Assembly (NCBI RefSeq): GCF_016859125.1 | Contig: NZ_CP069338.1 | Coordinates: 11,287,501 to 11,351,500 of the forward strand | From: Archangium violaceum | GTDB taxonomy: Bacteria; Myxococcota; Myxococcia; Myxococcales; Myxococcaceae | Reading direction: 5' to 3' | Length of the DNA: 64,000 nt | Shown here: one piece after another, positions 1-64,000 of the stretch | How the letters are laid out: each line of letters opens with the position of its first letter | How positions within the stretch are numbered: position 1 is the stretch's first letter | The notes under the pieces: generated by a model | What the model was told of the DNA's origin: nothing | What the model saw: only the letters and a program-made list of their open reading frames with translations | Databases searched by the model: none | Made by a program: the position numbers and the translations under genes

Positions 1-129
1 ATAGGGGTTGGCCAGTACGTCCCGGTTGAGCAGGGGGTGGGTAGGGGGGGATTGCATGGGATTGCTCCTGTGCCTGGCCGCTGGTCGGTCGGTAACGGGC
101 CGAGCTCGGGTGATGCTTAATGCGAATCG

Positions 130-204
130 TTGCGCCGTGCAACGTTGTGCCGTGCAATGTTGCACGGCGCGACATTGTTCCCCGCGACGATGCACCGCGG
201 CATG
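130..204. repeat. 15-bp tandem repeat array upstream of the MarR gene
   Basis: Five consecutive 15-bp units begin at 130, 145, 160, 175 and 190. The first two read TTGCGCCGTGCAACG and TTGTGCCGTGCAATG; the later ones are more degenerate. Each good unit contains a TTGC-N5-GCAA dyad, the sort of short dyad MarR proteins bind. A perfect 12-bp inverted repeat also pairs 132-143 with 159-170. The array ends 42 bp before the MarR start codon, so an autoregulatory operator cluster is the simplest reading. The rest of 1-246 shows nothing gene-like. Confidence 0.7.
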
Positions 205-246
205 GACTTCCTCGCGGTATTGGGCCATTGAACAAATCGAGGGGAC

Positions 247-738
247 ATGAACAGACAGCGAAAAAAGGAGCGGCGGAAACCGGCACGCGAGGAGGCCACG
301 CTCGATTCCCTGGAGCGGGAGCTGAGCGTGTTCGTCCGGCGCGCGCTCCGGTTGTTCTGGAGCGAGAAGCGGGACGAGGATGTTCTCGATCGTTGGAACT
401 ACGCGTTGCTCGTGCGGTTGCTCGAAGAGGGGCCGCTGCGGGTGGGCGAGGTGGCTCGCCGGTTCGGCATCGACAAGTCGACGGCGAGCCGGCACCTCGG
501 GAAGCTCGAGGAGGAAGGGCTGGTGGAGGCCGTGGCGGACGAGCGTGATGCCCGCTCGGTGCCGCTGCGTATCACCCCCCGGGGCGAGGCACGTCTCATC
601 GAGGTCCGCCAGGCCCGGATGCAGCCGATACGGCGGCTCTTCGACACCTGGCCCAGCGAGGACCAGGAGGAGCTCTCCCGGCTGCTGGCCCGGCTCAACG
701 AGGACCTGGATCGGCTCGGGGTTCCTCCGGCCCGGTGA
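247..738 (+). CDS. MarR-family transcriptional regulator
   Basis: A 163-residue protein with a MarR-type winged helix-turn-helix. The recognition region (RFGIDKSTASRHLGKLEEEG) lies around residues 70-90 and is followed by a wing with the family-typical DERDARSVPLRITPRG. An N-terminal helix (about 22-50) and a C-terminal helix (about 125-160) would form the dimer interface. The start is supported by GAGGGG six bases upstream. The 15-bp repeat array just upstream suggests autoregulation. The ligand cannot be read from sequence. Neighbours are a decayed nucleosidase and a membrane protein on the other strand, so no target operon is evident. Confidence 0.88.
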   Translation: MNRQRKKERRKPAREEATLDSLERELSVFVRRALRLFWSEKRDEDVLDRWNYALLVRLLEEGPLRVGEVARRFGIDKSTASRHLGKLEEEGLVEAVADERDARSVPLRITPRGEARLIEVRQARMQPIRRLFDTWPSEDQEELSRLLARLNEDLDRLGVPPAR

Positions 739-766
739 GGGAGCACCATGGAGCCCCTCGTGGAGC

Positions 767-1625
767 TCAGAGCGATTCGAGGAAGGAGCGCACCACCAGG
801 GCCGAGTTGTGCGCCGCGAGCTGGAAGAAGGTGGAAATCTCGTTGGAGCCACTTCCACCTCCAGCCAGATCGCTCAGCGAGCGGAAGGCGATGAAGGGGA
901 CGCCGTTGGAGTAGGCCACCACCGCCACGGCGCTCGTCTCCATGTCCAGCGCGTCCACGCCGCTCCCGCTTCCGTCCTGGAAGCTGGAGCTTGCCCGTCA
1001 GCGCCGAGGCCACCGCGAGCATCCCCGGGTCCACGTCGAACCAGAATTTGTTCTCTGGCACGTCTGGCGTGCCTCCCTTCCGGAGCACCCCCATGTACTG
1101 GGGAAATGCCATTCCGTAGTGGCCCAGCTCGCGCGTATGTTGTGGCTGGAGCTGCCACGTGTCCGGACCCACCTCCCGGGCGAAGACCTGCTCCTGGTAG
1201 TTGGCCCACTGCCGGGGCACCGTCACGTCACCAATGTTCAGCGCGGGATTGACTCCCCCCGCGATGCCACTGAAGACAATGTGTGTCACATTGAAGCGGT
1301 CCAGCGCGAGCTGAACCGTCATGGCTGCGTTCACGGTGGAGATGCCGGAGAGGAAGAGCACCACGTCCTTGCCGCCCAGCTTCCCCAGACGGAACGTTCG
1401 GCCATTGAGCTCTTCCGTGGCCTGAACTTCCAGACCTGGCAGCAGCGCCTCCAGCTCTGGCGCCTAGGCCGTGACGACCGCGATGCGGGGCACCTCCCTG
1501 GGCTCGGGAGGGGGAAGGTCCCGCTCGTTGCGTTGCAGGAGGGGCAACAGCCGCGAACCTACCAAAGGTTGCGAAGAGGGACGAGGTGGCCACTCGGCGG
1601 GTGAAGCACAAGAGGGACTCGGCTC
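767..1625 (-). pseudogene. Decayed 5'-methylthioadenosine/SAH nucleosidase-like gene
   Basis: The minus strand encodes recognisable PNP/UDP-phosphorylase-family blocks: VLFLSGISTVNAAMTVQ and FSGIAGGVNPALNIGDVTVP in one frame, then DALDMETSAVAVVAYSNG and PFIAFRSLSDLAGG in another. An in-frame TAG at 1464-1466 interrupts RIAVVTA*APELEALLPG, where relatives usually have Tyr or Phe. Near 960-985 the reading frame changes and, by comparison with my memory of the family, about 40 residues between the LTGKLQ and ALDMET blocks are missing. Two independent lesions make this a pseudogene. The intended start is uncertain (ATG at 1625 or 1658). The parent protein was probably exported. Confidence 0.75.
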
Positions 1626-1654
1626 CATGCGAACGGGTGCTCTCCTAGCTCTTC

Positions 1655-2794
1655 TCAAGCTCGCTGCGCGGCGAGCGCGGCCTCGAGTTGCGTGCGCAGC
1701 GAGATCGCCTCAGCGGGCGACAGGACGATGCGGACCAGGGGGCCTCGCTCCCCCAGCACGTCGAGCTTCGTGTGCGCCACACGGAGGGGACGTTCCCCGC
1801 TCCCGATGAGCACTTGACCCGCCAGCAACCGCGACAACCGCAACCCGCGCACCTTCCCGAGCGGGATGCGCCGGACCCATGGAACCGGGACTGGCGTGCG
1901 AAGCAGCAGCACATCGCGACCGACCGTGAGCTTGTTGATGCCGCGCGCGGCGGTGCCTCGCAGTGCCAGCAGGAAAAGCCACGCGACAATGGCCATCCCC
2001 ATGAGGATGGCCACGATGAAGGGTCGCAACTCCTGGCGATTGAGCAGGACGACTCCGTACGCCAGTAGGAAGGAGCAGAGCGCCATGAAGAAGAGATGCA
2101 CGTACGGCCGTGCATGCCACGACAACTCGAGTCCGGCGGGCGTCACACGCGCCCGGACGGAGCCTCCTCCGGACGCAGCGGGAACGCCCGCGATTCCACC
2201 GTCCTTGCGCGGCCCCTGCTCGCGGCGCAGGGGCACGGGCTTCGGGGGCCAGACGGAGACCTCTCCCTCCGGGCCGCAGTGATCAAGCACCGGGACGCCC
2301 AGCGCCAGGGAGAGCTGGCGGGCCGCGCGTAGCAGCACGAGCTCGTCGGCATGCACCGCGAGTCTTCTGGGCACGCTCGAATCGGTGCGCAGCACGTCCA
2401 ACGACCACACCTGGGAGGCGACGTCAGGGCCACTGAGGTTGGGCCGGGCAAGAAGCCAGGTTTCCAGCGCCAGCGCCCGCACCTTGCGGAATGGAACACT
2501 TCCGACCGTGCCCTCGCGGAAGTCCACGAGGGTGAGTTCCCCGGGCCGGGTCAGTGGCCAAACCAACCCCGCGGCATAGAGAAGGCCCGGCAGCAGCAGC
2601 ACCACTCCGAGCCACCCCAGCACGAGCGCGGCGGCGCCCATGAGCAGAGCCCCGCCTGCCAGTGCGAACACCCGGCTCGCGAGATGATCCGCCCGCTCAC
2701 GTACCCACCAGCGATGGTCGCGCATCCACACGGGCTTGAGCAGGGTCCGCAAGGGACGTGGGCGGGGCACCGGGCGCGGAGAAGACCTGGGCAT
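1655..2794 (-). CDS. Hypothetical four-helix membrane protein
   Basis: A 379-residue protein that I do not recognise. Two hydrophobic hairpins are visible: residues about 42-62 and 64-82, then about 230-250 and 254-275. Between them is a soluble section of about 145 residues, and a C-terminal soluble domain follows (KVRGLRLSRLLAGQVLIGSG and on). The repeated layout of a helix pair followed by a PH-like beta section (REGTVGSVPFRKVRALALET; RIPLGKVRGLRLSRL) suggests two bPH-like halves, which is inference. It lies just upstream of the decayed nucleosidase in the same direction and was probably its operon partner. Confidence 0.7.
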   Translation of the reverse strand: MPRSSPRPVPRPRPLRTLLKPVWMRDHRWWVRERADHLASRVFALAGGALLMGAAALVLGWLGVVLLLPGLLYAAGLVWPLTRPGELTLVDFREGTVGSVPFRKVRALALETWLLARPNLSGPDVASQVWSLDVLRTDSSVPRRLAVHADELVLLRAARQLSLALGVPVLDHCGPEGEVSVWPPKPVPLRREQGPRKDGGIAGVPAASGGGSVRARVTPAGLELSWHARPYVHLFFMALCSFLLAYGVVLLNRQELRPFIVAILMGMAIVAWLFLLALRGTAARGINKLTVGRDVLLLRTPVPVPWVRRIPLGKVRGLRLSRLLAGQVLIGSGERPLRVAHTKLDVLGERGPLVRIVLSPAEAISLRTQLEAALAAQRA

Positions 2795-3378
2795 GAGGGC
2801 GGCCTACGGGTGGGCCGGAGTCGCGGAGCACGTCTGAGGTGCCGCGCCACAGGCTTCGGGCGAGGTCCAGCCGCTCACGTCCCGGGGCATCGAGGTGCGG
2901 ACGCGCCACCTGGCACTCGTCTTCAGCCGTTTCAGGACCCAGGACGCGGCACGCTCGAGACCATCACCAAACCGTAACGCTCCGCGATGACGGTCAGGCA
3001 TTCCCCCTGACGACGTGATCCTCGGCATGGCTTCGACCTCGCGCGAAACAGGGGCAGGAGCATCCCTGGGTTCACGTCCCATGACAACCGTGGCACCCGT
3101 ACGCCACGCATCACTGATTTCAAGGAGTCCGAGCCTCCCCCCCGAATGGAACATGCCCGTCATGGTGCCGGAAGGCATGGCTCCTTTCCCTCCATGGGAC
3201 AAGCTCCCCCGCAGGCAGTTCCACTCTCATGAGAGGCGCATCTCCGTGAACCTGTTCCTCCTCCTGACCCTACTCACCGCCGCCCCGGCGACTGGCACGC
3301 CTGGGCCCCGCTGGGCCCGGGCGTCCGCCTCCATCTGAGGACTTCAGCAGCCGCTCCACAGGCCCCACGGCGAGGTCG
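2795..3378. other. Intergenic stretch without a convincing gene
   Basis: No open frame here has family resemblance. The only suggestive item is a 30-codon frame on the plus strand at 3246-3338. It starts with GTG after GAGAGG, and its product begins with a textbook signal peptide (VNLFLLLTLLTAAPATG) but stops almost at once. It could be a tiny secreted peptide or the 5' stump of a lost secreted protein. Given the gene debris immediately downstream, the stump reading is preferred. Confidence 0.35.
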
Positions 3379-3666
3379 TCAGCCGCGCGGCCCGACCCAC
3401 AGCCCCGCGGCCGTGCCCGCGGCGAGGTGCTTCTCATAGCTCGCGACCTTCGCGTCGATGAGCTCCCGCGCTCGCCGCAGGTCGGCGAGCTGTGCGGCGA
3501 TGCGCTCCTGGTGCTCGCGGAGCACAACGAGTCGCTCTCGCTCCGTCCCCTCTCCCTTCCGGATGAGGCGAGCGAGCTTCGCGATCGTCGCGAGCGGCAT
3601 GCCGGAGGCGCGGAAGATGCGGCAGTTCACGATCCACGCGACGTCGGCATCGGTGTACAGCGGCAC
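3379..3666 (-). pseudogene. MerR-family regulator, 3' fragment lacking the DNA-binding domain
   Basis: Translation from 3666 gives the C-terminal three quarters of a MerR protein: LYTDADVAWIVNCRIFRASG, MPLATIAKLARLIRKGEGT, then a dimerisation coiled coil (RERLVVLREHQERIAAQLAD). The N-terminal winged helix that normally precedes the (R)RYTDADV block is absent. Reading upstream meets a stop at 3730-3732, with only unrelated sequence between. The fragment cannot bind DNA as a MerR protein. It abuts the remnant of a divergent short-chain dehydrogenase, so one deletion appears to have removed both 5' ends. Confidence 0.75.
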
Positions 3667-3912
3667 CTCAGCCGCGCGGAGATGATCGAGGCCGGCTGGG
3701 TCGATTCCTCTGGCGCCCCTGTGAATCCGTCATTCCGCTCGCCCGAGCAGGGCGCGGCGACCCAGGTCTGGGCGGCCACATCGCCCTCGCTCGTTGGGAA
3801 GGGCGGGCTGCACTGTGAGGACTGCGCGGTCGTCGGACCGGCGCTGTCGGGGTTGCCCGAGGAGGAGGCGGAGCGATTGTGGGAATACTCGATAGGGCTC
3901 GTCAGCGCCTAG
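3655..3912 (+). pseudogene. Short-chain dehydrogenase, 3' fragment only
   Basis: The plus-strand frame ending at 3912 reads QRHLSRAEMIEAGWVDSSG, then SPEQGAATQVWAATSPSLVG, KGGLHCEDCAV and EEEAERLWEYS. This is the characteristic C-terminus of the retinol-dehydrogenase-like SDR group, which in many bacteria is divergently paired with a MerR regulator. The Rossmann motif and catalytic Tyr-x3-Lys portion (about 230 residues) are missing. The remnant begins where the opposite-strand MerR remnant ends, near 3655-3666. Family assignment rests on the SPEQGAA and GGLxCEDC signatures. Confidence 0.7.
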
Positions 3913-3976
3913 CCGTGCAAGCCCCGACGGAACCATTCGAGGCGGCGAGTGCTGGCCGTCGCGGTACACTCCGGGC

Positions 3977-5182
3977 ATGACGATGGACCCTCACGGGGCA
4001 TGGGCGTACCGCCCGGATGCCCCTCTTCGAGGCGCGGCGGACGGGCCGCTCTCGGGCCTGACGTTCAGCGCCAAGGACCTGTACGGCGTGCCGGGATGGC
4101 CGCTGCGGGGCAGCTCTCGGGCAGTCCTTCCCGAAGTGGGTGACAGTCCGCTCGTGGCTCGCCTCCTGGGGCTCGGGGCGACGCTCCTCGGAAAGACGCA
4201 CCTGCACGAGGTGGCGCTCGGCATCACCGGCGCCAATGCCTTCGGCGGGACGCGCAACCCGTTGGAGCCCACGCGGGTGGCGGGTGGCTCCAGCGGCGGT
4301 GCGGCCGTGAGCGTCGCGACGGGCGAGGTGGACTTCGCGCTCGGCACGGACACGGGTGGCAGCATCCGCGTGCCGGCCGCGTGGTGCGGCGTGGTGGGCT
4401 TCAAGCCCACGAAAGGCAGCGCCGCCTGGCCCACCGAGGGCGTGCTGCCGCTGAGCTCCACCTGCGACCACACGGGCCCGCTCGCGCGGGAAGTGCGCGG
4501 GGTGGCTCGCATCCACACCGCCTTGTCGGGCGAGGCCGTGGCTCCGAGGGCGTGGGCCGGAGTGCGCGTGGGCGTGTGGGACGTCCCTGCCTGGGTTACC
4601 CCGGACGTCTGGGCCGTGGTGGAGGCGGACGCGGCACGGTTGGCGGCGCTGGGGGCGCGAATCACGCGAGTGCCCTTTCCCGACATCATGGATGCGTACA
4701 CGCCCATCGTGCTGAGCGAGGCGGCGGCCGTGCATGCGCGGGCCTTGACGAGCGAAGCGCCGGGTTTCATCGCCACCACGGAAGCGAACCTTCGCGCGGG
4801 CGCGGCACTGAGCAAGGCGGACGTGGCGGCCGCGCGTGCCAGGCGGGAGGCGTACCGCACGCGACTGGAGGCACTGTTCAGCGAGGTGGACGTCCTGCTC
4901 GGCCCCGCGGTACCAGACGTGGCGCCCCGGGTCGACCAGGAAGAAGTCGGTGTCGCGGAAGGAGTGCTGCCAGTGCGGCGTGCGGTGCTGCGCATCACCG
5001 CGCCGTGGAGTCTGCTGGGCGCGCCGACGCTGTGCCTCCCGCGTCCGCTCGGTGCGCTGTCGGTGGGCGTTCAGCTGGTCGCGCCATGGGAACAGGACGT
5101 GGCCCTGCTCGGATGGGGGCTCGGAATGGATATAACAGGGCCTCGCCCTGGCGCAGCAGGGACGCGCCAACATGGCACGTGA
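3977..5182 (+). CDS. Amidase-signature family hydrolase
   Basis: A 401-residue amidase-signature enzyme hydrolysing a C-N amide bond of unknown substrate. The Ser-cisSer-Lys triad is intact: Lys33 in [10 protein letters not shown], Ser105 in GGSSGG, Ser129 in [12 protein letters not shown]. The 24-residue spacing between the two serines matches the family. At 401 residues it is shorter than GatA (about 480) and has no GatB or GatC neighbour, so it is not tRNA amidotransferase. No signal peptide is seen. ATG 3977 lacks a Shine-Dalgarno sequence, but a -10-like TACACT sits at 3963-3968, so the message may be leaderless. Confidence 0.85.
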
Positions 5183-5579
5183 GCGGACCCGCGCAACGAC
5201 GACACGCGGTGGGCTTCACCTCGCGCGTCTCGTCGGCGCACTCGGGAGGCCGGTCCATCGTCTCGCCGGGGCTGGTCGACCCATCCCCGCATCGCCAACA
5301 CTTGCTTGACTGGCCGCTCACTCCACGAAGAGTGGCTCGCGGGGCGTAGAGTAGTTCCCCCATGCGGGGGGCGGAGCCGTGGCCGGAGGAAGGGAGCCCG
5401 TCCCTGGCCACAGGCCCACCCTCACAATGACTGGCATCACCCCCCCGGTGAATCGCTCTCCTGCATCCCCAAAACCGTCCTGCACTCAACATATTCCGAG
5501 ATGGACGGTTTCGCTTGAATTCCTCCACAATCTGGCTTCAGTTACTGTCATTGTCGCTTCGCGTTTGGTGGGGCGACTC

Positions 5580-5940
5580 AGCGGTGAGCGCCCCCAAATC
5601 CCGGGAACCACTGGAGAATGCACTTCATTGCCAAGAGACTGCAATTTTCCTTCAATCAAAAATGACAACGTTACGATTCGTTCCCCCCTCTCTTTCATCC
5701 GCGCGGGAGGCATCAAGCGGGACGTCACGGGCATGAGCGCCTCACGTCTGGAGGCAACCCAGCGGTGGCGCACGCCAATCCGGTGACCCCAGGAGGCTCC
5801 GCCTCATTGCCATCAAGCTGAAATCTTCCCTTCAACCAAAAATGACAACGTTGTGATTCGCTCACCCCCTCTTGTGACCGTGGAGCAGCCATCACTCGGG
5901 ACGAGGAGGGACTGTCGAGAACATACCCCAGGGAGAGGGA
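5580..5940. repeat. Diverged 180-bp tandem duplication upstream of GH5
   Basis: Two imperfect copies about 180 bp apart (roughly 5580-5760 and 5760-5940). The best conserved core is at 5649-5680 versus 5829-5860, with 29 of 32 bases matching and including AAAAATGACAACGTT. Flanking similarity covers CAGCGGTG at the start, CTCATTGCC-like blocks and the run of C after the core. The core is notably AT-richer than the genome. No coding potential is evident anywhere in 5183-5940. The duplication ends at the region that should contain the glycosidase promoter. Confidence 0.6.
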
Positions 5941-5987
5941 TGACAATGCTGTCAGACATTGCAGGCCCATGGCGGGTCCATGCCTGC
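5941..5987 (+). promoter_or_regulatory. Dyads in the leader region of the GH5 gene
   Basis: A perfect inverted repeat TGACA-ATGC-TGTCA lies at 5941-5954, about 60 bp before the start codon. A second imperfect hairpin has GCAGG at 5961-5965 and CCTGC at 5983-5987 with an inner CATG pair. The first looks like a regulator site and the second could shape the leader mRNA. No regulator is assigned. Confidence 0.4.
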
Positions 5988-6015
5988 CATTGGGCTCACT
6001 TCTGGAGACACCTTT

Positions 6016-7653
6016 ATGTCCCGACAGATTCACCACGCTGATCCCCGTCATGTCTGGTTCTGGTGGCGAAAGCTCCTCACCACCGCGACAAGCGCCGTGC
6101 TGATTGCCGCGCTCTCCGTCCTCGCGCCCATCAGGGCCGCCCATGCCGCGGACGGTGGCTTCCATATCGTCAACGGCCGGCTCCTCGACGCGAACGGCAA
6201 CGACTTCATCATCCGCGGTATCAGCCACCCGCACGCATGGTACCCGCAGAGGACCAGCTCGTTCGCTGACATCAAGGTGGTGGGGGCCAACAGCGTCCGC
6301 GTCGTGCTGAGCGGTGGCCGGTGGTCGGTCAACACGGCCAGCGATGTGGCGAACGTCATCTCGCTCTGCAAGCAGAACCGGCTCATCTGCGTGCTCGAGA
6401 ACCACGACACGACGGGCTATGGGGAGGCGAGTGACGCCTACAGCCTCTCTCAGGCCGTCGACTACTGGCTGAGCATTCGCAGTGCGCTCGTTGGCCAGGA
6501 GGCCTATGCCATCATCAACATCGGCAATGAGCCGTATGGCAACACCAATCCCACGGCGTGGGTTGCGGCGATCATTGATGCGATCCAACGCCTGCGCGCT
6601 GCTGGGCTGACGCACACCTTGATGATTGACGGGCCGAATTGGGGGCAGGACTGGTCCAACACCATGCGGGACAACGCCCAGACGATCTGGGAGGCCGACC
6701 CGCTGCGCAACTCCATCTTCAGCATCCACATGTACGGCGTCTACAACACCCCATCGAAGGTAAAGGCCTACCTCGACTCGTTTACCAGCCGTGGCCTGCC
6801 CATCCTCGTCGGCGAGTTCGGGTGGTACCACTCCGACGGAGATCCGGATGAGGTGACAATCACGGAGCACACCACGTCGCTGGGTCTCGGCTACATAGGC
6901 TGGTCGTGGAGCGGCAACGGAGGTGGCGTCGAATACCTCGACATGGTCACCAACTTCAACCCGGCCAGCCGCACGGACTGGGGCAACTGGCTCATCACGA
7001 GTGCCAATGGCCTCGAGGCCACCTCCGTCGAGGCCTCGGTTTTCGAGGGAGGTGGCGACACGCAGCGCCCGACCGCGCCCGGCAACCTGGAGGCGACAGG
7101 TACGACGTCGAGCAGCGTGTCGCTCGCGTGGAGCGCCTCGACCGACAACGTCGCGGTGACCGGTTACGATGTCTACCGAGGGTCCGCCCGCGTGGCGACG
7201 CTCCCCAGCAGCATGCTGTCGTACACGGACACGGGGCTGTCTGCGAACACGACCTACAAATACACGGTGTATGCGCGTGATGCCGCTGGGAACGTGAGCG
7301 AGGCGTCCAACACCGTTTCCGCGACGACCCAGTCCTCCGGGGGAGGAACCGACGGCTGCACGGCGACCTATAAGCTCGATAACGAGTGGGGCACCGGCTT
7401 CGGCGCCACCGTGACGGTGACGAACACCGGGACCACCGCGACCAAGGGCTGGACGATCAGCTGGACCTTCGGTGGCAACCAGCAGATCACCAACATGTGG
7501 AACGCCACGCCGACCCAATCCGGCGCGAGCGTCACGGTGCGGAACATGAGCTACAACGGTGTCATCCAGCCAGGGAGCAGCACGACCTTCGGATTCCAGG
7601 CGGCGTATTCCGGTTCCAATACCTCGCCAACCCTGACCTGCACCGTCAACTGA
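6016..7653 (+). CDS. Secreted GH5 mannanase/cellulase with FnIII and CBM2
   Basis: A 545-residue exported glycosidase. Residues 1-45 form a long signal peptide (RRKLLTTATSAVL...RAAHA after a basic, Trp-rich start). The GH5 barrel spans about 48-345, with acid/base Glu172 in INIGNEPYG and nucleophile Glu267 in ILVGEFGW. FnIII follows at about 365-450, then a GGG linker and a C-terminal CBM2 (about 465-545) with Cys near both ends and conserved Trp. The fold resembles subfamily GH5_8 endo-beta-1,4-mannanases, but cellulase activity is not excluded. ATG 6016 is preferred over upstream starts because TGGAGA precedes it and it begins the signal peptide. Confidence 0.9.
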   Translation: MSRQIHHADPRHVWFWWRKLLTTATSAVLIAALSVLAPIRAAHAADGGFHIVNGRLLDANGNDFIIRGISHPHAWYPQRTSSFADIKVVGANSVRVVLSGGRWSVNTASDVANVISLCKQNRLICVLENHDTTGYGEASDAYSLSQAVDYWLSIRSALVGQEAYAIINIGNEPYGNTNPTAWVAAIIDAIQRLRAAGLTHTLMIDGPNWGQDWSNTMRDNAQTIWEADPLRNSIFSIHMYGVYNTPSKVKAYLDSFTSRGLPILVGEFGWYHSDGDPDEVTITEHTTSLGLGYIGWSWSGNGGGVEYLDMVTNFNPASRTDWGNWLITSANGLEATSVEASVFEGGGDTQRPTAPGNLEATGTTSSSVSLAWSASTDNVAVTGYDVYRGSARVATLPSSMLSYTDTGLSANTTYKYTVYARDAAGNVSEASNTVSATTQSSGGGTDGCTATYKLDNEWGTGFGATVTVTNTGTTATKGWTISWTFGGNQQITNMWNATPTQSGASVTVRNMSYNGVIQPGSSTTFGFQAAYSGSNTSPTLTCTVN

Positions 7654-7711
7654 AGGAGTCTGTGGCAGGGAGGGACCGAGGCGGGGTCCCTCCCGGCCCG
7701 GCGCGCCGCTC

Positions 7712-7909
7712 TTGGAGCACCCGAGCCTATCGCGCCTCGCCCATCAGCGGGCGCCTGCCCAGGGAATGCCTCACCAGGTGCAGCGTCACGTCGTCACGAT
7801 GCGGATGCTGGAGAAGATGACCGGCGCGGAGGTGGCGCGCGAGCTCTCCCTCACGCCGGGCCACGCGGCCGTGCTGCTGCACCGGGCGAAAGCGGAGTTG
7901 CAGCGCTGA
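7712..7909 (+). pseudogene. Sigma-70 factor region 4 remnant
   Basis: The frame ends with RHVVTMRMLEKMTGAEVARE, then LSLTPGHAAVLLHRAKAELQ, a clear sigma-70 region 4.2 helix-turn-helix as found at the end of ECF-type sigma factors. Region 2 and the rest of region 4 are absent upstream, where about 50 bp separates it from the GH5 stop. It is therefore a 3' remnant. The following stretch (7910-8198) holds no recognisable gene apart from a short frame ending DWTLHQLTDEELEFLGF at about 8042, possibly another remnant. Confidence 0.6.
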
Positions 7910-8198
7910 GCGAAGTTCTAAGCTGATGATGCCGCGAGCTGGAGCGGGGACCAGTCCGGAGGCCAGCGCGCGTCGAGGTCAGCGCCGCCGGATTGGACCT
8001 TGCATCAGCTCACGGATGAAGAGCTCGAGTTCCTCGGGTTTTGACCTGAAAGTGCGGCGAACAAGAAGGTGAGCTGACAGCGCAGGTTGGAGGCCTCCAT
8101 CAACAGCGAGTGGGTGGCGCGGTGCCTGGAGACGCTGGGGCCACGTGCTCGACCACCCAGCCCCTCGTGATTACCCTCGGATTGGGGAGGCATCGACC

Positions 8199-9167
8199 AT
8201 GGCGGTCTCCGACTTCCGTGAAGCGTTCATCGAGGGCAATCCCCGGCTCGCGATCCGGGATTACGGTGGCTCCGGGTCGGCGGTGCTGCTCGTCCACGGA
8301 ATCGGACGGACGCTCGAGGACTGGCGCCTGCTCGCACCCCTGCTGCGCGATGAGCACCGCGTGGTCGCGCTGGACCTGCGCCTCCATGGCCACTCGGGCG
8401 AAGGGGGCTGGTCGTGGGACGAGCTCGTGGTGGACCTCGAGCGGGTGTGTCAGCACCTGGCCCTGGGCCGCACCGCAATCATCGGCCAATCCCTGGGCGG
8501 CATACTCGCGGGGGTGTACGCCGCCCGGCACTCCGACTGCCCGGCCGCCATCAACATCGACGGCCACGGGTGGCTGCCCCCCGAGCGCTTCCCCGGTCTT
8601 CCCCCCAACCTGGCGCGAGAGCAGCTCGCGTGGATGAAGGACTGGATGGCCAGGCAGGCGTCCGCCCTGGACACCCCTATGCCCGAAGCCACGTTCCGCG
8701 CGATGCTGGACGCGCAGAAATCCCTGGCGGAGCAGCTCGGGGTCCCGGTGGAAGTGCTGGTCGCGTCGACGTGGCGAGCGGCGGTGCACGATGCTCACGG
8801 CGACTACCGGCTGAGGCCCTCTGGAGAGGCCCTCCGGACCATCCAGGAGCTCACGAACGAGACAGATCTGTTCGCGGTCTACGCCCAGGTGACAACTCCC
8901 CTGCTCATCTTCCAGCTGACCGCGCCCATCGCGCCCTCGGCGCCCGACATGCCCCCCTGGTTGCACGGCTTCCTCGACAGTTTCGCGGAGGGGCTGAAGC
9001 GGGAGCACCAGGCGCTCGTCCATCACCAGCCAAACATCGAGGTCATGTTCCTCGAGGCCCCTCATCTGGCAACCCTCAGCCACCCGGCGGCCCTCGCGAG
9101 CCGCATCCTCTCGTTCCTGGCGCGAGTGGCTCCGAGCGAAAGGCTCAGCCCCCCACCGGCGGGGTGA
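8199..9167 (+). CDS. Alpha/beta hydrolase
   Basis: A 322-residue cytosolic alpha/beta-hydrolase. Oxyanion-hole motif LLVHGIG is at 30-36, nucleophile Ser98 in GQSLGG, and the probable catalytic His in LEAPHLATLSHP near the C-terminus. It has a cap region (about 130-250) rich in Trp and Met. The substrate is unknown and an esterase or C-C hydrolase are both possible. ATG 8199 is preferred over an in-frame ATG at 8145 because GGGGAGG lies about ten bases upstream. The gene is monocistronic, convergent with the glycine cleavage operon and separated from it by a strong hairpin. Confidence 0.82.
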   Translation: MAVSDFREAFIEGNPRLAIRDYGGSGSAVLLVHGIGRTLEDWRLLAPLLRDEHRVVALDLRLHGHSGEGGWSWDELVVDLERVCQHLALGRTAIIGQSLGGILAGVYAARHSDCPAAINIDGHGWLPPERFPGLPPNLAREQLAWMKDWMARQASALDTPMPEATFRAMLDAQKSLAEQLGVPVEVLVASTWRAAVHDAHGDYRLRPSGEALRTIQELTNETDLFAVYAQVTTPLLIFQLTAPIAPSAPDMPPWLHGFLDSFAEGLKREHQALVHHQPNIEVMFLEAPHLATLSHPAALASRILSFLARVAPSERLSPPPAG

Positions 9168-9208
9168 AGCGGACCCGGCGTCCAGGCCTGGGCATGCCGG
9201 GTGCACCA

Positions 9209-9250
9209 AGACAAAGGGCCCCGGGTTCCGAGAACCCGAGGCCCTTGTCT
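9209..9250. terminator. Bidirectional hairpin terminator
   Basis: A long stem pairs AGACAAAGGGCCCCGGGTTC with GAACCCGAGGCCCTTGTCT around a three-base loop, with a single unpaired position. It sits between two convergent genes, the hydrolase and gcvP. It lacks a long T run but is strong and symmetrical. Confidence 0.75.
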
Positions 9251-9273
9251 GAATGCAGGGGAATGACGAGGCT

Positions 9274-12171
9274 TTACGCCGCCTTCGACGGCTCCGGCGA
9301 CATGTAGTCCTCGATCGGCGGGCACGAGCACACCAGCTTGCGATCGCCCAGCACGTTGTTCAGCCGGCCCACCGCCGGCCAGAACTTGTGCTCCACCACC
9401 CACGCCGCCGGGAAGGCGGCCTTCTCGCGCGAGTACGGACGGTTCCACTCCGGCGCGGTGATCACCCGGGCCGTGTGCGGCGCGTTCTTCAGGACGTTGT
9501 TGTCCCTGGGCGCCTTGCCCTCCTCGATCTCGCGGATCTCCTCACGGATGGCGATCAGCGCGTCGCACAGACGATCCAGCTCCGCCTTCGACTCGCTCTC
9601 CGTGGGCTCGATCATCAGCGTGCCCGCCACGGGGAACGACACCGTCGGCGCGTGGAAGCCGTAGTCCATCAACCGCTTGGCCACGTCCTCCACCTCGACG
9701 CCCGCCGTCTTCTTCAGCTGGCGCAGGTCCACGATGCACTCGTGCGCCACCCTGCCCCGCTTGCCGCGGTAGAGCACCGGGTAGTGCGGCTGCAGCCGCT
9801 CGGCGATGTAGTTGGCGTTGAGGATGGCCGTCTTCGTGGCCCGGGTCAGCCCCTCCCCGCCCATCATCGCGATGTACATCCACGAGATGACCAGGATGCT
9901 GGCGCTGCCCCACGGAGCCGAGGAGATCGCTCCGATGCCCTCGTTGCCACCCGTGGTGATCACCGGGTGACCCGGCAGGAACTTCGTCAGGTGGCTGGCC
10001 ACGCAGATGGGACCCATGCCCGGGCCGCCACCGCCGTGCGGGATGCAGAACGTCTTGTGCAGGTTGATGTGGCAGACGTCCGCGCCGATCTCCGCCGGCT
10101 TCGTCAGCCCCACCTGGGCGTTGAGGTTCGCCCCGTCCATGTACACCTGGCCGCCCCGCTCGTGGACGATGGCGCAGATCTCCTTGATCTCCTCCTCGAA
10201 CACGCCGTGTGTGGACGGGTAGGTCACCATCAAGCAGGCCAGGTTCGCCTTGTGCTCGTCGGCCCTGGCGCGCAGGTCGGCCACGTCGATGTTGCCGTTC
10301 TCGTCGCACTTGACGACGACGACCTTGTAGCCCGCCATCACCGCCGAGGCCGGGTTGGTGCCGTGCGCCGACGACGGGATGAGGCACACGTCGCGGTGGC
10401 CCTGGCCGCGATGCTGCTGGTACGCGCGGATGACGAGCAGGCCCGCCAGCTCACCCTGGCTGCCCGCGTTGGGCTGCAACGACACGCCCGCGAAGCCCGT
10501 CACGCTCGCCAGCATCTGCTCGAGCTGCTCGAAGAGCACGCGGTAGCCCGCCGCCTGCGAGCTCGGCGCGAACGGGTGCAGCTTGCCGAACTGCGGCCAC
10601 GTCACGGGGATCATCTCCGCGGTGGCGTTGAGCTTCATGGTGCACGACCCGAGCGGAATCATCGAGTGCGTGAGCGACAGATCACGCGACTCGAGGCGGC
10701 GGATGTACCGCAGCATCTCCGTCTCGGAGTGGTAGCTGTTGAAGACCTGGTGCGTGAGGAACGGGCTGGTGCGCCGCAGTCCCTCGGGCAGGGTGCTCTG
10801 GAGCTCCTTGCCCAGCTCGTCCAGCGTGAAGCCCAGGGGCTTGCCGCCGGCGAACACGGAGAGGATGGCCTCCACGTCGGCCGGACGCGTGGCCTCGTCG
10901 AGGCTCAGGCCGACGGCCCGCTCGTCGATGCGGCGGAAGTTCATCCCCTTGGCCTCGGCGGCCGAGAGGATTCCCCGGATGTGCGGCGGCGGAGCCTCGA
11001 CCCGGAGCGTGTCGAACACGTTCTCGTAGTTGGCGCCGTAGCCCAGCTTCGTCAGGCCGCGCGCCAGCAGCATCGTGAGCCCGTGCACACGCTCGGCGAT
11101 GGACTTCAGGCCGCGGGGCCCGTGGTACACCGCGTACATGCCGGCCATGATGGCCAGCAGCACCTGCGCGGTGCAGATGTTGCTCGTGGCCTTCTCGCGG
11201 CGGATGTGCTGCTCGCGCGTCTGCAGCGCCATGCGCAGGGCGCGGTTGCCCTGGGCGTCCTCGGACACACCGATGATGCGGCCCGGCATCACGCGCGTGT
11301 AGGCGTTCTTCGTGGCGAAGAAGGCCGCGTGCGGACCGCCGTAGCCCATGGGCACGCCGAAGCGCTGGGCGCTGCCCACCGCCACGTCCGCGCCGAGCTC
11401 ACCCGGCGGGGTGAGCATCGTGAGCGCCAGCAGATCCGTGGCCACGATGAAGAGGCCACCGGCCGCGTGCACCTTCTCGCCGAAGGCGCGGTAGTCGTGC
11501 ACCACGCCATCGGTGGCCGGGTACTGCACCAGCGCGCCGAAGTACTTCTTCGCGGACAGGTCCACCGTGCGGTGGTCGCCCACCACCACCTCCACGCCCA
11601 GCGGAAGAGCGCGGGTGCGGACCACGTCGAGCGTCTGCGGGTGGCAGGTGTCCGAGACGAAGAAGGCGCCTCCGCTCCCCTCACCCTGGGTGTGCAGCGC
11701 CAGCGCCATGGCCTCGGCGGCCGCGGTGCCCTCGTCGAGCAGGGAGGCGTTGGCCACCTCCATGCCCGTGAGGTCCATCACCATGGTCTGGTAGTTGAGC
11801 AGCGCCTCCAGACGGCCCTGGGCGATCTCCGCCTGGTAGGGCGTGTACTGGGTGTACCAGCCCGGGTTCTGCAGGATGTTGCGCAGGATGACGTTCGGGG
11901 TCTGGGTGTCGTAGTAGCCCATCCCGATGAAGGACCGGAACAGCTGGTTCTTCGCCGCGATGGACTCCAGCACCGCGAGCGCGTCGTGCTCCGACCAGGC
12001 CGCCGCCATCTTCAGCGGCTCCTTCGAGCGGATGGCAGCGGGCACCGTCTGGTCGATGAGCTCGTCGACCGAGCCCACGCCCAGGGTCTTCAGCATCCCC
12101 TGCAGTTCCTTCTCATCCGGCCCGATGTGACGGTCGGCGAACGACTCCTGGTATTTCCAATTCAAGGACAT
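9274..12171 (-). CDS. gcvP: Glycine dehydrogenase (decarboxylating), P protein
   Basis: A 965-residue single-chain P protein. It decarboxylates glycine with PLP and passes the aminomethyl group to lipoyl-GcvH. The PLP lysine is Lys706 in [16 protein letters not shown], the same number as in E. coli GcvP. The N-terminus has the family block [12 protein letters not shown], and the length equals other fused-type P proteins, so this is not the split GcvPA/GcvPB form. It is the last gene of gcvT-gcvH-gcvP, with 79 bp after gcvH. Downstream is a bidirectional terminator. Confidence 0.97.
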
Positions 12172-12250
12172 AGTTCGAGCACTCGCAGTGCGGGTGAAAC
12201 GAATGACGGTAGTTAACAGCCCGACCGTCCCCGTTCAGACCCCGGACACG

Positions 12251-12640
12251 TCAGGAGTTCTTCAGCAGGTTCTCGTACGCGCTGGCGTCCATGAGCCCGT
12301 CCAGCTCCTTGCTGTCCGAGGGCTCGAGCTCGATGATCCACCCCGCGCCATAGGGGTCCGTGTTGATCGTCTGGGGATTGTCGGTGAGGGCGTCGTTCAC
12401 CTTCACCACCTTGCCGGAGAGCGGGGAGTAGAGCTCCGACACGGCCTTGGTGGACTCGATGACGCCGAACTGCTTGCCGGAGGTGACGGTGGCGCCCACC
12501 TTGGGCAGCTCCACGAACACCACGTCACCGAGCGCCTCCTGGGCGTGGGAGGTGACGCCCACCACCACGCGGTTGCCCTCCACGCGGGCCCACTCGTGCT
12601 CCTTCGTGTACTTCAGATTGCTGGGGTTGCTGCCGGCCAT
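12251..12640 (-). CDS. gcvH: Glycine cleavage system H protein
   Basis: A 129-residue lipoyl carrier that shuttles the aminomethyl group between GcvP and GcvT. The lipoylated residue is Lys65 in GVIESTKAVSELY. The family start (LKYTKEHEWARVEG) and end (YGAGWIIELEPSD) are intact. GAGGAG precedes the ATG by about seven bases. It lies between gcvT (46 bp upstream) and gcvP in one operon. Confidence 0.97.
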   Translation of the reverse strand: MAGSNPSNLKYTKEHEWARVEGNRVVVGVTSHAQEALGDVVFVELPKVGATVTSGKQFGVIESTKAVSELYSPLSGKVVKVNDALTDNPQTINTDPYGAGWIIELEPSDSKELDGLMDASAYENLLKNS

Positions 12641-12686
12641 GTCCGTGCTCCTCGGAAAAGGGGATGCTCAGGGGCTTGCGAATGCG

Positions 12687-13772
12687 TCAGGACTTCTTCC
12701 AGAAGGGGGTCTTCACCACCACGGCGGACACCGGACGGCCGCGGATCTCCACGTCGAAGGTCGAGCCCTCGGCGGCCAGCTCGGCGGGCACGTAGCCGAT
12801 GCCGATGGGCTTCTTCACCGACGGGCCCATGGTGCCGCTCGTCACCTCGCCCACCCGCTGCCCGTCCTTGAGGATGGGGTAGCCATGGCGGGGGATGCCC
12901 GCGCCGGTCAGCTCGAAGCCCACCAGCTTGCGCTTCACGCCCTCGGCCTTCTGCTTCGCCAGCACGTCGCGGCCGATGAAGCCGCCCGCCTTGTCCAGCT
13001 TGCAGATCCACCCCAGCCCCGCCTCGAGCGCGGTGTGCTGGTCGTCGATGTCGTTGCCGTAGAGGGCGTACTTCATCTCCGTGCGAAGGCTGTCGCGCGC
13101 GCCCAGGCCACAGGGCTTCACCCCGTCCTGCTGGCCCTCCTTCAGCAGCGCCTCCCACAGCTTCTCCGCCTCGCCGGGCGCGCAGTACAGCTCGAAGCCG
13201 TCCTCGCCCGTGTAGCCGGTGCGCGAGATGATGCACTGCACGCCCGCGACCTGGCCCTCGGTGAAGCGGTAGGTGCCAACCTTCGACACGTCCACCGGGG
13301 TGAGCCGCTGCACCAGGCCCACGGCCTTGGGTCCCTGCACGGCGATCTGCGCGTAGTCGTCGCTGCGATCCACCGGCTTCACACCCTCGGCGTGAGACTG
13401 CATCCAGGCGAAGTCCTTGTCCTTGTTGGACGCGTTGACGACGACGAGGATCCGCTCGGGAGAGAAGCGGTAGGCCACCACGTCGTCCACGAAGCAGCCC
13501 TGCTCGTTGAGCAACCCGGCGTAGACAGCCTGGCCGTCCGCGCACCTGGAGAGATCGTTGGTGATGAGTTTGTTGGCGGTCTCGAGCGCGCCCGGACCGG
13601 TGAACTCGATCTCCCCCATGTGAGACACGTCGAACAGGCCAACGGCGTTGCGCACGGCCTCATGCTCGGTGATGACGGAGCTGTACTGCACCGGCATGTC
13701 CCAACCGACGAAATCCACCATCCGGCCGCCGAGCCTGCGGTGGGCCTCGTTAAGGGGCGTACGCCGGGCCAT
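12687..13772 (-). CDS. gcvT: Aminomethyltransferase, T protein
   Basis: A 361-residue tetrahydrofolate-dependent aminomethyltransferase that releases ammonia and makes 5,10-methylene-THF. Typical blocks are RRTPLNEAHRRLGGRMVDFV, GWDMPVQYSSVITEHEAVR, LFDVSHMGEIEF and SRTGYTGEDGFELY. The start is placed at ATG 13772 (MARRTPL) because GGAGAG lies eight bases ahead; the ATG two codons upstream is too close to it. First gene of gcvTHP, divergent from metF, so the operon and the enzyme using its product share an intergenic region. Confidence 0.96.
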   Translation of the reverse strand: MARRTPLNEAHRRLGGRMVDFVGWDMPVQYSSVITEHEAVRNAVGLFDVSHMGEIEFTGPGALETANKLITNDLSRCADGQAVYAGLLNEQGCFVDDVVAYRFSPERILVVVNASNKDKDFAWMQSHAEGVKPVDRSDDYAQIAVQGPKAVGLVQRLTPVDVSKVGTYRFTEGQVAGVQCIISRTGYTGEDGFELYCAPGEAEKLWEALLKEGQQDGVKPCGLGARDSLRTEMKYALYGNDIDDQHTALEAGLGWICKLDKAGGFIGRDVLAKQKAEGVKRKLVGFELTGAGIPRHGYPILKDGQRVGEVTSGTMGPSVKKPIGIGYVPAELAAEGSTFDVEIRGRPVSAVVVKTPFWKKS

Positions 13773-13801
13773 GTTCATCTCTCCTGTGGGGGGTGAAAAA
13801 A

Positions 13802-13836
13802 CGCGCGGACTATAACCGCGCACCTCCCCCAATCAA
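13802..13836 (-). promoter_or_regulatory. Sigma-70-like promoter of gcvTHP
   Basis: On the minus strand TTGATT (13836-13831) and TATAGT (13814-13809) are separated by 16 bp, a good housekeeping promoter pointing to gcvT. The -10 box lies inside a small GCGCGG/CCGCGC dyad (13803-13821). The leader would be about 30 bases, too short for a glycine riboswitch, and none is seen. Confidence 0.6.
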
Positions 13837-13879
13837 GGTTCTCGGGAAGTCGCCTGGGACGTTCTAGACTGCTCGCGTC

Positions 13880-14752
13880 ATGAAGATTCGTAATCGTTTG
13901 AATCCGTCCAATCCGTGCTTCTCCTTCGAGTTCTTCCCGCCGAAGACGCCCGAGGGGACCACCAACCTGCTGAAGACGCTGGAGGAGCTGGCGCCCCTGG
14001 AGCCCGGCTTCGTGTCGGTCACCTATGGGGCGGGCGGGAGCACGAGGGACAAGACCCTCGATCTCGTCGCCCGCATCAAGCGCGAGACGGGCATCGAGGC
14101 CATGGCCCACCTCACCTGCGTGGGCCACACGCGCGAGGAGCTGCGCGAGCTGCTGGGTCGGCTCGCGGACGCGAAGGTCGAGAACGTGCTGGCGCTGCGA
14201 GGAGATCCACCCCAGGGGCAGACGACCTACGAGCCCGTGGAAGGGGGGTTCCGCTACGCCTCCGAGCTGGTGCGCTTCATCCGGGAGGAGGACTTCAACT
14301 TCTGCCTGGGCGGGGCGTGCTACCCGGAGGGCCATGTGGAGACGGCGTCGCGCGACGAGGACCTGCGCCGCCTGAAGGAGAAGGTGGACGCGGGCCTGGA
14401 CTTCGTCATCACCCAGCTCTTCTTCGACAACGCCTTCTACTTCGACTTCGTGGAGCGGGCGCGCCGCATCGGCATCAACGTCCCCATCGTCCCGGGCATC
14501 ATGCCCATCACCAACTTCGAGCAGGTGCAGCGCTTCACCCGCCTGTGCGGCGCCACCGTGCCCATGCGCCTGGGGCTCCAGATGGAGCGGGTGAAGGATC
14601 AGCCCGAGGCCGTGGTGCAGCTGGGCGTGGCGCACGCCACCGTGCAGTGCATGGAGCTGCTGTCGCGCGGCGTCCCCGGCATCCACTTCTACACGCTCAA
14701 CAAGTCCCCGGCGACGCGGATGATCGTGAGCGCCCTGAGGGCCCGCTCGTGA
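13880..14752 (+). CDS. metF: 5,10-methylenetetrahydrofolate reductase
   Basis: A 290-residue flavoprotein that reduces 5,10-methylene-THF to 5-methyl-THF for methionine synthesis. Diagnostic blocks are CFSFEFFPPKTPEG near the N-terminus, FVSVTYGAGGSTRDKT, LALRGDPP, and DFVITQLFFDN with PGIMPITN. Length is normal for the bacterial enzyme. There is no Shine-Dalgarno sequence; a TAGACT box at 13865-13870, nine bases before ATG, suggests a leaderless message. It overlaps the next gene by a GTGA junction. Confidence 0.96.
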   Translation: MKIRNRLNPSNPCFSFEFFPPKTPEGTTNLLKTLEELAPLEPGFVSVTYGAGGSTRDKTLDLVARIKRETGIEAMAHLTCVGHTREELRELLGRLADAKVENVLALRGDPPQGQTTYEPVEGGFRYASELVRFIREEDFNFCLGGACYPEGHVETASRDEDLRRLKEKVDAGLDFVITQLFFDNAFYFDFVERARRIGINVPIVPGIMPITNFEQVQRFTRLCGATVPMRLGLQMERVKDQPEAVVQLGVAHATVQCMELLSRGVPGIHFYTLNKSPATRMIVSALRARS

Positions 14753-15162
14753 GTGGACCTGGACTGAACGTCTCGAGGAACGATCCGCGCTGGCCCGCGC
14801 TGAAGCGGCTGCGCCCACCGGCCTTCATGCTGATGAACGTGGCCCTCATCAACATCGCCTACGCGCTGGCGATGGCGGCCGTGCTGGCGGGCTACCTGCC
14901 GGCACCACCGGAGTTCGTCACCTCGCTCCGGGGGCAGACGGACTGGGAGGCTCCCCTGAAGGTCGTTGGGGCCATCGCCACCGGGGCGCTGACCTTCTGG
15001 GGTGCGTGGAGCGCTTTCAACCTGCGCAAGTGGGCGCTCGTGGTGGTGGGCGCGGCCACCGCCGTCATCACGCCGACTCCCGTCTGCTTCGTGGGCTTCC
15101 CCTTCGCCGTGTGGATGCTGTGGGTGCTCAGCATGCCCGAGGTGCGACAGCACTTCACTTGA
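14749..15162 (+). CDS. Small hypothetical membrane protein
   Basis: A 137-residue protein, translationally coupled to metF: its GTG start overlaps the metF stop in GTGA. Three hydrophobic helices are visible, at about 28-50 (MLMNVALINIAYALAMAAVL), 72-90 (GAIATGALTFWGAWSAF) and 97-125 (WALVVVGAATAVITPTPVCF). It resembles many small myxobacterial membrane proteins of unknown role. No catalytic motif is seen. Confidence 0.7.
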   Translation: MSGPGLNVSRNDPRWPALKRLRPPAFMLMNVALINIAYALAMAAVLAGYLPAPPEFVTSLRGQTDWEAPLKVVGAIATGALTFWGAWSAFNLRKWALVVVGAATAVITPTPVCFVGFPFAVWMLWVLSMPEVRQHFT

Positions 15163-15341
15163 CCGTCCAACGGGTGGACCCGGTGGACTCATTTCACGCG
15201 AAAATGAGTCAGGGCCGAGGGGGAGATCCGCTCCCCCTGAAATCCCGAGAGGAAGTCAAATGGACCCACACAGAGCGCGCTTTTACTCCCGGGCGTGTGG
15301 TCCTATTCTCGCCGCATTCCCTCTCTCACGAGGAGTGGTCC

Positions 15342-16235
15342 TTGCAGCACCACTATGCAGACATCAATGGAATCCGCATGCACTATGTGACGCATGGTGC
15401 GGGCGAGCCCATCATCTTCCTCCATGGCTTCCCGGAGTACTGGGGCGCCTGGAAGAAGGAGCTCAACGATCTGGGGAAGGACCACTATGTGATCGCCCCG
15501 GATCTGCGCGGCTACAACCTCACCTCGAGGCCCCAGAAGGTCGAGGACTATCACATCAAGCATCTCGTGGAGGACGTGCGCGCGTTGATGCAGCACCTGG
15601 GGCTGAAGAAGTCCTCCATCGTCTGCCAGGACTGGGGCGCGCTGTTGGGCTGGAGCTTCCTGCTGCGCCACCCGGACCTGGTGACCCGGTTCGTCACCAT
15701 CAACATCACGCACCCCGCCCTGTTCGACCGGGAGCTGCGCGAGAACCCCCGCCAGCAGCTCGCGGCCCAGTACATGCTGGTCTTCGCCTCGCCGCAGGCC
15801 GAGCCGCAGCTCATGGGCGACGACTTCGCCTGGGCGAAGCAGGCCGTCATCAACGATGCACGGGCCCACGGCGCCATCCTGTCCGAGGATGACGTCGCCG
15901 AGTGGGTCGCCTCCTGGAGGCAGCCGGGCGCCATCACCGCCGGCCTCAACTACTACCGCGCGGCGAAGATGGGTCCCCCCGACGGCGAGGGCCACCCGGG
16001 CGGCAGCAATCTGCTGGAAGGTCTCAAGCCCGATCAGTACGTCGTGCACACGCCCGTGCTCTTCATCCACGGCGAGCAGGACACCTACCTGCTGGCGGAC
16101 GGGCAGCGCGGCTTGAAGGAGCTGGTGCCCAACCTCACCATCCGGCGGCTCCCCGACGCGACACACTGGGTCGCCCTGGAGAAGCCGCGGGAGGTCAGCC
16201 AGTTCGTCCGCGAGTTCCTGCGCGGCCAGGGCTGA
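15342..16235 (+). CDS. Epoxide hydrolase / haloalkane dehalogenase-like alpha/beta hydrolase
   Basis: A 297-residue alpha/beta hydrolase with an Asp nucleophile: Asp97 in IVCQDWGALLG, oxyanion motif HGFPE at 29-33, acid Asp in IHGEQDTYLL and His in PDATHWVALEKP. The HGFPE plus QDWG combination is typical of soluble epoxide hydrolases and dehalogenases; which activity applies cannot be told. A TTG start at 15342 is chosen because CGAGGAG precedes it by six bases and the product starts just before the conserved DINGIRMHYV. The upstream stretch (15163-15341) has no other feature. Confidence 0.83.
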   Translation: MQHHYADINGIRMHYVTHGAGEPIIFLHGFPEYWGAWKKELNDLGKDHYVIAPDLRGYNLTSRPQKVEDYHIKHLVEDVRALMQHLGLKKSSIVCQDWGALLGWSFLLRHPDLVTRFVTINITHPALFDRELRENPRQQLAAQYMLVFASPQAEPQLMGDDFAWAKQAVINDARAHGAILSEDDVAEWVASWRQPGAITAGLNYYRAAKMGPPDGEGHPGGSNLLEGLKPDQYVVHTPVLFIHGEQDTYLLADGQRGLKELVPNLTIRRLPDATHWVALEKPREVSQFVREFLRGQG

Positions 16236-16287
16236 GCGCCCCTCCGTCTCGATGTTGCGAGACTTGTCCGGGCCGTTGTGATTTGTG

Positions 16288-16336
16288 TGCGCCCCCTCTT
16301 CCCCCGGAGAGGGCCGGGGTGGAGCACCTCCACCCC
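16288..16336. repeat. REP-like intergenic palindrome
   Basis: A C-rich arm (CCCCCTCTTCCCCC) is followed by GGAGAGGGCCGGGGTGGAG, and then a perfect 9-bp hairpin pairs GGGGTGGAG (16316-16324) with CTCCACCCC (16328-16336). The first part resembles the palindrome at 62293-62333 in inverted orientation, so this is probably a dispersed intergenic repeat. It may also act as a terminator after the hydrolase. Confidence 0.45.
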
Positions 16337-16363
16337 TGAGTGCGAAGTGAGGAGCACACCGTC

Positions 16364-16807
16364 TTGCTGACGAGGGAGGACCGTCGCGATCTGGGCTGGC
16401 TCGGCCTGTGGGTGGCCGTGTTCGGTCTGGCGTTCGCGCCGGTGCTCCACGCCATCTACGGGCACGGAGGAGCGCGCCCCGCTTCCTCGGCGCTCGCGGC
16501 CCGGGGCTGGGTCTCCCATCAACGGGCCGACTCACGAGAGCCCCCTCCTCCCGAGCTCCCCGCTCCGCACGATGAGCGCGAGCCGCACTCGCACGCTCCC
16601 GCGGACAAGCATGACCCGGGACACGGGCCGGCCAGCCACACGCACGGGGTGGGTAGCGTCGAGCACCTCCAGGCGGTGGCGCTGCCCTCGCTCGCCCTGC
16701 CCCGCCTGCTCGTCTTCTGGCTCGAGGCCGGTACCCGGCACCTGGGACAGGAGCGCTCACGCCCGGGTGCGCCGCTCCGTCCGACCGCGATGCCTCAGGG
16801 CCCGTAG
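16364..16807 (+). CDS. His-rich single-helix protein, probable metal handling
   Basis: A 147-residue protein from the TTG start at 16364 (GAGGAG nine bases upstream; an in-frame GTG at 16340 is the alternative). One N-terminal hydrophobic helix (WLGLWVAVFGLAFAPVLHAI) is followed by a Pro/His-rich stretch, HDEREPHSHAPADKHDPGH then HTHG, and a second short hydrophobic piece. The His clusters suggest binding of a divalent metal in the periplasm. It directly precedes a TonB-dependent receptor, which supports a shared role in metal uptake. No family name is offered. Confidence 0.65.
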   Translation: MLTREDRRDLGWLGLWVAVFGLAFAPVLHAIYGHGGARPASSALAARGWVSHQRADSREPPPPELPAPHDEREPHSHAPADKHDPGHGPASHTHGVGSVEHLQAVALPSLALPRLLVFWLEAGTRHLGQERSRPGAPLRPTAMPQGP

Positions 16808-16840
16808 GAGACACCGACGTTCCAGATCGGTCCGTCTCTT
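16808..16840 (+). terminator. Hairpin between the His-rich gene and the receptor
   Basis: GAGAC (16808-16812) pairs with GTCTC (16834-16838), with an inner CCGA/TCGG pair, followed by a short T-rich tail. It could terminate the His-rich gene or act as an attenuator reducing receptor expression. Confidence 0.4.
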
Positions 16841-16872
16841 TCGTTCCCCTCTTGTCTCGAGGTCGTTCCCCC

Positions 16873-19035
16873 ATGCTGTCTTCTCGCGTGGCCTCCCTGG
16901 CCGCGATCGCCACCGTTGTGTCCGCTGTTCCCGCTCTCGCGCAGTCCTCAGGGGAGAGCGCTCCCACTCCTCCCGAACAGGCCGCTCCCGCCGCCTCCGA
17001 GCAGGCTGTTGCCGAGCCGGAGGCCCCCGCCTCCATGCAGACGACGGTGACGGCACGACGGCCCTTCACGGCGGCTTCGTCGTCCACGGTGCGGGATCAG
17101 GACTTCCTGCTGCGTCCCCGCCCCCGCCCGGCGGACATCCTCCAGGTGGTACCCGGCCTCTACACCGTGCAGCACGCGGGCGGCGGCAAGGCCAACCAGT
17201 ACTTCCTGCGCGGCTTCGACGCGGACCACGGCACGGACGTGGCGCTCTTCGTGGACGGCGTCCCCGTCAACATGGTGAGCCACGGGCACGGTCAGGGCTA
17301 CGCGGACCTCAATTGGATCATCCCCGAGCTCATCGAGCGCGTGGAGGTGCGCAAGGGTCCGTACTTCGCGCAGGACGGAGACTTCGCCACCGCGGGCGCG
17401 GTGAACCTGGTGACGCGCCGCAACTTCGAGTCCAGTCAGCTCACGTTGGGCGGCGGCTCGTTCGACACCTGGCGCGGGATGTTCATCGCCGCCCCGGACG
17501 TGGAGGGGTGGAGCCCCGTGGTGGCCGGGCAGGTGTACGGCACCAACGGGCCCTTCCTCAATCCCGAGCGCCTGGAGCGCTACAGCCTCTTCACCAAGGT
17601 GACGCGCGATCTGTCGGCTCGCTCCTCGCTGTCGCTGGCGATCACCTCGTACGGCAGCGGCTGGAACGCGAGTGGCCAGATTCCCCTGCGCGCGGTGAAC
17701 GCCGGCCTGATGGACCGCTTCGGGAGCGTGAACGACGCCGAGGGCGGCAACTCGCAACGCCACAGCGCCTACGCCACCTGGCGCACCCTCACCCGCGACG
17801 ACGGCGAGGTGAACATCATGGCGTACGGCGTGCAGTACCGGCTCAACCTCTACTCCGACTTCACCTTCTTCAGCCGGGATCCGGTGAACGGGGACATGAT
17901 CGAGCAGAACGATCGGCGCACGGTGCTCGGCTTCAACGCCAGCTACCGCTTCCGGCGCCAGTGGGCCGGCATCACCTTCGACACCCTGGTCGGCACGCAG
18001 CTGCGCAGTGACAGCATCGAGAACGGCCTGAGCTACGACAAGGCTCGTGAGCGGCTGGAGACCGTGGTGGACGCGAGCATCCGCGAGAGCAGCCTCGGGG
18101 TGTACGCTCAAGAGGACATCGTCTTCACCCCCTGGCTGCGGGCGGTGCTCGGCCTGCGCGCGGACTCCTTCGGCTTCGACGTGAACGACCACCGGGAGGA
18201 CCTGTCCTCGCTCGACACGAAGACCTCGGGCGTGCGGCAGGCCTCGCTCCTCTCGCCCAAGGCGAGCCTCGTCGTCAGCCCGCTCCCCAGCACCGAGCTG
18301 TACGTCAACTTCGGCGATGGCTTCCACTCCAACGACGCGCGCGGCGTGGTGCGCCAGCCGGATCCCGTGACGCCGCTCACGAAGGCCCGGGGGTACGAGC
18401 TCGGCGCGCGCACGCGGTTGTTCGATCGGTTGGATCTCGCGGGCTCGGTGTTCCGGCTCGACCTGGACAGCGAGCTCGTCTGGGTGGGCGACGAGGGCTC
18501 CACCGAAGCCCGCGGCGCCACCCGCCGCCAGGGCCTGGAGGCCGAGGCTCGTCTGAAGGTGCTCCCGTGGCTCTTCGCCGACGCGGACGCCACCTTCACG
18601 CGCGCCACCTACGTGCAGAACGCCGGCAACGGTGACGCGGTGGCGCTCGCCCCCACGCTCATCCTGTCCGGCGGCGTGTCCGCGCGTCACCCGATCGGCA
18701 TCTACGGTCGGCTCGGGGTGCTGCACCTGGGCGACCGCCCGGCCACCGAGGACGGCTTGCTCACCGCCGAGGGCTTCACCCGCGTGGACGCGACGCTGGG
18801 CTACCGGGGCTCCTTCTACGAGGTGAACCTGAGCGTGCAGAACCTGCTCGACACCGTCTGGCGCGAGGCCCAGTTCGCCAACGTCTCGCGGTTGCCCTCC
18901 GAGACGAGCCCCTCGAGCTGCCCCGTGGGCACCCGCCCCGCGGGCGAGGCCGATGCCTTCGAGGGGTGTGAGGACGTCCACTTCACCCCCGGCGCGCCCT
19001 TCAATGCCCAGGCCAGCGTGAGCTTCTTCTTCTGA
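16873..19035 (+). CDS. TonB-dependent outer-membrane receptor
   Basis: A 720-residue receptor. A signal peptide ends at ...VSAVPALAQ (about residue 24). A Pro/Ala-rich spacer leads to the plug domain (RPADILQVVPGLYTVQHAGG, DVALFVDGVPVNMVSHGHGQ, IERVEVRKGPYFAQDGDFAT, GAVNLVT). The 22-strand barrel ends in VSFFF, the aromatic C-terminus needed for BamA. A TonB box is not obvious. The substrate is unknown. The SHGHGQ loop in the plug and the upstream His-rich protein point to a metal or metal-chelate, as inference. No exbB, exbD or tonB nearby. Confidence 0.9.
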   Translation: MLSSRVASLAAIATVVSAVPALAQSSGESAPTPPEQAAPAASEQAVAEPEAPASMQTTVTARRPFTAASSSTVRDQDFLLRPRPRPADILQVVPGLYTVQHAGGGKANQYFLRGFDADHGTDVALFVDGVPVNMVSHGHGQGYADLNWIIPELIERVEVRKGPYFAQDGDFATAGAVNLVTRRNFESSQLTLGGGSFDTWRGMFIAAPDVEGWSPVVAGQVYGTNGPFLNPERLERYSLFTKVTRDLSARSSLSLAITSYGSGWNASGQIPLRAVNAGLMDRFGSVNDAEGGNSQRHSAYATWRTLTRDDGEVNIMAYGVQYRLNLYSDFTFFSRDPVNGDMIEQNDRRTVLGFNASYRFRRQWAGITFDTLVGTQLRSDSIENGLSYDKARERLETVVDASIRESSLGVYAQEDIVFTPWLRAVLGLRADSFGFDVNDHREDLSSLDTKTSGVRQASLLSPKASLVVSPLPSTELYVNFGDGFHSNDARGVVRQPDPVTPLTKARGYELGARTRLFDRLDLAGSVFRLDLDSELVWVGDEGSTEARGATRRQGLEAEARLKVLPWLFADADATFTRATYVQNAGNGDAVALAPTLILSGGVSARHPIGIYGRLGVLHLGDRPATEDGLLTAEGFTRVDATLGYRGSFYEVNLSVQNLLDTVWREAQFANVSRLPSETSPSSCPVGTRPAGEADAFEGCEDVHFTPGAPFNAQASVSFFF

Positions 19036-19052
19036 CAGCCCGGCACGGGCGG

Positions 19053-19071
19053 CCCGGTGCTACGCCACCGG
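19053..19071 (+). terminator. Possible weak terminator after the receptor gene
   Basis: CCGGTG and CACCGG pair around a short loop, 18 bases after the receptor stop. There is no T run. The remainder of 19072-19331 holds nothing recognisable. Confidence 0.3.
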
Positions 19072-19331
19072 CCGGGACTTCGCGTTGGGTGGGCCGCGTT
19101 TCACACGCGAGTCCAGCCCGTTCGCGAAGTTCCCGGCCCGTCCGGGTCGCGAGCTCCGGCCCTGGCGTGTCGGCCATTCGTGGTCGGCCCGGTATGACAC
19201 GGTTGTCAGGGGAGTCTCAGTCCTTCGCGTGCGTGGGAACGTCCCTTCGGGGGCCTGGCGCGTGAAACCAGCGTCTTCGCGCCCGGAACATGTCTTGCTT
19301 CAACCCGGACCCCATTCATCCGGAGGATGGC

Positions 19332-20801
19332 ATGACACGCAGGTTCCTGGTCACGTGGCTGACAGCACTGATGCTGGCGGGCTGTGGTGGTTCCATGGGG
19401 GGCGGCGATCCCGTAGGCGGGCCCGGGGGAGGAGCGCCTCCGGTGGGCGGAGCTCCTCCCGCGGGGGACGTGGGAGGAACGCCAGGAGGTGCACAGGACA
19501 TGGCGCTGGCGCGGCGGAAGATCGCCGTTGGCATCGTGCCGGCTCCAGAGGACTTCGTCGTCGAGGGGCTCTATTCGGAGCACGACCTTCCCCTGGACGG
19601 CGCTCCCTGTGAGCAGGTGCTGTGCCTGCGCACGGCGACGGGCATCGCGACGGCCCTCGATACGGGCCGCCAGGAAGTGTTCGTGCAGGTGGGATTCTCT
19701 TCCAACGTGGACCCCACCACCTTCCGCCGCAAGCCGCTCGACGTGGCGCTGGTCATCGATCGCTCCGGCTCCATGCATGGGGAGCCGCTCGAGGCGGTGA
19801 AGGAAGCGGCGCGCAGGCTGGTGGCGAAGCTGGACGAGAACGACACCTTCTCGCTGGTCGTCTTCGATGATGGCGCCCTGACGCTGGTGGAGCAGACCCC
19901 CGTGAACGATCGCGAGGCACTGCTGCGCGTCATCGACACCATCCAGGACGCCGGCAGTACCTGCATCGAGTGCGGCTTGAAGGCGGGTTTCAATCAGCTC
20001 GCCACGCGGGGAACGGACGCTACACGCGCCCGCCGCCTGTTCCTCTTCACGGATGCGATGCCCAACGTGGGCATGACGGGAGATGGCGAGTTCATGGAGT
20101 TGCTGCGCTCCAACTCCAGCGAGGGCCGGGACACGACCGTCTTCGGCGTGAACATCGCGTTCTCGCAGAGCCTCGTCACGGCCATCTCCGCCGTACGCGG
20201 GGCGAACTCCTTCTACCTGAGCAATCCCGAGCGGACGCGGACGATCTTCGACGAGGACTTCGACTACCTGGTGACGCCCATCGCGTATGACTTGAAGATG
20301 GCGCTCACCCCGGCCGAGGGCTTCGAGGTGGAGGCGGTGTACGGCCTGCCGGGCGTGGAGCCAGGGGCGAGCCAGGCGGAGATGGTGGTGTCCACGGTGT
20401 TCCTCTCCCGGCGGCGCGGCGCCATCCTCGCGCGCCTCTCGCGTGTCGAGGACATCGCCCCCGCCCAATCCGTGATGACGGGGAACCTGTCCTTCCAGGC
20501 CACGGGAGGAGGCGAGTCCCGCACCACCCTGACGGCGAGCTACGAGGGCAGCGAGCCGCTCGCCTCCACGGAGGCGTGGTACTCGCAGCGCTCGGTGCGC
20601 AAGGCGGTGGCCTTGACGAACTTCGTCCTGGGCGCCCGCTCCGCGTGCGAGCTGTGGATGAAGGGCGAGAAGACCGCGGCCCGCCAGCTGGCGGACCGGA
20701 CGGCGGCCCTGCTGCAAGCGGAGGCGGACAGGATGGACGACGCGCCGCTGCGCACCGAGGCGGAGCTCGCGTTCAAGCTGGCCTCGCTGATGGTTCCCTG
20801 A
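19332..20801 (+). CDS. VWA-domain lipoprotein
   Basis: A 489-residue lipoprotein with lipobox LAGC (Cys18), then a Gly/Pro-rich linker (20-55). The von Willebrand A domain (about 137-310) has a complete MIDAS: DRSGSMHG with Asp143, Ser145, Ser147, and SSEGRDTTVFGVNI later. The C-terminal portion resembles the tail of Ca-activated-channel-like or VIT-VWA proteins, with no VIT domain seen. It probably binds a protein partner at the cell surface or in the periplasm through a metal ion. The ATG at 19332 follows GGAGGA and is preferred over one 42 bases upstream. Confidence 0.85.
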   Translation: MTRRFLVTWLTALMLAGCGGSMGGGDPVGGPGGGAPPVGGAPPAGDVGGTPGGAQDMALARRKIAVGIVPAPEDFVVEGLYSEHDLPLDGAPCEQVLCLRTATGIATALDTGRQEVFVQVGFSSNVDPTTFRRKPLDVALVIDRSGSMHGEPLEAVKEAARRLVAKLDENDTFSLVVFDDGALTLVEQTPVNDREALLRVIDTIQDAGSTCIECGLKAGFNQLATRGTDATRARRLFLFTDAMPNVGMTGDGEFMELLRSNSSEGRDTTVFGVNIAFSQSLVTAISAVRGANSFYLSNPERTRTIFDEDFDYLVTPIAYDLKMALTPAEGFEVEAVYGLPGVEPGASQAEMVVSTVFLSRRRGAILARLSRVEDIAPAQSVMTGNLSFQATGGGESRTTLTASYEGSEPLASTEAWYSQRSVRKAVALTNFVLGARSACELWMKGEKTAARQLADRTAALLQAEADRMDDAPLRTEAELAFKLASLMVP

Positions 20802-20882
20802 GCCCGGTGACACTTCCGGCCGGCCGCGGTGTTCCATCGTCCGCGGCCGGTGCGCCCGGCCAGAACTCCAGGGAGTCAGCGG

Positions 20883-21632
20883 ATGGATATCGGAACTCGA
20901 GGGCTGTGGGTGGGACTGTCGTTGCTGGTAATGGCCTTGACCGGCTGCGGTGCGCTCGGGCCCCAGGTGCAGGGCAGCGGCAAGCTGGTGCAGGAGGAGC
21001 GGCAGGCCTCCGACTTCGAGCGGCTCGACGTGAATGACGGCATCGAGCTCACGGTGGTGGTGGACCCGGCCCAGCCGCGAAAGGTGCGCGTGGTGGGGGA
21101 TGACAACCTGGTGGCGCTGCTACGGACGGAGAAGGCGGGGACGGACAGCCTCTTCATCCACTTCCGCTCGGAGGACGTGGGCAGCTGGAGCTCCAGCAAT
21201 CCCCTGCGCGTGGAGGTGACGATGCCGAAGCTCGAGGCCGTCACCCGCTCGGGGGGTGGCACCGTGGACGTGAGCGGCAGTGTCGTCTCCCCCGAGCTCT
21301 TCACGCTGGAGGCGTCCGGTGGCGGCACGGTGAGGCTGCGGGGCCTCGACACCGCGTCCTTCAAGTTGGACATGAGCGGAGGGGGTGACGTGACGGTGGA
21401 AGGGCATGCCACCGAGGTGACGAGCAAGACGTCCGGGGGGGTCGAGCTGCGGGCTCGCGAGCTCTCGACCCAGGTGGCCACGCTCTCCACCAGCGGCGGT
21501 GGCTCCACGGAGATGCGGGTCTCGGACTCCCTGCGCGTGGCGGCCTCCGGCGGCGGTGAGGTGCGCATCATCGGCAGGCCCACGGTGCACCAGGAGGATC
21601 TCAGCGGCGGCGCGACGCTCTCCTTCGAGTAG
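20883..21632 (+). CDS. DUF2807-type (head GIN domain) lipoprotein
   Basis: A 249-residue lipoprotein with lipobox LTGC (Cys at about 22). From residue 35 it has the DUF2807 layout: FERLDVNDGIELTVVVDP, then repeated beta turns with Gly clusters (TRSGGGTVDVSG, LEASGGGTVRLRG, LDMSGGGDVTVEG, LSTSGGGSTEMRV), predicting a right-handed beta-helix. The function of the family is not known; adhesion has been proposed. GGGAG lies ahead of the ATG. It follows the VWA lipoprotein in the same direction by 81 bp, so the two may be co-expressed surface proteins. Confidence 0.85.
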   Translation: MDIGTRGLWVGLSLLVMALTGCGALGPQVQGSGKLVQEERQASDFERLDVNDGIELTVVVDPAQPRKVRVVGDDNLVALLRTEKAGTDSLFIHFRSEDVGSWSSSNPLRVEVTMPKLEAVTRSGGGTVDVSGSVVSPELFTLEASGGGTVRLRGLDTASFKLDMSGGGDVTVEGHATEVTSKTSGGVELRARELSTQVATLSTSGGGSTEMRVSDSLRVAASGGGEVRIIGRPTVHQEDLSGGATLSFE

Positions 21633-21653
21633 CCTCCCGGGGTGGGTCGTGGC

Positions 21654-22499
21654 TCAGCGGCTGGCCTTCGCCGCCTCGAGCGTGTTGCGCATCAGCATGG
21701 CGATGGTCATCGGACCCACCCCGCCTGGCACCGGCGTGATGAACGAGGCCCGCTCCTTCGCCGCCGCGAACGCCACGTCCCCCTTCAGCTTCCCGTCCGG
21801 CATCCGGTTCATGCCGACGTCGATCACCACCGCCCCCGGCTTGATCCACTCACCCTGGACGAGCTCGGGCACTCCCACGGCCACCACCAGGATGTCCGCG
21901 GTCGCCACCTCGGCCGCCAGGTTGCTCTTGCGGTGGCACATCGTCACCGTCGCGTCCGCCGCCAGCAGCATCAGCGCCATCGGCCTGCCCACGATGTTGC
22001 TGCGCCCCACCACCACCGCCTTCTTCCCCGAGGGAGCGCAGCCCACCTCGTCCAGCAGCCGCATCACCCCGAGCGGCGTGCACGGCCTCATCCCCGGCCT
22101 GCCCAGCGACAGCCTGCCCGCGTTCACCGGGTGGAAGCCATCCACGTCCTTCTCCGGCTCCACCGCCGAGATGATCCGCTCCGCGTCGATGTGCTTCGGC
22201 AGCGGCAGCTGCACCAGGACGCCGTGCACCTCGGGATCCGCGTTCAGCTTGCCCACCAGCGACAGCAGCTCGTCCTGGGTGATGTTCTCGTCCAGGTGCA
22301 CTTCCCAGGAGTTGAAGCCCACCTCCTCCGCCGCCTTCTTCTTCCCCGTGACGTAGATCCTCGAGGCGGGATCCTCTCCCACACGGACCACCGCCAGCCC
22401 AGGTACCAGGCCGCGCTCGGCCTTCAATTTCTCCACCTCCCCCTTCACCTCCGCCCGTACCCGCGCCGCCACCGTCTTTCCGTCGATCAACTGGGCCAT
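21654..22499 (-). CDS. folD: Methylenetetrahydrofolate dehydrogenase/cyclohydrolase
   Basis: A 281-residue bifunctional enzyme interconverting 5,10-methylene-THF, methenyl-THF and 10-formyl-THF with NADP. Tyr49 and Lys53 in [13 protein letters not shown] are the catalytic pair. The signatures [26 protein letters not shown] and [17 protein letters not shown] are complete. The start is ATG 22499 (MAQLIDGK); an upstream in-frame ATG would add non-conserved sequence. With gcvTHP and metF it completes the one-carbon set in this region. Confidence 0.97.
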
Positions 22500-22551
22500 A
22501 GCAGGGCGGACTCTATGCGAAACTCCCTCCTGGCAAGGGAGTGATGCACGC

Positions 22552-23328
22552 GTGGCACCTGGAAAAGTCCTCGGAGCGATGCTTGGACTCGCCGTCGGTC
22601 TACTGATTGGTGGACCCCTGGCCATCGTCCTGCTCGTCATCGCCGGGCTCCTGGTCGGCCATCAGGTCGACGAGCTCCATGTCCTCCCCTCCGACGCGGC
22701 CGGCCAGGGAGAGCCCGTCACCCGCTCGTCCCTGGAGATCGCCGCCCAGGACCACTTCGCGCGCCACCTGTGCGCCCTCTTCATCGAGGTGGCTCGCGCC
22801 GATGGCGACGTGGTGCGCGATGAGGTGCGCGTGGTGCGCGAGTACTTCGCCGATCAGCTCAAGTACGGCCCCGAGGCACTCGGGCTGGTGCGCCGCTACC
22901 TCAAGGAGCACCTCGCCCGCCCTCCTTCTCTCGAGGACTCCGCCGCCGCCTGTCGCGAGGAGCTCCCCACCTCCGAGCGACTGCTGCTGCTCGATGCCCT
23001 CTACGGCCTCGCGCTCGTCGACGGCCACCTGCAGCGCGCCGAGCAGGACACGCTGCGCCGGGTCGCCCAGGGGCTGGGGCTCACCGAGGAGGACCTCCGA
23101 TCCGTCACCGCACGTCACTTCGGGGATGGCGAGGCCCACTACGCCCGGCTCGGCCTCACCGCCGACGCCAGCGACGCGGACGTGAAGCGCGCCTACCGTC
23201 AGCTCGCCGCCACCCACCACCCGGATCGTGTCGCCCACCTCGGGCAGGGAGCGGTCGAACAGGCGTCCCGCCGCTTCCAGGAGATCCGGGAGTCCTACGA
23301 GGAGATCCGCCGCCTACGCGGTTTGTGA
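22552..23328 (+). CDS. DjlA-like membrane-anchored J-domain co-chaperone
   Basis: A 258-residue protein with three parts. An N-terminal transmembrane segment ([16 protein letters not shown] and [14 protein letters not shown], about 5-36) comes first. A TerB-like helical domain (about 68-185; [37 protein letters not shown]) follows. A C-terminal J domain (about 195-258) has His-Pro-Asp at 223-225, the motif that stimulates DnaK. This order matches DjlA. The start is GTG 22552. It overlaps or nearly overlaps the histidine kinase gene downstream. Confidence 0.85.
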
Positions 23329-23393
23329 GCCACCCGACGGCCCGGAAGAACTTCACCGTTCATGGGCATGTTGTGGGGAGGGAGAATCCGGGT

Positions 23394-24971
23394 GTGGAGA
23401 AGCCAGACAGGAGCTTCGAGGAACAGCGTTTCAGCGCCTTCTTCCATCAGGCGCTCGTGGGAATCGCCCACACGGATCTGAGCGGGCGCTTCGTGCTGGT
23501 GAACCAGCGCTACTGTGAAATCGTCGGCCGGACCCAGGAGGAACTGCTGAACCTGCGCATGCAGGACCTCACCCATCCGGATGACGTTGGGGGAAACCTC
23601 GAGCTGTTCCAACGGACCACCCAGGGGGGTCCGCCGTTCATCATCGAGAAGCGCTACCTGCGGCCCGACGGCTCCATCGTCTGGGTGAACAACTCCGTGT
23701 CGGCGCTCATGAACGCGGAGGGGAGAGCCCACCTCCTCATGGCCATCACGCAGGACATCTCCGAGCGCAAGCGCTCCGAGACACAGCTGCGCTTCCTGTC
23801 GGATGCGAGCCGGCTCCTCTCCGAGTGGCCCGAGGACGCGGTGCGGGTCCTCCAGGGCCTCACGCGGCTGGCCACCGCCTCCGTGGCGACGATGTGCCTG
23901 GCGGAGCTCGTGCGGCCGGACGGAAGCCCGTGCCACGTGGCGGTCGCCCACCGCGACTCCTCCCAGGAGTCCCTCCTCCAGCAGGTGATGAAGTCCCCCT
24001 CCTCTCCCGGCTCCCCGCTCCACCCGGTGCTCCAGACCGGGGAAGCCCGGTTGGACACACATCTCGCGCCAGAACAGCTGGCCGCCCTCCGCGCGCTCGG
24101 TGCGCACTCGGCCATGGCCGTGCCGCTGAAGGCACGAGGCCGGGTGCTGGGCATCCTCTTCTTCGGCACGAGCGAGCCGGGCCAGCGCTACGCCCCGGAC
24201 GATCTGGCCATGGCCCAGGAGCTCGCGCACCGGACGGTGGCCACGCTGGAGAACGCCCGGCTCTTCCGGGAGGCGCAGGAGGCGATCCAACTGCGCGACG
24301 AGTTCCTCTCGGTCGCCTCGCACGAGCTGCGCACGCCCCTGGTGTCCCTCTCGCTGCAGCTCGAGCTCGTCCACCGGGTGTTGAACGAGGAGTCGCGCCG
24401 GCAGGTCGAGAACAGGTTCTTCGTCGTCCGGCGCCAGCTGGGCCGGCTCTCCTCGCTCGTGAACGACCTGCTCGACGTGAGCAACATCTCCGCCGGGAAG
24501 CTGGAGCTGGAGCTGGCGGACGTGGACCTCGTCCAACTGACGCGCGACGTCCTCGAGCGGATGCACGTCGTCTTCGAACAGAACGGGTGTGCGGTCACCC
24601 TGCACGCGCCCTCCGAGCCCCTCCGGGGACAATGGGACGCGGCGCGGCTCGAGCAGGTGCTCATCAACCTGCTCGGCAACGCGACCCGGTATGGGCAGGG
24701 CCGACCCATCGTCGTGAACATCCGCGCCGACAATGACCGGGCCTGGCTGAGCGTCCGTGACGAGGGGATCGGCATCGCGCCGGAGGATCTCCCTCGCATC
24801 TTCGACCGCTTCGAGCGTGCCGTGTCGCGGCGCCACTACGGGGGCCTGGGGCTCGGGCTCTACATCACCCGACAGATCGTCGAGTCCCTCGGAGGACAGG
24901 TGCGAGTGGAGAGCGAGCCGGGGCAAGGCTCTCTGTTCGAGGTGTTCCTGCCCCGCACCGCGCTACGCTAG
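23394..24971 (+). CDS. PAS-GAF hybrid sensor histidine kinase, orphan
   Basis: A soluble kinase of 525 residues from GTG 23394 (SD GGGAGGGAG), or 548 from GTG 23325, which overlaps the preceding stop in GTGA. Numbered from the longer start: PAS at about 32-150 (FSAFFHQALVGIAHTDLSGR), GAF at about 155-312, and HisKA with phospho-His333 in ASHELRTPL. The HATPase domain has N-box INLLGNATRYG, DEGIGIAPEDLP and GLGLGLYITRQIV. There are no membrane helices, so the signal is cytoplasmic. No response regulator is adjacent. The next gene, of unknown function, follows within 4 bases. Confidence 0.9.
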   Translation: MEKPDRSFEEQRFSAFFHQALVGIAHTDLSGRFVLVNQRYCEIVGRTQEELLNLRMQDLTHPDDVGGNLELFQRTTQGGPPFIIEKRYLRPDGSIVWVNNSVSALMNAEGRAHLLMAITQDISERKRSETQLRFLSDASRLLSEWPEDAVRVLQGLTRLATASVATMCLAELVRPDGSPCHVAVAHRDSSQESLLQQVMKSPSSPGSPLHPVLQTGEARLDTHLAPEQLAALRALGAHSAMAVPLKARGRVLGILFFGTSEPGQRYAPDDLAMAQELAHRTVATLENARLFREAQEAIQLRDEFLSVASHELRTPLVSLSLQLELVHRVLNEESRRQVENRFFVVRRQLGRLSSLVNDLLDVSNISAGKLELELADVDLVQLTRDVLERMHVVFEQNGCAVTLHAPSEPLRGQWDAARLEQVLINLLGNATRYGQGRPIVVNIRADNDRAWLSVRDEGIGIAPEDLPRIFDRFERAVSRRHYGGLGLGLYITRQIVESLGGQVRVESEPGQGSLFEVFLPRTALR

Positions 24972-24975
24972 GACC

Positions 24976-25803
24976 ATGCCAGATCATTCCACCATCCAGG
25001 TGCAGCTCTTCGATGCCACGACGGGCCAGCCCATCGGCCAGGCGGAGCTGCCCGTGGGCAACCTCCCCCAGAACTTCGAGGGGGCGACCACGCTGCGGAT
25101 CGGAGACAAGACCTACTCGGTCGTCTCCGCCTCCCCCATGACCGCCCGGGAGTTCCGCGCCAGCGGCAAGCTGCGGCTCGAGATGCGGGAGGTGAGGATC
25201 TCCAAGGTGAGCCCGCGCGAGGTGCTCTACTCGCTTCCCTCGATCGCCGAGGAGATTCCCCCCATCGAGGAGGGCTCGACGAAGCTCGGCAAGCAGGTGC
25301 TCGAGCTGCACGAGGACGACTGGCGGCAGATCGAGCTCGTGGCGATCACGCTCCAGAGCGCCATCGAGGTGGACCTGAGGGCCATCGAGCGGATCCACAC
25401 CCAGCACCGCAAGAGCCCCGGCTTCGACGCGCTCTACCTCCGCAAGGAGGTGCCCCTGCCCCTGCATGGGACGTGGATCACCCAGGCCAACCTGCGGAGC
25501 GCCCTGGGAGAGCGCGCGACGTGGCTCGAGGGGCTCGCGTTCCGGGGCGTGGCGGGGCTGGTCGCGGGAGGCTTCGCAGTGAAGCTGCCCTCGGGCCTCG
25601 CGCTGTACGGCGTGCAGCGGGAGGGCCGCGTCACCGCGCTGGGCCTCCACCGCAAGCAGGCCGGGGCGGGCCTCGAGGGGGATGCCTCCCTGCTGGCGAC
25701 ACTCGCCACCCAACATCAGCTCTGCATCGTCGACTGGTGCCGCGTGCGGCAGATCCCTCCCTCCGCGCAGCGCTTCCAGGCCTGGCTGTCCGGCCAGGAT
25801 TGA
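24976..25803 (+). CDS. Hypothetical protein downstream of the histidine kinase
   Basis: A 275-residue soluble protein that I do not recognise. The first 90 residues look beta-rich (STIQVQLFDATTGQPIGQAE, LRIGDKTYSVVSASPMTA). A central part has LEDDWRQIE-like acidic residues, and the C-terminal 130 residues (HGTWITQANLRSAL...LYGVQREGRVTALGL) seem a separate alpha/beta domain. No catalytic motif, signal peptide or membrane helix is visible. It begins four bases after the kinase stop with no Shine-Dalgarno sequence; TACGCT at 24964-24969 lies six bases before the ATG and could drive a leaderless message. Confidence 0.65.
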   Translation: MPDHSTIQVQLFDATTGQPIGQAELPVGNLPQNFEGATTLRIGDKTYSVVSASPMTAREFRASGKLRLEMREVRISKVSPREVLYSLPSIAEEIPPIEEGSTKLGKQVLELHEDDWRQIELVAITLQSAIEVDLRAIERIHTQHRKSPGFDALYLRKEVPLPLHGTWITQANLRSALGERATWLEGLAFRGVAGLVAGGFAVKLPSGLALYGVQREGRVTALGLHRKQAGAGLEGDASLLATLATQHQLCIVDWCRVRQIPPSAQRFQAWLSGQD

Positions 25804-25861
25804 GCCGGGGGATACGAAACCGGGTTGAACCCCGGCCCGCTCTGTCGCATTACAAGTCCAT

Positions 25862-26542
25862 ATGAGCGACCGCGGCTCCCCCAAGAAGAAGAGCGAGAGC
25901 TTCAACAATCCCTTCAAGGCAGCTCTCGCGGACCTCAAGAAGAAGCAGGCCGAGCCGCCCAAGAAGCCCCAGGCGCCTCCCCCGCCCCCCAAGCCCTCCA
26001 AATCCAAGCGCCAGGAGGAGGACGACATGTCCCTCTTCCTCTCCGCCATGGACGGCGTGGAGCAGCTCACCAACCGCGGCGAGCCACCCGCTCCCAACCC
26101 CCGTCTGCCGGAGATCATCGACGAGAACGCCGAGGCCCTCGCCGAGCTCGCCGAGCTCGTGGCCGGCCAGGGGGAATTCGATGTCTCCGACACCGATGAG
26201 TACATCCAGGGCGCCGCTCCTGGCATCGATGCCCGGCTGCTGCGCTCCCTGCGCCGCGGCGACTTCTCCGTCCAGGGCCGTCTGGATCTCCACGGCATGA
26301 CCCAGGCCGAGGCCAGGGAGGCCGTGAACCGGTTCCTCTCCGACAGCCGCCGCACCGGCAAGCGCTGCGTGCTCATCGTCCACGGGCGGGGGCTCAACTC
26401 CAAGGACCAGATCCCCGTCCTCAAGGAGAGCCTCCGGGGATGGCTGAGCCAGAAGAGCATCGGCAAGACGGTGCTGGCGTTCGCTACCGCACGTCCCCAG
26501 GACGGGGGCACGGGCGCCGTCTACGTGCTGCTGCGCCGGTAG
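25862..26542 (+). CDS. Smr-domain protein
   Basis: A 226-residue protein with a C-terminal Smr domain (about 140-226): LDLHGMTQAEAREAVNRFL, CVLIVHGRGLNS, then VLAFATARPQDGGTGAVYV. LDLHG and HGRG are the two signature motifs of MutS2-type Smr endonuclease or nucleic-acid-binding domains. The N-terminus (1-60) is Lys/Pro-rich and probably disordered (KKKQAEPPKKPQAPPPPPKP). It is a stand-alone Smr protein rather than MutS2. A role in nicking branched DNA or in ribosome rescue is possible but unproven. Confidence 0.87.
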   Translation: MSDRGSPKKKSESFNNPFKAALADLKKKQAEPPKKPQAPPPPPKPSKSKRQEEDDMSLFLSAMDGVEQLTNRGEPPAPNPRLPEIIDENAEALAELAELVAGQGEFDVSDTDEYIQGAAPGIDARLLRSLRRGDFSVQGRLDLHGMTQAEAREAVNRFLSDSRRTGKRCVLIVHGRGLNSKDQIPVLKESLRGWLSQKSIGKTVLAFATARPQDGGTGAVYVLLRR

Positions 26543-26578
26543 CTGGACGCCTGGGCGGCACTGTGCATACATGCCGCC

Positions 26579-27574
26579 ATGGCACGCGATCTCATCGATC
26601 TGCACATCCACGTGGGTAGCTCCGTGGCCCCTCACGTCCTCTGGTCCCTCGCGCACCAGCAGGGCTTCAAGCTCCCGGTCAAGAGCTACTTCGACTTCGT
26701 CGAGCTCATCACCTCGCGTCCCGGCAAGGTGGGCAGCCTCGAGGACTACCTGAAGATCCTCCACACCTGGACGGAGAAGATTCAAAGCTCGCCCATGGCC
26801 GTCGAGCGCTCCGTGTACGAGATCATCGGCAAGGAGTACCGCGGCAGCCGCGTCACGCAGATCGAGCTGCGCTTCAACCCCATGAAGCGCAACCTCAACT
26901 CGGAGCTGGATCTGGATCACATCATCCACGCGGCGCTGCGTGGCATGGACCGGGCCATGCTCGAGTACGGCGTGAGGGCGGGGCTCATCTTCTGTCTGGC
27001 CCGCGAGTTCGACCACCGGCTCAACAGCATCCTCGTGGACAAGGCCATCAAGTACCGCGGCCGAGGTGTCTACGGCATCGACCTGGCCGGCACGGAGACA
27101 CACGCGCTGGAGCTCGAGCCCGCCGTGGTGTCGCAGTACGAGGAGCTCTTCGCCCGCGCCCGCCAGGCGGGCCTCAAGTGCACCGTGCACACCGGGGAGA
27201 CGAAGGGCACCGGCGCCGAGGGAGTCATGGCCGTGGTGGAGAAGCTCAAGCCCCACCGTATCGGCCACGGCATCCGCGCCGCCTATGACGAGTCGGCCAT
27301 GAAGCTGCTGCGCGAGCGCGACGTGGTGCTCGAGCTGTGCCCCACCTCCAACCTCCACACCCGCGCCGTGGAGGGGCTCGACGAGCTCAAGCACATCATG
27401 CGCACCTTCTGGGACCGGGGCGTGAAGTTCACGCTCAACACCGATGGCACCTACCTCCTGGAGACGGACATGCTCCGGGAGGTGGAGCTCGTCGAGAAGA
27501 ACGGCCTGCTCTCCCCCGAGCAGGTGGACCAGACGCTCGCCTGGGCGCGCCAGTACTCCTTCATCCCCACGTGA
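26579..27574 (+). CDS. add: Adenosine deaminase
   Basis: A 331-residue zinc amidohydrolase converting adenosine to inosine. Zinc and catalytic residues are present: His9 and His11 in DLHIHVGSS, His204 and Glu207 in TVHTGETKG, His230 in RIGHGIRAA, Asp289 in LNTDGTYLL. Length matches bacterial Add. The HIHVGSS motif differs slightly from the common HxHLDG, so adenine or another nucleoside could be the substrate. The next gene, pyrD, starts nine bases on or overlaps, placing purine salvage next to pyrimidine synthesis. Confidence 0.85.
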   Translation: MARDLIDLHIHVGSSVAPHVLWSLAHQQGFKLPVKSYFDFVELITSRPGKVGSLEDYLKILHTWTEKIQSSPMAVERSVYEIIGKEYRGSRVTQIELRFNPMKRNLNSELDLDHIIHAALRGMDRAMLEYGVRAGLIFCLAREFDHRLNSILVDKAIKYRGRGVYGIDLAGTETHALELEPAVVSQYEELFARARQAGLKCTVHTGETKGTGAEGVMAVVEKLKPHRIGHGIRAAYDESAMKLLRERDVVLELCPTSNLHTRAVEGLDELKHIMRTFWDRGVKFTLNTDGTYLLETDMLREVELVEKNGLLSPEQVDQTLAWARQYSFIPT

Positions 27575-27579
27575 GCGCC

Positions 27580-28710
27580 ATGTACCGCCTCGCCCGCGCC
27601 CTCCTCTTCCTCCTCCCCGCCGAGCGCGCCCACCGGCTGGGAATGACCCTGCTGCGGTGGTTCGGGCACCTGTCCGGGCTGTGCCAGAGCCTGCGCGCGC
27701 GGACGCTCTCCGCCGTCACCTATGACGCCTCGGTGAAGGTGGCGGGCCTGGAACTCGCGCACCCGGTGGCGCTGGCAGCGGGGCTCGACAAGGAGGCCGA
27801 GGCCGTGGATGGGCTGCTGGCGCTCGGCTTCGCCGCGGTGGAGGTGGGGACGCTCACCCCCAGGCCCCAGCCGGGCAACCCGACACCGCGCCTCTTCCGC
27901 ATCCCCGAGCACCGCGCGCTCATCAACCGGATGGGCTTCAACAACCACGGCGCCACCAACGCCGCCGAGCACCTCCGGGCGCGCACGTGGCACCCCGCGC
28001 CGGTGGGGGTGAACATCGGCAAGAACAAGGACACGCCGCTGGAGAAGGCGGTGGACGACTACGTGGCGTGCGTGGACACGCTGGCCCCGCTCGGGGACTA
28101 CGTGGTGGTCAACGCCAGCTCGCCCAACACCCCCGGCCTGCGCAAGCTGCAGGAGCCCGAGGCCCTCACCGCGCTGCTCCGGGCGGTGAAGACGCGCCTG
28201 GACCAGGTGGCGCCGGGCAAGCCCCTCTTCCTGAAGATCGCTCCGGATCTCACGCCCGAGGCGGTGGACGAGGTGGTGGACGTGGCGCGCGCCTGCGGGC
28301 TGGCCGGGCTCATCGCCACCAACACGACCATCGCCCGCCCCTTCGAGCACGCGGTGGCGAAGGAAGCCGGTGGCCTGTCCGGAGCGCCCGTACGCGAGCC
28401 GGCCAACGCCGTCATCCGCCGTGCCTATGCGCGCAGTGGAGGCGAACTGCCCATCATCGGCGTGGGTGGCGTCTTCACCGCCGAGGACGTGTACGAGAAG
28501 CTGCGAGCCGGGGCCTCGGTGGTGCAGGTGTACACGGGCTTCATCTACGAGGGGCCCGGAATGGTGCGACGGCTGCTGGAAGGACTGGGCCCGCTGCTAG
28601 CCCGGGACGGCTTCCGCTCGGTGCGCGAGGCCATCGGCGCGGACCACCGCGGCGTTCCCGTGACACCGGTCGCCGTGCCCGAGCGCGAAACCGTGCGCCC
28701 CCAGGCGTGA
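27580..28710 (+). CDS. pyrD: Dihydroorotate dehydrogenase (quinone), class 2
   Basis: A 376-residue membrane-associated flavoenzyme of pyrimidine synthesis, oxidising dihydroorotate with quinone. The N-terminal amphipathic helix (MYRLARALLFLLPAERAHRL) marks class 2. VALAAGLDKEAEAVDGLLAL, NRMGFNNHGA, VNASSPNTPGLRKLQ (catalytic Ser) and IGVGGVFTAEDVYEKL are standard blocks. ATG 27580 is used; an in-frame GTG at 27571 overlaps the add stop. Ends before an intrinsic terminator that serves the opposite-strand gene. Confidence 0.96.
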   Translation: MYRLARALLFLLPAERAHRLGMTLLRWFGHLSGLCQSLRARTLSAVTYDASVKVAGLELAHPVALAAGLDKEAEAVDGLLALGFAAVEVGTLTPRPQPGNPTPRLFRIPEHRALINRMGFNNHGATNAAEHLRARTWHPAPVGVNIGKNKDTPLEKAVDDYVACVDTLAPLGDYVVVNASSPNTPGLRKLQEPEALTALLRAVKTRLDQVAPGKPLFLKIAPDLTPEAVDEVVDVARACGLAGLIATNTTIARPFEHAVAKEAGGLSGAPVREPANAVIRRAYARSGGELPIIGVGGVFTAEDVYEKLRAGASVVQVYTGFIYEGPGMVRRLLEGLGPLLARDGFRSVREAIGADHRGVPVTPVAVPERETVRPQA

Positions 28711-28720
28711 AGCCCCCCGG

Positions 28721-28767
28721 AAAAAAACAAGGCGCTCGCCGGCGCCTTGGAGTTCCACCGGCGAGCG
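28721..28767 (-). terminator. Intrinsic terminator with two alternative stems
   Basis: Read on the minus strand, CGCTCGCCGG (28767-28758) pairs with CCGGCGAGCG further on, followed by a run of seven T (complement of A at 28721-28727). A competing shorter hairpin AAGGCGC/GCGCCTT (28729-28748) overlaps the second arm. It ends the DUF4097 gene and may also stop pyrD transcription. Confidence 0.75.
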
Positions 28768-28782
28768 TCCCTCTACCTCGAA

Positions 28783-29472
28783 TCACTCGGCGGACTGGAC
28801 GTCGAGCGTGCCGCTCACGGTGCTCACGTTCACGTCATGCTCGCCGTTGCCGAACTTCTGACTGGTGGAGCCCAGGCTCACGCCGCGCCCGTTGAATCGG
28901 CCTCCCACCGAGGAGAAGTCCACGGTGGCTCCCGCACCGCGCGGCAGCTTCAGCTTCACGTCGCCGGACACGGTGCTCACTTCGGTGTCCCCAAGCAACT
29001 CGGGCGTCAGCTCCACGGAGCCGTTCACCGCGGCCACCTCCAGCTTGCCCCGTGAGCCCTTCACCGACACGTTGCCGCTCACCACCGCCAGCTCCTGCTC
29101 CCCCGCCACGCCGGACACATTCACCGGAGCCGCCACCGTGGACACCTCCAGCGAGGAGTCACGCGGAACCTTCACCACGAAGTGCGTGGGCACCGGATCA
29201 CGGCAGTTGGAGATCGTCTTCCCGCAGGAGCCACAGCACAGCCTCACCGTCACCTCATCCCCATCCTTCTCCACCTCGATGGGGTACCGGGCGCGCTCGG
29301 CCTCGCTGCCCTCCTGCGTCGCCTCCACCGACACCGTCCTCCCGTTCGCGGCTTCCACCCGCACGGAGCCGTTGACGTTGGCGATACTCACCTTCGGCGT
29401 GCCATCCGTCTCGAACTGCCACGACTGCGGAGCGGGAGCGGCGGCCAGGACCAGGAGCAGGGCGAAATTCAC
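28783..29472 (-). CDS. Exported DUF4097-family beta-helix protein
   Basis: A 229-residue protein with a short signal peptide (FALLLVLAAAPAPQ). Its body is repetitive beta structure with NVNGSVRVEA, VVSGNVSVKGS, AVNGSVELTP, TVSGDVKLKL, SVGGRFNGRG and TVSGTLDVQS, typical of DUF4097 adhesin-like proteins. Four Cys in RLCCGSCGKTISNC suggest a disulfide or metal knot unusual for the family. Unlike the DUF2807 protein at 20.9 kb it has no lipobox. It is last in a minus-strand run after the glycosyltransferase, with 63 bp between them, and ends at an intrinsic terminator. Confidence 0.85.
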   Translation of the reverse strand: MNFALLLVLAAAPAPQSWQFETDGTPKVSIANVNGSVRVEAANGRTVSVEATQEGSEAERARYPIEVEKDGDEVTVRLCCGSCGKTISNCRDPVPTHFVVKVPRDSSLEVSTVAAPVNVSGVAGEQELAVVSGNVSVKGSRGKLEVAAVNGSVELTPELLGDTEVSTVSGDVKLKLPRGAGATVDFSSVGGRFNGRGVSLGSTSQKFGNGEHDVNVSTVSGTLDVQSAE

Positions 29473-29535
29473 GGCGGAAACCTCGTAGGAGAAGGTTGCT
29501 GTCCCCCTCCTCTACGGGCCTCCGGAAAAACGATT

Positions 29536-30663
29536 TCACCCGCCTCGCGCCACCCGCCGGTACAGCGCGTCGTGCCGGCGCACCATCCGCTCCAGGGACA
29601 GCTCGCGCTCCACGAAGGCGCGCGCCTCCGTCCCCATGCGCTGGCCCAGCTCGCGATCCGCCAACAACTTGCGGAAGGCCTCGCACATGGCCTCGGGCCG
29701 CAGGGGCGGCACCACCAGGCCCCGCTCCCCATCCGCCACCAGCTCCGGGTTGCCACCCACCGACGTCACCACCATGGGCAACCCCGCGGCCATGCCCTCC
29801 ATCACCGCGTTGGACATGCCCTCCGCGGTGGAGCACAGCACTCCGAAATCCGCCCGCGCGTAGATGGCGGGGACGTCCGAGCGGTGCCCCAGGAAGTGGA
29901 CGGTGTCCGTCAGCCCGAGCGAGCCCGCCATCCGCTCCAGCTCCAGCCTGCGCGGGCCATCCCCCACCAGGAAGGCGTGCAGCACGTGCCCCTTGAGGCG
30001 CACCATCGCCAGGGCCCGCAGCAGATCCTCCTGCCGCTTCACCGGGTGGTTCATGTTCGCCACGTGCACCACCACCGGCGCGCCTCGCGTGTCCGGCAGC
30101 GGGGCCTTCAGCCCCTCCCGCATCCGCGCGTTGAAGCGCGCCAGGTCCAGGCCGTTGGGGACGACGGACACGTGATCCGCCGGGAGCCCCTCCTCCCGCA
30201 CCAGCATCCGGCGGATGGCCTCCGCGTTGGCCACCACGTGGTCCGCCATCCGGGTGAGACCCTGGAGCAGCGCCCGCCGCGCCTTGCCGTGCCAGTGGGC
30301 CAGATCCAACCGCCCGACGATCACCTTCGTCCCCGCCAGCTTCGCCGCCGGCACCACCAGCATCGTCGAGTAGAAGTCGTGCGCGTGCACCAACTCCACC
30401 CGCTCGCGCCGCAGCCACTGCGCGAGCCGCACCACCTGCCGCGCCGAGTTGAGCCGCGCCAGCGACCCATTCAACGGAAACACCTCCGGTACGAAACCGA
30501 GCCGGGACACCGAGTCCATCAGCGGCCCCGCGTCCTGTAGCACCGCCACCTGCACGCGGTAGCTGGACGGCAGGCCCCTCAGCAACTCCACCACCTGCAC
30601 CTCGGTGCCGCCAATGTGGAAAGACTTGGTGAACTGCACCAGGCGGAGAGGCTCCTCCGCCAT
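29536..30663 (-). CDS. Family 4 glycosyltransferase
   Basis: A 375-residue GT-B glycosyltransferase probably acting on a cell-surface polysaccharide. N-terminal half: FTKSFHIGGTEVQVVELLRG and VHAHDFYSTMLV. C-terminal GT4 block: VVPNGLDLARFN, VHVANMNHPVKRQEDLLRAL, HRSDVPAIYARADFGVLCST, then AEGMSNAVMEGMAAGLPMVV (the E-x7-E region). ATG 30663 is chosen for GAGGAGG just upstream and because it clears the previous gene by 10 bp. The neighbour is an O-antigen ligase/polymerase, so both likely build or attach a surface glycan. Confidence 0.9.
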   Translation of the reverse strand: MAEEPLRLVQFTKSFHIGGTEVQVVELLRGLPSSYRVQVAVLQDAGPLMDSVSRLGFVPEVFPLNGSLARLNSARQVVRLAQWLRRERVELVHAHDFYSTMLVVPAAKLAGTKVIVGRLDLAHWHGKARRALLQGLTRMADHVVANAEAIRRMLVREEGLPADHVSVVPNGLDLARFNARMREGLKAPLPDTRGAPVVVHVANMNHPVKRQEDLLRALAMVRLKGHVLHAFLVGDGPRRLELERMAGSLGLTDTVHFLGHRSDVPAIYARADFGVLCSTAEGMSNAVMEGMAAGLPMVVTSVGGNPELVADGERGLVVPPLRPEAMCEAFRKLLADRELGQRMGTEARAFVERELSLERMVRRHDALYRRVARGG

Positions 30664-30673
30664 CCGTGCCTCC

Positions 30674-31960
30674 TCACGCCGCATTGTTGGACCCCTCCAG
30701 GCCCGCCACCAGTCGACCCTTCACTTCGGGAACGTTCGCCGACTCCTCCACCTCCTGCGCCCGGGCGATGCGTTGCGCGCACGCCGCCAGACCGAACAGC
30801 ACGTACAGGTGCGAGGACAGGATGTAGCCGGAGAACAAGTCACAGATGAGATAACCCGCCATGGATGCCGCCAGTCCTCGCGCCAACCACCCCACCCGCG
30901 GGTTGCGCGAGGCCTCGAAGGCCCCTCCCGTCGCGCCTCCGGCGAACACCAGGAAGAAGAGCAGGCCCACCCAGCCCAGCTCCCCGATGACGTCCAGGAA
31001 GATGTTGTGTGCCACGTACGCGCGCGTCGCCTGGGGCGGCGCGTACAGGTGCCAGGCGTAGCGGAAGGAACCCGCCCCCACGCCCAGCAACGGCTTGTCC
31101 AGGCTGATGCGCGACGTCACCTGCCACGCGTACACACGGCCCATGGCCGAGGCGTCCTCGTGGAAGGTGGCCACCGTCTCGTTGCGCGCCCAGAAGCTCT
31201 TCGGCGCGAACACCGCCAGCCCCAGCGCGAGCGCCACGCCCAGCAGCACCGAGCGCAGCTTCCTCTGCTCACGCATCGCCCAGAGGGCCATGGCCACCGA
31301 CAGGCCGATGAAGCCACCGCGCGAGTAGGTGGTGACGATGGCCACCACCGCCAGCACCACCGCCAGGGCGCACGCCGCGCGCCACAGCCAGCCGCTCTCC
31401 TTGCGCGCCAGGAAGGCCACCGCCAGCGGCACCACCAGCGCCAGGTTCATGGCCGAGCGGTTCGGGTCCGCGTACACCTCCACCCAGTGCGCGCGGTACC
31501 CTTCCACCAGCGTCTCGGGCGTGCCCGTCAAATACGTCTGGATGACGCCATAGGACGTCACCATCGAGGCCAACACCATGGCCCCGCACACCACCGCCAA
31601 TCTCCTGGGCGTGGTGACCACGTTCACCAGCGTCAGGTAGATGGCGGTCAGCTTCAGCAGCTCGATGGCCGTGAAGCGCGACACCTCCGGGTTCACCGAC
31701 CAGGTCACCGAGGCCAACGCCAACCCCGAGAAGCACAGCAGCGCCACTCCTCTCACACCGTCGAAGAAGAGCGGCTCCGCGCGACCCATCCGCCGCAGCG
31801 CCATCAGCCCCGCGGCCAGACCCGACGTCAGCAGCGCCAGACGCAATGGCGCCAGCGCGGGTATCCACGCCTGCGGCAGCATGTAGATCAGCGCCGCGAA
31901 GGCGGTCAGCGCATAGAACGCCACCACATCCCGGCGTTCCGAATTGTCGCCCAACCCCAT
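30674..31960 (-). CDS. O-antigen ligase/polymerase-like membrane protein
   Basis: A 428-residue polytopic inner-membrane protein, about ten to twelve helices, of the Wzy/WaaL group. Family cues are a large periplasmic loop after TYLTGTPETLVEGYRAHW, the Arg-containing turn TTYSRGGFIGLSV, LLGVGAGSFRYAW and AHNIFLDVIGELGWVGLLFF. Whether it polymerises repeats or ligates them to lipid A cannot be read. The start ATG 31960 follows GGGAGGAGGG. It is followed within 10 bp by the GT4 gene. Upstream (31961-32144) is a gene-free gap that could hold its promoter. Confidence 0.87.
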   Translation of the reverse strand: MGLGDNSERRDVVAFYALTAFAALIYMLPQAWIPALAPLRLALLTSGLAAGLMALRRMGRAEPLFFDGVRGVALLCFSGLALASVTWSVNPEVSRFTAIELLKLTAIYLTLVNVVTTPRRLAVVCGAMVLASMVTSYGVIQTYLTGTPETLVEGYRAHWVEVYADPNRSAMNLALVVPLAVAFLARKESGWLWRAACALAVVLAVVAIVTTYSRGGFIGLSVAMALWAMREQRKLRSVLLGVALALGLAVFAPKSFWARNETVATFHEDASAMGRVYAWQVTSRISLDKPLLGVGAGSFRYAWHLYAPPQATRAYVAHNIFLDVIGELGWVGLLFFLVFAGGATGGAFEASRNPRVGWLARGLAASMAGYLICDLFSGYILSSHLYVLFGLAACAQRIARAQEVEESANVPEVKGRLVAGLEGSNNAA

Positions 31961-32144
31961 CCAGACCCTCCTCCCGCCTGGGCCACGGTGCGTGGTCCAG
32001 GACACTCTGCGCGCCAAACGCGCGCCTGGGCGCGCTGTCGAAGTGCAATCCGCGCGCCTTCCGGGAGTGACGGCCGGGATCTCGTGGATCCAAGCCCTTA
32101 GCGCTCCGGGGTACTGCGTCCGGAGGGTGGTAGGTCTGAAAGGA

Positions 32145-33827
32145 TTACGGCTTTCCGCTTTCCATGGGCAGCAGAACGGAAGCGATGGGACTCATCTTGC
32201 CCTCCTGCAGGAACGAGGGCGCAAGCTCCTCCAGCAGACGGGCGAGCGTCGCCTCCACCAGGCGGCGCAGCTCGGGCCGGGCCGACTCGGGCACCACCGG
32301 CTCCAGCACCGCCACCGCGCGCCCGGCCACCTCCGGACGCAAGCGCGGGGCCTCGGGAGAACCCTCGAAGAGCATCGTCCCCAGCTCGTCCCCGCGCGCC
32401 GAGGGCACCGGCCGCGGATCCACCTTCCCCTCCAGCAGGGCCAGCGCCACGCTGGCGGCGAAGAGGCGATCCACGCCCAGTGTGGCCGGCTCCACGCCGA
32501 AGCGCGCCAGCACCTGATGGGCCCGCTCCTTCGAGCCACCGAGCAGCGCGCCCAGCAGCGCCACCTGCGCCTCCGCCCGAGCCAGCACCTCCTCGCTGGC
32601 CGCCAGCTCGCGCCGCGAGCGGAAGGGCACCGCCTCGGCTCCGGGCACCTTCAACGCACGCCTCGGCCGCTTGCGACGCAGCGCCTCGACGGCGGCGGCC
32701 TCCTCCGGGAAGAGCAGGGGCGTGCCCTCCACCTGCGCGAACGGCTGCTTCATCAGCCGGTCCGCGCGGAACTTGAGCGCCAGGGTCAGGGAGAATCCCA
32801 CCTGGAAGACGCGCCGGGTCTCCGTGTCGCGCACCACCTGCGCGGCGCGCGAGGGGTCTCCTCCCGTCAGGTGCTCCAACCCCAACAGCAGGTAGTCGCG
32901 CACCATCTCGCCCACACGCCGGATGGCGTCCAGGTCCCCGGGGTCCTCCACCTCCGCCACCAACGAGGCGTTGGCCAGGTAGCGCAGCTCGGCCTCGAGG
33001 TTCTCCCGCTCCACGTCATCCAGGGCCGCGAAGGCGGCCTGCAGGTAGTCCGGCTGCCCCTTCGAGGCCACGAGCGCCGCGACGGTGGCCGGAGCGGGCG
33101 CGGGTCCGGTGTCCACCCGGCTGAAGAGGCGCGCCGCCTCCTCCAGGGAGGGGAAGCCCAGGTCCTCCAGCCGCGCCGTGCGGAAGCGGTAGGCCGCCTC
33201 CTCCATCTCGCCCGGTACCTCCCAGCGCGTGGCCTCGAGGAAGCGCACCGCCTCGAAGGGGTTGTCCGCGATGAGATCGTTGAGGATGGAGCGCAGCGCG
33301 GCCAACTCCGGGCCCTCCACGCCCTTGAACTCCACCAGGTAGCGCCCCTCGGGCGTCTCCAGCGTCACGCCCTCCACGTGGACGTCCGGGTTCTCCTCCA
33401 GGTCGTGGATGAGGGTGAACTCGCGCACGATGAGCTCGAGCACCTCGGTGTCCACCTTGCGCAGCTTCTGGAGGAAGTCCCCGGAGGCGTCTCCTCGCGC
33501 GGCGCGCAGCCAGGTGAGCACCTCGTGCAGGTCGACCCGGTCCTTCTTCCACCCGCCCAGGTCCACGAAGGTGCGGAACTGCTCGGGCGAGGCGAGCTGC
33601 ACGAGCTCGGTCGAGTCCGCCAGCCCCACCTCCATGATGGTGAAGTACAGGTCCTCCGCGGGCAGCGAGCGTACCAGCGCCCGGGCGTCACGCGACTCGA
33701 TGAGGGCATCCAGCCGCCTGCGGGCGGGCAGCGACGCGAGCTGCCGGCGCACGGTGCTCAGCGCCTGCTGGAGATCACTCCCATTGCCCCTGCTTCCGTT
33801 TCCCTTGCCATTCGACACGGGGCTCAC
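32145..33827 (-). CDS. DUF6178-like hypothetical protein
   Basis: A 560-residue soluble, mostly helical protein, acidic and Leu/Ala/Arg-rich. It resembles the DUF6178 proteins of deltaproteobacteria, a match made from memory. Notable stretches are LYFTIMEVGLADSTELVQLA, SPEQFRTFVDLGGWKKDRVD and LVREFTLIHDLEENPDVHVE. No catalytic motif, signal or membrane helix is visible. It lies 4 bp after engB in the same operon, suggesting coordinated expression with ribosome assembly or growth, though no function is established. Confidence 0.7.
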   Translation of the reverse strand: MSPVSNGKGNGSRGNGSDLQQALSTVRRQLASLPARRRLDALIESRDARALVRSLPAEDLYFTIMEVGLADSTELVQLASPEQFRTFVDLGGWKKDRVDLHEVLTWLRAARGDASGDFLQKLRKVDTEVLELIVREFTLIHDLEENPDVHVEGVTLETPEGRYLVEFKGVEGPELAALRSILNDLIADNPFEAVRFLEATRWEVPGEMEEAAYRFRTARLEDLGFPSLEEAARLFSRVDTGPAPAPATVAALVASKGQPDYLQAAFAALDDVERENLEAELRYLANASLVAEVEDPGDLDAIRRVGEMVRDYLLLGLEHLTGGDPSRAAQVVRDTETRRVFQVGFSLTLALKFRADRLMKQPFAQVEGTPLLFPEEAAAVEALRRKRPRRALKVPGAEAVPFRSRRELAASEEVLARAEAQVALLGALLGGSKERAHQVLARFGVEPATLGVDRLFAASVALALLEGKVDPRPVPSARGDELGTMLFEGSPEAPRLRPEVAGRAVAVLEPVVPESARPELRRLVEATLARLLEELAPSFLQEGKMSPIASVLLPMESGKP

Positions 33828-33831
33828 CCCT

Positions 33832-34437
33832 TCACTTCACGGTGTTCAGCAGCGCGTCCCAGACCTCGTCCAGGCCCAGCTTGTCCGTGGCCGAGAAGGC
33901 CAGCACGGCCTCCCGAGGCAGGGCGAGCTGCTCGGCCAGGTCGTTCAGGCGGGGCTTGCGGCGCGCCTTGGGAAGCCGGTCGATCTTCGTGGCCACCACC
34001 AGGATGGGCCGTTTGGCCTCCTGCAGGTAGTCGAGCGTCTGGAAGTCGTCGGAGGTGGGCCCCACCTCGGCGTCGATGATGCTCACCACCACCTTCAGGT
34101 CCCGGCGCTTCTCCAGGTAGGTGGTAATCATCTTCTGCCACTCGGCGCGCTCCGTCTTGCTCACCTTGGCGAAGCCGTAGCCGGGCAGGTCCGCGAAGCG
34201 CACGAGGTAGCGCTTGCCCTCCCGCTCCACGTCCACGTCGAAGAAGTTGAGCGCGCGGGTGCGGCCGGGGGTGTTGGACACGCGCACCAGCTTCTTGCGG
34301 CCGGTCAGCGCGTTGATCATGGAGGACTTGCCCACGTTGGAGCGGCCCACGAAGGCCACCTCGGGCGCGAGGCTCGTGGGGTAGCCCTTGGGCTCCACCG
34401 CCGTGGTGATGAAGCGGGCGTCGAGGATCTTGATCAC
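33832..34437 (-). CDS. engB: Ribosome biogenesis GTPase EngB (YihA/YsxC)
   Basis: A 201-residue GTPase for large ribosomal subunit assembly. All G motifs are present: G1 GRSNVGKSS (31-39), switch I NTPGRTRALNFF, G3 DLPGYG (83-88), G4 TKID (150-153), and G5 FSATD near 182. The N-terminal AxFITTA start and compact size are typical. It sits five bases after the cytochrome c gene and four before the DUF6178-like gene. Confidence 0.96.
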   Translation of the reverse strand: MIKILDARFITTAVEPKGYPTSLAPEVAFVGRSNVGKSSMINALTGRKKLVRVSNTPGRTRALNFFDVDVEREGKRYLVRFADLPGYGFAKVSKTERAEWQKMITTYLEKRRDLKVVVSIIDAEVGPTSDDFQTLDYLQEAKRPILVVATKIDRLPKARRKPRLNDLAEQLALPREAVLAFSATDKLGLDEVWDALLNTVK

Positions 34438-34442
34438 GCGAG

Positions 34443-34943
34443 TTATTTCTTCTTGGCGGGCTCGGGCGAGGCACTCCCGGCGCGCGCCGACCTACCGGTG
34501 CGCTCGGCGGACCAGTGGTCGATGGCCTTGAGCGACTCGACGAAGTTGAAGGGCTTGAGCGACGGGGACGAGGCGTCGTGGCAGTTGCGGCACTGCTTCT
34601 CCGAGGGGTCCACCAGGCCCACCAGGCGGGCCAGCTCGGCGTCCTTCATGACATAGGCGGGCGAGTAGTACTGACCGCCGCCATGGCAGGTCTCGCACGT
34701 GACGTGGGAGACCCCCTGCGAGGCCTGGTCGGGCGAGTGGCAGGAGAGACACCGCGCGTCCTTGCTCTGTGCCTCGGAGAGCGAGTCACCGGCCCGGGCA
34801 TGCTTGGACTGCATCCAGGCCTCATAGGCCGCCGGGTGGCAGCCCTTGCAGCTCTCCGGGCCGAGGAAGTCAGCGGCAGGGGCCGAGCCGGAGAGGGCGA
34901 GGACGAGCACGACGGAGGAAATCCAGGAGCCACGAGCGCGCAT
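34443..34943 (-). CDS. Exported tetrahaem cytochrome c
   Basis: A 166-residue periplasmic protein. A signal peptide (SSVVLVLALSGSAPAAD) is followed by four CxxCH haem motifs: CKGCH (32-36), CLSCH (65-69), CETCH (83-87) and CRNCH (118-122). The order and the His-rich spacing (SKHARAGDS) resemble the cytochrome c554/NrfB-like or doubled-CXXCH group, a small electron carrier. The C-terminus (SPEPAKKK) is disordered. It is the first gene of the minus-strand engB run and divergent from a small exported protein. A redox gene co-transcribed with engB is unusual but may reflect chance gene order. Confidence 0.85.
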   Translation of the reverse strand: MRARGSWISSVVLVLALSGSAPAADFLGPESCKGCHPAAYEAWMQSKHARAGDSLSEAQSKDARCLSCHSPDQASQGVSHVTCETCHGGGQYYSPAYVMKDAELARLVGLVDPSEKQCRNCHDASSPSLKPFNFVESLKAIDHWSAERTGRSARAGSASPEPAKKK

Positions 34944-35072
34944 CGGCCGGGTGACTAGCAGACGCACCCGGAGCGGGCAAGGCAGAGGTGCGCAACCTGG
35001 CGCTGTTGTGGCCTCCCGGACGAAGGCGGGGGATCTTGAGGCGGCGCGGGGGAATCCGTTACACCAGAGGGA

Positions 35073-35540
35073 ATGAAGACCATCGCCATCGTCGCCGTGC
35101 TCCTCGCCGCCGCGCCCGCGGTGGCCAAACCGTGGCAGGGGATCGAGCCCGGGCAGTCCAAGCGTGAGCAGGTCATCCAGAAGTTCGGAGAGCCCTCGCG
35201 CGTGGTCACCACCGAGGGCAAGGAAGTCATCGCCTACTTCGAGCAGAAGGCCATCAAGGGAACCAAGCAGGTGCAGTTCAAGGTGGACCCCGGCACGAAG
35301 CTGGTCGAGCGCATCGACGTCTTCCCCGGCCCGGTCATCGACAAGGAGTCGGTGGAGAGCACCTACGGCCCCGTCTGCCCGTCCGGCAAGGTACCGGCCT
35401 CGCCCTGCTATCAGAAGAAGCTGACGGACGACTTCCGCACCTACCTGCTCTACCCCCGGCTGGGTCTGGCCGTGTTCCTCAACGAGGACGGCAAGACGGT
35501 GCACTCGTTCATCTTCACGCCCCAGCCTGGCGGGAAGTAG
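35073..35540 (+). CDS. Small exported protein with a BamE/SmpA-like start
   Basis: A 155-residue protein with a clear signal peptide (KTIAIVAVLLAAAPAVAK). The mature part begins WQGIEPGQSKREQVIQKFGE, similar to the repeat of BamE/SmpA folds, followed by beta-rich sequence. Two Cys (GPVCPSGKVPASPCY) could form a disulfide. Family assignment is tentative. It ends six bases before coaE, forming an operon with it, while its promoter region is divergent from the cytochrome gene. Confidence 0.7.
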   Translation: MKTIAIVAVLLAAAPAVAKPWQGIEPGQSKREQVIQKFGEPSRVVTTEGKEVIAYFEQKAIKGTKQVQFKVDPGTKLVERIDVFPGPVIDKESVESTYGPVCPSGKVPASPCYQKKLTDDFRTYLLYPRLGLAVFLNEDGKTVHSFIFTPQPGGK

Positions 35541-35546
35541 GTCCCG

Positions 35547-36143
35547 GTGAAAATCTACGGGCTGACGGGAGGCATCGCGTCCGGCAAGAGCACCGTGAGC
35601 CGGATGTTGAGCGAATTGGGTGCCCACGTGCTGGACGCGGACGTCATCGCCCGCGAGGTGGTGGAGCCGGGCACGCCGGGGCTGAAGGCCGTGGCCGAGC
35701 GCTTCCCGGGCGTGGTGGGCCCGGACGGACGGCTGGACCGGACCGCCCTGGGAGCCCGCGTCTTCGGGGACCCGAAGGAGCGGGCCGCCCTCAACTCCAT
35801 CCTCCACCCGCTCATCGGCCAGCAGTTCCTCCTGCGCACCCACGCGCTCGGCGCCCAGGGCGTGGAGCGGATCATCTACGACGCCCCCCTCCTCATCGAG
35901 AACCGGCTGCACGAGGGGATGGACGGGGTGGTGCTGGTGTGGGTGCCCCGCGAGGTGCAGAAGGCCCGGCTGATGGCCCGCGACGGCCTGGACGAGGCGG
36001 CGGCGGAGGCCCGGCTGGCCGCCCAGCTCCCACTCGATGAGAAACGCCAGCACGCCACCTGGCTGGTGGACAACTCGGGGGAGAAGGAGGCGACCCGGGC
36101 CCGGGTGGACGAGGTATGGCGCGCCATGCTCGCGCGCGGCTGA
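35547..36143 (+). CDS. coaE: Dephospho-CoA kinase
   Basis: A 198-residue kinase for the last step of coenzyme A synthesis. P-loop GGIASGKST is at 8-16; the CoA-binding DADVIAREVVEPG and lid region follow. Further blocks are HPLIGQQF, YDAPLLIENRLH and LVWVPREVQKARLMARDGLDE. A GTG start is used. Length is normal. Six bases after the small exported protein. Confidence 0.95.
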   Translation: MKIYGLTGGIASGKSTVSRMLSELGAHVLDADVIAREVVEPGTPGLKAVAERFPGVVGPDGRLDRTALGARVFGDPKERAALNSILHPLIGQQFLLRTHALGAQGVERIIYDAPLLIENRLHEGMDGVVLVWVPREVQKARLMARDGLDEAAAEARLAAQLPLDEKRQHATWLVDNSGEKEATRARVDEVWRAMLARG

Positions 36144-36166
36144 GGGACGGGTATGCTCCGCCGCCC

Positions 36167-37348
36167 ATGAGCGAGAAGCGCAAGGAAGCCCGCGGCAAGG
36201 CCGGAACGTACTTCGTCACCGGCTTCCCGGGTTTCATCGGCAAACGGCTGGTCGAGCACATCCTCCGCGAGGAGCCCAAGGCTCACGTCTACGTCCTGGT
36301 GCAGCCCAAGCACCTCAAGGAGGCGCAGAAGGTCGCCTCCCAGCTGAGGAGCTCCGGGGGCACGCTGGAGCTGCTCACCGGCGACGTCGTGGACATGCAC
36401 CTGGGCCTGTCCGGCGAGGAGTATCAGCGGCTGTGCGAGCGGGTGACGCACATCTACCATCTGGCCGCCGTCTTCTACCTGAGCGTGCCCAAGGAGACGG
36501 CCTGGCGCATCAACGTGGACGGGACGCGCAACGTGCTGGAGCTGGCACGCGACTGCGAGCACCTCCAGCGCTTCAGCCACTTCTCCTCCTGCCACGTCTC
36601 CGGTGACCGCGTGGGCGTCATCGCCGAGGACGAGCTGGACTGTGGCCAGGGCTTCCGCAACGTCTACGAGGAGACGAAGTTCCAGGCGGAGAAGCTCGTC
36701 CAGCGCGCCGCCAACACCCTCCCCGTCACCATCTTCCGCCCGTGCAGCGTGGTGGGGGACTCGCGCACGGGGGAGATCGACCGCTTCGAGGGCCCCTACT
36801 ACCTGGGCATCCTCCTGGTGACGAGCCCGCTGGTGGTGCCGCTGCCCCTGCCCGGCAACGGCGTGGCCCCGCTCAACGTGGTGCCGGTGGACTTCGTGGT
36901 GCAGGCGGTGTGGGCCCTGTCGCACGACGCGCGCGCCGCCGGCCGCACCTTCCACCTGGTGGACCCCAACCCGATGAGCGCCCGCCGCGTCTACGAGCTC
37001 ATCGCGGAGAAGGCCAACAAGAAGCTGCCGCGCTTCAACCTGTCGGCCCGGGCCGCGGACGTGATGATGCGCCTGCCGGTGCTGGAGAAGCTCGCCCGGC
37101 CCCAGCGCGCCGCGCTCAACTACGTCAACCACCTGGCCATCTACAACTGCCACAACACCCTGGAACTGCTGGACGGCACCGGCATCCGCTGCCCTCCCCT
37201 CTCCTCCTATCTGGACCAGCTGGTGGCCTACGTGCGCGATCAATACCGCCAGCGCCGCGAGCAGGCCTCCGAGGTGGAGGATCCGTTGGACCGGGCCCCC
37301 TCCGCCCCGGATGAAGAAACGGGCGCGGACGTTCGTCGGAGCCGCTGA
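36167..37348 (+). CDS. Extended SDR, fatty acyl-CoA reductase-like
   Basis: A 393-residue NAD(P)-dependent extended short-chain dehydrogenase. The Rossmann motif is TGFPGFIG (18-25), the catalytic pair is in NVYEETKFQAEKLV, and the sequence HIYHLAAVFYLSVPKETAWR resembles the male-sterility/acyl-CoA reductase branch. The C-terminal 60 residues are less conserved. The substrate is unknown; a lipid or sugar precursor is possible. Start at ATG 36167 with a TATGCT box at 36152-36157, nine bases ahead, so it may be leaderless. The EGF-like lipoprotein gene starts two bases after its stop. Confidence 0.85.
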   Translation: MSEKRKEARGKAGTYFVTGFPGFIGKRLVEHILREEPKAHVYVLVQPKHLKEAQKVASQLRSSGGTLELLTGDVVDMHLGLSGEEYQRLCERVTHIYHLAAVFYLSVPKETAWRINVDGTRNVLELARDCEHLQRFSHFSSCHVSGDRVGVIAEDELDCGQGFRNVYEETKFQAEKLVQRAANTLPVTIFRPCSVVGDSRTGEIDRFEGPYYLGILLVTSPLVVPLPLPGNGVAPLNVVPVDFVVQAVWALSHDARAAGRTFHLVDPNPMSARRVYELIAEKANKKLPRFNLSARAADVMMRLPVLEKLARPQRAALNYVNHLAIYNCHNTLELLDGTGIRCPPLSSYLDQLVAYVRDQYRQRREQASEVEDPLDRAPSAPDEETGADVRRSR

Positions 37349-37350
37349 CC

Positions 37351-38304
37351 ATGCGACACCCCCGCTCCCGCTTCTTCTTCCTGCCCCTGGCGGCCGTGCT
37401 CGGCACGGGCTGCCTGGTGGACTCGAATCCCAACACCCCGAAGGATCCCTGCGACCCCAACCCCTGCACACAGGGCGACAAGACCGTGTGCGTCAGCGAG
37501 GACAGCAAGGCGCGCTGCGTCTGCAAGGCAGGCACCGTCCAGCGCCCCAGCGGTGTGTGCGAGCCCATCTCCAGCATCAACTGCCCCGAGCACGCGGGCG
37601 ACAGCGCGGAGCCGGATGACTGCCTCTCGCGCGCCGCCACGCTCACGACGAGCAGCGCGTCGCGGCAGCAGAGCATCGAGCCCGTCGGCGACTACGACTT
37701 CTTCCGCGTCGATGCCACCCAGCGCGGCATCTACAGCGTCACCGTGGAGCCCGGAGAGGGCTCGCTCATGCCGCGCGTGGACGTCTTCGATCCGGCGGGC
37801 CAGTGGCTCACGTCCCAGGACGGTCGGCCCAAGGCCCAGGTGGGTTTCAAGGCCCGCGCCTCGGGGCCCTACTACGTGCGCGTGAGCCACTCGCCGATGG
37901 ATCCGTCCGCCGCCACCGGGCTGTACTCCCTCTCCTTCGCCTCGCTGGGCGAGGATGACCACGGCGACGCGTCCACCGAGGCCACCACCGTCTCCGCGGA
38001 CGACTGGAACACCTCCTCGCCCACCAACCGCTACGGGCGCCTCGAGTACGGCCTGGACGAGGACTGGTTCGCCCTCTCCGTCACCCAGGGCGTCCTGTAT
38101 CGCATCGAGTTCGACACCAGCCGCTCCGTGCCCGCGGTCGCATTCTTCACCCGCGAGGACGTGAAGAACCCGTTCCACACCTCGAAGAACACGTACGTGG
38201 AGATCCGGGCGCAGAGCACCACCACGCTCTACTTCGATCTCTACTCGCCGCAGGGCGAGGCGGGCAGCTACGCCTTCCGGGTGTTCTACTACCCCGACAG
38301 GTAG
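37351..38304 (+). CDS. Lipoprotein with EGF-like module and PPC-type domains
   Basis: A 317-residue exported protein with lipobox LGTGC (Cys at about 21). Next come an EGF-like Cys pattern (CDPNPCTQGDKTVCVSEDSK, then RCVCKAGT) and two beta domains resembling pre-peptidase C-terminal (PPC) modules: DYDFFRVDATQRGIYSVTVE and DEDWFALSVTQGVLYRIEFD. Surface display with ligand or protein binding is likely. It follows the SDR by two bases, suggesting one transcript. Its stop codon abuts the stop of the convergent TPR gene with no spacing. Confidence 0.82.
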   Translation: MRHPRSRFFFLPLAAVLGTGCLVDSNPNTPKDPCDPNPCTQGDKTVCVSEDSKARCVCKAGTVQRPSGVCEPISSINCPEHAGDSAEPDDCLSRAATLTTSSASRQQSIEPVGDYDFFRVDATQRGIYSVTVEPGEGSLMPRVDVFDPAGQWLTSQDGRPKAQVGFKARASGPYYVRVSHSPMDPSAATGLYSLSFASLGEDDHGDASTEATTVSADDWNTSSPTNRYGRLEYGLDEDWFALSVTQGVLYRIEFDTSRSVPAVAFFTREDVKNPFHTSKNTYVEIRAQSTTTLYFDLYSPQGEAGSYAFRVFYYPDR

Positions 38305-39219
38305 TCAGCGGATGGTGATGATGTCCTGGTCCAGCAACTGGACCAGGACACGCATCGTGTCCGGCCGGGACATGCCCGACACGGAGAAGAGCGCCTCGAA
38401 GCTGAGCTGCCCGTCGATGCGTGACAGCAGGAAGCCCGTGCGGGGATCCAGGCTGAGCTTCATCAGATCCGCCATGCGGAGCTTCAGCGTGGGCACCCGC
38501 TTCAGGTCCCCCAGCTTCGCCTCCAGCGCGGCCTGCTGCTGACGCACGCAGCACTCGCGAGCCGCCGCCAGCAGTGGATGCCCTGGAGCCATCTGCTCGA
38601 CCTTGCGCAGCAACTCCATCGCGCTCGACACGTCACCCAGAGAGAGCAGTTCCTCCACGCCCTGCAGCAACGTGGCCACGGGCACCGGCGCGGGCGTCTG
38701 CGCACGAGCGGCGACCGGCACGGGCGTCACCGCACGAACGGGCGCGGGCGCTGGCGCACGCGTGGGCACCGGCGCGGGCGTTACCGCACGGACGGGGGCG
38801 GGCGCGGACGCACGCGTGGCCACGGGCGCGGGCGGAACCGGCCGGGGAGCCATGGGCTCGGGCTCGGCGAGGAAGTCCAGCACGTCGGCGGTGATGAGAC
38901 GGGGCTCGGGCACCGGGGAGGCCACCTCCGCCTCGTCCAGCAGGACGACGCTCACCTCCAGCGCGTGATGGGGCGCCACGGACGCAACGGGGGGCACGGA
39001 ACGGGGCGTGGCGGCGAGCGAGGCCTCGCTCTTCGCGAGCCACTCCCGGGCCCGGCGGTGGGTGGGATCATGCGACAGGGCACGCAGGAAGAGGTTCCGG
39101 GCCCCCTCGTTGTCCCCGCCGAGGTGCAGCCAGAGCCCCGCCTCCATGAGTTGGTTGGCCCGGATGACGTCGTGGCCCGGACCCGGCTGGATACCAATAG
39201 CGGTTTGGGGCGCGATCAC
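38305..39219 (-). CDS. TPR protein with Pro/Ala/Val repeats and a PATAN-like tail
   Basis: A 304-residue cytosolic protein. Residues about 15-60 contain a TPR-like pair (AGLWLHLGGDNEGARNLFLR, HDPTHRRAREWLAK). Residues about 125-185 are low-complexity Ala/Pro/Val/Arg repeats (APVRAVTPAPVPTRAPAPAP). The C-terminal 65 residues (GFLLSRIDGQLSFEALFSVS, RPDTMRVLVQLLDQDIITI) match a short module common at the ends of myxobacterial signalling proteins. GTG 39219 is chosen for GGAGG upstream and because it excludes an unrelated N-terminus. Function is unknown; a scaffold in signalling is plausible. Confidence 0.7.
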   Translation of the reverse strand: MIAPQTAIGIQPGPGHDVIRANQLMEAGLWLHLGGDNEGARNLFLRALSHDPTHRRAREWLAKSEASLAATPRSVPPVASVAPHHALEVSVVLLDEAEVASPVPEPRLITADVLDFLAEPEPMAPRPVPPAPVATRASAPAPVRAVTPAPVPTRAPAPAPVRAVTPVPVAARAQTPAPVPVATLLQGVEELLSLGDVSSAMELLRKVEQMAPGHPLLAAARECCVRQQQAALEAKLGDLKRVPTLKLRMADLMKLSLDPRTGFLLSRIDGQLSFEALFSVSGMSRPDTMRVLVQLLDQDIITIR

Positions 39220-39372
39220 CGGGAACCTCCAGACTGGAGCCCTTTCAAGGGAACTCAGGAAACCGATACAACCGGTGGAAATCCTAGGCTCCCCCCAGTT
39301 TCGCGTCAAACGCTAAAGGCGGATTTTTTCAGGCTAAAAGCACGACTTCGTCAATCCATGAGCCTCCCGAAT

Positions 39373-39412
39373 TCCGGGAGTGCACTCCGGGTGACCGGGA
39401 GTGCACTCCGGA
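39373..39412. promoter_or_regulatory. Two identical palindromes, 21 bp apart
   Basis: GAGTGCACTC, flanked by CCGG on both sides, occurs at 39378-39387 and 39399-39408. Their centres are 21 bp apart, two helical turns, as expected for a protein binding on one face. They lie in the 205-bp gap between the aminotransferase stop and the TPR start, so they may control the TPR gene. The gap is otherwise empty. Confidence 0.5.
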
Positions 39413-39424
39413 AGCGGCGAGCGC

Positions 39425-40666
39425 TCAGGACTTCAGGGCGCGCTCGAGGATGCGCACGCCGTGGTCCAGGTCGTCGTTGGTGACGGTGTAGGCCGGGGCG
39501 AAGCGGATGGTCTTCTCCCCCGCGGCATTGACGAGCAGGCCCAGCTCCCGGCACCGGGAGATGAAGGGCGCGGCGTCCTGGAAGAGCTCCACGCCGATCA
39601 GCAGACCCAGGCCGCGCGCCTCCTTGATGATGGAAGGCATGCGGCCCTGGAGCTCGCGCAGGCGGGTGAGGAAGTACTCGCCCTTCTGCTCCACCTCGCG
39701 GAGCATCTGGGGCTCGGTCACCTTGCGGACGACGACGTTGGCGGCGACCGCGGCGATCAGGTTGCCGCCGAAGGTGGAGCCGTGGGTGCCCGGCGTCAGG
39801 CTCTTGCCCGCCTCATCCGTGCACAGCATGGCGCCAATGGGCAGGCCGTTGCCGAGCGACTTCGCCAGGCTGATGCCGTCCGGGAGGATGCCCTCGTGCT
39901 GGTAGGCGAAGGCCTTGCCGGTGCGGCCCATGCCGGTCTGGATCTCATCCACGAGCAGCAGCAGCCCCTTCTCGTCGCACAGGGCGCGCAGGCCCTGGAG
40001 GAAGCCCTTCGGCGCCGCGCGCACGCCGCCCTCGCCCTGGATGGGCTCCACGAGGATGGCCGCGGTGTGCGGACCCACCGCCTTGCGCACGGCGTCCAGG
40101 TCCCCGTAGGGCACGTGGGTGAAGCCCGCCGGCAGCGGCTCGAAGCCCTTCTGGTACCTGGTCTGGCCGGTGGCGGTGACGGTGGCCAGCGTGCGCCCGT
40201 GGAAGGAGTTCTCGAAGGTGATGACCTCGTAGCGGTCGGCGTTGCCCCGGTCCTTCTGGACCTTGCGGGCCAGCTTGATGAGGGCCTCGTTGGCCTCCGC
40301 GCCCGAGTTGCAGAAGAAGGCGCGCTGCAGGCCCGAGGCGGCCGTGAGCCGGGAGGCCAGCTCGATCTGCGGCTCCGTGTAGAAGGCGTTGGAGACGTGC
40401 CAGAGCTTGTCGAGCTGGGCCCTCACCGCGGCCACGACCTCGGGGTGGCAGTGGCCGAGCCCACACGTGGCGATGCCGCCGAGCAGGTCCAGATACTCCC
40501 GGCCATCGGCGTCCCAGACGCGCGAGCCCAGCCCGCGCTCCAGCACGATGGGCTGTTGCTTGTAGTTCTGCAGCAGGTGGGCCTTGGCCTTGTCGATCCA
40601 CTGATCGTTCTTGCCGGAAGAGGTGGAAGTGGCCTGCGCGGCGGCGTCGGTTTTGACGGTTCTCAT
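39425..40666 (-). CDS. argD: Acetylornithine-type class III aminotransferase
   Basis: A 413-residue PLP enzyme. The PLP lysine is Lys269 in ISLAKSLGNGLPIGAM. DEIQTGMGRTGKAF, TFGGNLIAAVAANVV, FCNSGAEANEALIKLAR and the TFEN-FHGRT block are typical of acetylornithine/ornithine aminotransferases. No other arg gene is adjacent, so an ornithine or succinylornithine specificity is not excluded. An upstream GTG at 40684 would add six residues; ATG 40666 gives the usual N-terminus. It lies 39 bp after hslU in the same direction. Confidence 0.88.
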   Translation of the reverse strand: MRTVKTDAAAQATSTSSGKNDQWIDKAKAHLLQNYKQQPIVLERGLGSRVWDADGREYLDLLGGIATCGLGHCHPEVVAAVRAQLDKLWHVSNAFYTEPQIELASRLTAASGLQRAFFCNSGAEANEALIKLARKVQKDRGNADRYEVITFENSFHGRTLATVTATGQTRYQKGFEPLPAGFTHVPYGDLDAVRKAVGPHTAAILVEPIQGEGGVRAAPKGFLQGLRALCDEKGLLLLVDEIQTGMGRTGKAFAYQHEGILPDGISLAKSLGNGLPIGAMLCTDEAGKSLTPGTHGSTFGGNLIAAVAANVVVRKVTEPQMLREVEQKGEYFLTRLRELQGRMPSIIKEARGLGLLIGVELFQDAAPFISRCRELGLLVNAAGEKTIRFAPAYTVTNDDLDHGVRILERALKS

Positions 40667-40705
40667 GGAGATCTCGTGGGGCACGAAAGGGTCCCTGGGG
40701 TGGGA

Positions 40706-42106
<1,401 letters not shown>

Positions 42107-42118
42107 GGTGGTGCTCCC

Positions 42119-42646
42119 TCAGAGCTCTTCGATGGTGACGTTGGAGTTGGTGTAGATGCAGATGTCCGCGGCGATCTGCATGGCGTGGGTGGCCACTTCG
42201 CGGGCGGACAGCTGCGTGTGGGTCATGAGCGCGCGGGCGGCGGAGAGCGCGTAGGGGCCGCCACTGCCCACGGAGGCGATGCCGAAGTCGGGCTCGATGA
42301 CGTCTCCCGCGCCGGAGAGGATGAAGGTCTTCTCGCGGTCGGCCACGATGAGCAGGGCCTCCAGGCGGCGCAGGAAGCGGTCGGTGCGCCAGTCCTTCCC
42401 GAGCTCGACACACGCGCGGGCGAGGTTCTTCTGGTGCTCCTTGAGACGAGCCTCGAAGCGCTCGAAGAGGGTGAAGGCGTCGGCGGTGCTGCCCGCGAAG
42501 CCGGCGAGGACGGAGCCATCACCGATGCGGCGGACCTTCTTCGCGGTGTTCTTCATGATGGTCTTGTCGAGACTGACCTGACCGTCACCCGCGATGACGA
42601 CCTTCCCCTCTCGGCGGACACAGAGGATGGTGGTGCCATGGAACAT
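42119..42646 (-). CDS. hslV: ATP-dependent protease subunit HslV
   Basis: A 175-residue proteasome-like peptidase. Removal of MFHG would expose Thr5 of [11 protein letters not shown] as the nucleophile. Family blocks are [40 protein letters not shown] and [19 protein letters not shown]. Upstream on its strand is GTTAAAC, nine bases before the ATG, without a Shine-Dalgarno sequence, so it may be leaderless. Operon hslV-hslU. Confidence 0.97.
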
Positions 42647-42745
42647 GCCCGGGGGTTTAACAAGCGGGAGAGGGGGTTTCCATGATTCCCCGACCGGTTG
42701 TTCGCCCCCTCACCCTCCGCGCGGTGGCGCTGCGCGGTGCGTCGT

Positions 42746-43786
42746 TCAGACGGGCAGATAGCGCCGTTCATCCGCGATGGCCGCGGCGCCGAGGGCCCGC
42801 ACCCGCTCGTCCCGACTGTTCGCCAGCACCTCGGAGCCAAGTCGCATCCTCGACGTCTGGCCGGGTTGCCCCGGGGGCGGCAGCCGACGATCGACGAGGG
42901 CGAGCACCCGGCTCATCAGGTTCGGCGCCAGCCCCTGCGCACGCGCCGACAGCCACGACATGAACGAGACGGCCCGCTCCGGATCCCCGTGCTCGGCGGC
43001 GTCGACGACCACGCGGGCCGTGCGCTCGGCGCGGGTCGACGTGCTCGGCGAGGTCAGACTGCGGGTGAACCACTGGAACTCCTCCTCCACGCGGCCATTG
43101 AAGTGCACATGCAACGGCGCGCCATTGCTCAAGGGCGGCGGGGTGATGGTGCTGACGTACACGCCCTCCTTGGCCAGTTCGACGGAGAGCGTCTCGGACC
43201 AGCCCGTGGCCGCGTACTTGCCGACGGCGTAGGCCGCCTGGTGCGGGGTCGGCACCTTCCCCCCAATCGAGGTGATGTTCACGATGCGTCCGAAGTGGCG
43301 TGACCGCATGTGCGGCAGGACGGCCATCGTCGGGCGGTAATGCACCCAGAAGATGTTGCGCAGCGCCGTCTCGACATCCTCCGGCGCCAGCTCGACCGCC
43401 GGCCCCACGAAGCACTGGCCGGCGTTGTTCACGAGCACGTCGATCGTCCCGAAGCGATCGAGCACCCGCGCGACGAACGCGTCCACCTGCGCGGGGTCGC
43501 TCGCGTCGCAGGCCTCCCCGAACACCTCGGCCCCCCGCTTGCGGAAGGCCTCCGTGGCCCGGGCAATCACCTCACCGTCGCGGCCACAGATGGCCAGCCG
43601 GCAGCCTCGCCGCAGGAACTCGCGCGCGATGGCGAGCCCCAGCCCACGTCCGCCTCCTGTGATCATCACCACCCGCCCGCGCAGGTTGATGCGCCGCGCT
43701 CGCCGGGCCGCGACCCCCAGGAGCAACCCGGCTCCCGCCACCAAGCCCAGCACCCCCACCCCACCCCAAGACGCTCGCCCCGCCAT
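42746..43786 (-). CDS. Membrane-anchored short-chain dehydrogenase
   Basis: A 346-residue classical SDR with an N-terminal hydrophobic anchor (GGVGVLGLVAGAGLLLGVAA, 8-28). The NAD-binding motif is TGGGRGLG (43-50), with NNAG at 120-123 and catalytic Ser173, Tyr186 and Lys190 (YAVGK). The C-terminal 100 residues lack close parallels. The substrate is unknown; lipid or steroid-like ketones suit such anchored SDRs. The start is set at ATG 43786 after GGGAGGGGG; a much longer open frame upstream is not protein-like. It is divergent from the FHA activator. Confidence 0.85.
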   Translation of the reverse strand: MAGRASWGGVGVLGLVAGAGLLLGVAARRARRINLRGRVVMITGGGRGLGLAIAREFLRRGCRLAICGRDGEVIARATEAFRKRGAEVFGEACDASDPAQVDAFVARVLDRFGTIDVLVNNAGQCFVGPAVELAPEDVETALRNIFWVHYRPTMAVLPHMRSRHFGRIVNITSIGGKVPTPHQAAYAVGKYAATGWSETLSVELAKEGVYVSTITPPPLSNGAPLHVHFNGRVEEEFQWFTRSLTSPSTSTRAERTARVVVDAAEHGDPERAVSFMSWLSARAQGLAPNLMSRVLALVDRRLPPPGQPGQTSRMRLGSEVLANSRDERVRALGAAAIADERRYLPV

Positions 43787-43982
43787 GCTCGCCCCCTCCC
43801 CCGACTTCGTCCTCGGCCCCTTCCGTGGGCCCCCGCGCCGACTGAGGGTAGTCAGCCCTGGTATAGCTGACCACTCTCCCCAGGGGACGTCCGCCGGACG
43901 ACACCCGGCCGGACAGGGAATCGGTGAAAGACCCGCTGACACGTCGTGCCATATGGCCGGCGAGCGTGGTAGCGTCCGGCGC
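43787..43982. promoter_or_regulatory. Divergent promoter region with dyads
   Basis: Between the SDR and the FHA activator. GTCAGC (43851-43856) and GCTGAC (43866-43871) form a perfect 6-bp inverted repeat with nine bases between. CGTCC and GGACG form another just after 43885. TAGCGT at 43970-43975 lies seven bases before the activator GTG and could be its -10 box for a leaderless message. No regulator can be named. Confidence 0.4.
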
Positions 43983-45332
<1,350 letters not shown>

Positions 45333-45409
45333 GCCGAATCCCCCCATTGCGATGACCCCGGCGCCTCCCGTCCGACGTGGAGGCCTCCGCCAGAGGTATG
45401 TCCATGGCT

Positions 45410-45504
45410 GGTGACGGCTGTCACCAGGCCGTGACGGCTGTCACCACGCCGTGACGCGGGTCTCCCGAGGAGGAGCCCATCCCGGAGTGATGACGGGAGT
45501 CACC
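45410..45504 (+). promoter_or_regulatory. Phased inverted-repeat array, candidate enhancer for sigma-54
   Basis: TGAC-N4-GTCA occurs at 45412-45423, 45432-45443 and 45491-45502, with a near copy (TGAC-N4-GTCT) at 45452-45463. The first three are spaced exactly 20 bp centre to centre; the first is extended to GGTGACGGCTGTCACC. The array lies about 80-180 bp upstream of the -24/-12 element, the usual place for an enhancer-binding protein site. Confidence 0.65.
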
Positions 45505-45579
45505 GGACACGCCCCGCCTCGAGCTGGCCTTCCCAGTGAAATCGAAGGTTTCCACCATCAGCGACCATGACGCGGCGCG

Positions 45580-45596
45580 TTGGCACACAACCTGCT
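45580..45596 (+). promoter_or_regulatory. Sigma-54 (-24/-12) promoter of the M4 protease gene
   Basis: TTGGCACACAACCTGCT fits the consensus TGGCAC-N5-TTGC(A/T), with invariant GG and GC ten bases apart and one mismatch in TTGC. The predicted start is near 45607. A GCCACC/GGTGGC hairpin (45614-45628) lies in the leader before ATG 45662. The adjacent gene encodes a sigma-54 activator. Confidence 0.65.
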
Positions 45597-45661
45597 CTGT
45601 ACGGCACACATCAGCCACCAACGGTGGCCGTATCCCACGCCGGAGCAGAAAGCCCACCGCC

Positions 45662-47470
45662 ATGCAGATCTCCAACCGCCTCCAGAAGCCGTCCGTCGCG
45701 CCTCCGTCGTCCCCTACTGCTCAGCCGCTCGCCGAGTCCACGCCGAAGAGCCAGGCCCGCGCCGTCACGGGTTTCGAGTCCGGCTCGAGCTTCACGTCGG
45801 CCACCGCGCGCCCCGCCGTGACGCTCGCGCCGACGGCGATCTCCGCCACGGCCACCGGACCCCTGGCCCTGAACAGCCCGGAGGCCCGGAGCGCCATCCA
45901 GAAGTCGATCGACTTCCTCCAGAAGCAGTCCAGCGCTGGCCTCCGTGGCGTGGTGCCCGGCCCGAGCGCCGCCCAGGCCGTCTCGCCCCGCTCCGTGGAG
46001 AAGGACGAGCTGGGCATGACGCACGTGCGCCTGGACCGCCAGCACGAGGGCGTGAAGGTCTTCGGCGAGCAGCTCATCTCCCACCTCGACAAGGACGGCA
46101 AGGTGGCGAGCATGACGGGCGAGCTCTCCCGGATCCCCACCGGGCTGGGCAAGGAGCCGGTGAAGCTGTCGGCCAACGACGCGCTGGCCATCGCGCAAAA
46201 GGAGTTCGCCGGCAAGACGGACCAGGCCACTCCGCCATCCTCCGAGCGCGTGATCGTCCAGGACAAGCAGGGCAACTACCGCGCGGCCTACCACGTTCAG
46301 CTCACCAACACCCAGGAACTCGAGTCCAACGCCCGTCCCCGGCGGATGAACTACTTCGTCGACGCCAACAGCGGCGAGCTGCTCAAGAGCTTCGACCAGA
46401 TGGGCGGCATCGAGCTGCCCAGGGCCCACGCCCACGACGCCGCGCGGGGTGCCTCCGCCAGCCCGGCCACGCCCACCACGCCGACCCCTCCCGCCACGGG
46501 CAAGACGGATGACACCTCGCTCTACAGCGGCAAGGTGGACCTCTCCACCACGAAGAACGCCCATGGCACCTACTCCCTGGAGGACAAGACCCGCGGCAAG
46601 GGCGTGGTGACGTACGACGCGAAGAACAAGGCGACGGCCAGCGGCCAGACAGCCATCACGGACAAGAACGACGTGTGGGGCGAGGCCTCGGACGACTCGC
46701 GCACCAGGGCCGCGGTGGACGCGCACTACGGCGCCCAGACGACGTATGACTTCCTGAAGGAAGTGCTCGGACGCGACTCGTTGGACGACAAGGGCGAGAA
46801 GCTCGTCTCCTACGTGCACGTCGACAAGAACTTCGTGAACGCCTACTGGGACGGCACGAAGATGAACTACGGCGATGGTGACGGCAAGGACGCCGGCCCG
46901 CTCACCACCCTGGACATCGCCGGGCACGAGATCGGCCACGGCCTCACCGAGCGCACCGCGGGCCTCATCTACGACGGCGAGTCCGGCGGCCTCAACGAGG
47001 CGATGAGCGACGTCATCGGCACGGGCGTGGAGTGGTTCGCCTCCCAGAAGAACCAGGCCGTCCAGTTCGACTGGAAGGTGGGCGAGGACGCGTGGACGCC
47101 GGCCAATGGCACCGGCGACGCACTGCGCTACATGGATGACCCGACGAAGGACGGGTACTCCATCGACAACTACAAGGACTACCCGAAGCAGACGGAGGTG
47201 CACGGCTCCAGCGGCATCGCCAACAACGCCTTCTATCTGCTCGCCAACGGTGGCACCAACCGCACCTCGGGCCAGAAGGTGGACGACGGCATCGGCATGG
47301 AGAAGGGGCTGAAGGTCTACTACCGCGCCCTCGCCCACTACATGACGCCTACCACCACCTTCGCCCAGGCCCGCCAGGCCACCCTCAACGCCGCCACGGA
47401 CCTCTACGGCGCCAACTCGGCCGAGGTGAAGAAGGTGAAGGAGAGCTGGAGCGCGGTGGGCGTGAATTGA
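45662..47470 (+). CDS. M4 (thermolysin-family) metalloprotease without signal peptide
   Basis: A 602-residue zinc protease. Zinc ligands are His422 and His426 in GHEIGHGLTE, with catalytic Glu423, and Glu446 in GGLNEAMSD. The second catalytic His514 is in VHGSSGIANNAFYL. The FTP/PepSY-type propeptide region spans about 65-245. A Pro/Thr-rich linker (262-282) follows, then the catalytic domain (about 285-602). The N-terminus (MQISNRLQKPSVAPPSSPTA) has no hydrophobic core, so export would be non-classical, or the enzyme is released on lysis. No close Shine-Dalgarno sequence is seen, so the start is less certain. Confidence 0.9.
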   Translation: MQISNRLQKPSVAPPSSPTAQPLAESTPKSQARAVTGFESGSSFTSATARPAVTLAPTAISATATGPLALNSPEARSAIQKSIDFLQKQSSAGLRGVVPGPSAAQAVSPRSVEKDELGMTHVRLDRQHEGVKVFGEQLISHLDKDGKVASMTGELSRIPTGLGKEPVKLSANDALAIAQKEFAGKTDQATPPSSERVIVQDKQGNYRAAYHVQLTNTQELESNARPRRMNYFVDANSGELLKSFDQMGGIELPRAHAHDAARGASASPATPTTPTPPATGKTDDTSLYSGKVDLSTTKNAHGTYSLEDKTRGKGVVTYDAKNKATASGQTAITDKNDVWGEASDDSRTRAAVDAHYGAQTTYDFLKEVLGRDSLDDKGEKLVSYVHVDKNFVNAYWDGTKMNYGDGDGKDAGPLTTLDIAGHEIGHGLTERTAGLIYDGESGGLNEAMSDVIGTGVEWFASQKNQAVQFDWKVGEDAWTPANGTGDALRYMDDPTKDGYSIDNYKDYPKQTEVHGSSGIANNAFYLLANGGTNRTSGQKVDDGIGMEKGLKVYYRALAHYMTPTTTFAQARQATLNAATDLYGANSAEVKKVKESWSAVGVN

Positions 47471-47513
47471 CCCGATCGCGCTCCCGCTTACCTCCTTATT
47501 CCGGATTAAGCAT

Positions 47514-47550
47514 GGATGACGTGACCGTCCTGGGTTGAACAAGGTCATCC
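47514..47550 (+). other. Inverted repeat between the protease and GH16 genes
   Basis: GGATGAC (47514-47520) and GTCATCC (47544-47550) form a perfect 7-bp inverted repeat around 23 bases. It may be an operator, or a weak terminator, ahead of the GH16 gene. The half-site contains TGAC as in the array upstream of the protease, which may be coincidence. Confidence 0.35.
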
Positions 47551-47574
47551 ACGCATTACCCGCAGGAGACAAAC

Positions 47575-48936
47575 ATGAACCGACACAATCTCACTTCAGG
47601 TCTGCTGGCCGTGTGCGGACTCGCGGCCCTTCACGGATGTGCAATGGATGTCACGGAGCTCGAGGACGCCGCACTCGGGACCCATGAGCAGGCGGAGCTG
47701 GCCTACAACCCCGGGTCGGGTTGGAACCTCGTGTGGTCGGACGAGTTCGACGGGACGAGCCTCAATGGCAACAACTGGAACGTCCTGACGAGCAACTGGG
47801 ACCCGGTCACCAACAACTGCAACTTCGGCACGGGCGAGCTGGAGTATCCCCGGGCCCAGAACGTCACCGTGGGCGGCGGCAAGCTCATCCTCACCGCCGA
47901 GCGCACGAGCGACAACCCGATGGATCCACGGTGCACCGGCTACGGCCCGCGCTCGTTCTACTCCGGCCGCATCCATACCAAGGGCAAGGTGGAGAAGAAG
48001 TACGGGAAGATCGCCGCCAGCATCAAGGTTCCGTCTGGCTATGGCATGTGGCCGGCGTTCTGGACGCTGGGCGCCAACATCTCCAGCACCCCGTGGCCCG
48101 GCTGCGGAGAGATCGACATCCTCGAGTGGCACTCCAATGACCCCACCTGGATGAAGTCCGCCACCCACTGGCACAACGGCGGACAGGCGGACTGGGGCAC
48201 CGGCGCCAGCGGCGGCTACAACCTCGCCGACTCCTTCCACGTCTACGAGGTCGAGTGGACCGCCACCAGCATGGTGTTCCGGCTGGACGGCAACATCGTC
48301 GCCAACAACACGTACTACCACAACGAGACCGAGTTCCAGCAGCCCCACTACATCATCCTGAACCTGGCGCTCGGCGGGAACTGGTACGGCAACCCGAGCC
48401 CCGCCAGCATCGCCCTGCCCGCGGGCACGAAGAAGACGATGGAGGTCGAGTGGGTGCGCTGGTACCAGCAGGGAACCACGCCGCCGCCGATCAACTCGCT
48501 CACCAACCCGGGCTTCGAGTCGGGGATGACCGGCTGGTCCACCTGGAGCCCCAACGGCACCGACGCCGCGGACTTCTCCGAGACGCACAACGGCGGCCAC
48601 TCCGGCTCCTACCACCTGACGCACTGGACCAACGGCACGCCGTTCGAGGTGTGGACGTACCAGACGCGCACCGGGCTGGCCACGGGCAACTACAAGGTCC
48701 GCGCGTGGGTGCGCAAGGGCGGAGGCTTCGACCTCGCGCGCCTCCAGGCGAAGACGTGCGGCAGCTGCTCGCCCGTCTTCACGGACCTGGGCACGTACGG
48801 CAACTGGACCCTGGTGGAGACGCCCGCCATCTACGTCTCCGGGGGTTACCTCGAGCTGGGCTTCCACACCCGCCTCAGCTCGGGCAACCCGGCCAACTAC
48901 ATCCACATGGATGACGTGGAGCTGATCCGGCTGTAA
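47575..48936 (+). CDS. GH16 endo-beta-glucanase lipoprotein with C-terminal CBM
   Basis: A 453-residue exported glycosidase with lipobox LHGC (Cys22). The GH16 domain (about 45-300) has WPAFWTLGANI and catalytic GEIDILEW: nucleophile Glu179, Asp181, acid/base Glu184, the pattern of beta-1,3(-1,4)-glucanases. A Pro linker (TTPPPINS) leads to a beta-sandwich module (about 308-453; LTNPGFESGMTGWSTWSP) of CBM4/9 type. CAGGAG precedes the ATG. It follows the M4 protease by 104 bp, so the two may be co-regulated. Confidence 0.93.
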   Translation: MNRHNLTSGLLAVCGLAALHGCAMDVTELEDAALGTHEQAELAYNPGSGWNLVWSDEFDGTSLNGNNWNVLTSNWDPVTNNCNFGTGELEYPRAQNVTVGGGKLILTAERTSDNPMDPRCTGYGPRSFYSGRIHTKGKVEKKYGKIAASIKVPSGYGMWPAFWTLGANISSTPWPGCGEIDILEWHSNDPTWMKSATHWHNGGQADWGTGASGGYNLADSFHVYEVEWTATSMVFRLDGNIVANNTYYHNETEFQQPHYIILNLALGGNWYGNPSPASIALPAGTKKTMEVEWVRWYQQGTTPPPINSLTNPGFESGMTGWSTWSPNGTDAADFSETHNGGHSGSYHLTHWTNGTPFEVWTYQTRTGLATGNYKVRAWVRKGGGFDLARLQAKTCGSCSPVFTDLGTYGNWTLVETPAIYVSGGYLELGFHTRLSSGNPANYIHMDDVELIRL

Positions 48937-48967
48937 CGGGCCTCCACCCTCCCCGGGCCAGACGGCT

Positions 48968-50032
48968 TCACGGCGAGAAGCGGTAGATCTCGTACGCACC
49001 GCGCTCGGCGGGCGGCAGGTGGATCTGCGAGGTGGTGACGTAGATGTCACCTCGCGGCCCCTCCGCGAAGCTGTCCGGCCAGAGGAGGCGGGGATCCTTG
49101 ATCACCTGCTCGTAGGCACCACCGGGGACGTAGCGGTAGATGGCGCCATCCTCCAGGCCTCCGAGCCAGAGGCGGCCCTTGCCATCGAAGAGGATTCCAT
49201 CCGTGGCCACGATGGTCGCCACGCGCTCGATCTTCTTGGCGAGGGCCGCGTCATCCTGTTGGGGATCTCGCAGGGCCTCGGTGGGGATACGCCACAGAGA
49301 GTGAGCCGAGAGCGCGCTCCAGTAGAGCGTGTCGCGGTCCGGGCTGAGTGCGATGCCATCCGACTGGACCGGCTTCTCCCGGGTCCGGCCCATGACCACC
49401 ATGCGCTCGAACTCGGCGTGGGTGGAGGGATGATCGCGCAGCACCTTGCGCGAGCTTCCGCTCTTCAGATCGAGCACCACCAGCCCTCCGGCCTGGGAGT
49501 CGGTGAGGTAGGCGACCTCGCGCTCCGTGTCGATCCGGACGTCGTTGAGGTAGCTGTTACCGGAGGACACCTCGGGCGGGAAGGTAAAGGCGCGCTCGCG
49601 CCGTCCGCTCGCGATGTCGAACTGGTAGAGCGTGGGCTGCGTGATCACCCCCTTGAACCAGGGGTTGCCCGTATCGAGGATCCACAGCCGGTCCTTGTCG
49701 TCGATCACCACGCTCTGCACGGCGACGAAGTGGCCCTCTCCGGACATTCCCGGCTTCCACTCGTTCCAGGTGGCATCCGGCCAGGGGATGGTGGCGCCGT
49801 CCTTCACCTCGGCCACGGAGACGGGCACGTCCTCGGACCAGCGGGGGAAGTTGACGAAGATCCGCCCCGCCTTCGAGACGGCGATTCCCGTCCACTGCCG
49901 CGGCGAGCTGGCCACGAGCTCGAGGGCGGGCGCCTTGGCTCCCGGCGTCGGGGCGGAAGCATCGGGGCGGTTGGATGTCTGGACACAGGCCGCCGTCACC
50001 AGCGCGGCGGCAGCCAGGAGGATTCTGCGCAT
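48968..50032 (-). CDS. Major royal jelly/yellow-type lipoprotein
   Basis: A 354-residue six-bladed beta-propeller of the royal-jelly/yellow family with a signal and lipobox-like TAAC (Cys at about 16). Blade features are DKDRLWILDTGNPWFKGV, NSYLNDVRIDTEREVAYLTD, QSDGIALSPDRDTLYWSALS and GRLWLGGLEDGAIYRYVPG, resembling SMP-30/gluconolactonase-like proteins as well. Activity is unknown; binding of a small ligand is likely. GGAG precedes ATG 50032. Convergent with GH16 and divergent from the APH-like gene; the 162-bp gap (50033-50194) holds nothing else seen. Confidence 0.85.
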   Translation of the reverse strand: MRRILLAAAALVTAACVQTSNRPDASAPTPGAKAPALELVASSPRQWTGIAVSKAGRIFVNFPRWSEDVPVSVAEVKDGATIPWPDATWNEWKPGMSGEGHFVAVQSVVIDDKDRLWILDTGNPWFKGVITQPTLYQFDIASGRRERAFTFPPEVSSGNSYLNDVRIDTEREVAYLTDSQAGGLVVLDLKSGSSRKVLRDHPSTHAEFERMVVMGRTREKPVQSDGIALSPDRDTLYWSALSAHSLWRIPTEALRDPQQDDAALAKKIERVATIVATDGILFDGKGRLWLGGLEDGAIYRYVPGGAYEQVIKDPRLLWPDSFAEGPRGDIYVTTSQIHLPPAERGAYEIYRFSP

Positions 50033-50194
50033 TGAGAGACTCCTTGCTCGAGGTTGCGCCCCTAGATGCGGGAGGAGCATCCGCTTCGCCACCCTTTGTG
50101 ACCCGCGCCACCGTCGCGCCACTTTCTCACAGGCCGATAGCGCATCCCTTCTATGCTCCCCGTCCTCATCTCGATTCGTCAGGAGGTACGGAAA

Positions 50195-51124
50195 GTGAAA
50201 ACGATAACGACCGCCGACATCCACCAGGTGCTGCAGGCGCTCTGCCCGTCCACCGAGGTCCTGGCGATCCATCCGGGACCGCGCAGTTACAGCAACCAAC
50301 TCTGGCGTGCCGAGACCGATGAAGGGGAGCTGCTCGTACGGGTTCCCGGGCGCACGTCGGATCCAGAGGTGCTCAGGGCCACCCTCGTGGCGAGTCGGCT
50401 CGCGAACGAGGCCGGAGTGCCTGCGCCGAGGTTCCGCGCGTTCGCCCCCACCACCTCGCTCGGGCGCCCTGTCGTGGTCCAGGAGTACGCACCCGGGACA
50501 CGGCTAGCGGACGGTCCGCTCGATCCGACAAAACAGGAGACGCTCGGCCGAACCCTCGGCGAGTGGGTCGGGCGGCTGCACACCATTCGCCGGGCGAAGT
50601 TCGGCTCCGTGCTGAACCCCTCCGATGACCGTCCCTGGGGCGATGTGGTTCTCAGCCGGGTCGATGCGATGCTCTCCACCCTTCCCAGGGAGTCCCTCCC
50701 CTCGGACAGTGACCAGATAAGGTCGGCGTTTGCCCGGCTCGCCGAACTGGCTCCAGGGGATGGCGCCGCGTTGACCCACGGCGACCTCTACCTCGACAAC
50801 ATCCTGCTGCGCGACGGCAGACCCTCCTGTCTGCTTGATTTCGAGCACGCCTCGTTCACGGACAGGTTCGCTGATTTCGGGAAGCTTCGTGAGCTGGTGT
50901 TCGAGCGCCATCCTGAAATCGAGAGACCTTTCTTCGACGCGTACAGCGCGATACATCCGAAGCACGAAAGCGACGAGGTCCGGATGCGGCTGGGTCTCGG
51001 CCTGTACGCCCTGTCGCAGTTGCATTACTTCCACACCTGGCAGCCGGACCTGGTCGGCTTCTACAACAATCGTCTGGGCGAGTGGCTGCGGCTGTCATCG
51101 AATGTTCGCAACTCCCCGGCATGA
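50195..51124 (+). CDS. APH/choline-kinase-like phosphotransferase
   Basis: A 309-residue kinase of the aminoglycoside phosphotransferase fold. The catalytic loop is LTHGDLYLDNILL (Asp197, Asn202) and the metal-binding Asp215 is in LLDFEHAS. The hinge region is VVQEYAPGTRL. AGGAGG precedes GTG 50195. The substrate is unknown: small-molecule antibiotic, choline or a sugar. A methyltransferase gene follows 49 bp downstream in the same direction, so the two may act on one metabolite. Confidence 0.85.
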   Translation: MKTITTADIHQVLQALCPSTEVLAIHPGPRSYSNQLWRAETDEGELLVRVPGRTSDPEVLRATLVASRLANEAGVPAPRFRAFAPTTSLGRPVVVQEYAPGTRLADGPLDPTKQETLGRTLGEWVGRLHTIRRAKFGSVLNPSDDRPWGDVVLSRVDAMLSTLPRESLPSDSDQIRSAFARLAELAPGDGAALTHGDLYLDNILLRDGRPSCLLDFEHASFTDRFADFGKLRELVFERHPEIERPFFDAYSAIHPKHESDEVRMRLGLGLYALSQLHYFHTWQPDLVGFYNNRLGEWLRLSSNVRNSPA

Positions 51125-51173
51125 AGCGCACGATGGGGACCCACGTTGAAATGATTCCCGAGGAGCTCGCGCA

Positions 51174-51929
51174 ATGAACATCACGCTCTCACCCCAGGAC
51201 TATGCCACCGCCTTTCATCTGCTCGCCAAGACAGCCAGACACCACGAGAACATCGGGCAGTGGGTCGAGCGGAATCTCCTCTCCCGCATGCCCGAGCGCC
51301 CGTCGCTGCTCGATGTGGGCGCGGGACCGGGCACGGTCGCCCAGCGGCTCGCGCCGCACTTCGGTTCGCTCACCCTGCTCGAGCCCAATCGCAACCAACT
51401 CAGCGCCTTCGAGCACCCGGGGGCCCGGCTCTTTCACACGGACCTGGCGGGTTACCAGTCGTCCGAGCAGTATGATCTCGTCCTCTGCTCTCACGTCCTG
51501 TACCACGTGCCCCTCGCCGACTGGGGTCGGTTCGTCGACCAGCTGCTCGCGCGCGTACGCCCGGGAGGCTACTGCCTGATTGTCCTCGGTGCCGCCCGCG
51601 GACAGAGCTACGAGCTGCATCGCGATTTCACACAGACGGTGATCAGCAGCGAGCAACTCCATGCCGTCCTGAAGGGGAAGCAACTCTCCTACGAAGTCGC
51701 CGAGACCCTGAACGGGTTCTCCGCGACCTCCTTCGAGGAGATGTACACGCTCTGCCGCTTCTTCGTGTTCGAGGACTGTTACACGCCGGAGCAGCTCGCC
51801 GCATTGAGCGAGGACGAAAAGCGCGCTCTCGATGCCAGGATTCGCGAGCACGCCGAACGCTACCGGGAGCCGGACGGGGTGTACCGCCTGACGCAGGATG
51901 AGGATCTGATCCTCATCCCCAAGCCCTAG
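51174..51929 (+). CDS. Class I SAM-dependent methyltransferase
   Basis: A 251-residue methyltransferase. Motif I is LLDVGAGPG (45-53), acidic motif II is TLLEPNRNQL, motif post-I is DLVLCSHVLYHVPL and RVRPGGYCLIVLG follows. The C-terminal section (FEEMYTLCRFFVFEDCYTPE) is unusual. The start has GAGGAG nearby. The acceptor is unknown. Together with the upstream kinase it looks like a small modification pair, perhaps for resistance or a secondary metabolite; this is inference. Confidence 0.82.
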   Translation: MNITLSPQDYATAFHLLAKTARHHENIGQWVERNLLSRMPERPSLLDVGAGPGTVAQRLAPHFGSLTLLEPNRNQLSAFEHPGARLFHTDLAGYQSSEQYDLVLCSHVLYHVPLADWGRFVDQLLARVRPGGYCLIVLGAARGQSYELHRDFTQTVISSEQLHAVLKGKQLSYEVAETLNGFSATSFEEMYTLCRFFVFEDCYTPEQLAALSEDEKRALDARIREHAERYREPDGVYRLTQDEDLILIPKP

Positions 51930-51950
51930 GCTTCAGCGGACCGAGTCCTC

Positions 51951-54185
51951 CTACAGCAGCTTGTCGGGGGTGATCGGCAGATTCCGGACGCGTCTTCCCG
52001 TCGCGTGGAAGATGGCGTTGGCAATCGCGGCCGCCACGCCAACGATGCCGATTTCCCCCAGCCCCTTGGCACCGAGCGGGTTGACGATCGAATCGTCCTC
52101 CTCGACGAAGATGACGTCGATGTCCTGCACATCGGCGCTCACGGGGACGTGGTACTCGGCCAGGTTGTGATTCATGAACCGGCCGAGCTTCTGATCCATG
52201 GCCGACTCCTCTTCCAGCGCCATGCCGATTCCCCAGACGACCCCACCGAGGATCTGGCTTCGAGCCGTCTTCGGGTTCAAGACCCGGCCCCCCGCGATGG
52301 CGCTGACGACGCGCGTGACCTTCACGGTGCCGAGGTCCTCGTCGACCTTCACCTCCGCGAACACCGCCGAGTGTGTGCACCGGGTGAACTTCGATTGCCT
52401 GGGCATGTCGGGCACGGCCAACGTCTCCTCCTCGATGCTGAGGACCTCGCCGTGCCGCATGGCCTCGGTGATCGACACCGCCCGCGACGGCTCCCCGGTC
52501 AGCCGGATGTGCCCCTCGACGAACGACACCTCGTCCAGGCTCGCCTTCGCGAGCGGCGAGCCACGCACCTTCCGGGCGAGCTGGAACAACCGCTCGCGCA
52601 CCTTCTCGCAAGCCGCCTTCACCGCGGAGCCGACGGACGACACGGTCCACGAACCGCCTTCGACGGGTGATCTGGGCAGTGAGGAATCACCGAGCTTGAA
52701 CGTCACATCCCCTACCGGCAGGCCGAGCGTATCCGCGGCGATCTGGGTCATGACGGTATAGGTCCCGGTCCCGATGTCGGCGGTGGCACTGCTGACGGTG
52801 AGCTTGCCGTCGATGCTCAAAACGGCCTTCGCGCTGGCCTGCTGCTGCATCGCTTCCCAGATGCCGGTGGCCAGGCCCCAGCCAATGAGTTGCTTGCCAT
52901 CGCGCATCGAGCGCGGGGCATGAGTGCGCCTGGCCCATCCGAACCGCTCGGCGCCCTGCCGATAGCAGGCACGCAACTCCTTGCTCGAGAAGGGCTTGTC
53001 CTGGTTCTGATCCCGCTCGGCGTAGTTCTTCAGCCGCAACTCGAGTGGATCGATCCCCACCTTGTAGGCCAGCTCGTCCATCGCGCATTCCAGCGCGTAG
53101 ACGCCCAGGGCCGCGCCCGGCGCGCGCATGTCGATGGGCGTATAGGTGTCCAGTTGAACGAGCTTGTAATCGAGCCGCACGTTGTCGCACTGGTAGAGCA
53201 GGCCCGACCAGTTGACGACGATCTCGATGTAATCCTCGAAGCGCGAGGTCTCGGAGAGGGCCTCGTGGACGAGGGCCTCGAGCGTTCCATCGGACGACGC
53301 GCCGAGCGCCACCCGCTGCACTGTCGTGGGGCGGTGGCCGAAGGTGAACATCTGCTGGCGCGTCAGCGGCACCCGGATCGAGCGCTTCAGCTCGCGCGCC
53401 GCCATCACCGCCAGGAACAGTTGATATTGCGGACGCAAGCCCGAGCCGAAGGCGCCGCCGACGAAGGGAGAGCGCACGCGCACCTCTTCCGGCGAGAGGT
53501 GGAACACCTTCGAGATGTACTGCTGGCAGTTCTGCACGCCCTGGGTCTTGTCGTAGACGGTGAGCGTGCCGTCGGTCTCGTAGATGACCGTGGTGGCGTG
53601 CATCTCCATGGGGTTGTGGTGCTCGACGGGCGACGAATACTCCGCATCGACCCGCGCGGCGGCCCTGGCGAGGACCTTGTCGGCATGGCCCCTCGGCTTC
53701 GGTGGCGGTTCGTACCCGCCTTTTCCCTCGCGCGGCTCGTAGGCCTTCTCACGACGGGCTCGCAGGTCCGTGTCGGGCGAATGGGATTCATACTCGACCC
53801 GGACGAGCGACGCGGCGTAGCGGGCGCCCTCGAGCGTCTCGGCGACGACCAGCGCGATGGGCTGCCCGCTGTAGACGATCTTGTCGTCGTAGAGCGGCCG
53901 GAAGGGCGAGCCGGAGGGTGCGTCCTCGTCACGGTAGCTGCGGTCGAACCAGGCGAGCCGTGGCCGGTTCTCGTGCGTGAAGATGTGGAGCACGCCAGGG
54001 TGCGAGAGGGCCTCACGCGTGTCGATCTTCTTGATCCGCCCCTTGGCGATCGCGCCCGACACGACGGAGCCGTAGAGGAGACCGGGGACGTTGAACTCCG
54101 CGGCGTACTTCGCCTCGCCCGTCACCTTGAGGCGGCCGTCGACGCGGTTGATGGGCTTTCCGAGCAGGGTCGATGTCGTCGTCAT
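51951..54185 (-). CDS. Molybdopterin-binding subunit of an aldehyde-oxidoreductase-type enzyme
   Basis: A 744-residue large subunit of the xanthine dehydrogenase family. KPINRVDGRLKVTGEAKYAA is the usual start. PVEHHNPMEMHATTVIYE, VRVRSPFVGGAFGSGLR and ADIGTGTYTVMTQIAADTLG bind the molybdenum cofactor. The catalytic Glu711 is in KGLGEIGIVG. Closest in layout to PaoC/YagR. No Tat signal is present. It ends the three-gene operon and overlaps the FAD-subunit gene by ATGA (54182-54185). Confidence 0.92.
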   Translation of the reverse strand: MTTTSTLLGKPINRVDGRLKVTGEAKYAAEFNVPGLLYGSVVSGAIAKGRIKKIDTREALSHPGVLHIFTHENRPRLAWFDRSYRDEDAPSGSPFRPLYDDKIVYSGQPIALVVAETLEGARYAASLVRVEYESHSPDTDLRARREKAYEPREGKGGYEPPPKPRGHADKVLARAAARVDAEYSSPVEHHNPMEMHATTVIYETDGTLTVYDKTQGVQNCQQYISKVFHLSPEEVRVRSPFVGGAFGSGLRPQYQLFLAVMAARELKRSIRVPLTRQQMFTFGHRPTTVQRVALGASSDGTLEALVHEALSETSRFEDYIEIVVNWSGLLYQCDNVRLDYKLVQLDTYTPIDMRAPGAALGVYALECAMDELAYKVGIDPLELRLKNYAERDQNQDKPFSSKELRACYRQGAERFGWARRTHAPRSMRDGKQLIGWGLATGIWEAMQQQASAKAVLSIDGKLTVSSATADIGTGTYTVMTQIAADTLGLPVGDVTFKLGDSSLPRSPVEGGSWTVSSVGSAVKAACEKVRERLFQLARKVRGSPLAKASLDEVSFVEGHIRLTGEPSRAVSITEAMRHGEVLSIEEETLAVPDMPRQSKFTRCTHSAVFAEVKVDEDLGTVKVTRVVSAIAGGRVLNPKTARSQILGGVVWGIGMALEEESAMDQKLGRFMNHNLAEYHVPVSADVQDIDVIFVEEDDSIVNPLGAKGLGEIGIVGVAAAIANAIFHATGRRVRNLPITPDKLL

Positions 54186-55177
54186 GAGGGCTGCTCCATC
54201 CCGGCGGCCTGTTCCAGGGCGCGAACCACGGCCCGCTTCGCCATTTCGATCTTGAAGGTGTTGTGACCAAAGCCCTTCGCGTCACGGACGATCGCCTCCG
54301 CCACCGAGCGGAAGTTCTCCACGGTGGCGGGCCTGTCGCTCAGCAGTGCTTCGGCCTGTGTATCGCGCCACGGCATGTGGGCCACGCCGCCGAGCGCGAG
54401 CCGGGCCTCCCGGATGTGGCCTCCGTCCATGTCGAGCGCGGCGGCAACCGATACGAGCGCGAAGGCATAGGACTGACGGTCCCGGATCTTCAGGTAGGTG
54501 TAGTGCCTGGCGAAGCCCTTCGCGGGCAGTTCCACCGCGGTGATGATCTCATCGGGCCGCAGGTTCGTATCGAACTCTGGAGTATCTCCGGGCAGGCGGT
54601 GGAACTCCGCGATGGGGATGGTGCGCTCGCCCTGGGGCCCGGTGACCCGGATGACCGCCGTGAGCGCCGCGAGCGCCACACACATGTCCGACGGATGGGT
54701 GGCGATGCACTTGTCGCTCGTGCCGAGGATCGCATGGTTGCGATTGAAGCCGCCGATCGCGCCACAACCCGAGCCGGGTTCTCGTTTGTTGCAGGGGGTG
54801 GCCGTGTCGTAGAAGTAATAACAGCGCGTGCGCTGGAGCAGGTTGCCGCCCGTGGTCGCCATGTTGCGCAGCTGTGCGGAAGCGCCGGCCAGGATCGCCT
54901 TCGAGAGCAAGGGGTAGCACTGTTCGACCCGTTCGTCGTAGGCGACGTCCGCATTCGTGACGAGCGCGCCGATTCGCAGGCCGCCGTCCCCGGACTCCTC
55001 GATCTTGCCCAGGGGCAGACGCGTGATGTCGATCAGGTGGCTCGGGCGTGAGACGTTCTCCTTCATCAGGTCGAGGATGTTGGTGCCACCCGCGATGAAC
55101 CGGGCCCTGTCATTCCTGGCGATCGCGCTCACGGCGCCCGCGACGTTCTCGGCCCGCTCGAAAGAAAAGGGATTCAT
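54182..55177 (-). CDS. FAD-binding subunit with 4Fe-4S loop
   Basis: A 331-residue medium subunit that carries electrons between the iron-sulfur clusters and an acceptor. ARFIAGGTNILDLMKEN binds FAD pyrophosphate and GALVTNADVAYDE the ring. Cys119, Cys129 and Cys138 in TRCYYFYDTATPCNKREPGS and GC correspond to the additional 4Fe-4S loop of PaoB-like subunits. Overlaps both neighbours by four bases (55174-55177, 54182-54185), implying translational coupling. Confidence 0.9.
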   Translation of the reverse strand: MNPFSFERAENVAGAVSAIARNDRARFIAGGTNILDLMKENVSRPSHLIDITRLPLGKIEESGDGGLRIGALVTNADVAYDERVEQCYPLLSKAILAGASAQLRNMATTGGNLLQRTRCYYFYDTATPCNKREPGSGCGAIGGFNRNHAILGTSDKCIATHPSDMCVALAALTAVIRVTGPQGERTIPIAEFHRLPGDTPEFDTNLRPDEIITAVELPAKGFARHYTYLKIRDRQSYAFALVSVAAALDMDGGHIREARLALGGVAHMPWRDTQAEALLSDRPATVENFRSVAEAIVRDAKGFGHNTFKIEMAKRAVVRALEQAAGMEQPS

Positions 55178-55710
55178 TGCTCGGCGCCCCCTTCACGCTC
55201 CCGCCTCACCTTCTCGATGGCCGTGAGGATGTTGGGGTAGGCGCCACAACGGCAGAGGTTGCCGCTCATCGACTCGCGGATGTCATCCAGCGTCTTCGCC
55301 TTGCCCTCATTGAGCAACCCGAGGGCGGAGCAGAGCTGGCCGGGAGTGCAGTAGCCACACTGGAAGGCGTCGTGTTCGATGAAGGCCTCCTGGAGCGGGT
55401 GGAGCGTCTCACCCGCGGCGAGCCCTTCGACGGTCATCACCTCCGCGCCATCCTTCATGACGGCCAACGTCAGACATGAATTGATACGCTTGCCGTTGAC
55501 GAGGACGGTACAGGCCCCGCACTGGCCGTGGTCGCAGCCCTTCTTCGTGCCAGTCAGGTCGAGGGACTCGCGCAGCAGGTCGAGCAGGGTCGTCCAGGGC
55601 GCGACTTCCATCCGTTTCTCCACACCGTTGACCTTGAGGGAGACCTGATGGGTCGAGGGCAGCTCCGCCGGAGACGCGCGATCGGTCAGGTCCTTGGCTG
55701 AAGTACTCAT
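55174..55710 (-). CDS. 2Fe-2S subunit of the molybdenum hydroxylase
   Basis: A 178-residue small subunit with two 2Fe-2S clusters. Cys59, Cys64, Cys67 and Cys79 lie in KKGCDHGQCGACTVL...NSC; Cys118, Cys121, Cys153 and Cys155 in QCGYCTPGQLCSAL and NLCRCGAYPN. The N-terminus (MSTSAKDLTDRASPAELPST) shows no twin-arginine signal, so unlike E. coli PaoABC the enzyme is expected in the cytoplasm. ATG 55710 is supported by AAGGTG upstream. First gene of the operon; an operator-like palindrome lies 80 bp upstream. Confidence 0.92.
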   Translation of the reverse strand: MSTSAKDLTDRASPAELPSTHQVSLKVNGVEKRMEVAPWTTLLDLLRESLDLTGTKKGCDHGQCGACTVLVNGKRINSCLTLAVMKDGAEVMTVEGLAAGETLHPLQEAFIEHDAFQCGYCTPGQLCSALGLLNEGKAKTLDDIRESMSGNLCRCGAYPNILTAIEKVRREREGGAEQ

Positions 55711-55789
55711 GTGAACACCTTCGTGGTTTGACGCCCGGGAACGCCAATCTCCATCGGCGCGAGCACGACGGCTGACCAAAGATCGTCAC

Positions 55790-55809
55790 GGTATCGAGTA
55801 GTCGATACC
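55790..55809. promoter_or_regulatory. Perfect 8-4-8 palindrome, candidate operator
   Basis: GGTATCGA-GTAG-TCGATACC is a perfect inverted repeat, 80 bp upstream of the 2Fe-2S subunit start and 243 bp upstream of the divergent hydrolase. Its length and spacing suit a dimeric repressor. No regulator gene is adjacent. Confidence 0.55.
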
Positions 55810-55862
55810 TGGCCCGCCGACGGGCGCTCGCATGTGGAATAGAAGAAAGGAAGCCACGGACC

Positions 55863-55879
55863 TGTCCGACAGTCGGACA
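55863..55879. promoter_or_regulatory. Perfect 8-1-8 palindrome, second candidate operator
   Basis: TGTCCGAC-A-GTCGGACA is fully symmetrical. It lies in the 342-bp gap between the hydroxylase operon and the hydrolase gene. It differs in sequence from the palindrome at 55790, so a second regulator is likely. Confidence 0.5.
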
Positions 55880-56052
55880 AGTCGGCGAAGATCGAGCCCG
55901 GAGGGTCTCCCGCGAGTGACGCGTCAGGAGCCCCGAAGAGACCTTCTCCGACTGGCGTGGGCATGCCCCTGAAGCAACGAAGGACAGCAGGCCAGCAACC
56001 AGGAGGCGCGGAGGGCAACCCCGAGTAGGCCGGAGGTGAATACCTTCGAGGT

Positions 56053-56940
56053 ATGAGCACCTCGAAGCGGATGATACAGGGGCCGGCTGGCCGTCTGGCC
56101 GTCACCACGACGGGCGAGGGAGGGCTCCCCGTCCTCTTCGTGCACGGCAACAGCGGAAACCGGACGCAGTGGGCGGCGCAGCAAGCGCATCTGGCACAAC
56201 GCAGTGTGTCCTTCGACCTGCGGGGCATGGGCGAGTCGGACCCGGATCCCGCGGGCCGCTATGGCTTCCGGGACTTCACGGAGGACGTGAGCGCCGTGGC
56301 GGACGCGCTGGGTCTGGATCGCTTCGTCCTGGTGGGGCACAGCTTCGGCTGCACGGTGGTGGGCGAGTACGCGGCGCGCCATCCCGGGCGGGTGGCGGGA
56401 TTGGTGCTCGGAGATCCGGGAGGAAGCCTGAGGGACCTGCCGCCCGAGGCGCTCGACACCCTCCGCGAGAGCTTCCAACCGGAGAAGTACGAGGAGGCAC
56501 GCCTGGTGTGGTTCGAGCCGATGCTGCTCGGGGCGAAGCCAGGGACGCGTGAAGCGGTCCTCGATTCGCTGCGCGCGACCCCGCGCGAGGTGGTGGCCAC
56601 CGCGACGTGGAGCCTGCTCGACTACGAGCCGGAGGAGCAGCTCTCACGCTACCCGGGCCCGTGTCTGGCCATCTCGGCGGAGACGACGCTCGTCCAGCTC
56701 GGAACGAAGGCCTTGCACCTGCGAGTGCCGGGCATGCGGGTGGAAGTGCTCCCGGCGGTGAGCCACTGGCTGATGATGGACGCCCCCGAGACCTTCAACG
56801 CCTTGCTGGACGCGTTCCTGGCCGAGGTGGAGGCCCAGGTGGACCTGGAGGATTCGCTGCCTCCAGGCCCCACGGATGCGAGCGGCAGGCTTGATTCAAA
56901 GTCCCACGGGAGAGGTCATCCCACCCGGGCCTACGGCTGA
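56053..56940 (+). CDS. Alpha/beta hydrolase with IS-derived C-terminus
   Basis: A 295-residue alpha/beta hydrolase. Oxyanion motif FVHGNSG, nucleophile Ser97 in VGHSFGC, acid Asp in the cap region, and His in PAVSHWLMMDAPE. The first 277 residues are native. From residue 278 the reading frame enters the insertion sequence at 56886 and ends RLDSKSHGRGHPTRAYG. Joining the right-hand duplication instead gives TDASGALT and a stop at 58586-58588, so the original was about 281 residues. The core is complete and activity probably survives. The start codon lies in a small hairpin (ATACCT/AGGTAT, 56040-56054). Confidence 0.85.
   Translation: MSTSKRMIQGPAGRLAVTTTGEGGLPVLFVHGNSGNRTQWAAQQAHLAQRSVSFDLRGMGESDPDPAGRYGFRDFTEDVSAVADALGLDRFVLVGHSFGCTVVGEYAARHPGRVAGLVLGDPGGSLRDLPPEALDTLRESFQPEKYEEARLVWFEPMLLGAKPGTREAVLDSLRATPREVVATATWSLLDYEPEEQLSRYPGPCLAISAETTLVQLGTKALHLRVPGMRVEVLPAVSHWLMMDAPETFNALLDAFLAEVEAQVDLEDSLPPGPTDASGRLDSKSHGRGHPTRAYG
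56874..56885 (+). repeat. Left 12-bp target-site duplication
   Basis: GGATGCGAGCGG, identical to 58564-58575, abuts the left terminal repeat of the insertion sequence. It lies inside the hydrolase reading frame. Confidence 0.85.
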
Positions 56941-58563
56941 AGTATAGTCCCGCCTACAGGCGCCCACCGGAGGCGAGCAGCCGCGGGCAGATCGCGAGGG
57001 GGAGCGCCAGCACAGAGCCGGAGACGGGCCGGACAGGTCCGGGGAGAAGAAGGATGAGTGGGAAGAAAAACCGGGGCGGGAGGACTGGCGGGCCATCCAC
57101 ACCCCAAGCGGGAAACGGGAAGGGGAAGAAGGACGAGCAGGAAACCCCTCCCGCGTGCAGAGGATGATGGCGAGCCTGGGGCTGACATTCAAGGAGGTAA
57201 AGGACCCCGGGCCCGCCGGGGACAGAGGCACCCGCTGGCGGCGATGTTGATGCTGCTGGTGCAGGCGCTGGCGGTGGGGCGGCGGGTGTTGAGGCATGCC
57301 GAGGCGCTGGGGAGGACATGCTGCGCGAAGGCACGGCGCCCGAGGGGCTGAAGCGGCCGGTGTCCGACACGACGTTGGATAGGCTGCTGGGGAAGTTGGA
57401 GCCAGAGGGGTTGGAGCAGGAGGTGCACCAGATGGTGCACCGAGGCCTGGAAGTGGGGCTGATACGCCATGAGCTCTTCGCCCGGGGCGTCGTCAGCATT
57501 GACGGGAAGGCAGGGAGAGCACGCCGGGGCAGCCGCCGTGCGAGCCGAGCCACACGACGAAGGATGAGCAGGGGCGGGAGTACTGGTACCCGTACGCGCT
57601 GCGCGCCAGTCTCACCAGCAGCGCGGCCCAGCCGGTGCTCGACCAGAAGTTGCTGGAAGGCAAGCAGGGAGAGGCGACGGCGTTCCCGGAGTTGTTCAAA
57701 CGGGTGGTGGAGAAGTTCGGGCGGCATTTCGAGTACGTGACAGTGGACGCGGGAATGACGAGCGCGGCCAATGCGCGGGTGGTGAGGGAGGCGGGCAAGC
57801 ACTACCTGATGGCGCTCAAGGAGAACTTCCACCGGCTACATGACAAGGCGTGGGTGGCGCTGGCGGTGGCGCCAGTGAAGGTGCGCACGCGCGAGCGGAC
57901 GAGCGGGGAGTGGGTGGAGAGGGAGTTGAGGGTGGTGGACAAGCCGCCAGAGGAGGACTTTCCCGGCGCCCAGCAATGGGTATGGGTGAGGCAGACGCGA
58001 ACCAGAGACGGCGAGCTGCCGAAGGTGGAGACGCGGCTGTTCCTCACCTCCATTCCCACAGGGCAACTGTCCCCGGAGCGGATGCTGACGCTGGTACGCC
58101 GGCACTGGGGGATTGAGAACGGGCCCAACTGGACAGCGGACGTGGTGCTGGAGGAGGACAGCGCCTCGCCCAGCCTGCGAGGCAATGCACCCCTGGTGCT
58201 CAGCTGGCTGCGTTTGCTGGCCTACAACCTGCTGGCCCTGGTGCGCACGCACCTGCCGACTCGCGACAAACGGCCCCAAAGCTTCGCACGCACCATGGAG
58301 GTGCTCTACCAGGGCCTGTTGGGTCTGGCCGTGCTGCCCGAGAGTCTGGCCACACTTGCCTGAGCGCCCGCCAGCTGCTCCCGCTCCGGCCTTCCCGCGC
58401 CTCTTCTCCCCTGGCTGTTCGGCCTGTGTACCTTCACTCCTGTCCTTCCACGGCGCCCCTCTTTCAGGCGCCGTCCGGAGGGATGCTCCCTCTTTGCCTG
58501 TGAATGTCTGGACTTGCTCTCCGCCTCTTCAAAACCTCTCCTATGGACTTTGGATCAATCCTG
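56886..58563 (+). mobile_element. Insertion sequence, ISAs1/IS4-like, 1678 bp
   Basis: Bounded by imperfect terminal inverted repeats of about 30 bp: left 56886-56916 starts CAGGCTTGATTCAAAGTCC, right (reverse complement of 58534-58563) starts CAGGATTGATCCAAAGTCC, and both continue to GAGAGGT. Exact 12-bp direct duplications flank the element. It contains one transposase gene in the same orientation as the hydrolase. 56941-57163 and 58364-58533 hold no other gene. Family is named by transposase blocks, not by database search. Confidence 0.88.
57164..58363 (+). pseudogene. DDE transposase (ISAs1-like), split by three frameshifts
   Basis: Reading across three frame changes restores a 400-residue DDE transposase: MASLGLTFKEVKDP, RARRGQRHPLAAML, EALGEDMLREGTAPEG, VVSIDGKAG (first Asp), HTTKDEQGREYWYPYALRAS, VTVDAGMTSAANARVVREAG (second Asp), RRHWGIENGPNW (Glu) and a normal C-terminus. 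The breaks fall at four-base runs: C 57205-57208, G 57309-57312 and G 57526-57529. Adding one base to each run reopens the frame. As given the gene is broken; an assembly error in homopolymers is a real alternative. Confidence 0.75.
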
Positions 58564-58575
58564 GGATGCGAGCGG
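58564..58575 (+). repeat. Right 12-bp target-site duplication
   Basis: GGATGCGAGCGG, identical to 56874-56885, abuts the right terminal repeat. The original hydrolase stop (TAG 58586-58588) follows in frame. Confidence 0.85.
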
Positions 58576-58616
58576 GGCCCTGACCTAGAGCCGAGGGCCC
58601 CGCCGGAATTCAACGT

Positions 58617-60521
58617 CTACATCTGCTCGAGCCGGAATTGCTGGCAGTCGTTGTTGGACCAGGTCCACTGCTGGATGTTGCCGCCGTCGACGTTGCCGGT
58701 GCCGTAGCAATCGGCCGCGTCGATCACCTTCCCGCTGTGGCGCGCCTCGAACCTGTACCAGCCACTCCCCAGGGAGACGGACTTGAACTGCTGGTTGGTG
58801 GCGCCGGTGGAGGTCCACTGATGGAGGTTGGCGCCGTCGGAGGCGCTCGGACCGGCGACGTCGAGCACCTTGCCGCTATAGCGAGAGACGATCCGGTAGT
58901 ACCCGTTGTCGGTCGCCTGGAGTGCCCATTGCTGGCTGGAGCCGGTGTGGCAGCTCCACTGGTGGATGTTGGCGCCGTCGGCGGTGCTCGGACCGGCGAC
59001 ATCCAGGCACCGGCCAGTCGCCTTGTTGATGATGCGATACCAGGTGCCTCCGCCGGAGCTCCCGCCCCACTTGAACGAGGCCACCGACCGCGGTGGGAGC
59101 GTGTAATCGAAGGACTGGCCGGCCCAACGCACCTTGAAGGTCAGGGAGCTGCCGTCATTGGAGTTCAGCGCGATCAGCGCCAGCGAACCATCCGGGTTCT
59201 TGAAGGCGACGGTCTGGATGCCGCCGTCGGCCTGGGTCGTCGAGTCGATGCGAACCGCGCCGGTCCGCACCACCTTCGCCAGATGCGCCCAGGCGTAGTA
59301 GTCCTCGTTCTTGGTGTAGGTGCCCGTGCTGTTGTTCACGGTGAGCATGCCACGGCAGTTGTCGCAGCCGCCCACTCTCGGGCCATGGTTCGGATCGAGC
59401 GCGATGTTCCAGTACAGCGAGCTCCGGGCCCAGTTCCGCAGTGGCCCAAGGATGTTGTTCTGGAGCTCCCACTCCAGGTTCCCGGCCTGGCTCGTCGCCC
59501 AGCCGCCGCCGGAGCACTCGGTGAAGTGGATCTCCTTGTCCGGGTAGGCGTTGTGGAAGGTGGTCTGGACGCTGTAGCTGCCTTCGGGGCTCTCGTAGCA
59601 GTGATAGGCCACGCCAGCCACCGCCGAGCGGGCCTGGCTGTTGTTGTGGCTCATCACCTCATGGGGGAAGCCGGCGGGGCCGCCATTGTCGTACCAGTTG
59701 TGATCCCAGCCGATGATCTTGACCGAACCGAACCCGGCGTTGTTCAGCGCGGGCCGGAGGTTCTGGGCCGCGAAGTTCGACTGATCACTCGCCTCCATCT
59801 GCATCGTCGGGTAGGTGCCGTTGGCGTTGTGCGGCTCGTTCTGCATGCTGACGGCATGGATGGGCACGCCGTAGCTGTTGTAGGCCTGGAGGAAGCGCAC
59901 GAAATAATTGGCATACGTGCCGTAGAGATCGTTGCGCAGGTACCCGCCCCCATTCAGGGAGTTGTTGAACTTCATCCACGCCGGAGCGCTCCACGGCAGC
60001 GCCATGATCTTGAGCTCGGGGTTGATCTGCCGCGCCTGCTGCAGGAGCGGGATGATGTAGGCCGTGTCGTGGCCCACCGAGAAGTCATTCAGATCGCAGC
60101 AGGTATCGTCGTAGGTGTAGCTGTTCCTGGAGAAGTCGGACGCGCCCATGGGCAGCCGGACCATGTTGTACCCGGCGCCGCCGCCAATGCTGAACAGGTC
60201 GTTCATGATCGCGTTGCGCTGGGGCGAGTTGTAGATCAGCCACGCGGAGGAGTCCGTGAGCGCGCCGCCGAAGCCATCGATGGTCTGGTAGGTGGCCGCT
60301 TCGTTGATGGTGATCGCCGTGGACGTGCCGCTCTCCGGCCCGAAGGTCCTGGACGGCTCGGCGCTGAGCCTCTTGGAGAGGGAGTTGCCCGAAGTGGTCG
60401 TCAGCCAGACCTGGACGGATTCGCCGGCGGCCATCGCGCTCGCGGGGGGAAGCGCGCAGACCAGCACCACGGCCGCGAGATGGCTCTTCTTGCTCCGGCT
60501 TCTGGATGAACCCATGTGCAT
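58617..60521 (-). CDS. Secreted GH30 beta-glucanase with ricin-type lectin domain
   Basis: A 634-residue exported glycosidase. The signal peptide is HLAAVVLVCALPPASAMAA (about 14-32). The GH30 barrel and side beta-sandwich (about 35-495) have acid/base Glu229 in SMQNEPHNANG and nucleophile Glu335 in IHFTECSGG, like endo-beta-1,6-glucanases or glucosylceramidases. After a Gly/Ser linker comes a ricin B/CBM13 trefoil (about 505-634) with three repeats of Gly-x-x-LDVAGPS-type blocks and QQW. ATG 60521 follows AGGAAA. Fungal beta-1,6-glucan is the likely substrate. Confidence 0.92.
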   Translation of the reverse strand: MHMGSSRSRSKKSHLAAVVLVCALPPASAMAAGESVQVWLTTTSGNSLSKRLSAEPSRTFGPESGTSTAITINEAATYQTIDGFGGALTDSSAWLIYNSPQRNAIMNDLFSIGGGAGYNMVRLPMGASDFSRNSYTYDDTCCDLNDFSVGHDTAYIIPLLQQARQINPELKIMALPWSAPAWMKFNNSLNGGGYLRNDLYGTYANYFVRFLQAYNSYGVPIHAVSMQNEPHNANGTYPTMQMEASDQSNFAAQNLRPALNNAGFGSVKIIGWDHNWYDNGGPAGFPHEVMSHNNSQARSAVAGVAYHCYESPEGSYSVQTTFHNAYPDKEIHFTECSGGGWATSQAGNLEWELQNNILGPLRNWARSSLYWNIALDPNHGPRVGGCDNCRGMLTVNNSTGTYTKNEDYYAWAHLAKVVRTGAVRIDSTTQADGGIQTVAFKNPDGSLALIALNSNDGSSLTFKVRWAGQSFDYTLPPRSVASFKWGGSSGGGTWYRIINKATGRCLDVAGPSTADGANIHQWSCHTGSSQQWALQATDNGYYRIVSRYSGKVLDVAGPSASDGANLHQWTSTGATNQQFKSVSLGSGWYRFEARHSGKVIDAADCYGTGNVDGGNIQQWTWSNNDCQQFRLEQM

Positions 60522-60567
60522 GCGATTTCCTGCTTGTTGTTGGGGGGGTACAGGGTTGGAAAACAGA

Positions 60568-60601
60568 CCGCGCCCGGTCACCGGAGGATGACCAGGCGCG
60601 G
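60568..60601 (-). terminator. Terminator hairpin after the GH64 gene
   Basis: On the minus strand CCGCGCCTGGTCA pairs with TGACCGGGCGCGG around an eight-base loop with one mismatch in thirteen, followed by TCTGTTTT. It separates GH64 from GH30 transcription. Confidence 0.7.
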
Positions 60602-60630
60602 GGACGACAAGGTGGAACGACCGTGAGGAA

Positions 60631-62097
60631 TCAGCCCGCCGGGCAGAACGTCACGTTGAGCTGCTGCCCACCCGTGCACGTGTAGAAGCCGGCCTGGTTC
60701 GCGGCCATCGGGTAGTCGTCATAGGAGAACCCGTACACGGCGCCGCACTGTTCGTGGACCCACTTGGCATACCCGTTATACGGCTTCCCGGTGTTGTAGT
60801 ACTGCGCCACGTTGGTGCTGTCGGGCGCGTCCAGCATTCCGCGGTTCAGCGCGGCGCACCACTTCGCGCTCTGGTCGAAGAACGGCGGAGAGCACGCGTA
60901 GACCTGCGGCGTCTTCGCCGTCCCCGGCGTGCAGACCCCAGGGTACTTGCTGGCGCAGCGGGCGATCTCGCTGTCCAGACGCGTACAGATGGACGCACGG
61001 CGCGGGTCGCTCGCGTACTCGCCATCGAGGCAGAAGGAGCGCGGGGCGAGGCAGATGGTTCCGCCACCCATGGAGTAGCGCAGGCCGTCCGGACACTGGT
61101 TGGCGATGGCCGTCTGAATGGCGCTCGCGGATTTGTTGCACTGCACCTGGACACAGCTGGAGCCGGTGCCCACGCCGGAGATCTGCATGGGCAGACCCAC
61201 GTGGTCCACGTACGTGAGGTTGTAGTGGAGGAGCTGCGAGCCACCATTGGGCTTCTCGAGCGTGAACTCGGCCTTCTCCAGCTCGCGGGGCGAGGCCGGC
61301 GTTGGCAGGGTCCTGTATGCGCTCACACGGCCGCTGGGATAGTTCTCCGGCGTCGCGTAGGTGTAGCTCTGCCCCGTCCCGAGAGCGCGGTAGATGGGAT
61401 TGCCCGCCGCGTCCTTCTCGAGCGGAATGCTATACACGCCCGTCAACGTGACGTGGAGCGGGTACGGGCACTTGTTGGTCACCTTGACCGGAATGGTGCC
61501 CGTGGGCGTCGTCGGGGGCGGCTGGGTGGTGCCGCCGGTGTCGTGCAGCTCGAACCAGTCGAGCTTGAACAGCCAGTCTCCCCCCGTCGCGACGCCCTTG
61601 AGGTACAGCGAGCGGGTGCCGGAGAGCTCGGTGATGTTGACGGTCCGGGTGATGAAGCTGTTCCAGTCACTCCCGGTGGCGGCGGTGAGGTCCACCGTCC
61701 CGACCTTCGTGCCAGAGCCCACGGCGTCCGCCCATATCTCCGCCCGGCCTCCTCCATACGGCGCCGCGATGCGGAACTGGATCTGATCCGCGCCGTTGAA
61801 GTTCACCGACGGGTAGTGGATCTGCTCGTTGACCTGGAAGCCCGCGACCGACTGCCCTTCGCCGCCGCCCTCGTTGAACACCCCCGTCGTGCCGCTGGAG
61901 GACCAGTTCTCCGCCTGGTACCGGCTCCCCACGATGACCGACTGCGTGGTCTCATGCGGAGCATCGTCTCCACCGGCCTCGGGTCTGCCGCCGCAGGCCA
62001 CGCCCGTGGCGATCATCAACCCCGCGACGCCCACCCCCCTCGCGGACCTCCAACCCATCCGGGCGAAACTCCTGCTCCGTCTCTCAGTGTTTGGCAT
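60631..62097 (-). CDS. Exported CBM6-like plus GH64/thaumatin-like beta-1,3-glucanase
   Basis: A 488-residue exported protein. The signal-like segment has a weak lipobox (ATGVAC). Residues about 58-190 form a CBM6-like beta-sandwich (YQAENWSSSGTTGVFNEGGG, WADAVGSGTKVGTVDL, SLYLKGVATGGDWLFKLDWF). After a PPPTTP linker the C-terminal 290 residues resemble the GH64/thaumatin-like glucanase fold: PVKVTNKCPYPLHVTLTG, many Cys, WCAALNRGML and GAVYGFSYDDYPMAA. The GH64 name rests on that end block and the Cys pattern. GAGGAG precedes the ATG. Beta-1,3-glucan binding or hydrolysis complements GH30. Confidence 0.75.
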   Translation of the reverse strand: MPNTERRSRSFARMGWRSARGVGVAGLMIATGVACGGRPEAGGDDAPHETTQSVIVGSRYQAENWSSSGTTGVFNEGGGEGQSVAGFQVNEQIHYPSVNFNGADQIQFRIAAPYGGGRAEIWADAVGSGTKVGTVDLTAATGSDWNSFITRTVNITELSGTRSLYLKGVATGGDWLFKLDWFELHDTGGTTQPPPTTPTGTIPVKVTNKCPYPLHVTLTGVYSIPLEKDAAGNPIYRALGTGQSYTYATPENYPSGRVSAYRTLPTPASPRELEKAEFTLEKPNGGSQLLHYNLTYVDHVGLPMQISGVGTGSSCVQVQCNKSASAIQTAIANQCPDGLRYSMGGGTICLAPRSFCLDGEYASDPRRASICTRLDSEIARCASKYPGVCTPGTAKTPQVYACSPPFFDQSAKWCAALNRGMLDAPDSTNVAQYYNTGKPYNGYAKWVHEQCGAVYGFSYDDYPMAANQAGFYTCTGGQQLNVTFCPAG

Positions 62098-62237
62098 GTC
62101 GATACTCCTCTGCGCTACGCCACCAACGGCGCTCTACACAGAGCCCCGTAATGGGTAAAACGGGTTAATACCGACAATTCTCCTTTACTGAAAAACCAAT
62201 ATCAGTTCGAATATTTTCTTATGGACATGAATAGAAA
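62098..62237 (-). promoter_or_regulatory. AT-rich region upstream of the GH64 gene
   Basis: A stretch clearly richer in A and T than the genome, including AATAT-N8-ATATT at 62198-62215 and GGGTTAATACCG. It probably contains the GH64 promoter. No precise -10/-35 pair is convincing. Confidence 0.4.
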
Positions 62238-62267
62238 GGGCCGGGAAGCGCTCTCGCCTCCCGGCCC
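62238..62267 (-). terminator. Intrinsic terminator of xerC
   Basis: GGGCCGGGA (62238-62246) pairs with TCCCGGCCC (62259-62267). Read on the minus strand the stem is followed by TTTCTATTC. It lies 80 bp beyond the xerC stop. Confidence 0.65.
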
Positions 62268-62292
62268 CGGTTCATCCCGAGATTCTCGATAC

Positions 62293-62333
62293 CCTCACCC
62301 CGTCCCTCTCCCAGGGGGAGAGGGGAAGGTGCG
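62293..62333. repeat. REP-like palindrome, inverted relative to the 16.3-kb copy
   Basis: CCCTCTCCC (62304-62312) pairs with GGGAGAGGG (62316-62324), flanked by CCCTCACCCCGT on one side. In reverse complement it matches the arrangement at 16288-16325 (C-run, GAGAGGG, CGGGGTG). Palindromes of this type are scattered in many high-GC genomes. Confidence 0.45.
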
Positions 62334-62347
62334 CGGTGTCAGGGCGC

Positions 62348-63256
62348 TCAGGCCCTTGGATGCGCCGCGTCGTAGACGGCCTGGAGCTGCTCCCAGCTCA
62401 CGTGCGTGTACCGCTGCGTGGTGGAGAGGCTCGCGTGGCCCAGCAGTTCCTGGATGCTGCGGATGTCCGCCCCACCCCCGAGCAGGTGCGTGGCGAACGA
62501 GTGGCGCAGCGCATGCGGGCTCACCTTGCGCTGCAGCGCGCACTGCACCACGTACGTGTCCAGGTGCCTCGCGATGCTCCGCGGTGTCAGCCGGCCTCCC
62601 CGGTAGTTGAGGAACACCGCCTCCTCGTCCTGTCCGGGGCGAGGCACCGCGAGCAGCTCGCCGCGGCGCGCCAGGTAGGCCTCCAGCGCGCGGATGGACT
62701 GCGCGTTCACCGGGCACAGGCGCTCCTTGCTGCCCTTGCCCATCACCCGGATAATGCGGCCACTCCGGTCCACGTCCAGCAGGTTCAGCCCGCACAGCTC
62801 GCTGATGCGCAGGCCTCCGCCATAGAGGATTTCCAGAATCGCCTTGTCCCGCAGGCCCAGCACCGTCTTCTGCGACGGCATCTCGAGGATGGCGAACAGC
62901 TCGTCCACGGGCAGCACCTTGGGCAGGCTCTTGGGCAGCTTGGGGCTCTTCACCAGCTTCGCCGGGCTGCCCGGCAGCAGCTTCTGCCTCACCAGGTACT
63001 TGTAGAAGCTCTTGATGCTCGCGAGCCGCCGCGAGCGGCTGGACGCCGCATGGTCCACCGCCAGCGTCCCCATGTAGCCGCGGATGGCCGCGTGCGAGGC
63101 CGACAGCAGTGACAGCTTCATGCGCTCGACCAGGTAGCGCTCGAAGTCCACCAGGTCGATCAGGTAGTTGCGAACGGTGTGCGGGCTGGCGCCCTTCTCG
63201 TCCTCGAGGTGGGCGCGGAACTTCTCCAGCAGCGGCGACAGCTCGGCGGTGCTCAT
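62348..63256 (-). CDS. xerC: Tyrosine recombinase XerC
   Basis: A 302-residue site-specific recombinase for chromosome dimer resolution. Catalytic residues are Arg150 (GGGLRISEL), Lys174 (GKGSKER), His248 and Arg251 (HALRHSFATHLL), His274 (LLGHASLSTT) and nucleophile Tyr283 (QRYTHV). The N-terminal SAM-like domain (about 1-95) is intact. XerC is preferred over XerD or an integrase by chromosomal context, but XerD-like numbering cannot be excluded. It follows the propeller gene in the same direction and ends at an intrinsic terminator. Confidence 0.9.
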   Translation of the reverse strand: MSTAELSPLLEKFRAHLEDEKGASPHTVRNYLIDLVDFERYLVERMKLSLLSASHAAIRGYMGTLAVDHAASSRSRRLASIKSFYKYLVRQKLLPGSPAKLVKSPKLPKSLPKVLPVDELFAILEMPSQKTVLGLRDKAILEILYGGGLRISELCGLNLLDVDRSGRIIRVMGKGSKERLCPVNAQSIRALEAYLARRGELLAVPRPGQDEEAVFLNYRGGRLTPRSIARHLDTYVVQCALQRKVSPHALRHSFATHLLGGGADIRSIQELLGHASLSTTQRYTHVSWEQLQAVYDAAHPRA

Positions 63257-63299
63257 GGGCGGCTCCAGCGTAGACGCAACCGGGCCGCCCGCAAGCTTC

Positions 63300-64000
63300 T
63301 CACGGCTGCGCGGGCGCCACGTACACGCCGGGGTTCCCGCCCTTCAGCACGTACACGGCCAGCGAGTCGTTCGGACCCGCGAAGTACGCCGGCAGCTGCG
63401 CGCCCTGGTCGAGCGTCTTTCGCGCCTGCGTCTTCACGTCGTAGATGGCGACGTCGAAGGTGTCCGAGTCCATCCGCGCCGACGTGGCGAGGATCCGGTT
63501 GCCGTCCTCGGACACCTTGTAGCTGTAGATGCCCTGCAGCCACGTCTGCGGCTCGGCCTTCTCGGCGCGAGGCAGCGGCAGCGCCTTGAAGTCACAGGCA
63601 CGGCCCTCGCGGATGCAGCTCGAGCGGAAGACGAGCGCCGTGTTCCCCGGGGTGAAGCCGTAGCCGAAGACACCCGGCTGGGCCTTCTCCGCCTTCTCCG
63701 CGCCCACCTGGTACAGCATCAGGTCCACCGAGTAGATGGGCTTGAGGAAGCGCGAGAGGAAGGCCACGTACTTGCCGTCGCTGCCCCATATGAAGTTGGG
63801 CACGCGGCTGCCCACCAGCTTCGGCTCGCCGTCCGGCAGCGCCACCACGCCCATCAGCCCCGCGCCCGCCGACTGGTCGTACTTCGCCAGGAAGCCCAGC
63901 GCCCGCGAGTCCGGCGAGAAGGCCAGCTCCTTCACGCGCTCGCCCACCTTGCGCCCCGGCTCGCCCGAGGCCGGGCCCACGTACAGGTCGCCCGTCACCT
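63300..64000 (-). CDS. Beta-propeller protein, 3' part (TolB/WD40-like)
   Basis: About 233 residues are visible; the gene continues past the right edge, so the start is not in the window. Repeated blocks with SPD/GSDG turns suggest a beta-propeller of the TolB or WD40 type: ELAFSPDSRALGFLAKYDQ, NFIWGSDGKYVAFLSRF, YGFTPGNTALVFRSSC, YKVSEDGNRILATSARMD, VAIYDVKTQARKTLD. The rest lies outside, so neither export nor catalytic parts can be judged. The stop is 43 bp before xerC. Confidence 0.7.
   Translation of the reverse strand, partial: VTGDLYVGPASGEPGRKVGERVKELAFSPDSRALGFLAKYDQSAGAGLMGVVALPDGEPKLVGSRVPNFIWGSDGKYVAFLSRFLKPIYSVDLMLYQVGAEKAEKAQPGVFGYGFTPGNTALVFRSSCIREGRACDFKALPLPRAEKAEPQTWLQGIYSYKVSEDGNRILATSARMDSDTFDVAIYDVKTQARKTLDQGAQLPAYFAGPNDSLAVYVLKGGNPGVYVAPAQP

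Follow-up and report, generated by a model that had tools for sequence, protein, structure and literature searches.

The MerR-family regulator NmlR usually has adhC as its partner. Among MerR-family regulators more widely, PMC1526738 describes palindromes within the 19–20 bp spacers of target promoters, and the systems treated there are those of heavy-metal resistance, the targets being transporters or detoxification genes. Here, we compare with these a locus in a 64,000-nucleotide stretch of the Archangium violaceum genome (NZ_CP069338.1, positions 11,287,501 to 11,351,500; hereafter the window), in which the tail of a MerR-family regulator gene abuts the tail of an SDR gene on the opposite strand.

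Results

The minus strand of the window carries, at 3379–3657, a remnant of a MerR-family regulator gene encoding the C-terminal ~90–92 residues, that is the end of the wing region, the linker and the coiled coil, with the natural stop codon kept and the HTH-bearing N-terminus gone. The frame is open from stop to stop over 3379–3729, with a translation that includes LYTDADVAWIVNCRIFRASGMPLATIAKLARLIRKGEG, and matches Pfam MerR-DNA-bind in a profile search (8.5e-06); this match and the identity to homologues show that the C-terminal dimerisation helix region that follows the HTH is present. The absence of a DNA-binding domain, already claimed in an earlier sequence-only reading of this DNA, is borne out by the profiles: MerR_1 is matched at positions 37–67 of 69 only, under the cut-off, NmlR (NF041849) is matched from position 39 on, and solved MerR regulators align from their residue ~42 on. 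A winged HTH (MerR_1/MerR) was not found upstream in frame. Identity to intact MerR proteins reaches 59% across 84–92 residues, with tblastn E values against intact loci down to 7.8e-32, and three of the 26 columns invariant in the intact proteins deviate, including one at the joint. A mechanically called ORF of 95 residues (3379–3666, minus strand) covers the remnant from a GTG start at 3666, within former SDR sequence; no good ribosome-binding site was seen for it by eye, and it is probably not a gene. Judged by its sequence, the remnant is a piece of a MerR gene and not a MerR regulator.

The plus-strand partner, at 3658–3912, encodes the C-terminal ~84 residues of a PRK06196-like SDR, also with its natural stop. 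The translation of its frame (3652–3909) begins QRHLSRAEMIEAGWVDSSGAPVNPSFRSPEQGAATQVWAATSPSLVGKGGLHCEDC and matches PRK06196 at positions 221–314 of 320 (E 3.6e-26), while tblastn against intact loci gives E values down to 1.3e-26. A match that starts only at position 221 agrees with the earlier claim that the Rossmann half is missing: the ~205–221 N-terminal residues, which make up the Rossmann fold and the catalytic part, are absent, and neither the TGGYSGLG nucleotide-binding motif nor the YxxxK catalytic motif, both located upstream of the break in intact relatives, is found in the window's SDR frame. The motifs of the SDR C-terminal segment are present (GW.D..G, GAATQVWAATSP and GG.YC.DC), with Y to H in GG.YC as the sole deviation inside them; at the 27 columns invariant in intact proteins there are four deviations, one of them at the joint. 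A mechanically called ORF of 161 residues (3427–3912, plus strand) was considered as a restored SDR and ruled out, since the part before 3655 reads the MerR remnant in antisense. More generally, no upstream in-frame piece that would restore either gene, an outcome the sequence-only reading had named as fatal to its account, was found, and such a rescue is ruled out because each frame, once past the joint, is merely the antisense reading of its partner.

Together the two tails fill 3379–3912, which spans exactly MerR stop to SDR stop, both natural 3' ends being retained. They had been proposed to abut at about 3655–3666; the abutment stands, and the junction can be drawn more narrowly at 3657–3660, with MerR homology firm to 3657, SDR homology from 3658 and no unmatched base between them. 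At the DNA level, the MerR side fits up to TAC/GTA at 3655–3657 and the SDR side from CAG at 3658; given GTG as the MerR codon, the bases CA at 3658–3659 suit either side, which gives 0–2 bp of microhomology. Two shared bases are within chance expectation. At the protein level, in every intact locus the MerR match starts at codon 3658–3660 and the SDR match at codon 3655–3657. Just beyond the joint each protein has a deviant residue, L in place of V in MerR and V in place of L in the SDR, as expected of a junction, and the tblastn E values together with the lack of a gap between the two homologies exclude chance homology. By its bases, the joint appears to be an illegitimate joining without a long repeat, nothing further being shown.

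Intact divergent MerR/SDR pairs, with their 5' ends face to face, are present in 19 distinct actinobacterial genomes, including Micromonospora, Actinoallomurus and Embleya. The first loci, in Micromonospora alfalfae, M. noduli and Actinoallomurus purpureus, emerged when named genomes were scanned with the MerR tail. A set of 201 genomes centred on M. alfalfae supplied 15 more with an SDR next to the MerR; for three other MerR matches in that set, no matching SDR lay within 1.5 kb. A further intact pair lies on an Embleya megaplasmid. The pairs of M. alfalfae (NZ_JAKKFH010000003), M. noduli (NZ_PYAK01000005), A. purpureus (NZ_JAMXMY010000007) and Embleya sp. NBC_00896 (NZ_CP108777) belong to the same families as the window pair and have the same 3' ends in divergent order. 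At roughly 44–59% protein identity to the remnants, the actinobacterial loci have a complete SDR, an HTH and the shared promoter, whereas the window is without the central ~0.8 kb. On either side of the junction, all 19 loci lose homology to the window at one and the same residue, the two points lying 802–851 bp apart there and adjacent in the window. Alignment with an intact MerR–SDR locus, which the sequence-only reading had put forward as its check, thus supports the claim that one deletion removed both 5' ends and the shared promoter, the missing parts being contiguous in all 19 loci; a divergent arrangement, said to be usual for this regulator and its target, is found in 19 of 19 intact pairs. 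In the collections searched the closest intact loci (~50–59% identity) belong to another phylum, and the ancestral bases at the joint are therefore inferred. Two candidate counterparts were rejected: a Burkholderia SDR locus, as a non-actinobacterial case, has an AraC rather than a MerR neighbour, and beside the SDR of a Streptomyces plasmid no MerR is annotated. On a plasmid of Streptomyces sp. NBC_01166 (locus L058), the gene opposite a related MerR regulator codes for an aldo/keto reductase and not an SDR, so the carbonyl-active oxidoreductases under the control of this MerR subfamily may be of more than one kind.

Measured against the intact loci, the MerR gene of the window is short of 41–45 codons, corresponding to the HTH region, and its SDR gene of 205–221 codons; the roughly 55 bp that separate the two start codons are gone as well. 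The intact intergenic stretch holds a conserved MerR-type promoter, TTGACC TAGACCTCGGTCTAGCACC TAGCGT, which points to the SDR and consists of -35-like and -10-like hexamers around a 19-nt spacer with a palindrome, the SDR start codon following 7–8 nt after it. The palindrome arms read CTAGACC..GGTCTAG in most loci, and paired changes in L042 and L044 (CTAGAGAG/CCCTCTAG) preserve the palindrome. The promoter was seen in the intergenic regions of loci L023–L055, for example at 1328–1354 of L040 (minus strand). In the window, the TTGACC-N19-TAGCGT element is absent at up to 3 mismatches. From the promoter layout we infer that the MerR regulator activates the SDR gene in intact loci, and the 7–8 nt distance suggests that the MerR-activated SDR transcript is leaderless in these actinobacteria.

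The host genome has no second copy of the MerR tail and sixty SDR-like places. The best full-length SDR paralogue among these, 49% identical to the SDR of L044, matches the window fragment weakly and has no MerR nearby; the idea that the deleted middle was displaced elsewhere in the genome was rejected, since this paralogue is its best candidate. At E 1e-10 the MerR sequence has no match in the phylum (195 genomes searched) beyond the window's own genome, and with the MerR tail as query no truncated MerR/SDR pair was found in same-genus, class (147) or phylum (195) genomes. A truncated pair shared by relatives, which the sequence-only reading would have taken as its refutation, did not turn up: of the same-phylum relatives searched, none carries the MerR in either truncated or complete form. 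Since no other member of the phylum sample carries the MerR, the two-gene unit was probably acquired laterally in the host lineage. In the five same-genus genomes the MerR is missing and the flanks could not be aligned, and for window positions 200–7700 lengthy same-genus alignment is confined to 5423–7700 (the cellulase gene and the upstream 0.6 kb), other matches being short. No empty or intact site was found in the same-genus genomes, whose left flanks differ.

The surroundings hold other features. At 3214–3301 (plus strand), close to the MerR tail, lies a third gene remnant, the 5' end of a small secreted-protein gene with start codon and signal peptide (VNLFLLLTLLTAAPA), cut off after ~20 codons; one same-genus genome carries the whole gene (G005:C3:189845-190330, 162 residues), which has no Pfam match. 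Further left, a phosphorylase-superfamily (PNP_UDP_1) gene at 767–1364 (minus strand) extends over two frames that match profile positions 44–133 and 170–233, and is either a frameshifted pseudogene or a sequencing error; an intact MarR-family gene (247–738) adjoins it. To the right, a cellulase gene (GH5, with fn3 and CBM2; 5995–7700, plus strand) is 93–95% identical at the DNA level in two same-genus genomes. Left of it, each of these two has different DNA; the cellulase marks the edge of a variable segment.

Discussion

A single deletion in a MerR/SDR unit that was itself likely of lateral origin, leaving two non-functional tails, is very probably the right explanation of this locus. The host lineage would once have held the intact pair, transcribed apart from one ~55-bp promoter region. 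An illegitimate deletion of ~0.8 kb, its ends sharing at most 2 bp, would then have cost the regulator its DNA-binding half and the enzyme its cofactor-binding and catalytic part, along with the promoter between them, and what it left would be the two tails pointing outwards. Counting against this account is that both frames are open and near consensus and so offer no independent indication of prolonged decay; the open frames and the few deviations at invariant columns suggest a fairly recent deletion, one sequence and distant relatives giving no date.

The two tails might also have come to lie side by side by chance, through two independent truncations or through an insertion that removed one gene and a second deletion thereafter, and the other gene remnants nearby (3214–3301 and 767–1364) do indicate that the area was rearranged more than once. 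Foreign sequence or a gap would, however, be the normal trace of two events, whereas here the homologies meet without an unmatched base and each intact locus has the missing pieces in one continuous stretch, so we regard this course as improbable. An assembly or sequencing artefact, in which the cell holds an intact pair whose middle was collapsed, seems more improbable again: the genome being a single contig may be held in its favour, but the 0–2 bp shared at the ends provide no long direct repeat to provoke a collapse, and the deleted middle occurs elsewhere in the assembly only as distant SDR paralogues.

Least credible of all is that the MerR remnant is a functional short protein, such as an HTH-less coiled coil acting as the dominant-negative partner of another MerR protein. 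Its frame runs open for 95 residues between the GTG at 3666 and the natural stop, with near-consensus residues, and its GC by codon position is gene-like (0.74, 0.50, 0.90; the SDR remnant has 0.69, 0.56, 0.86, and both resemble neighbouring genes). Against this, high-GC frames stay open long by chance, the shared promoter is gone, the start falls in what was once SDR sequence, and the short form is not retained in any relative. We give equally little credence to the HTH-less tail being still made as a dominant-negative dimer partner, which would make the deletion a functional switch and not decay.

Under the single-deletion account, the MerR/SDR remnants are a case of ordinary gene decay, mechanistically ordinary and unusually clean to reconstruct. 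They offer an example of how an acquired regulator–target unit dies: one small deletion over the shared promoter disables both genes, and divergent pairs thus have a single weak point. A search for literature on pseudogenes in myxobacteria gave nothing useful. As a by-product, the comparison brings out a conserved actinobacterial unit, composed of a MerR regulator, a palindromic promoter with a 19-nt spacer and a probably leaderless SDR gene. No paper on this pair was found in the literature searched, where the unit is undescribed; its inducer and substrate are open to direct testing.

Among named regulators, NmlR (NF041849) is the best NCBIfam match of the MerR tail (5.2e-11), at 42.6 bits against a cut-off of 175 for a tail that lacks the HTH, and the partner of the tail is an SDR, unlike that of NmlR. 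Compared with the MerR-type promoters of PMC1526738, the window differs in having lost its promoter, while the intact pair is alike in its 19-nt spacer, its palindrome and the divergent layout of regulator and target, and differs from the heavy-metal systems described there in that its target is an SDR.
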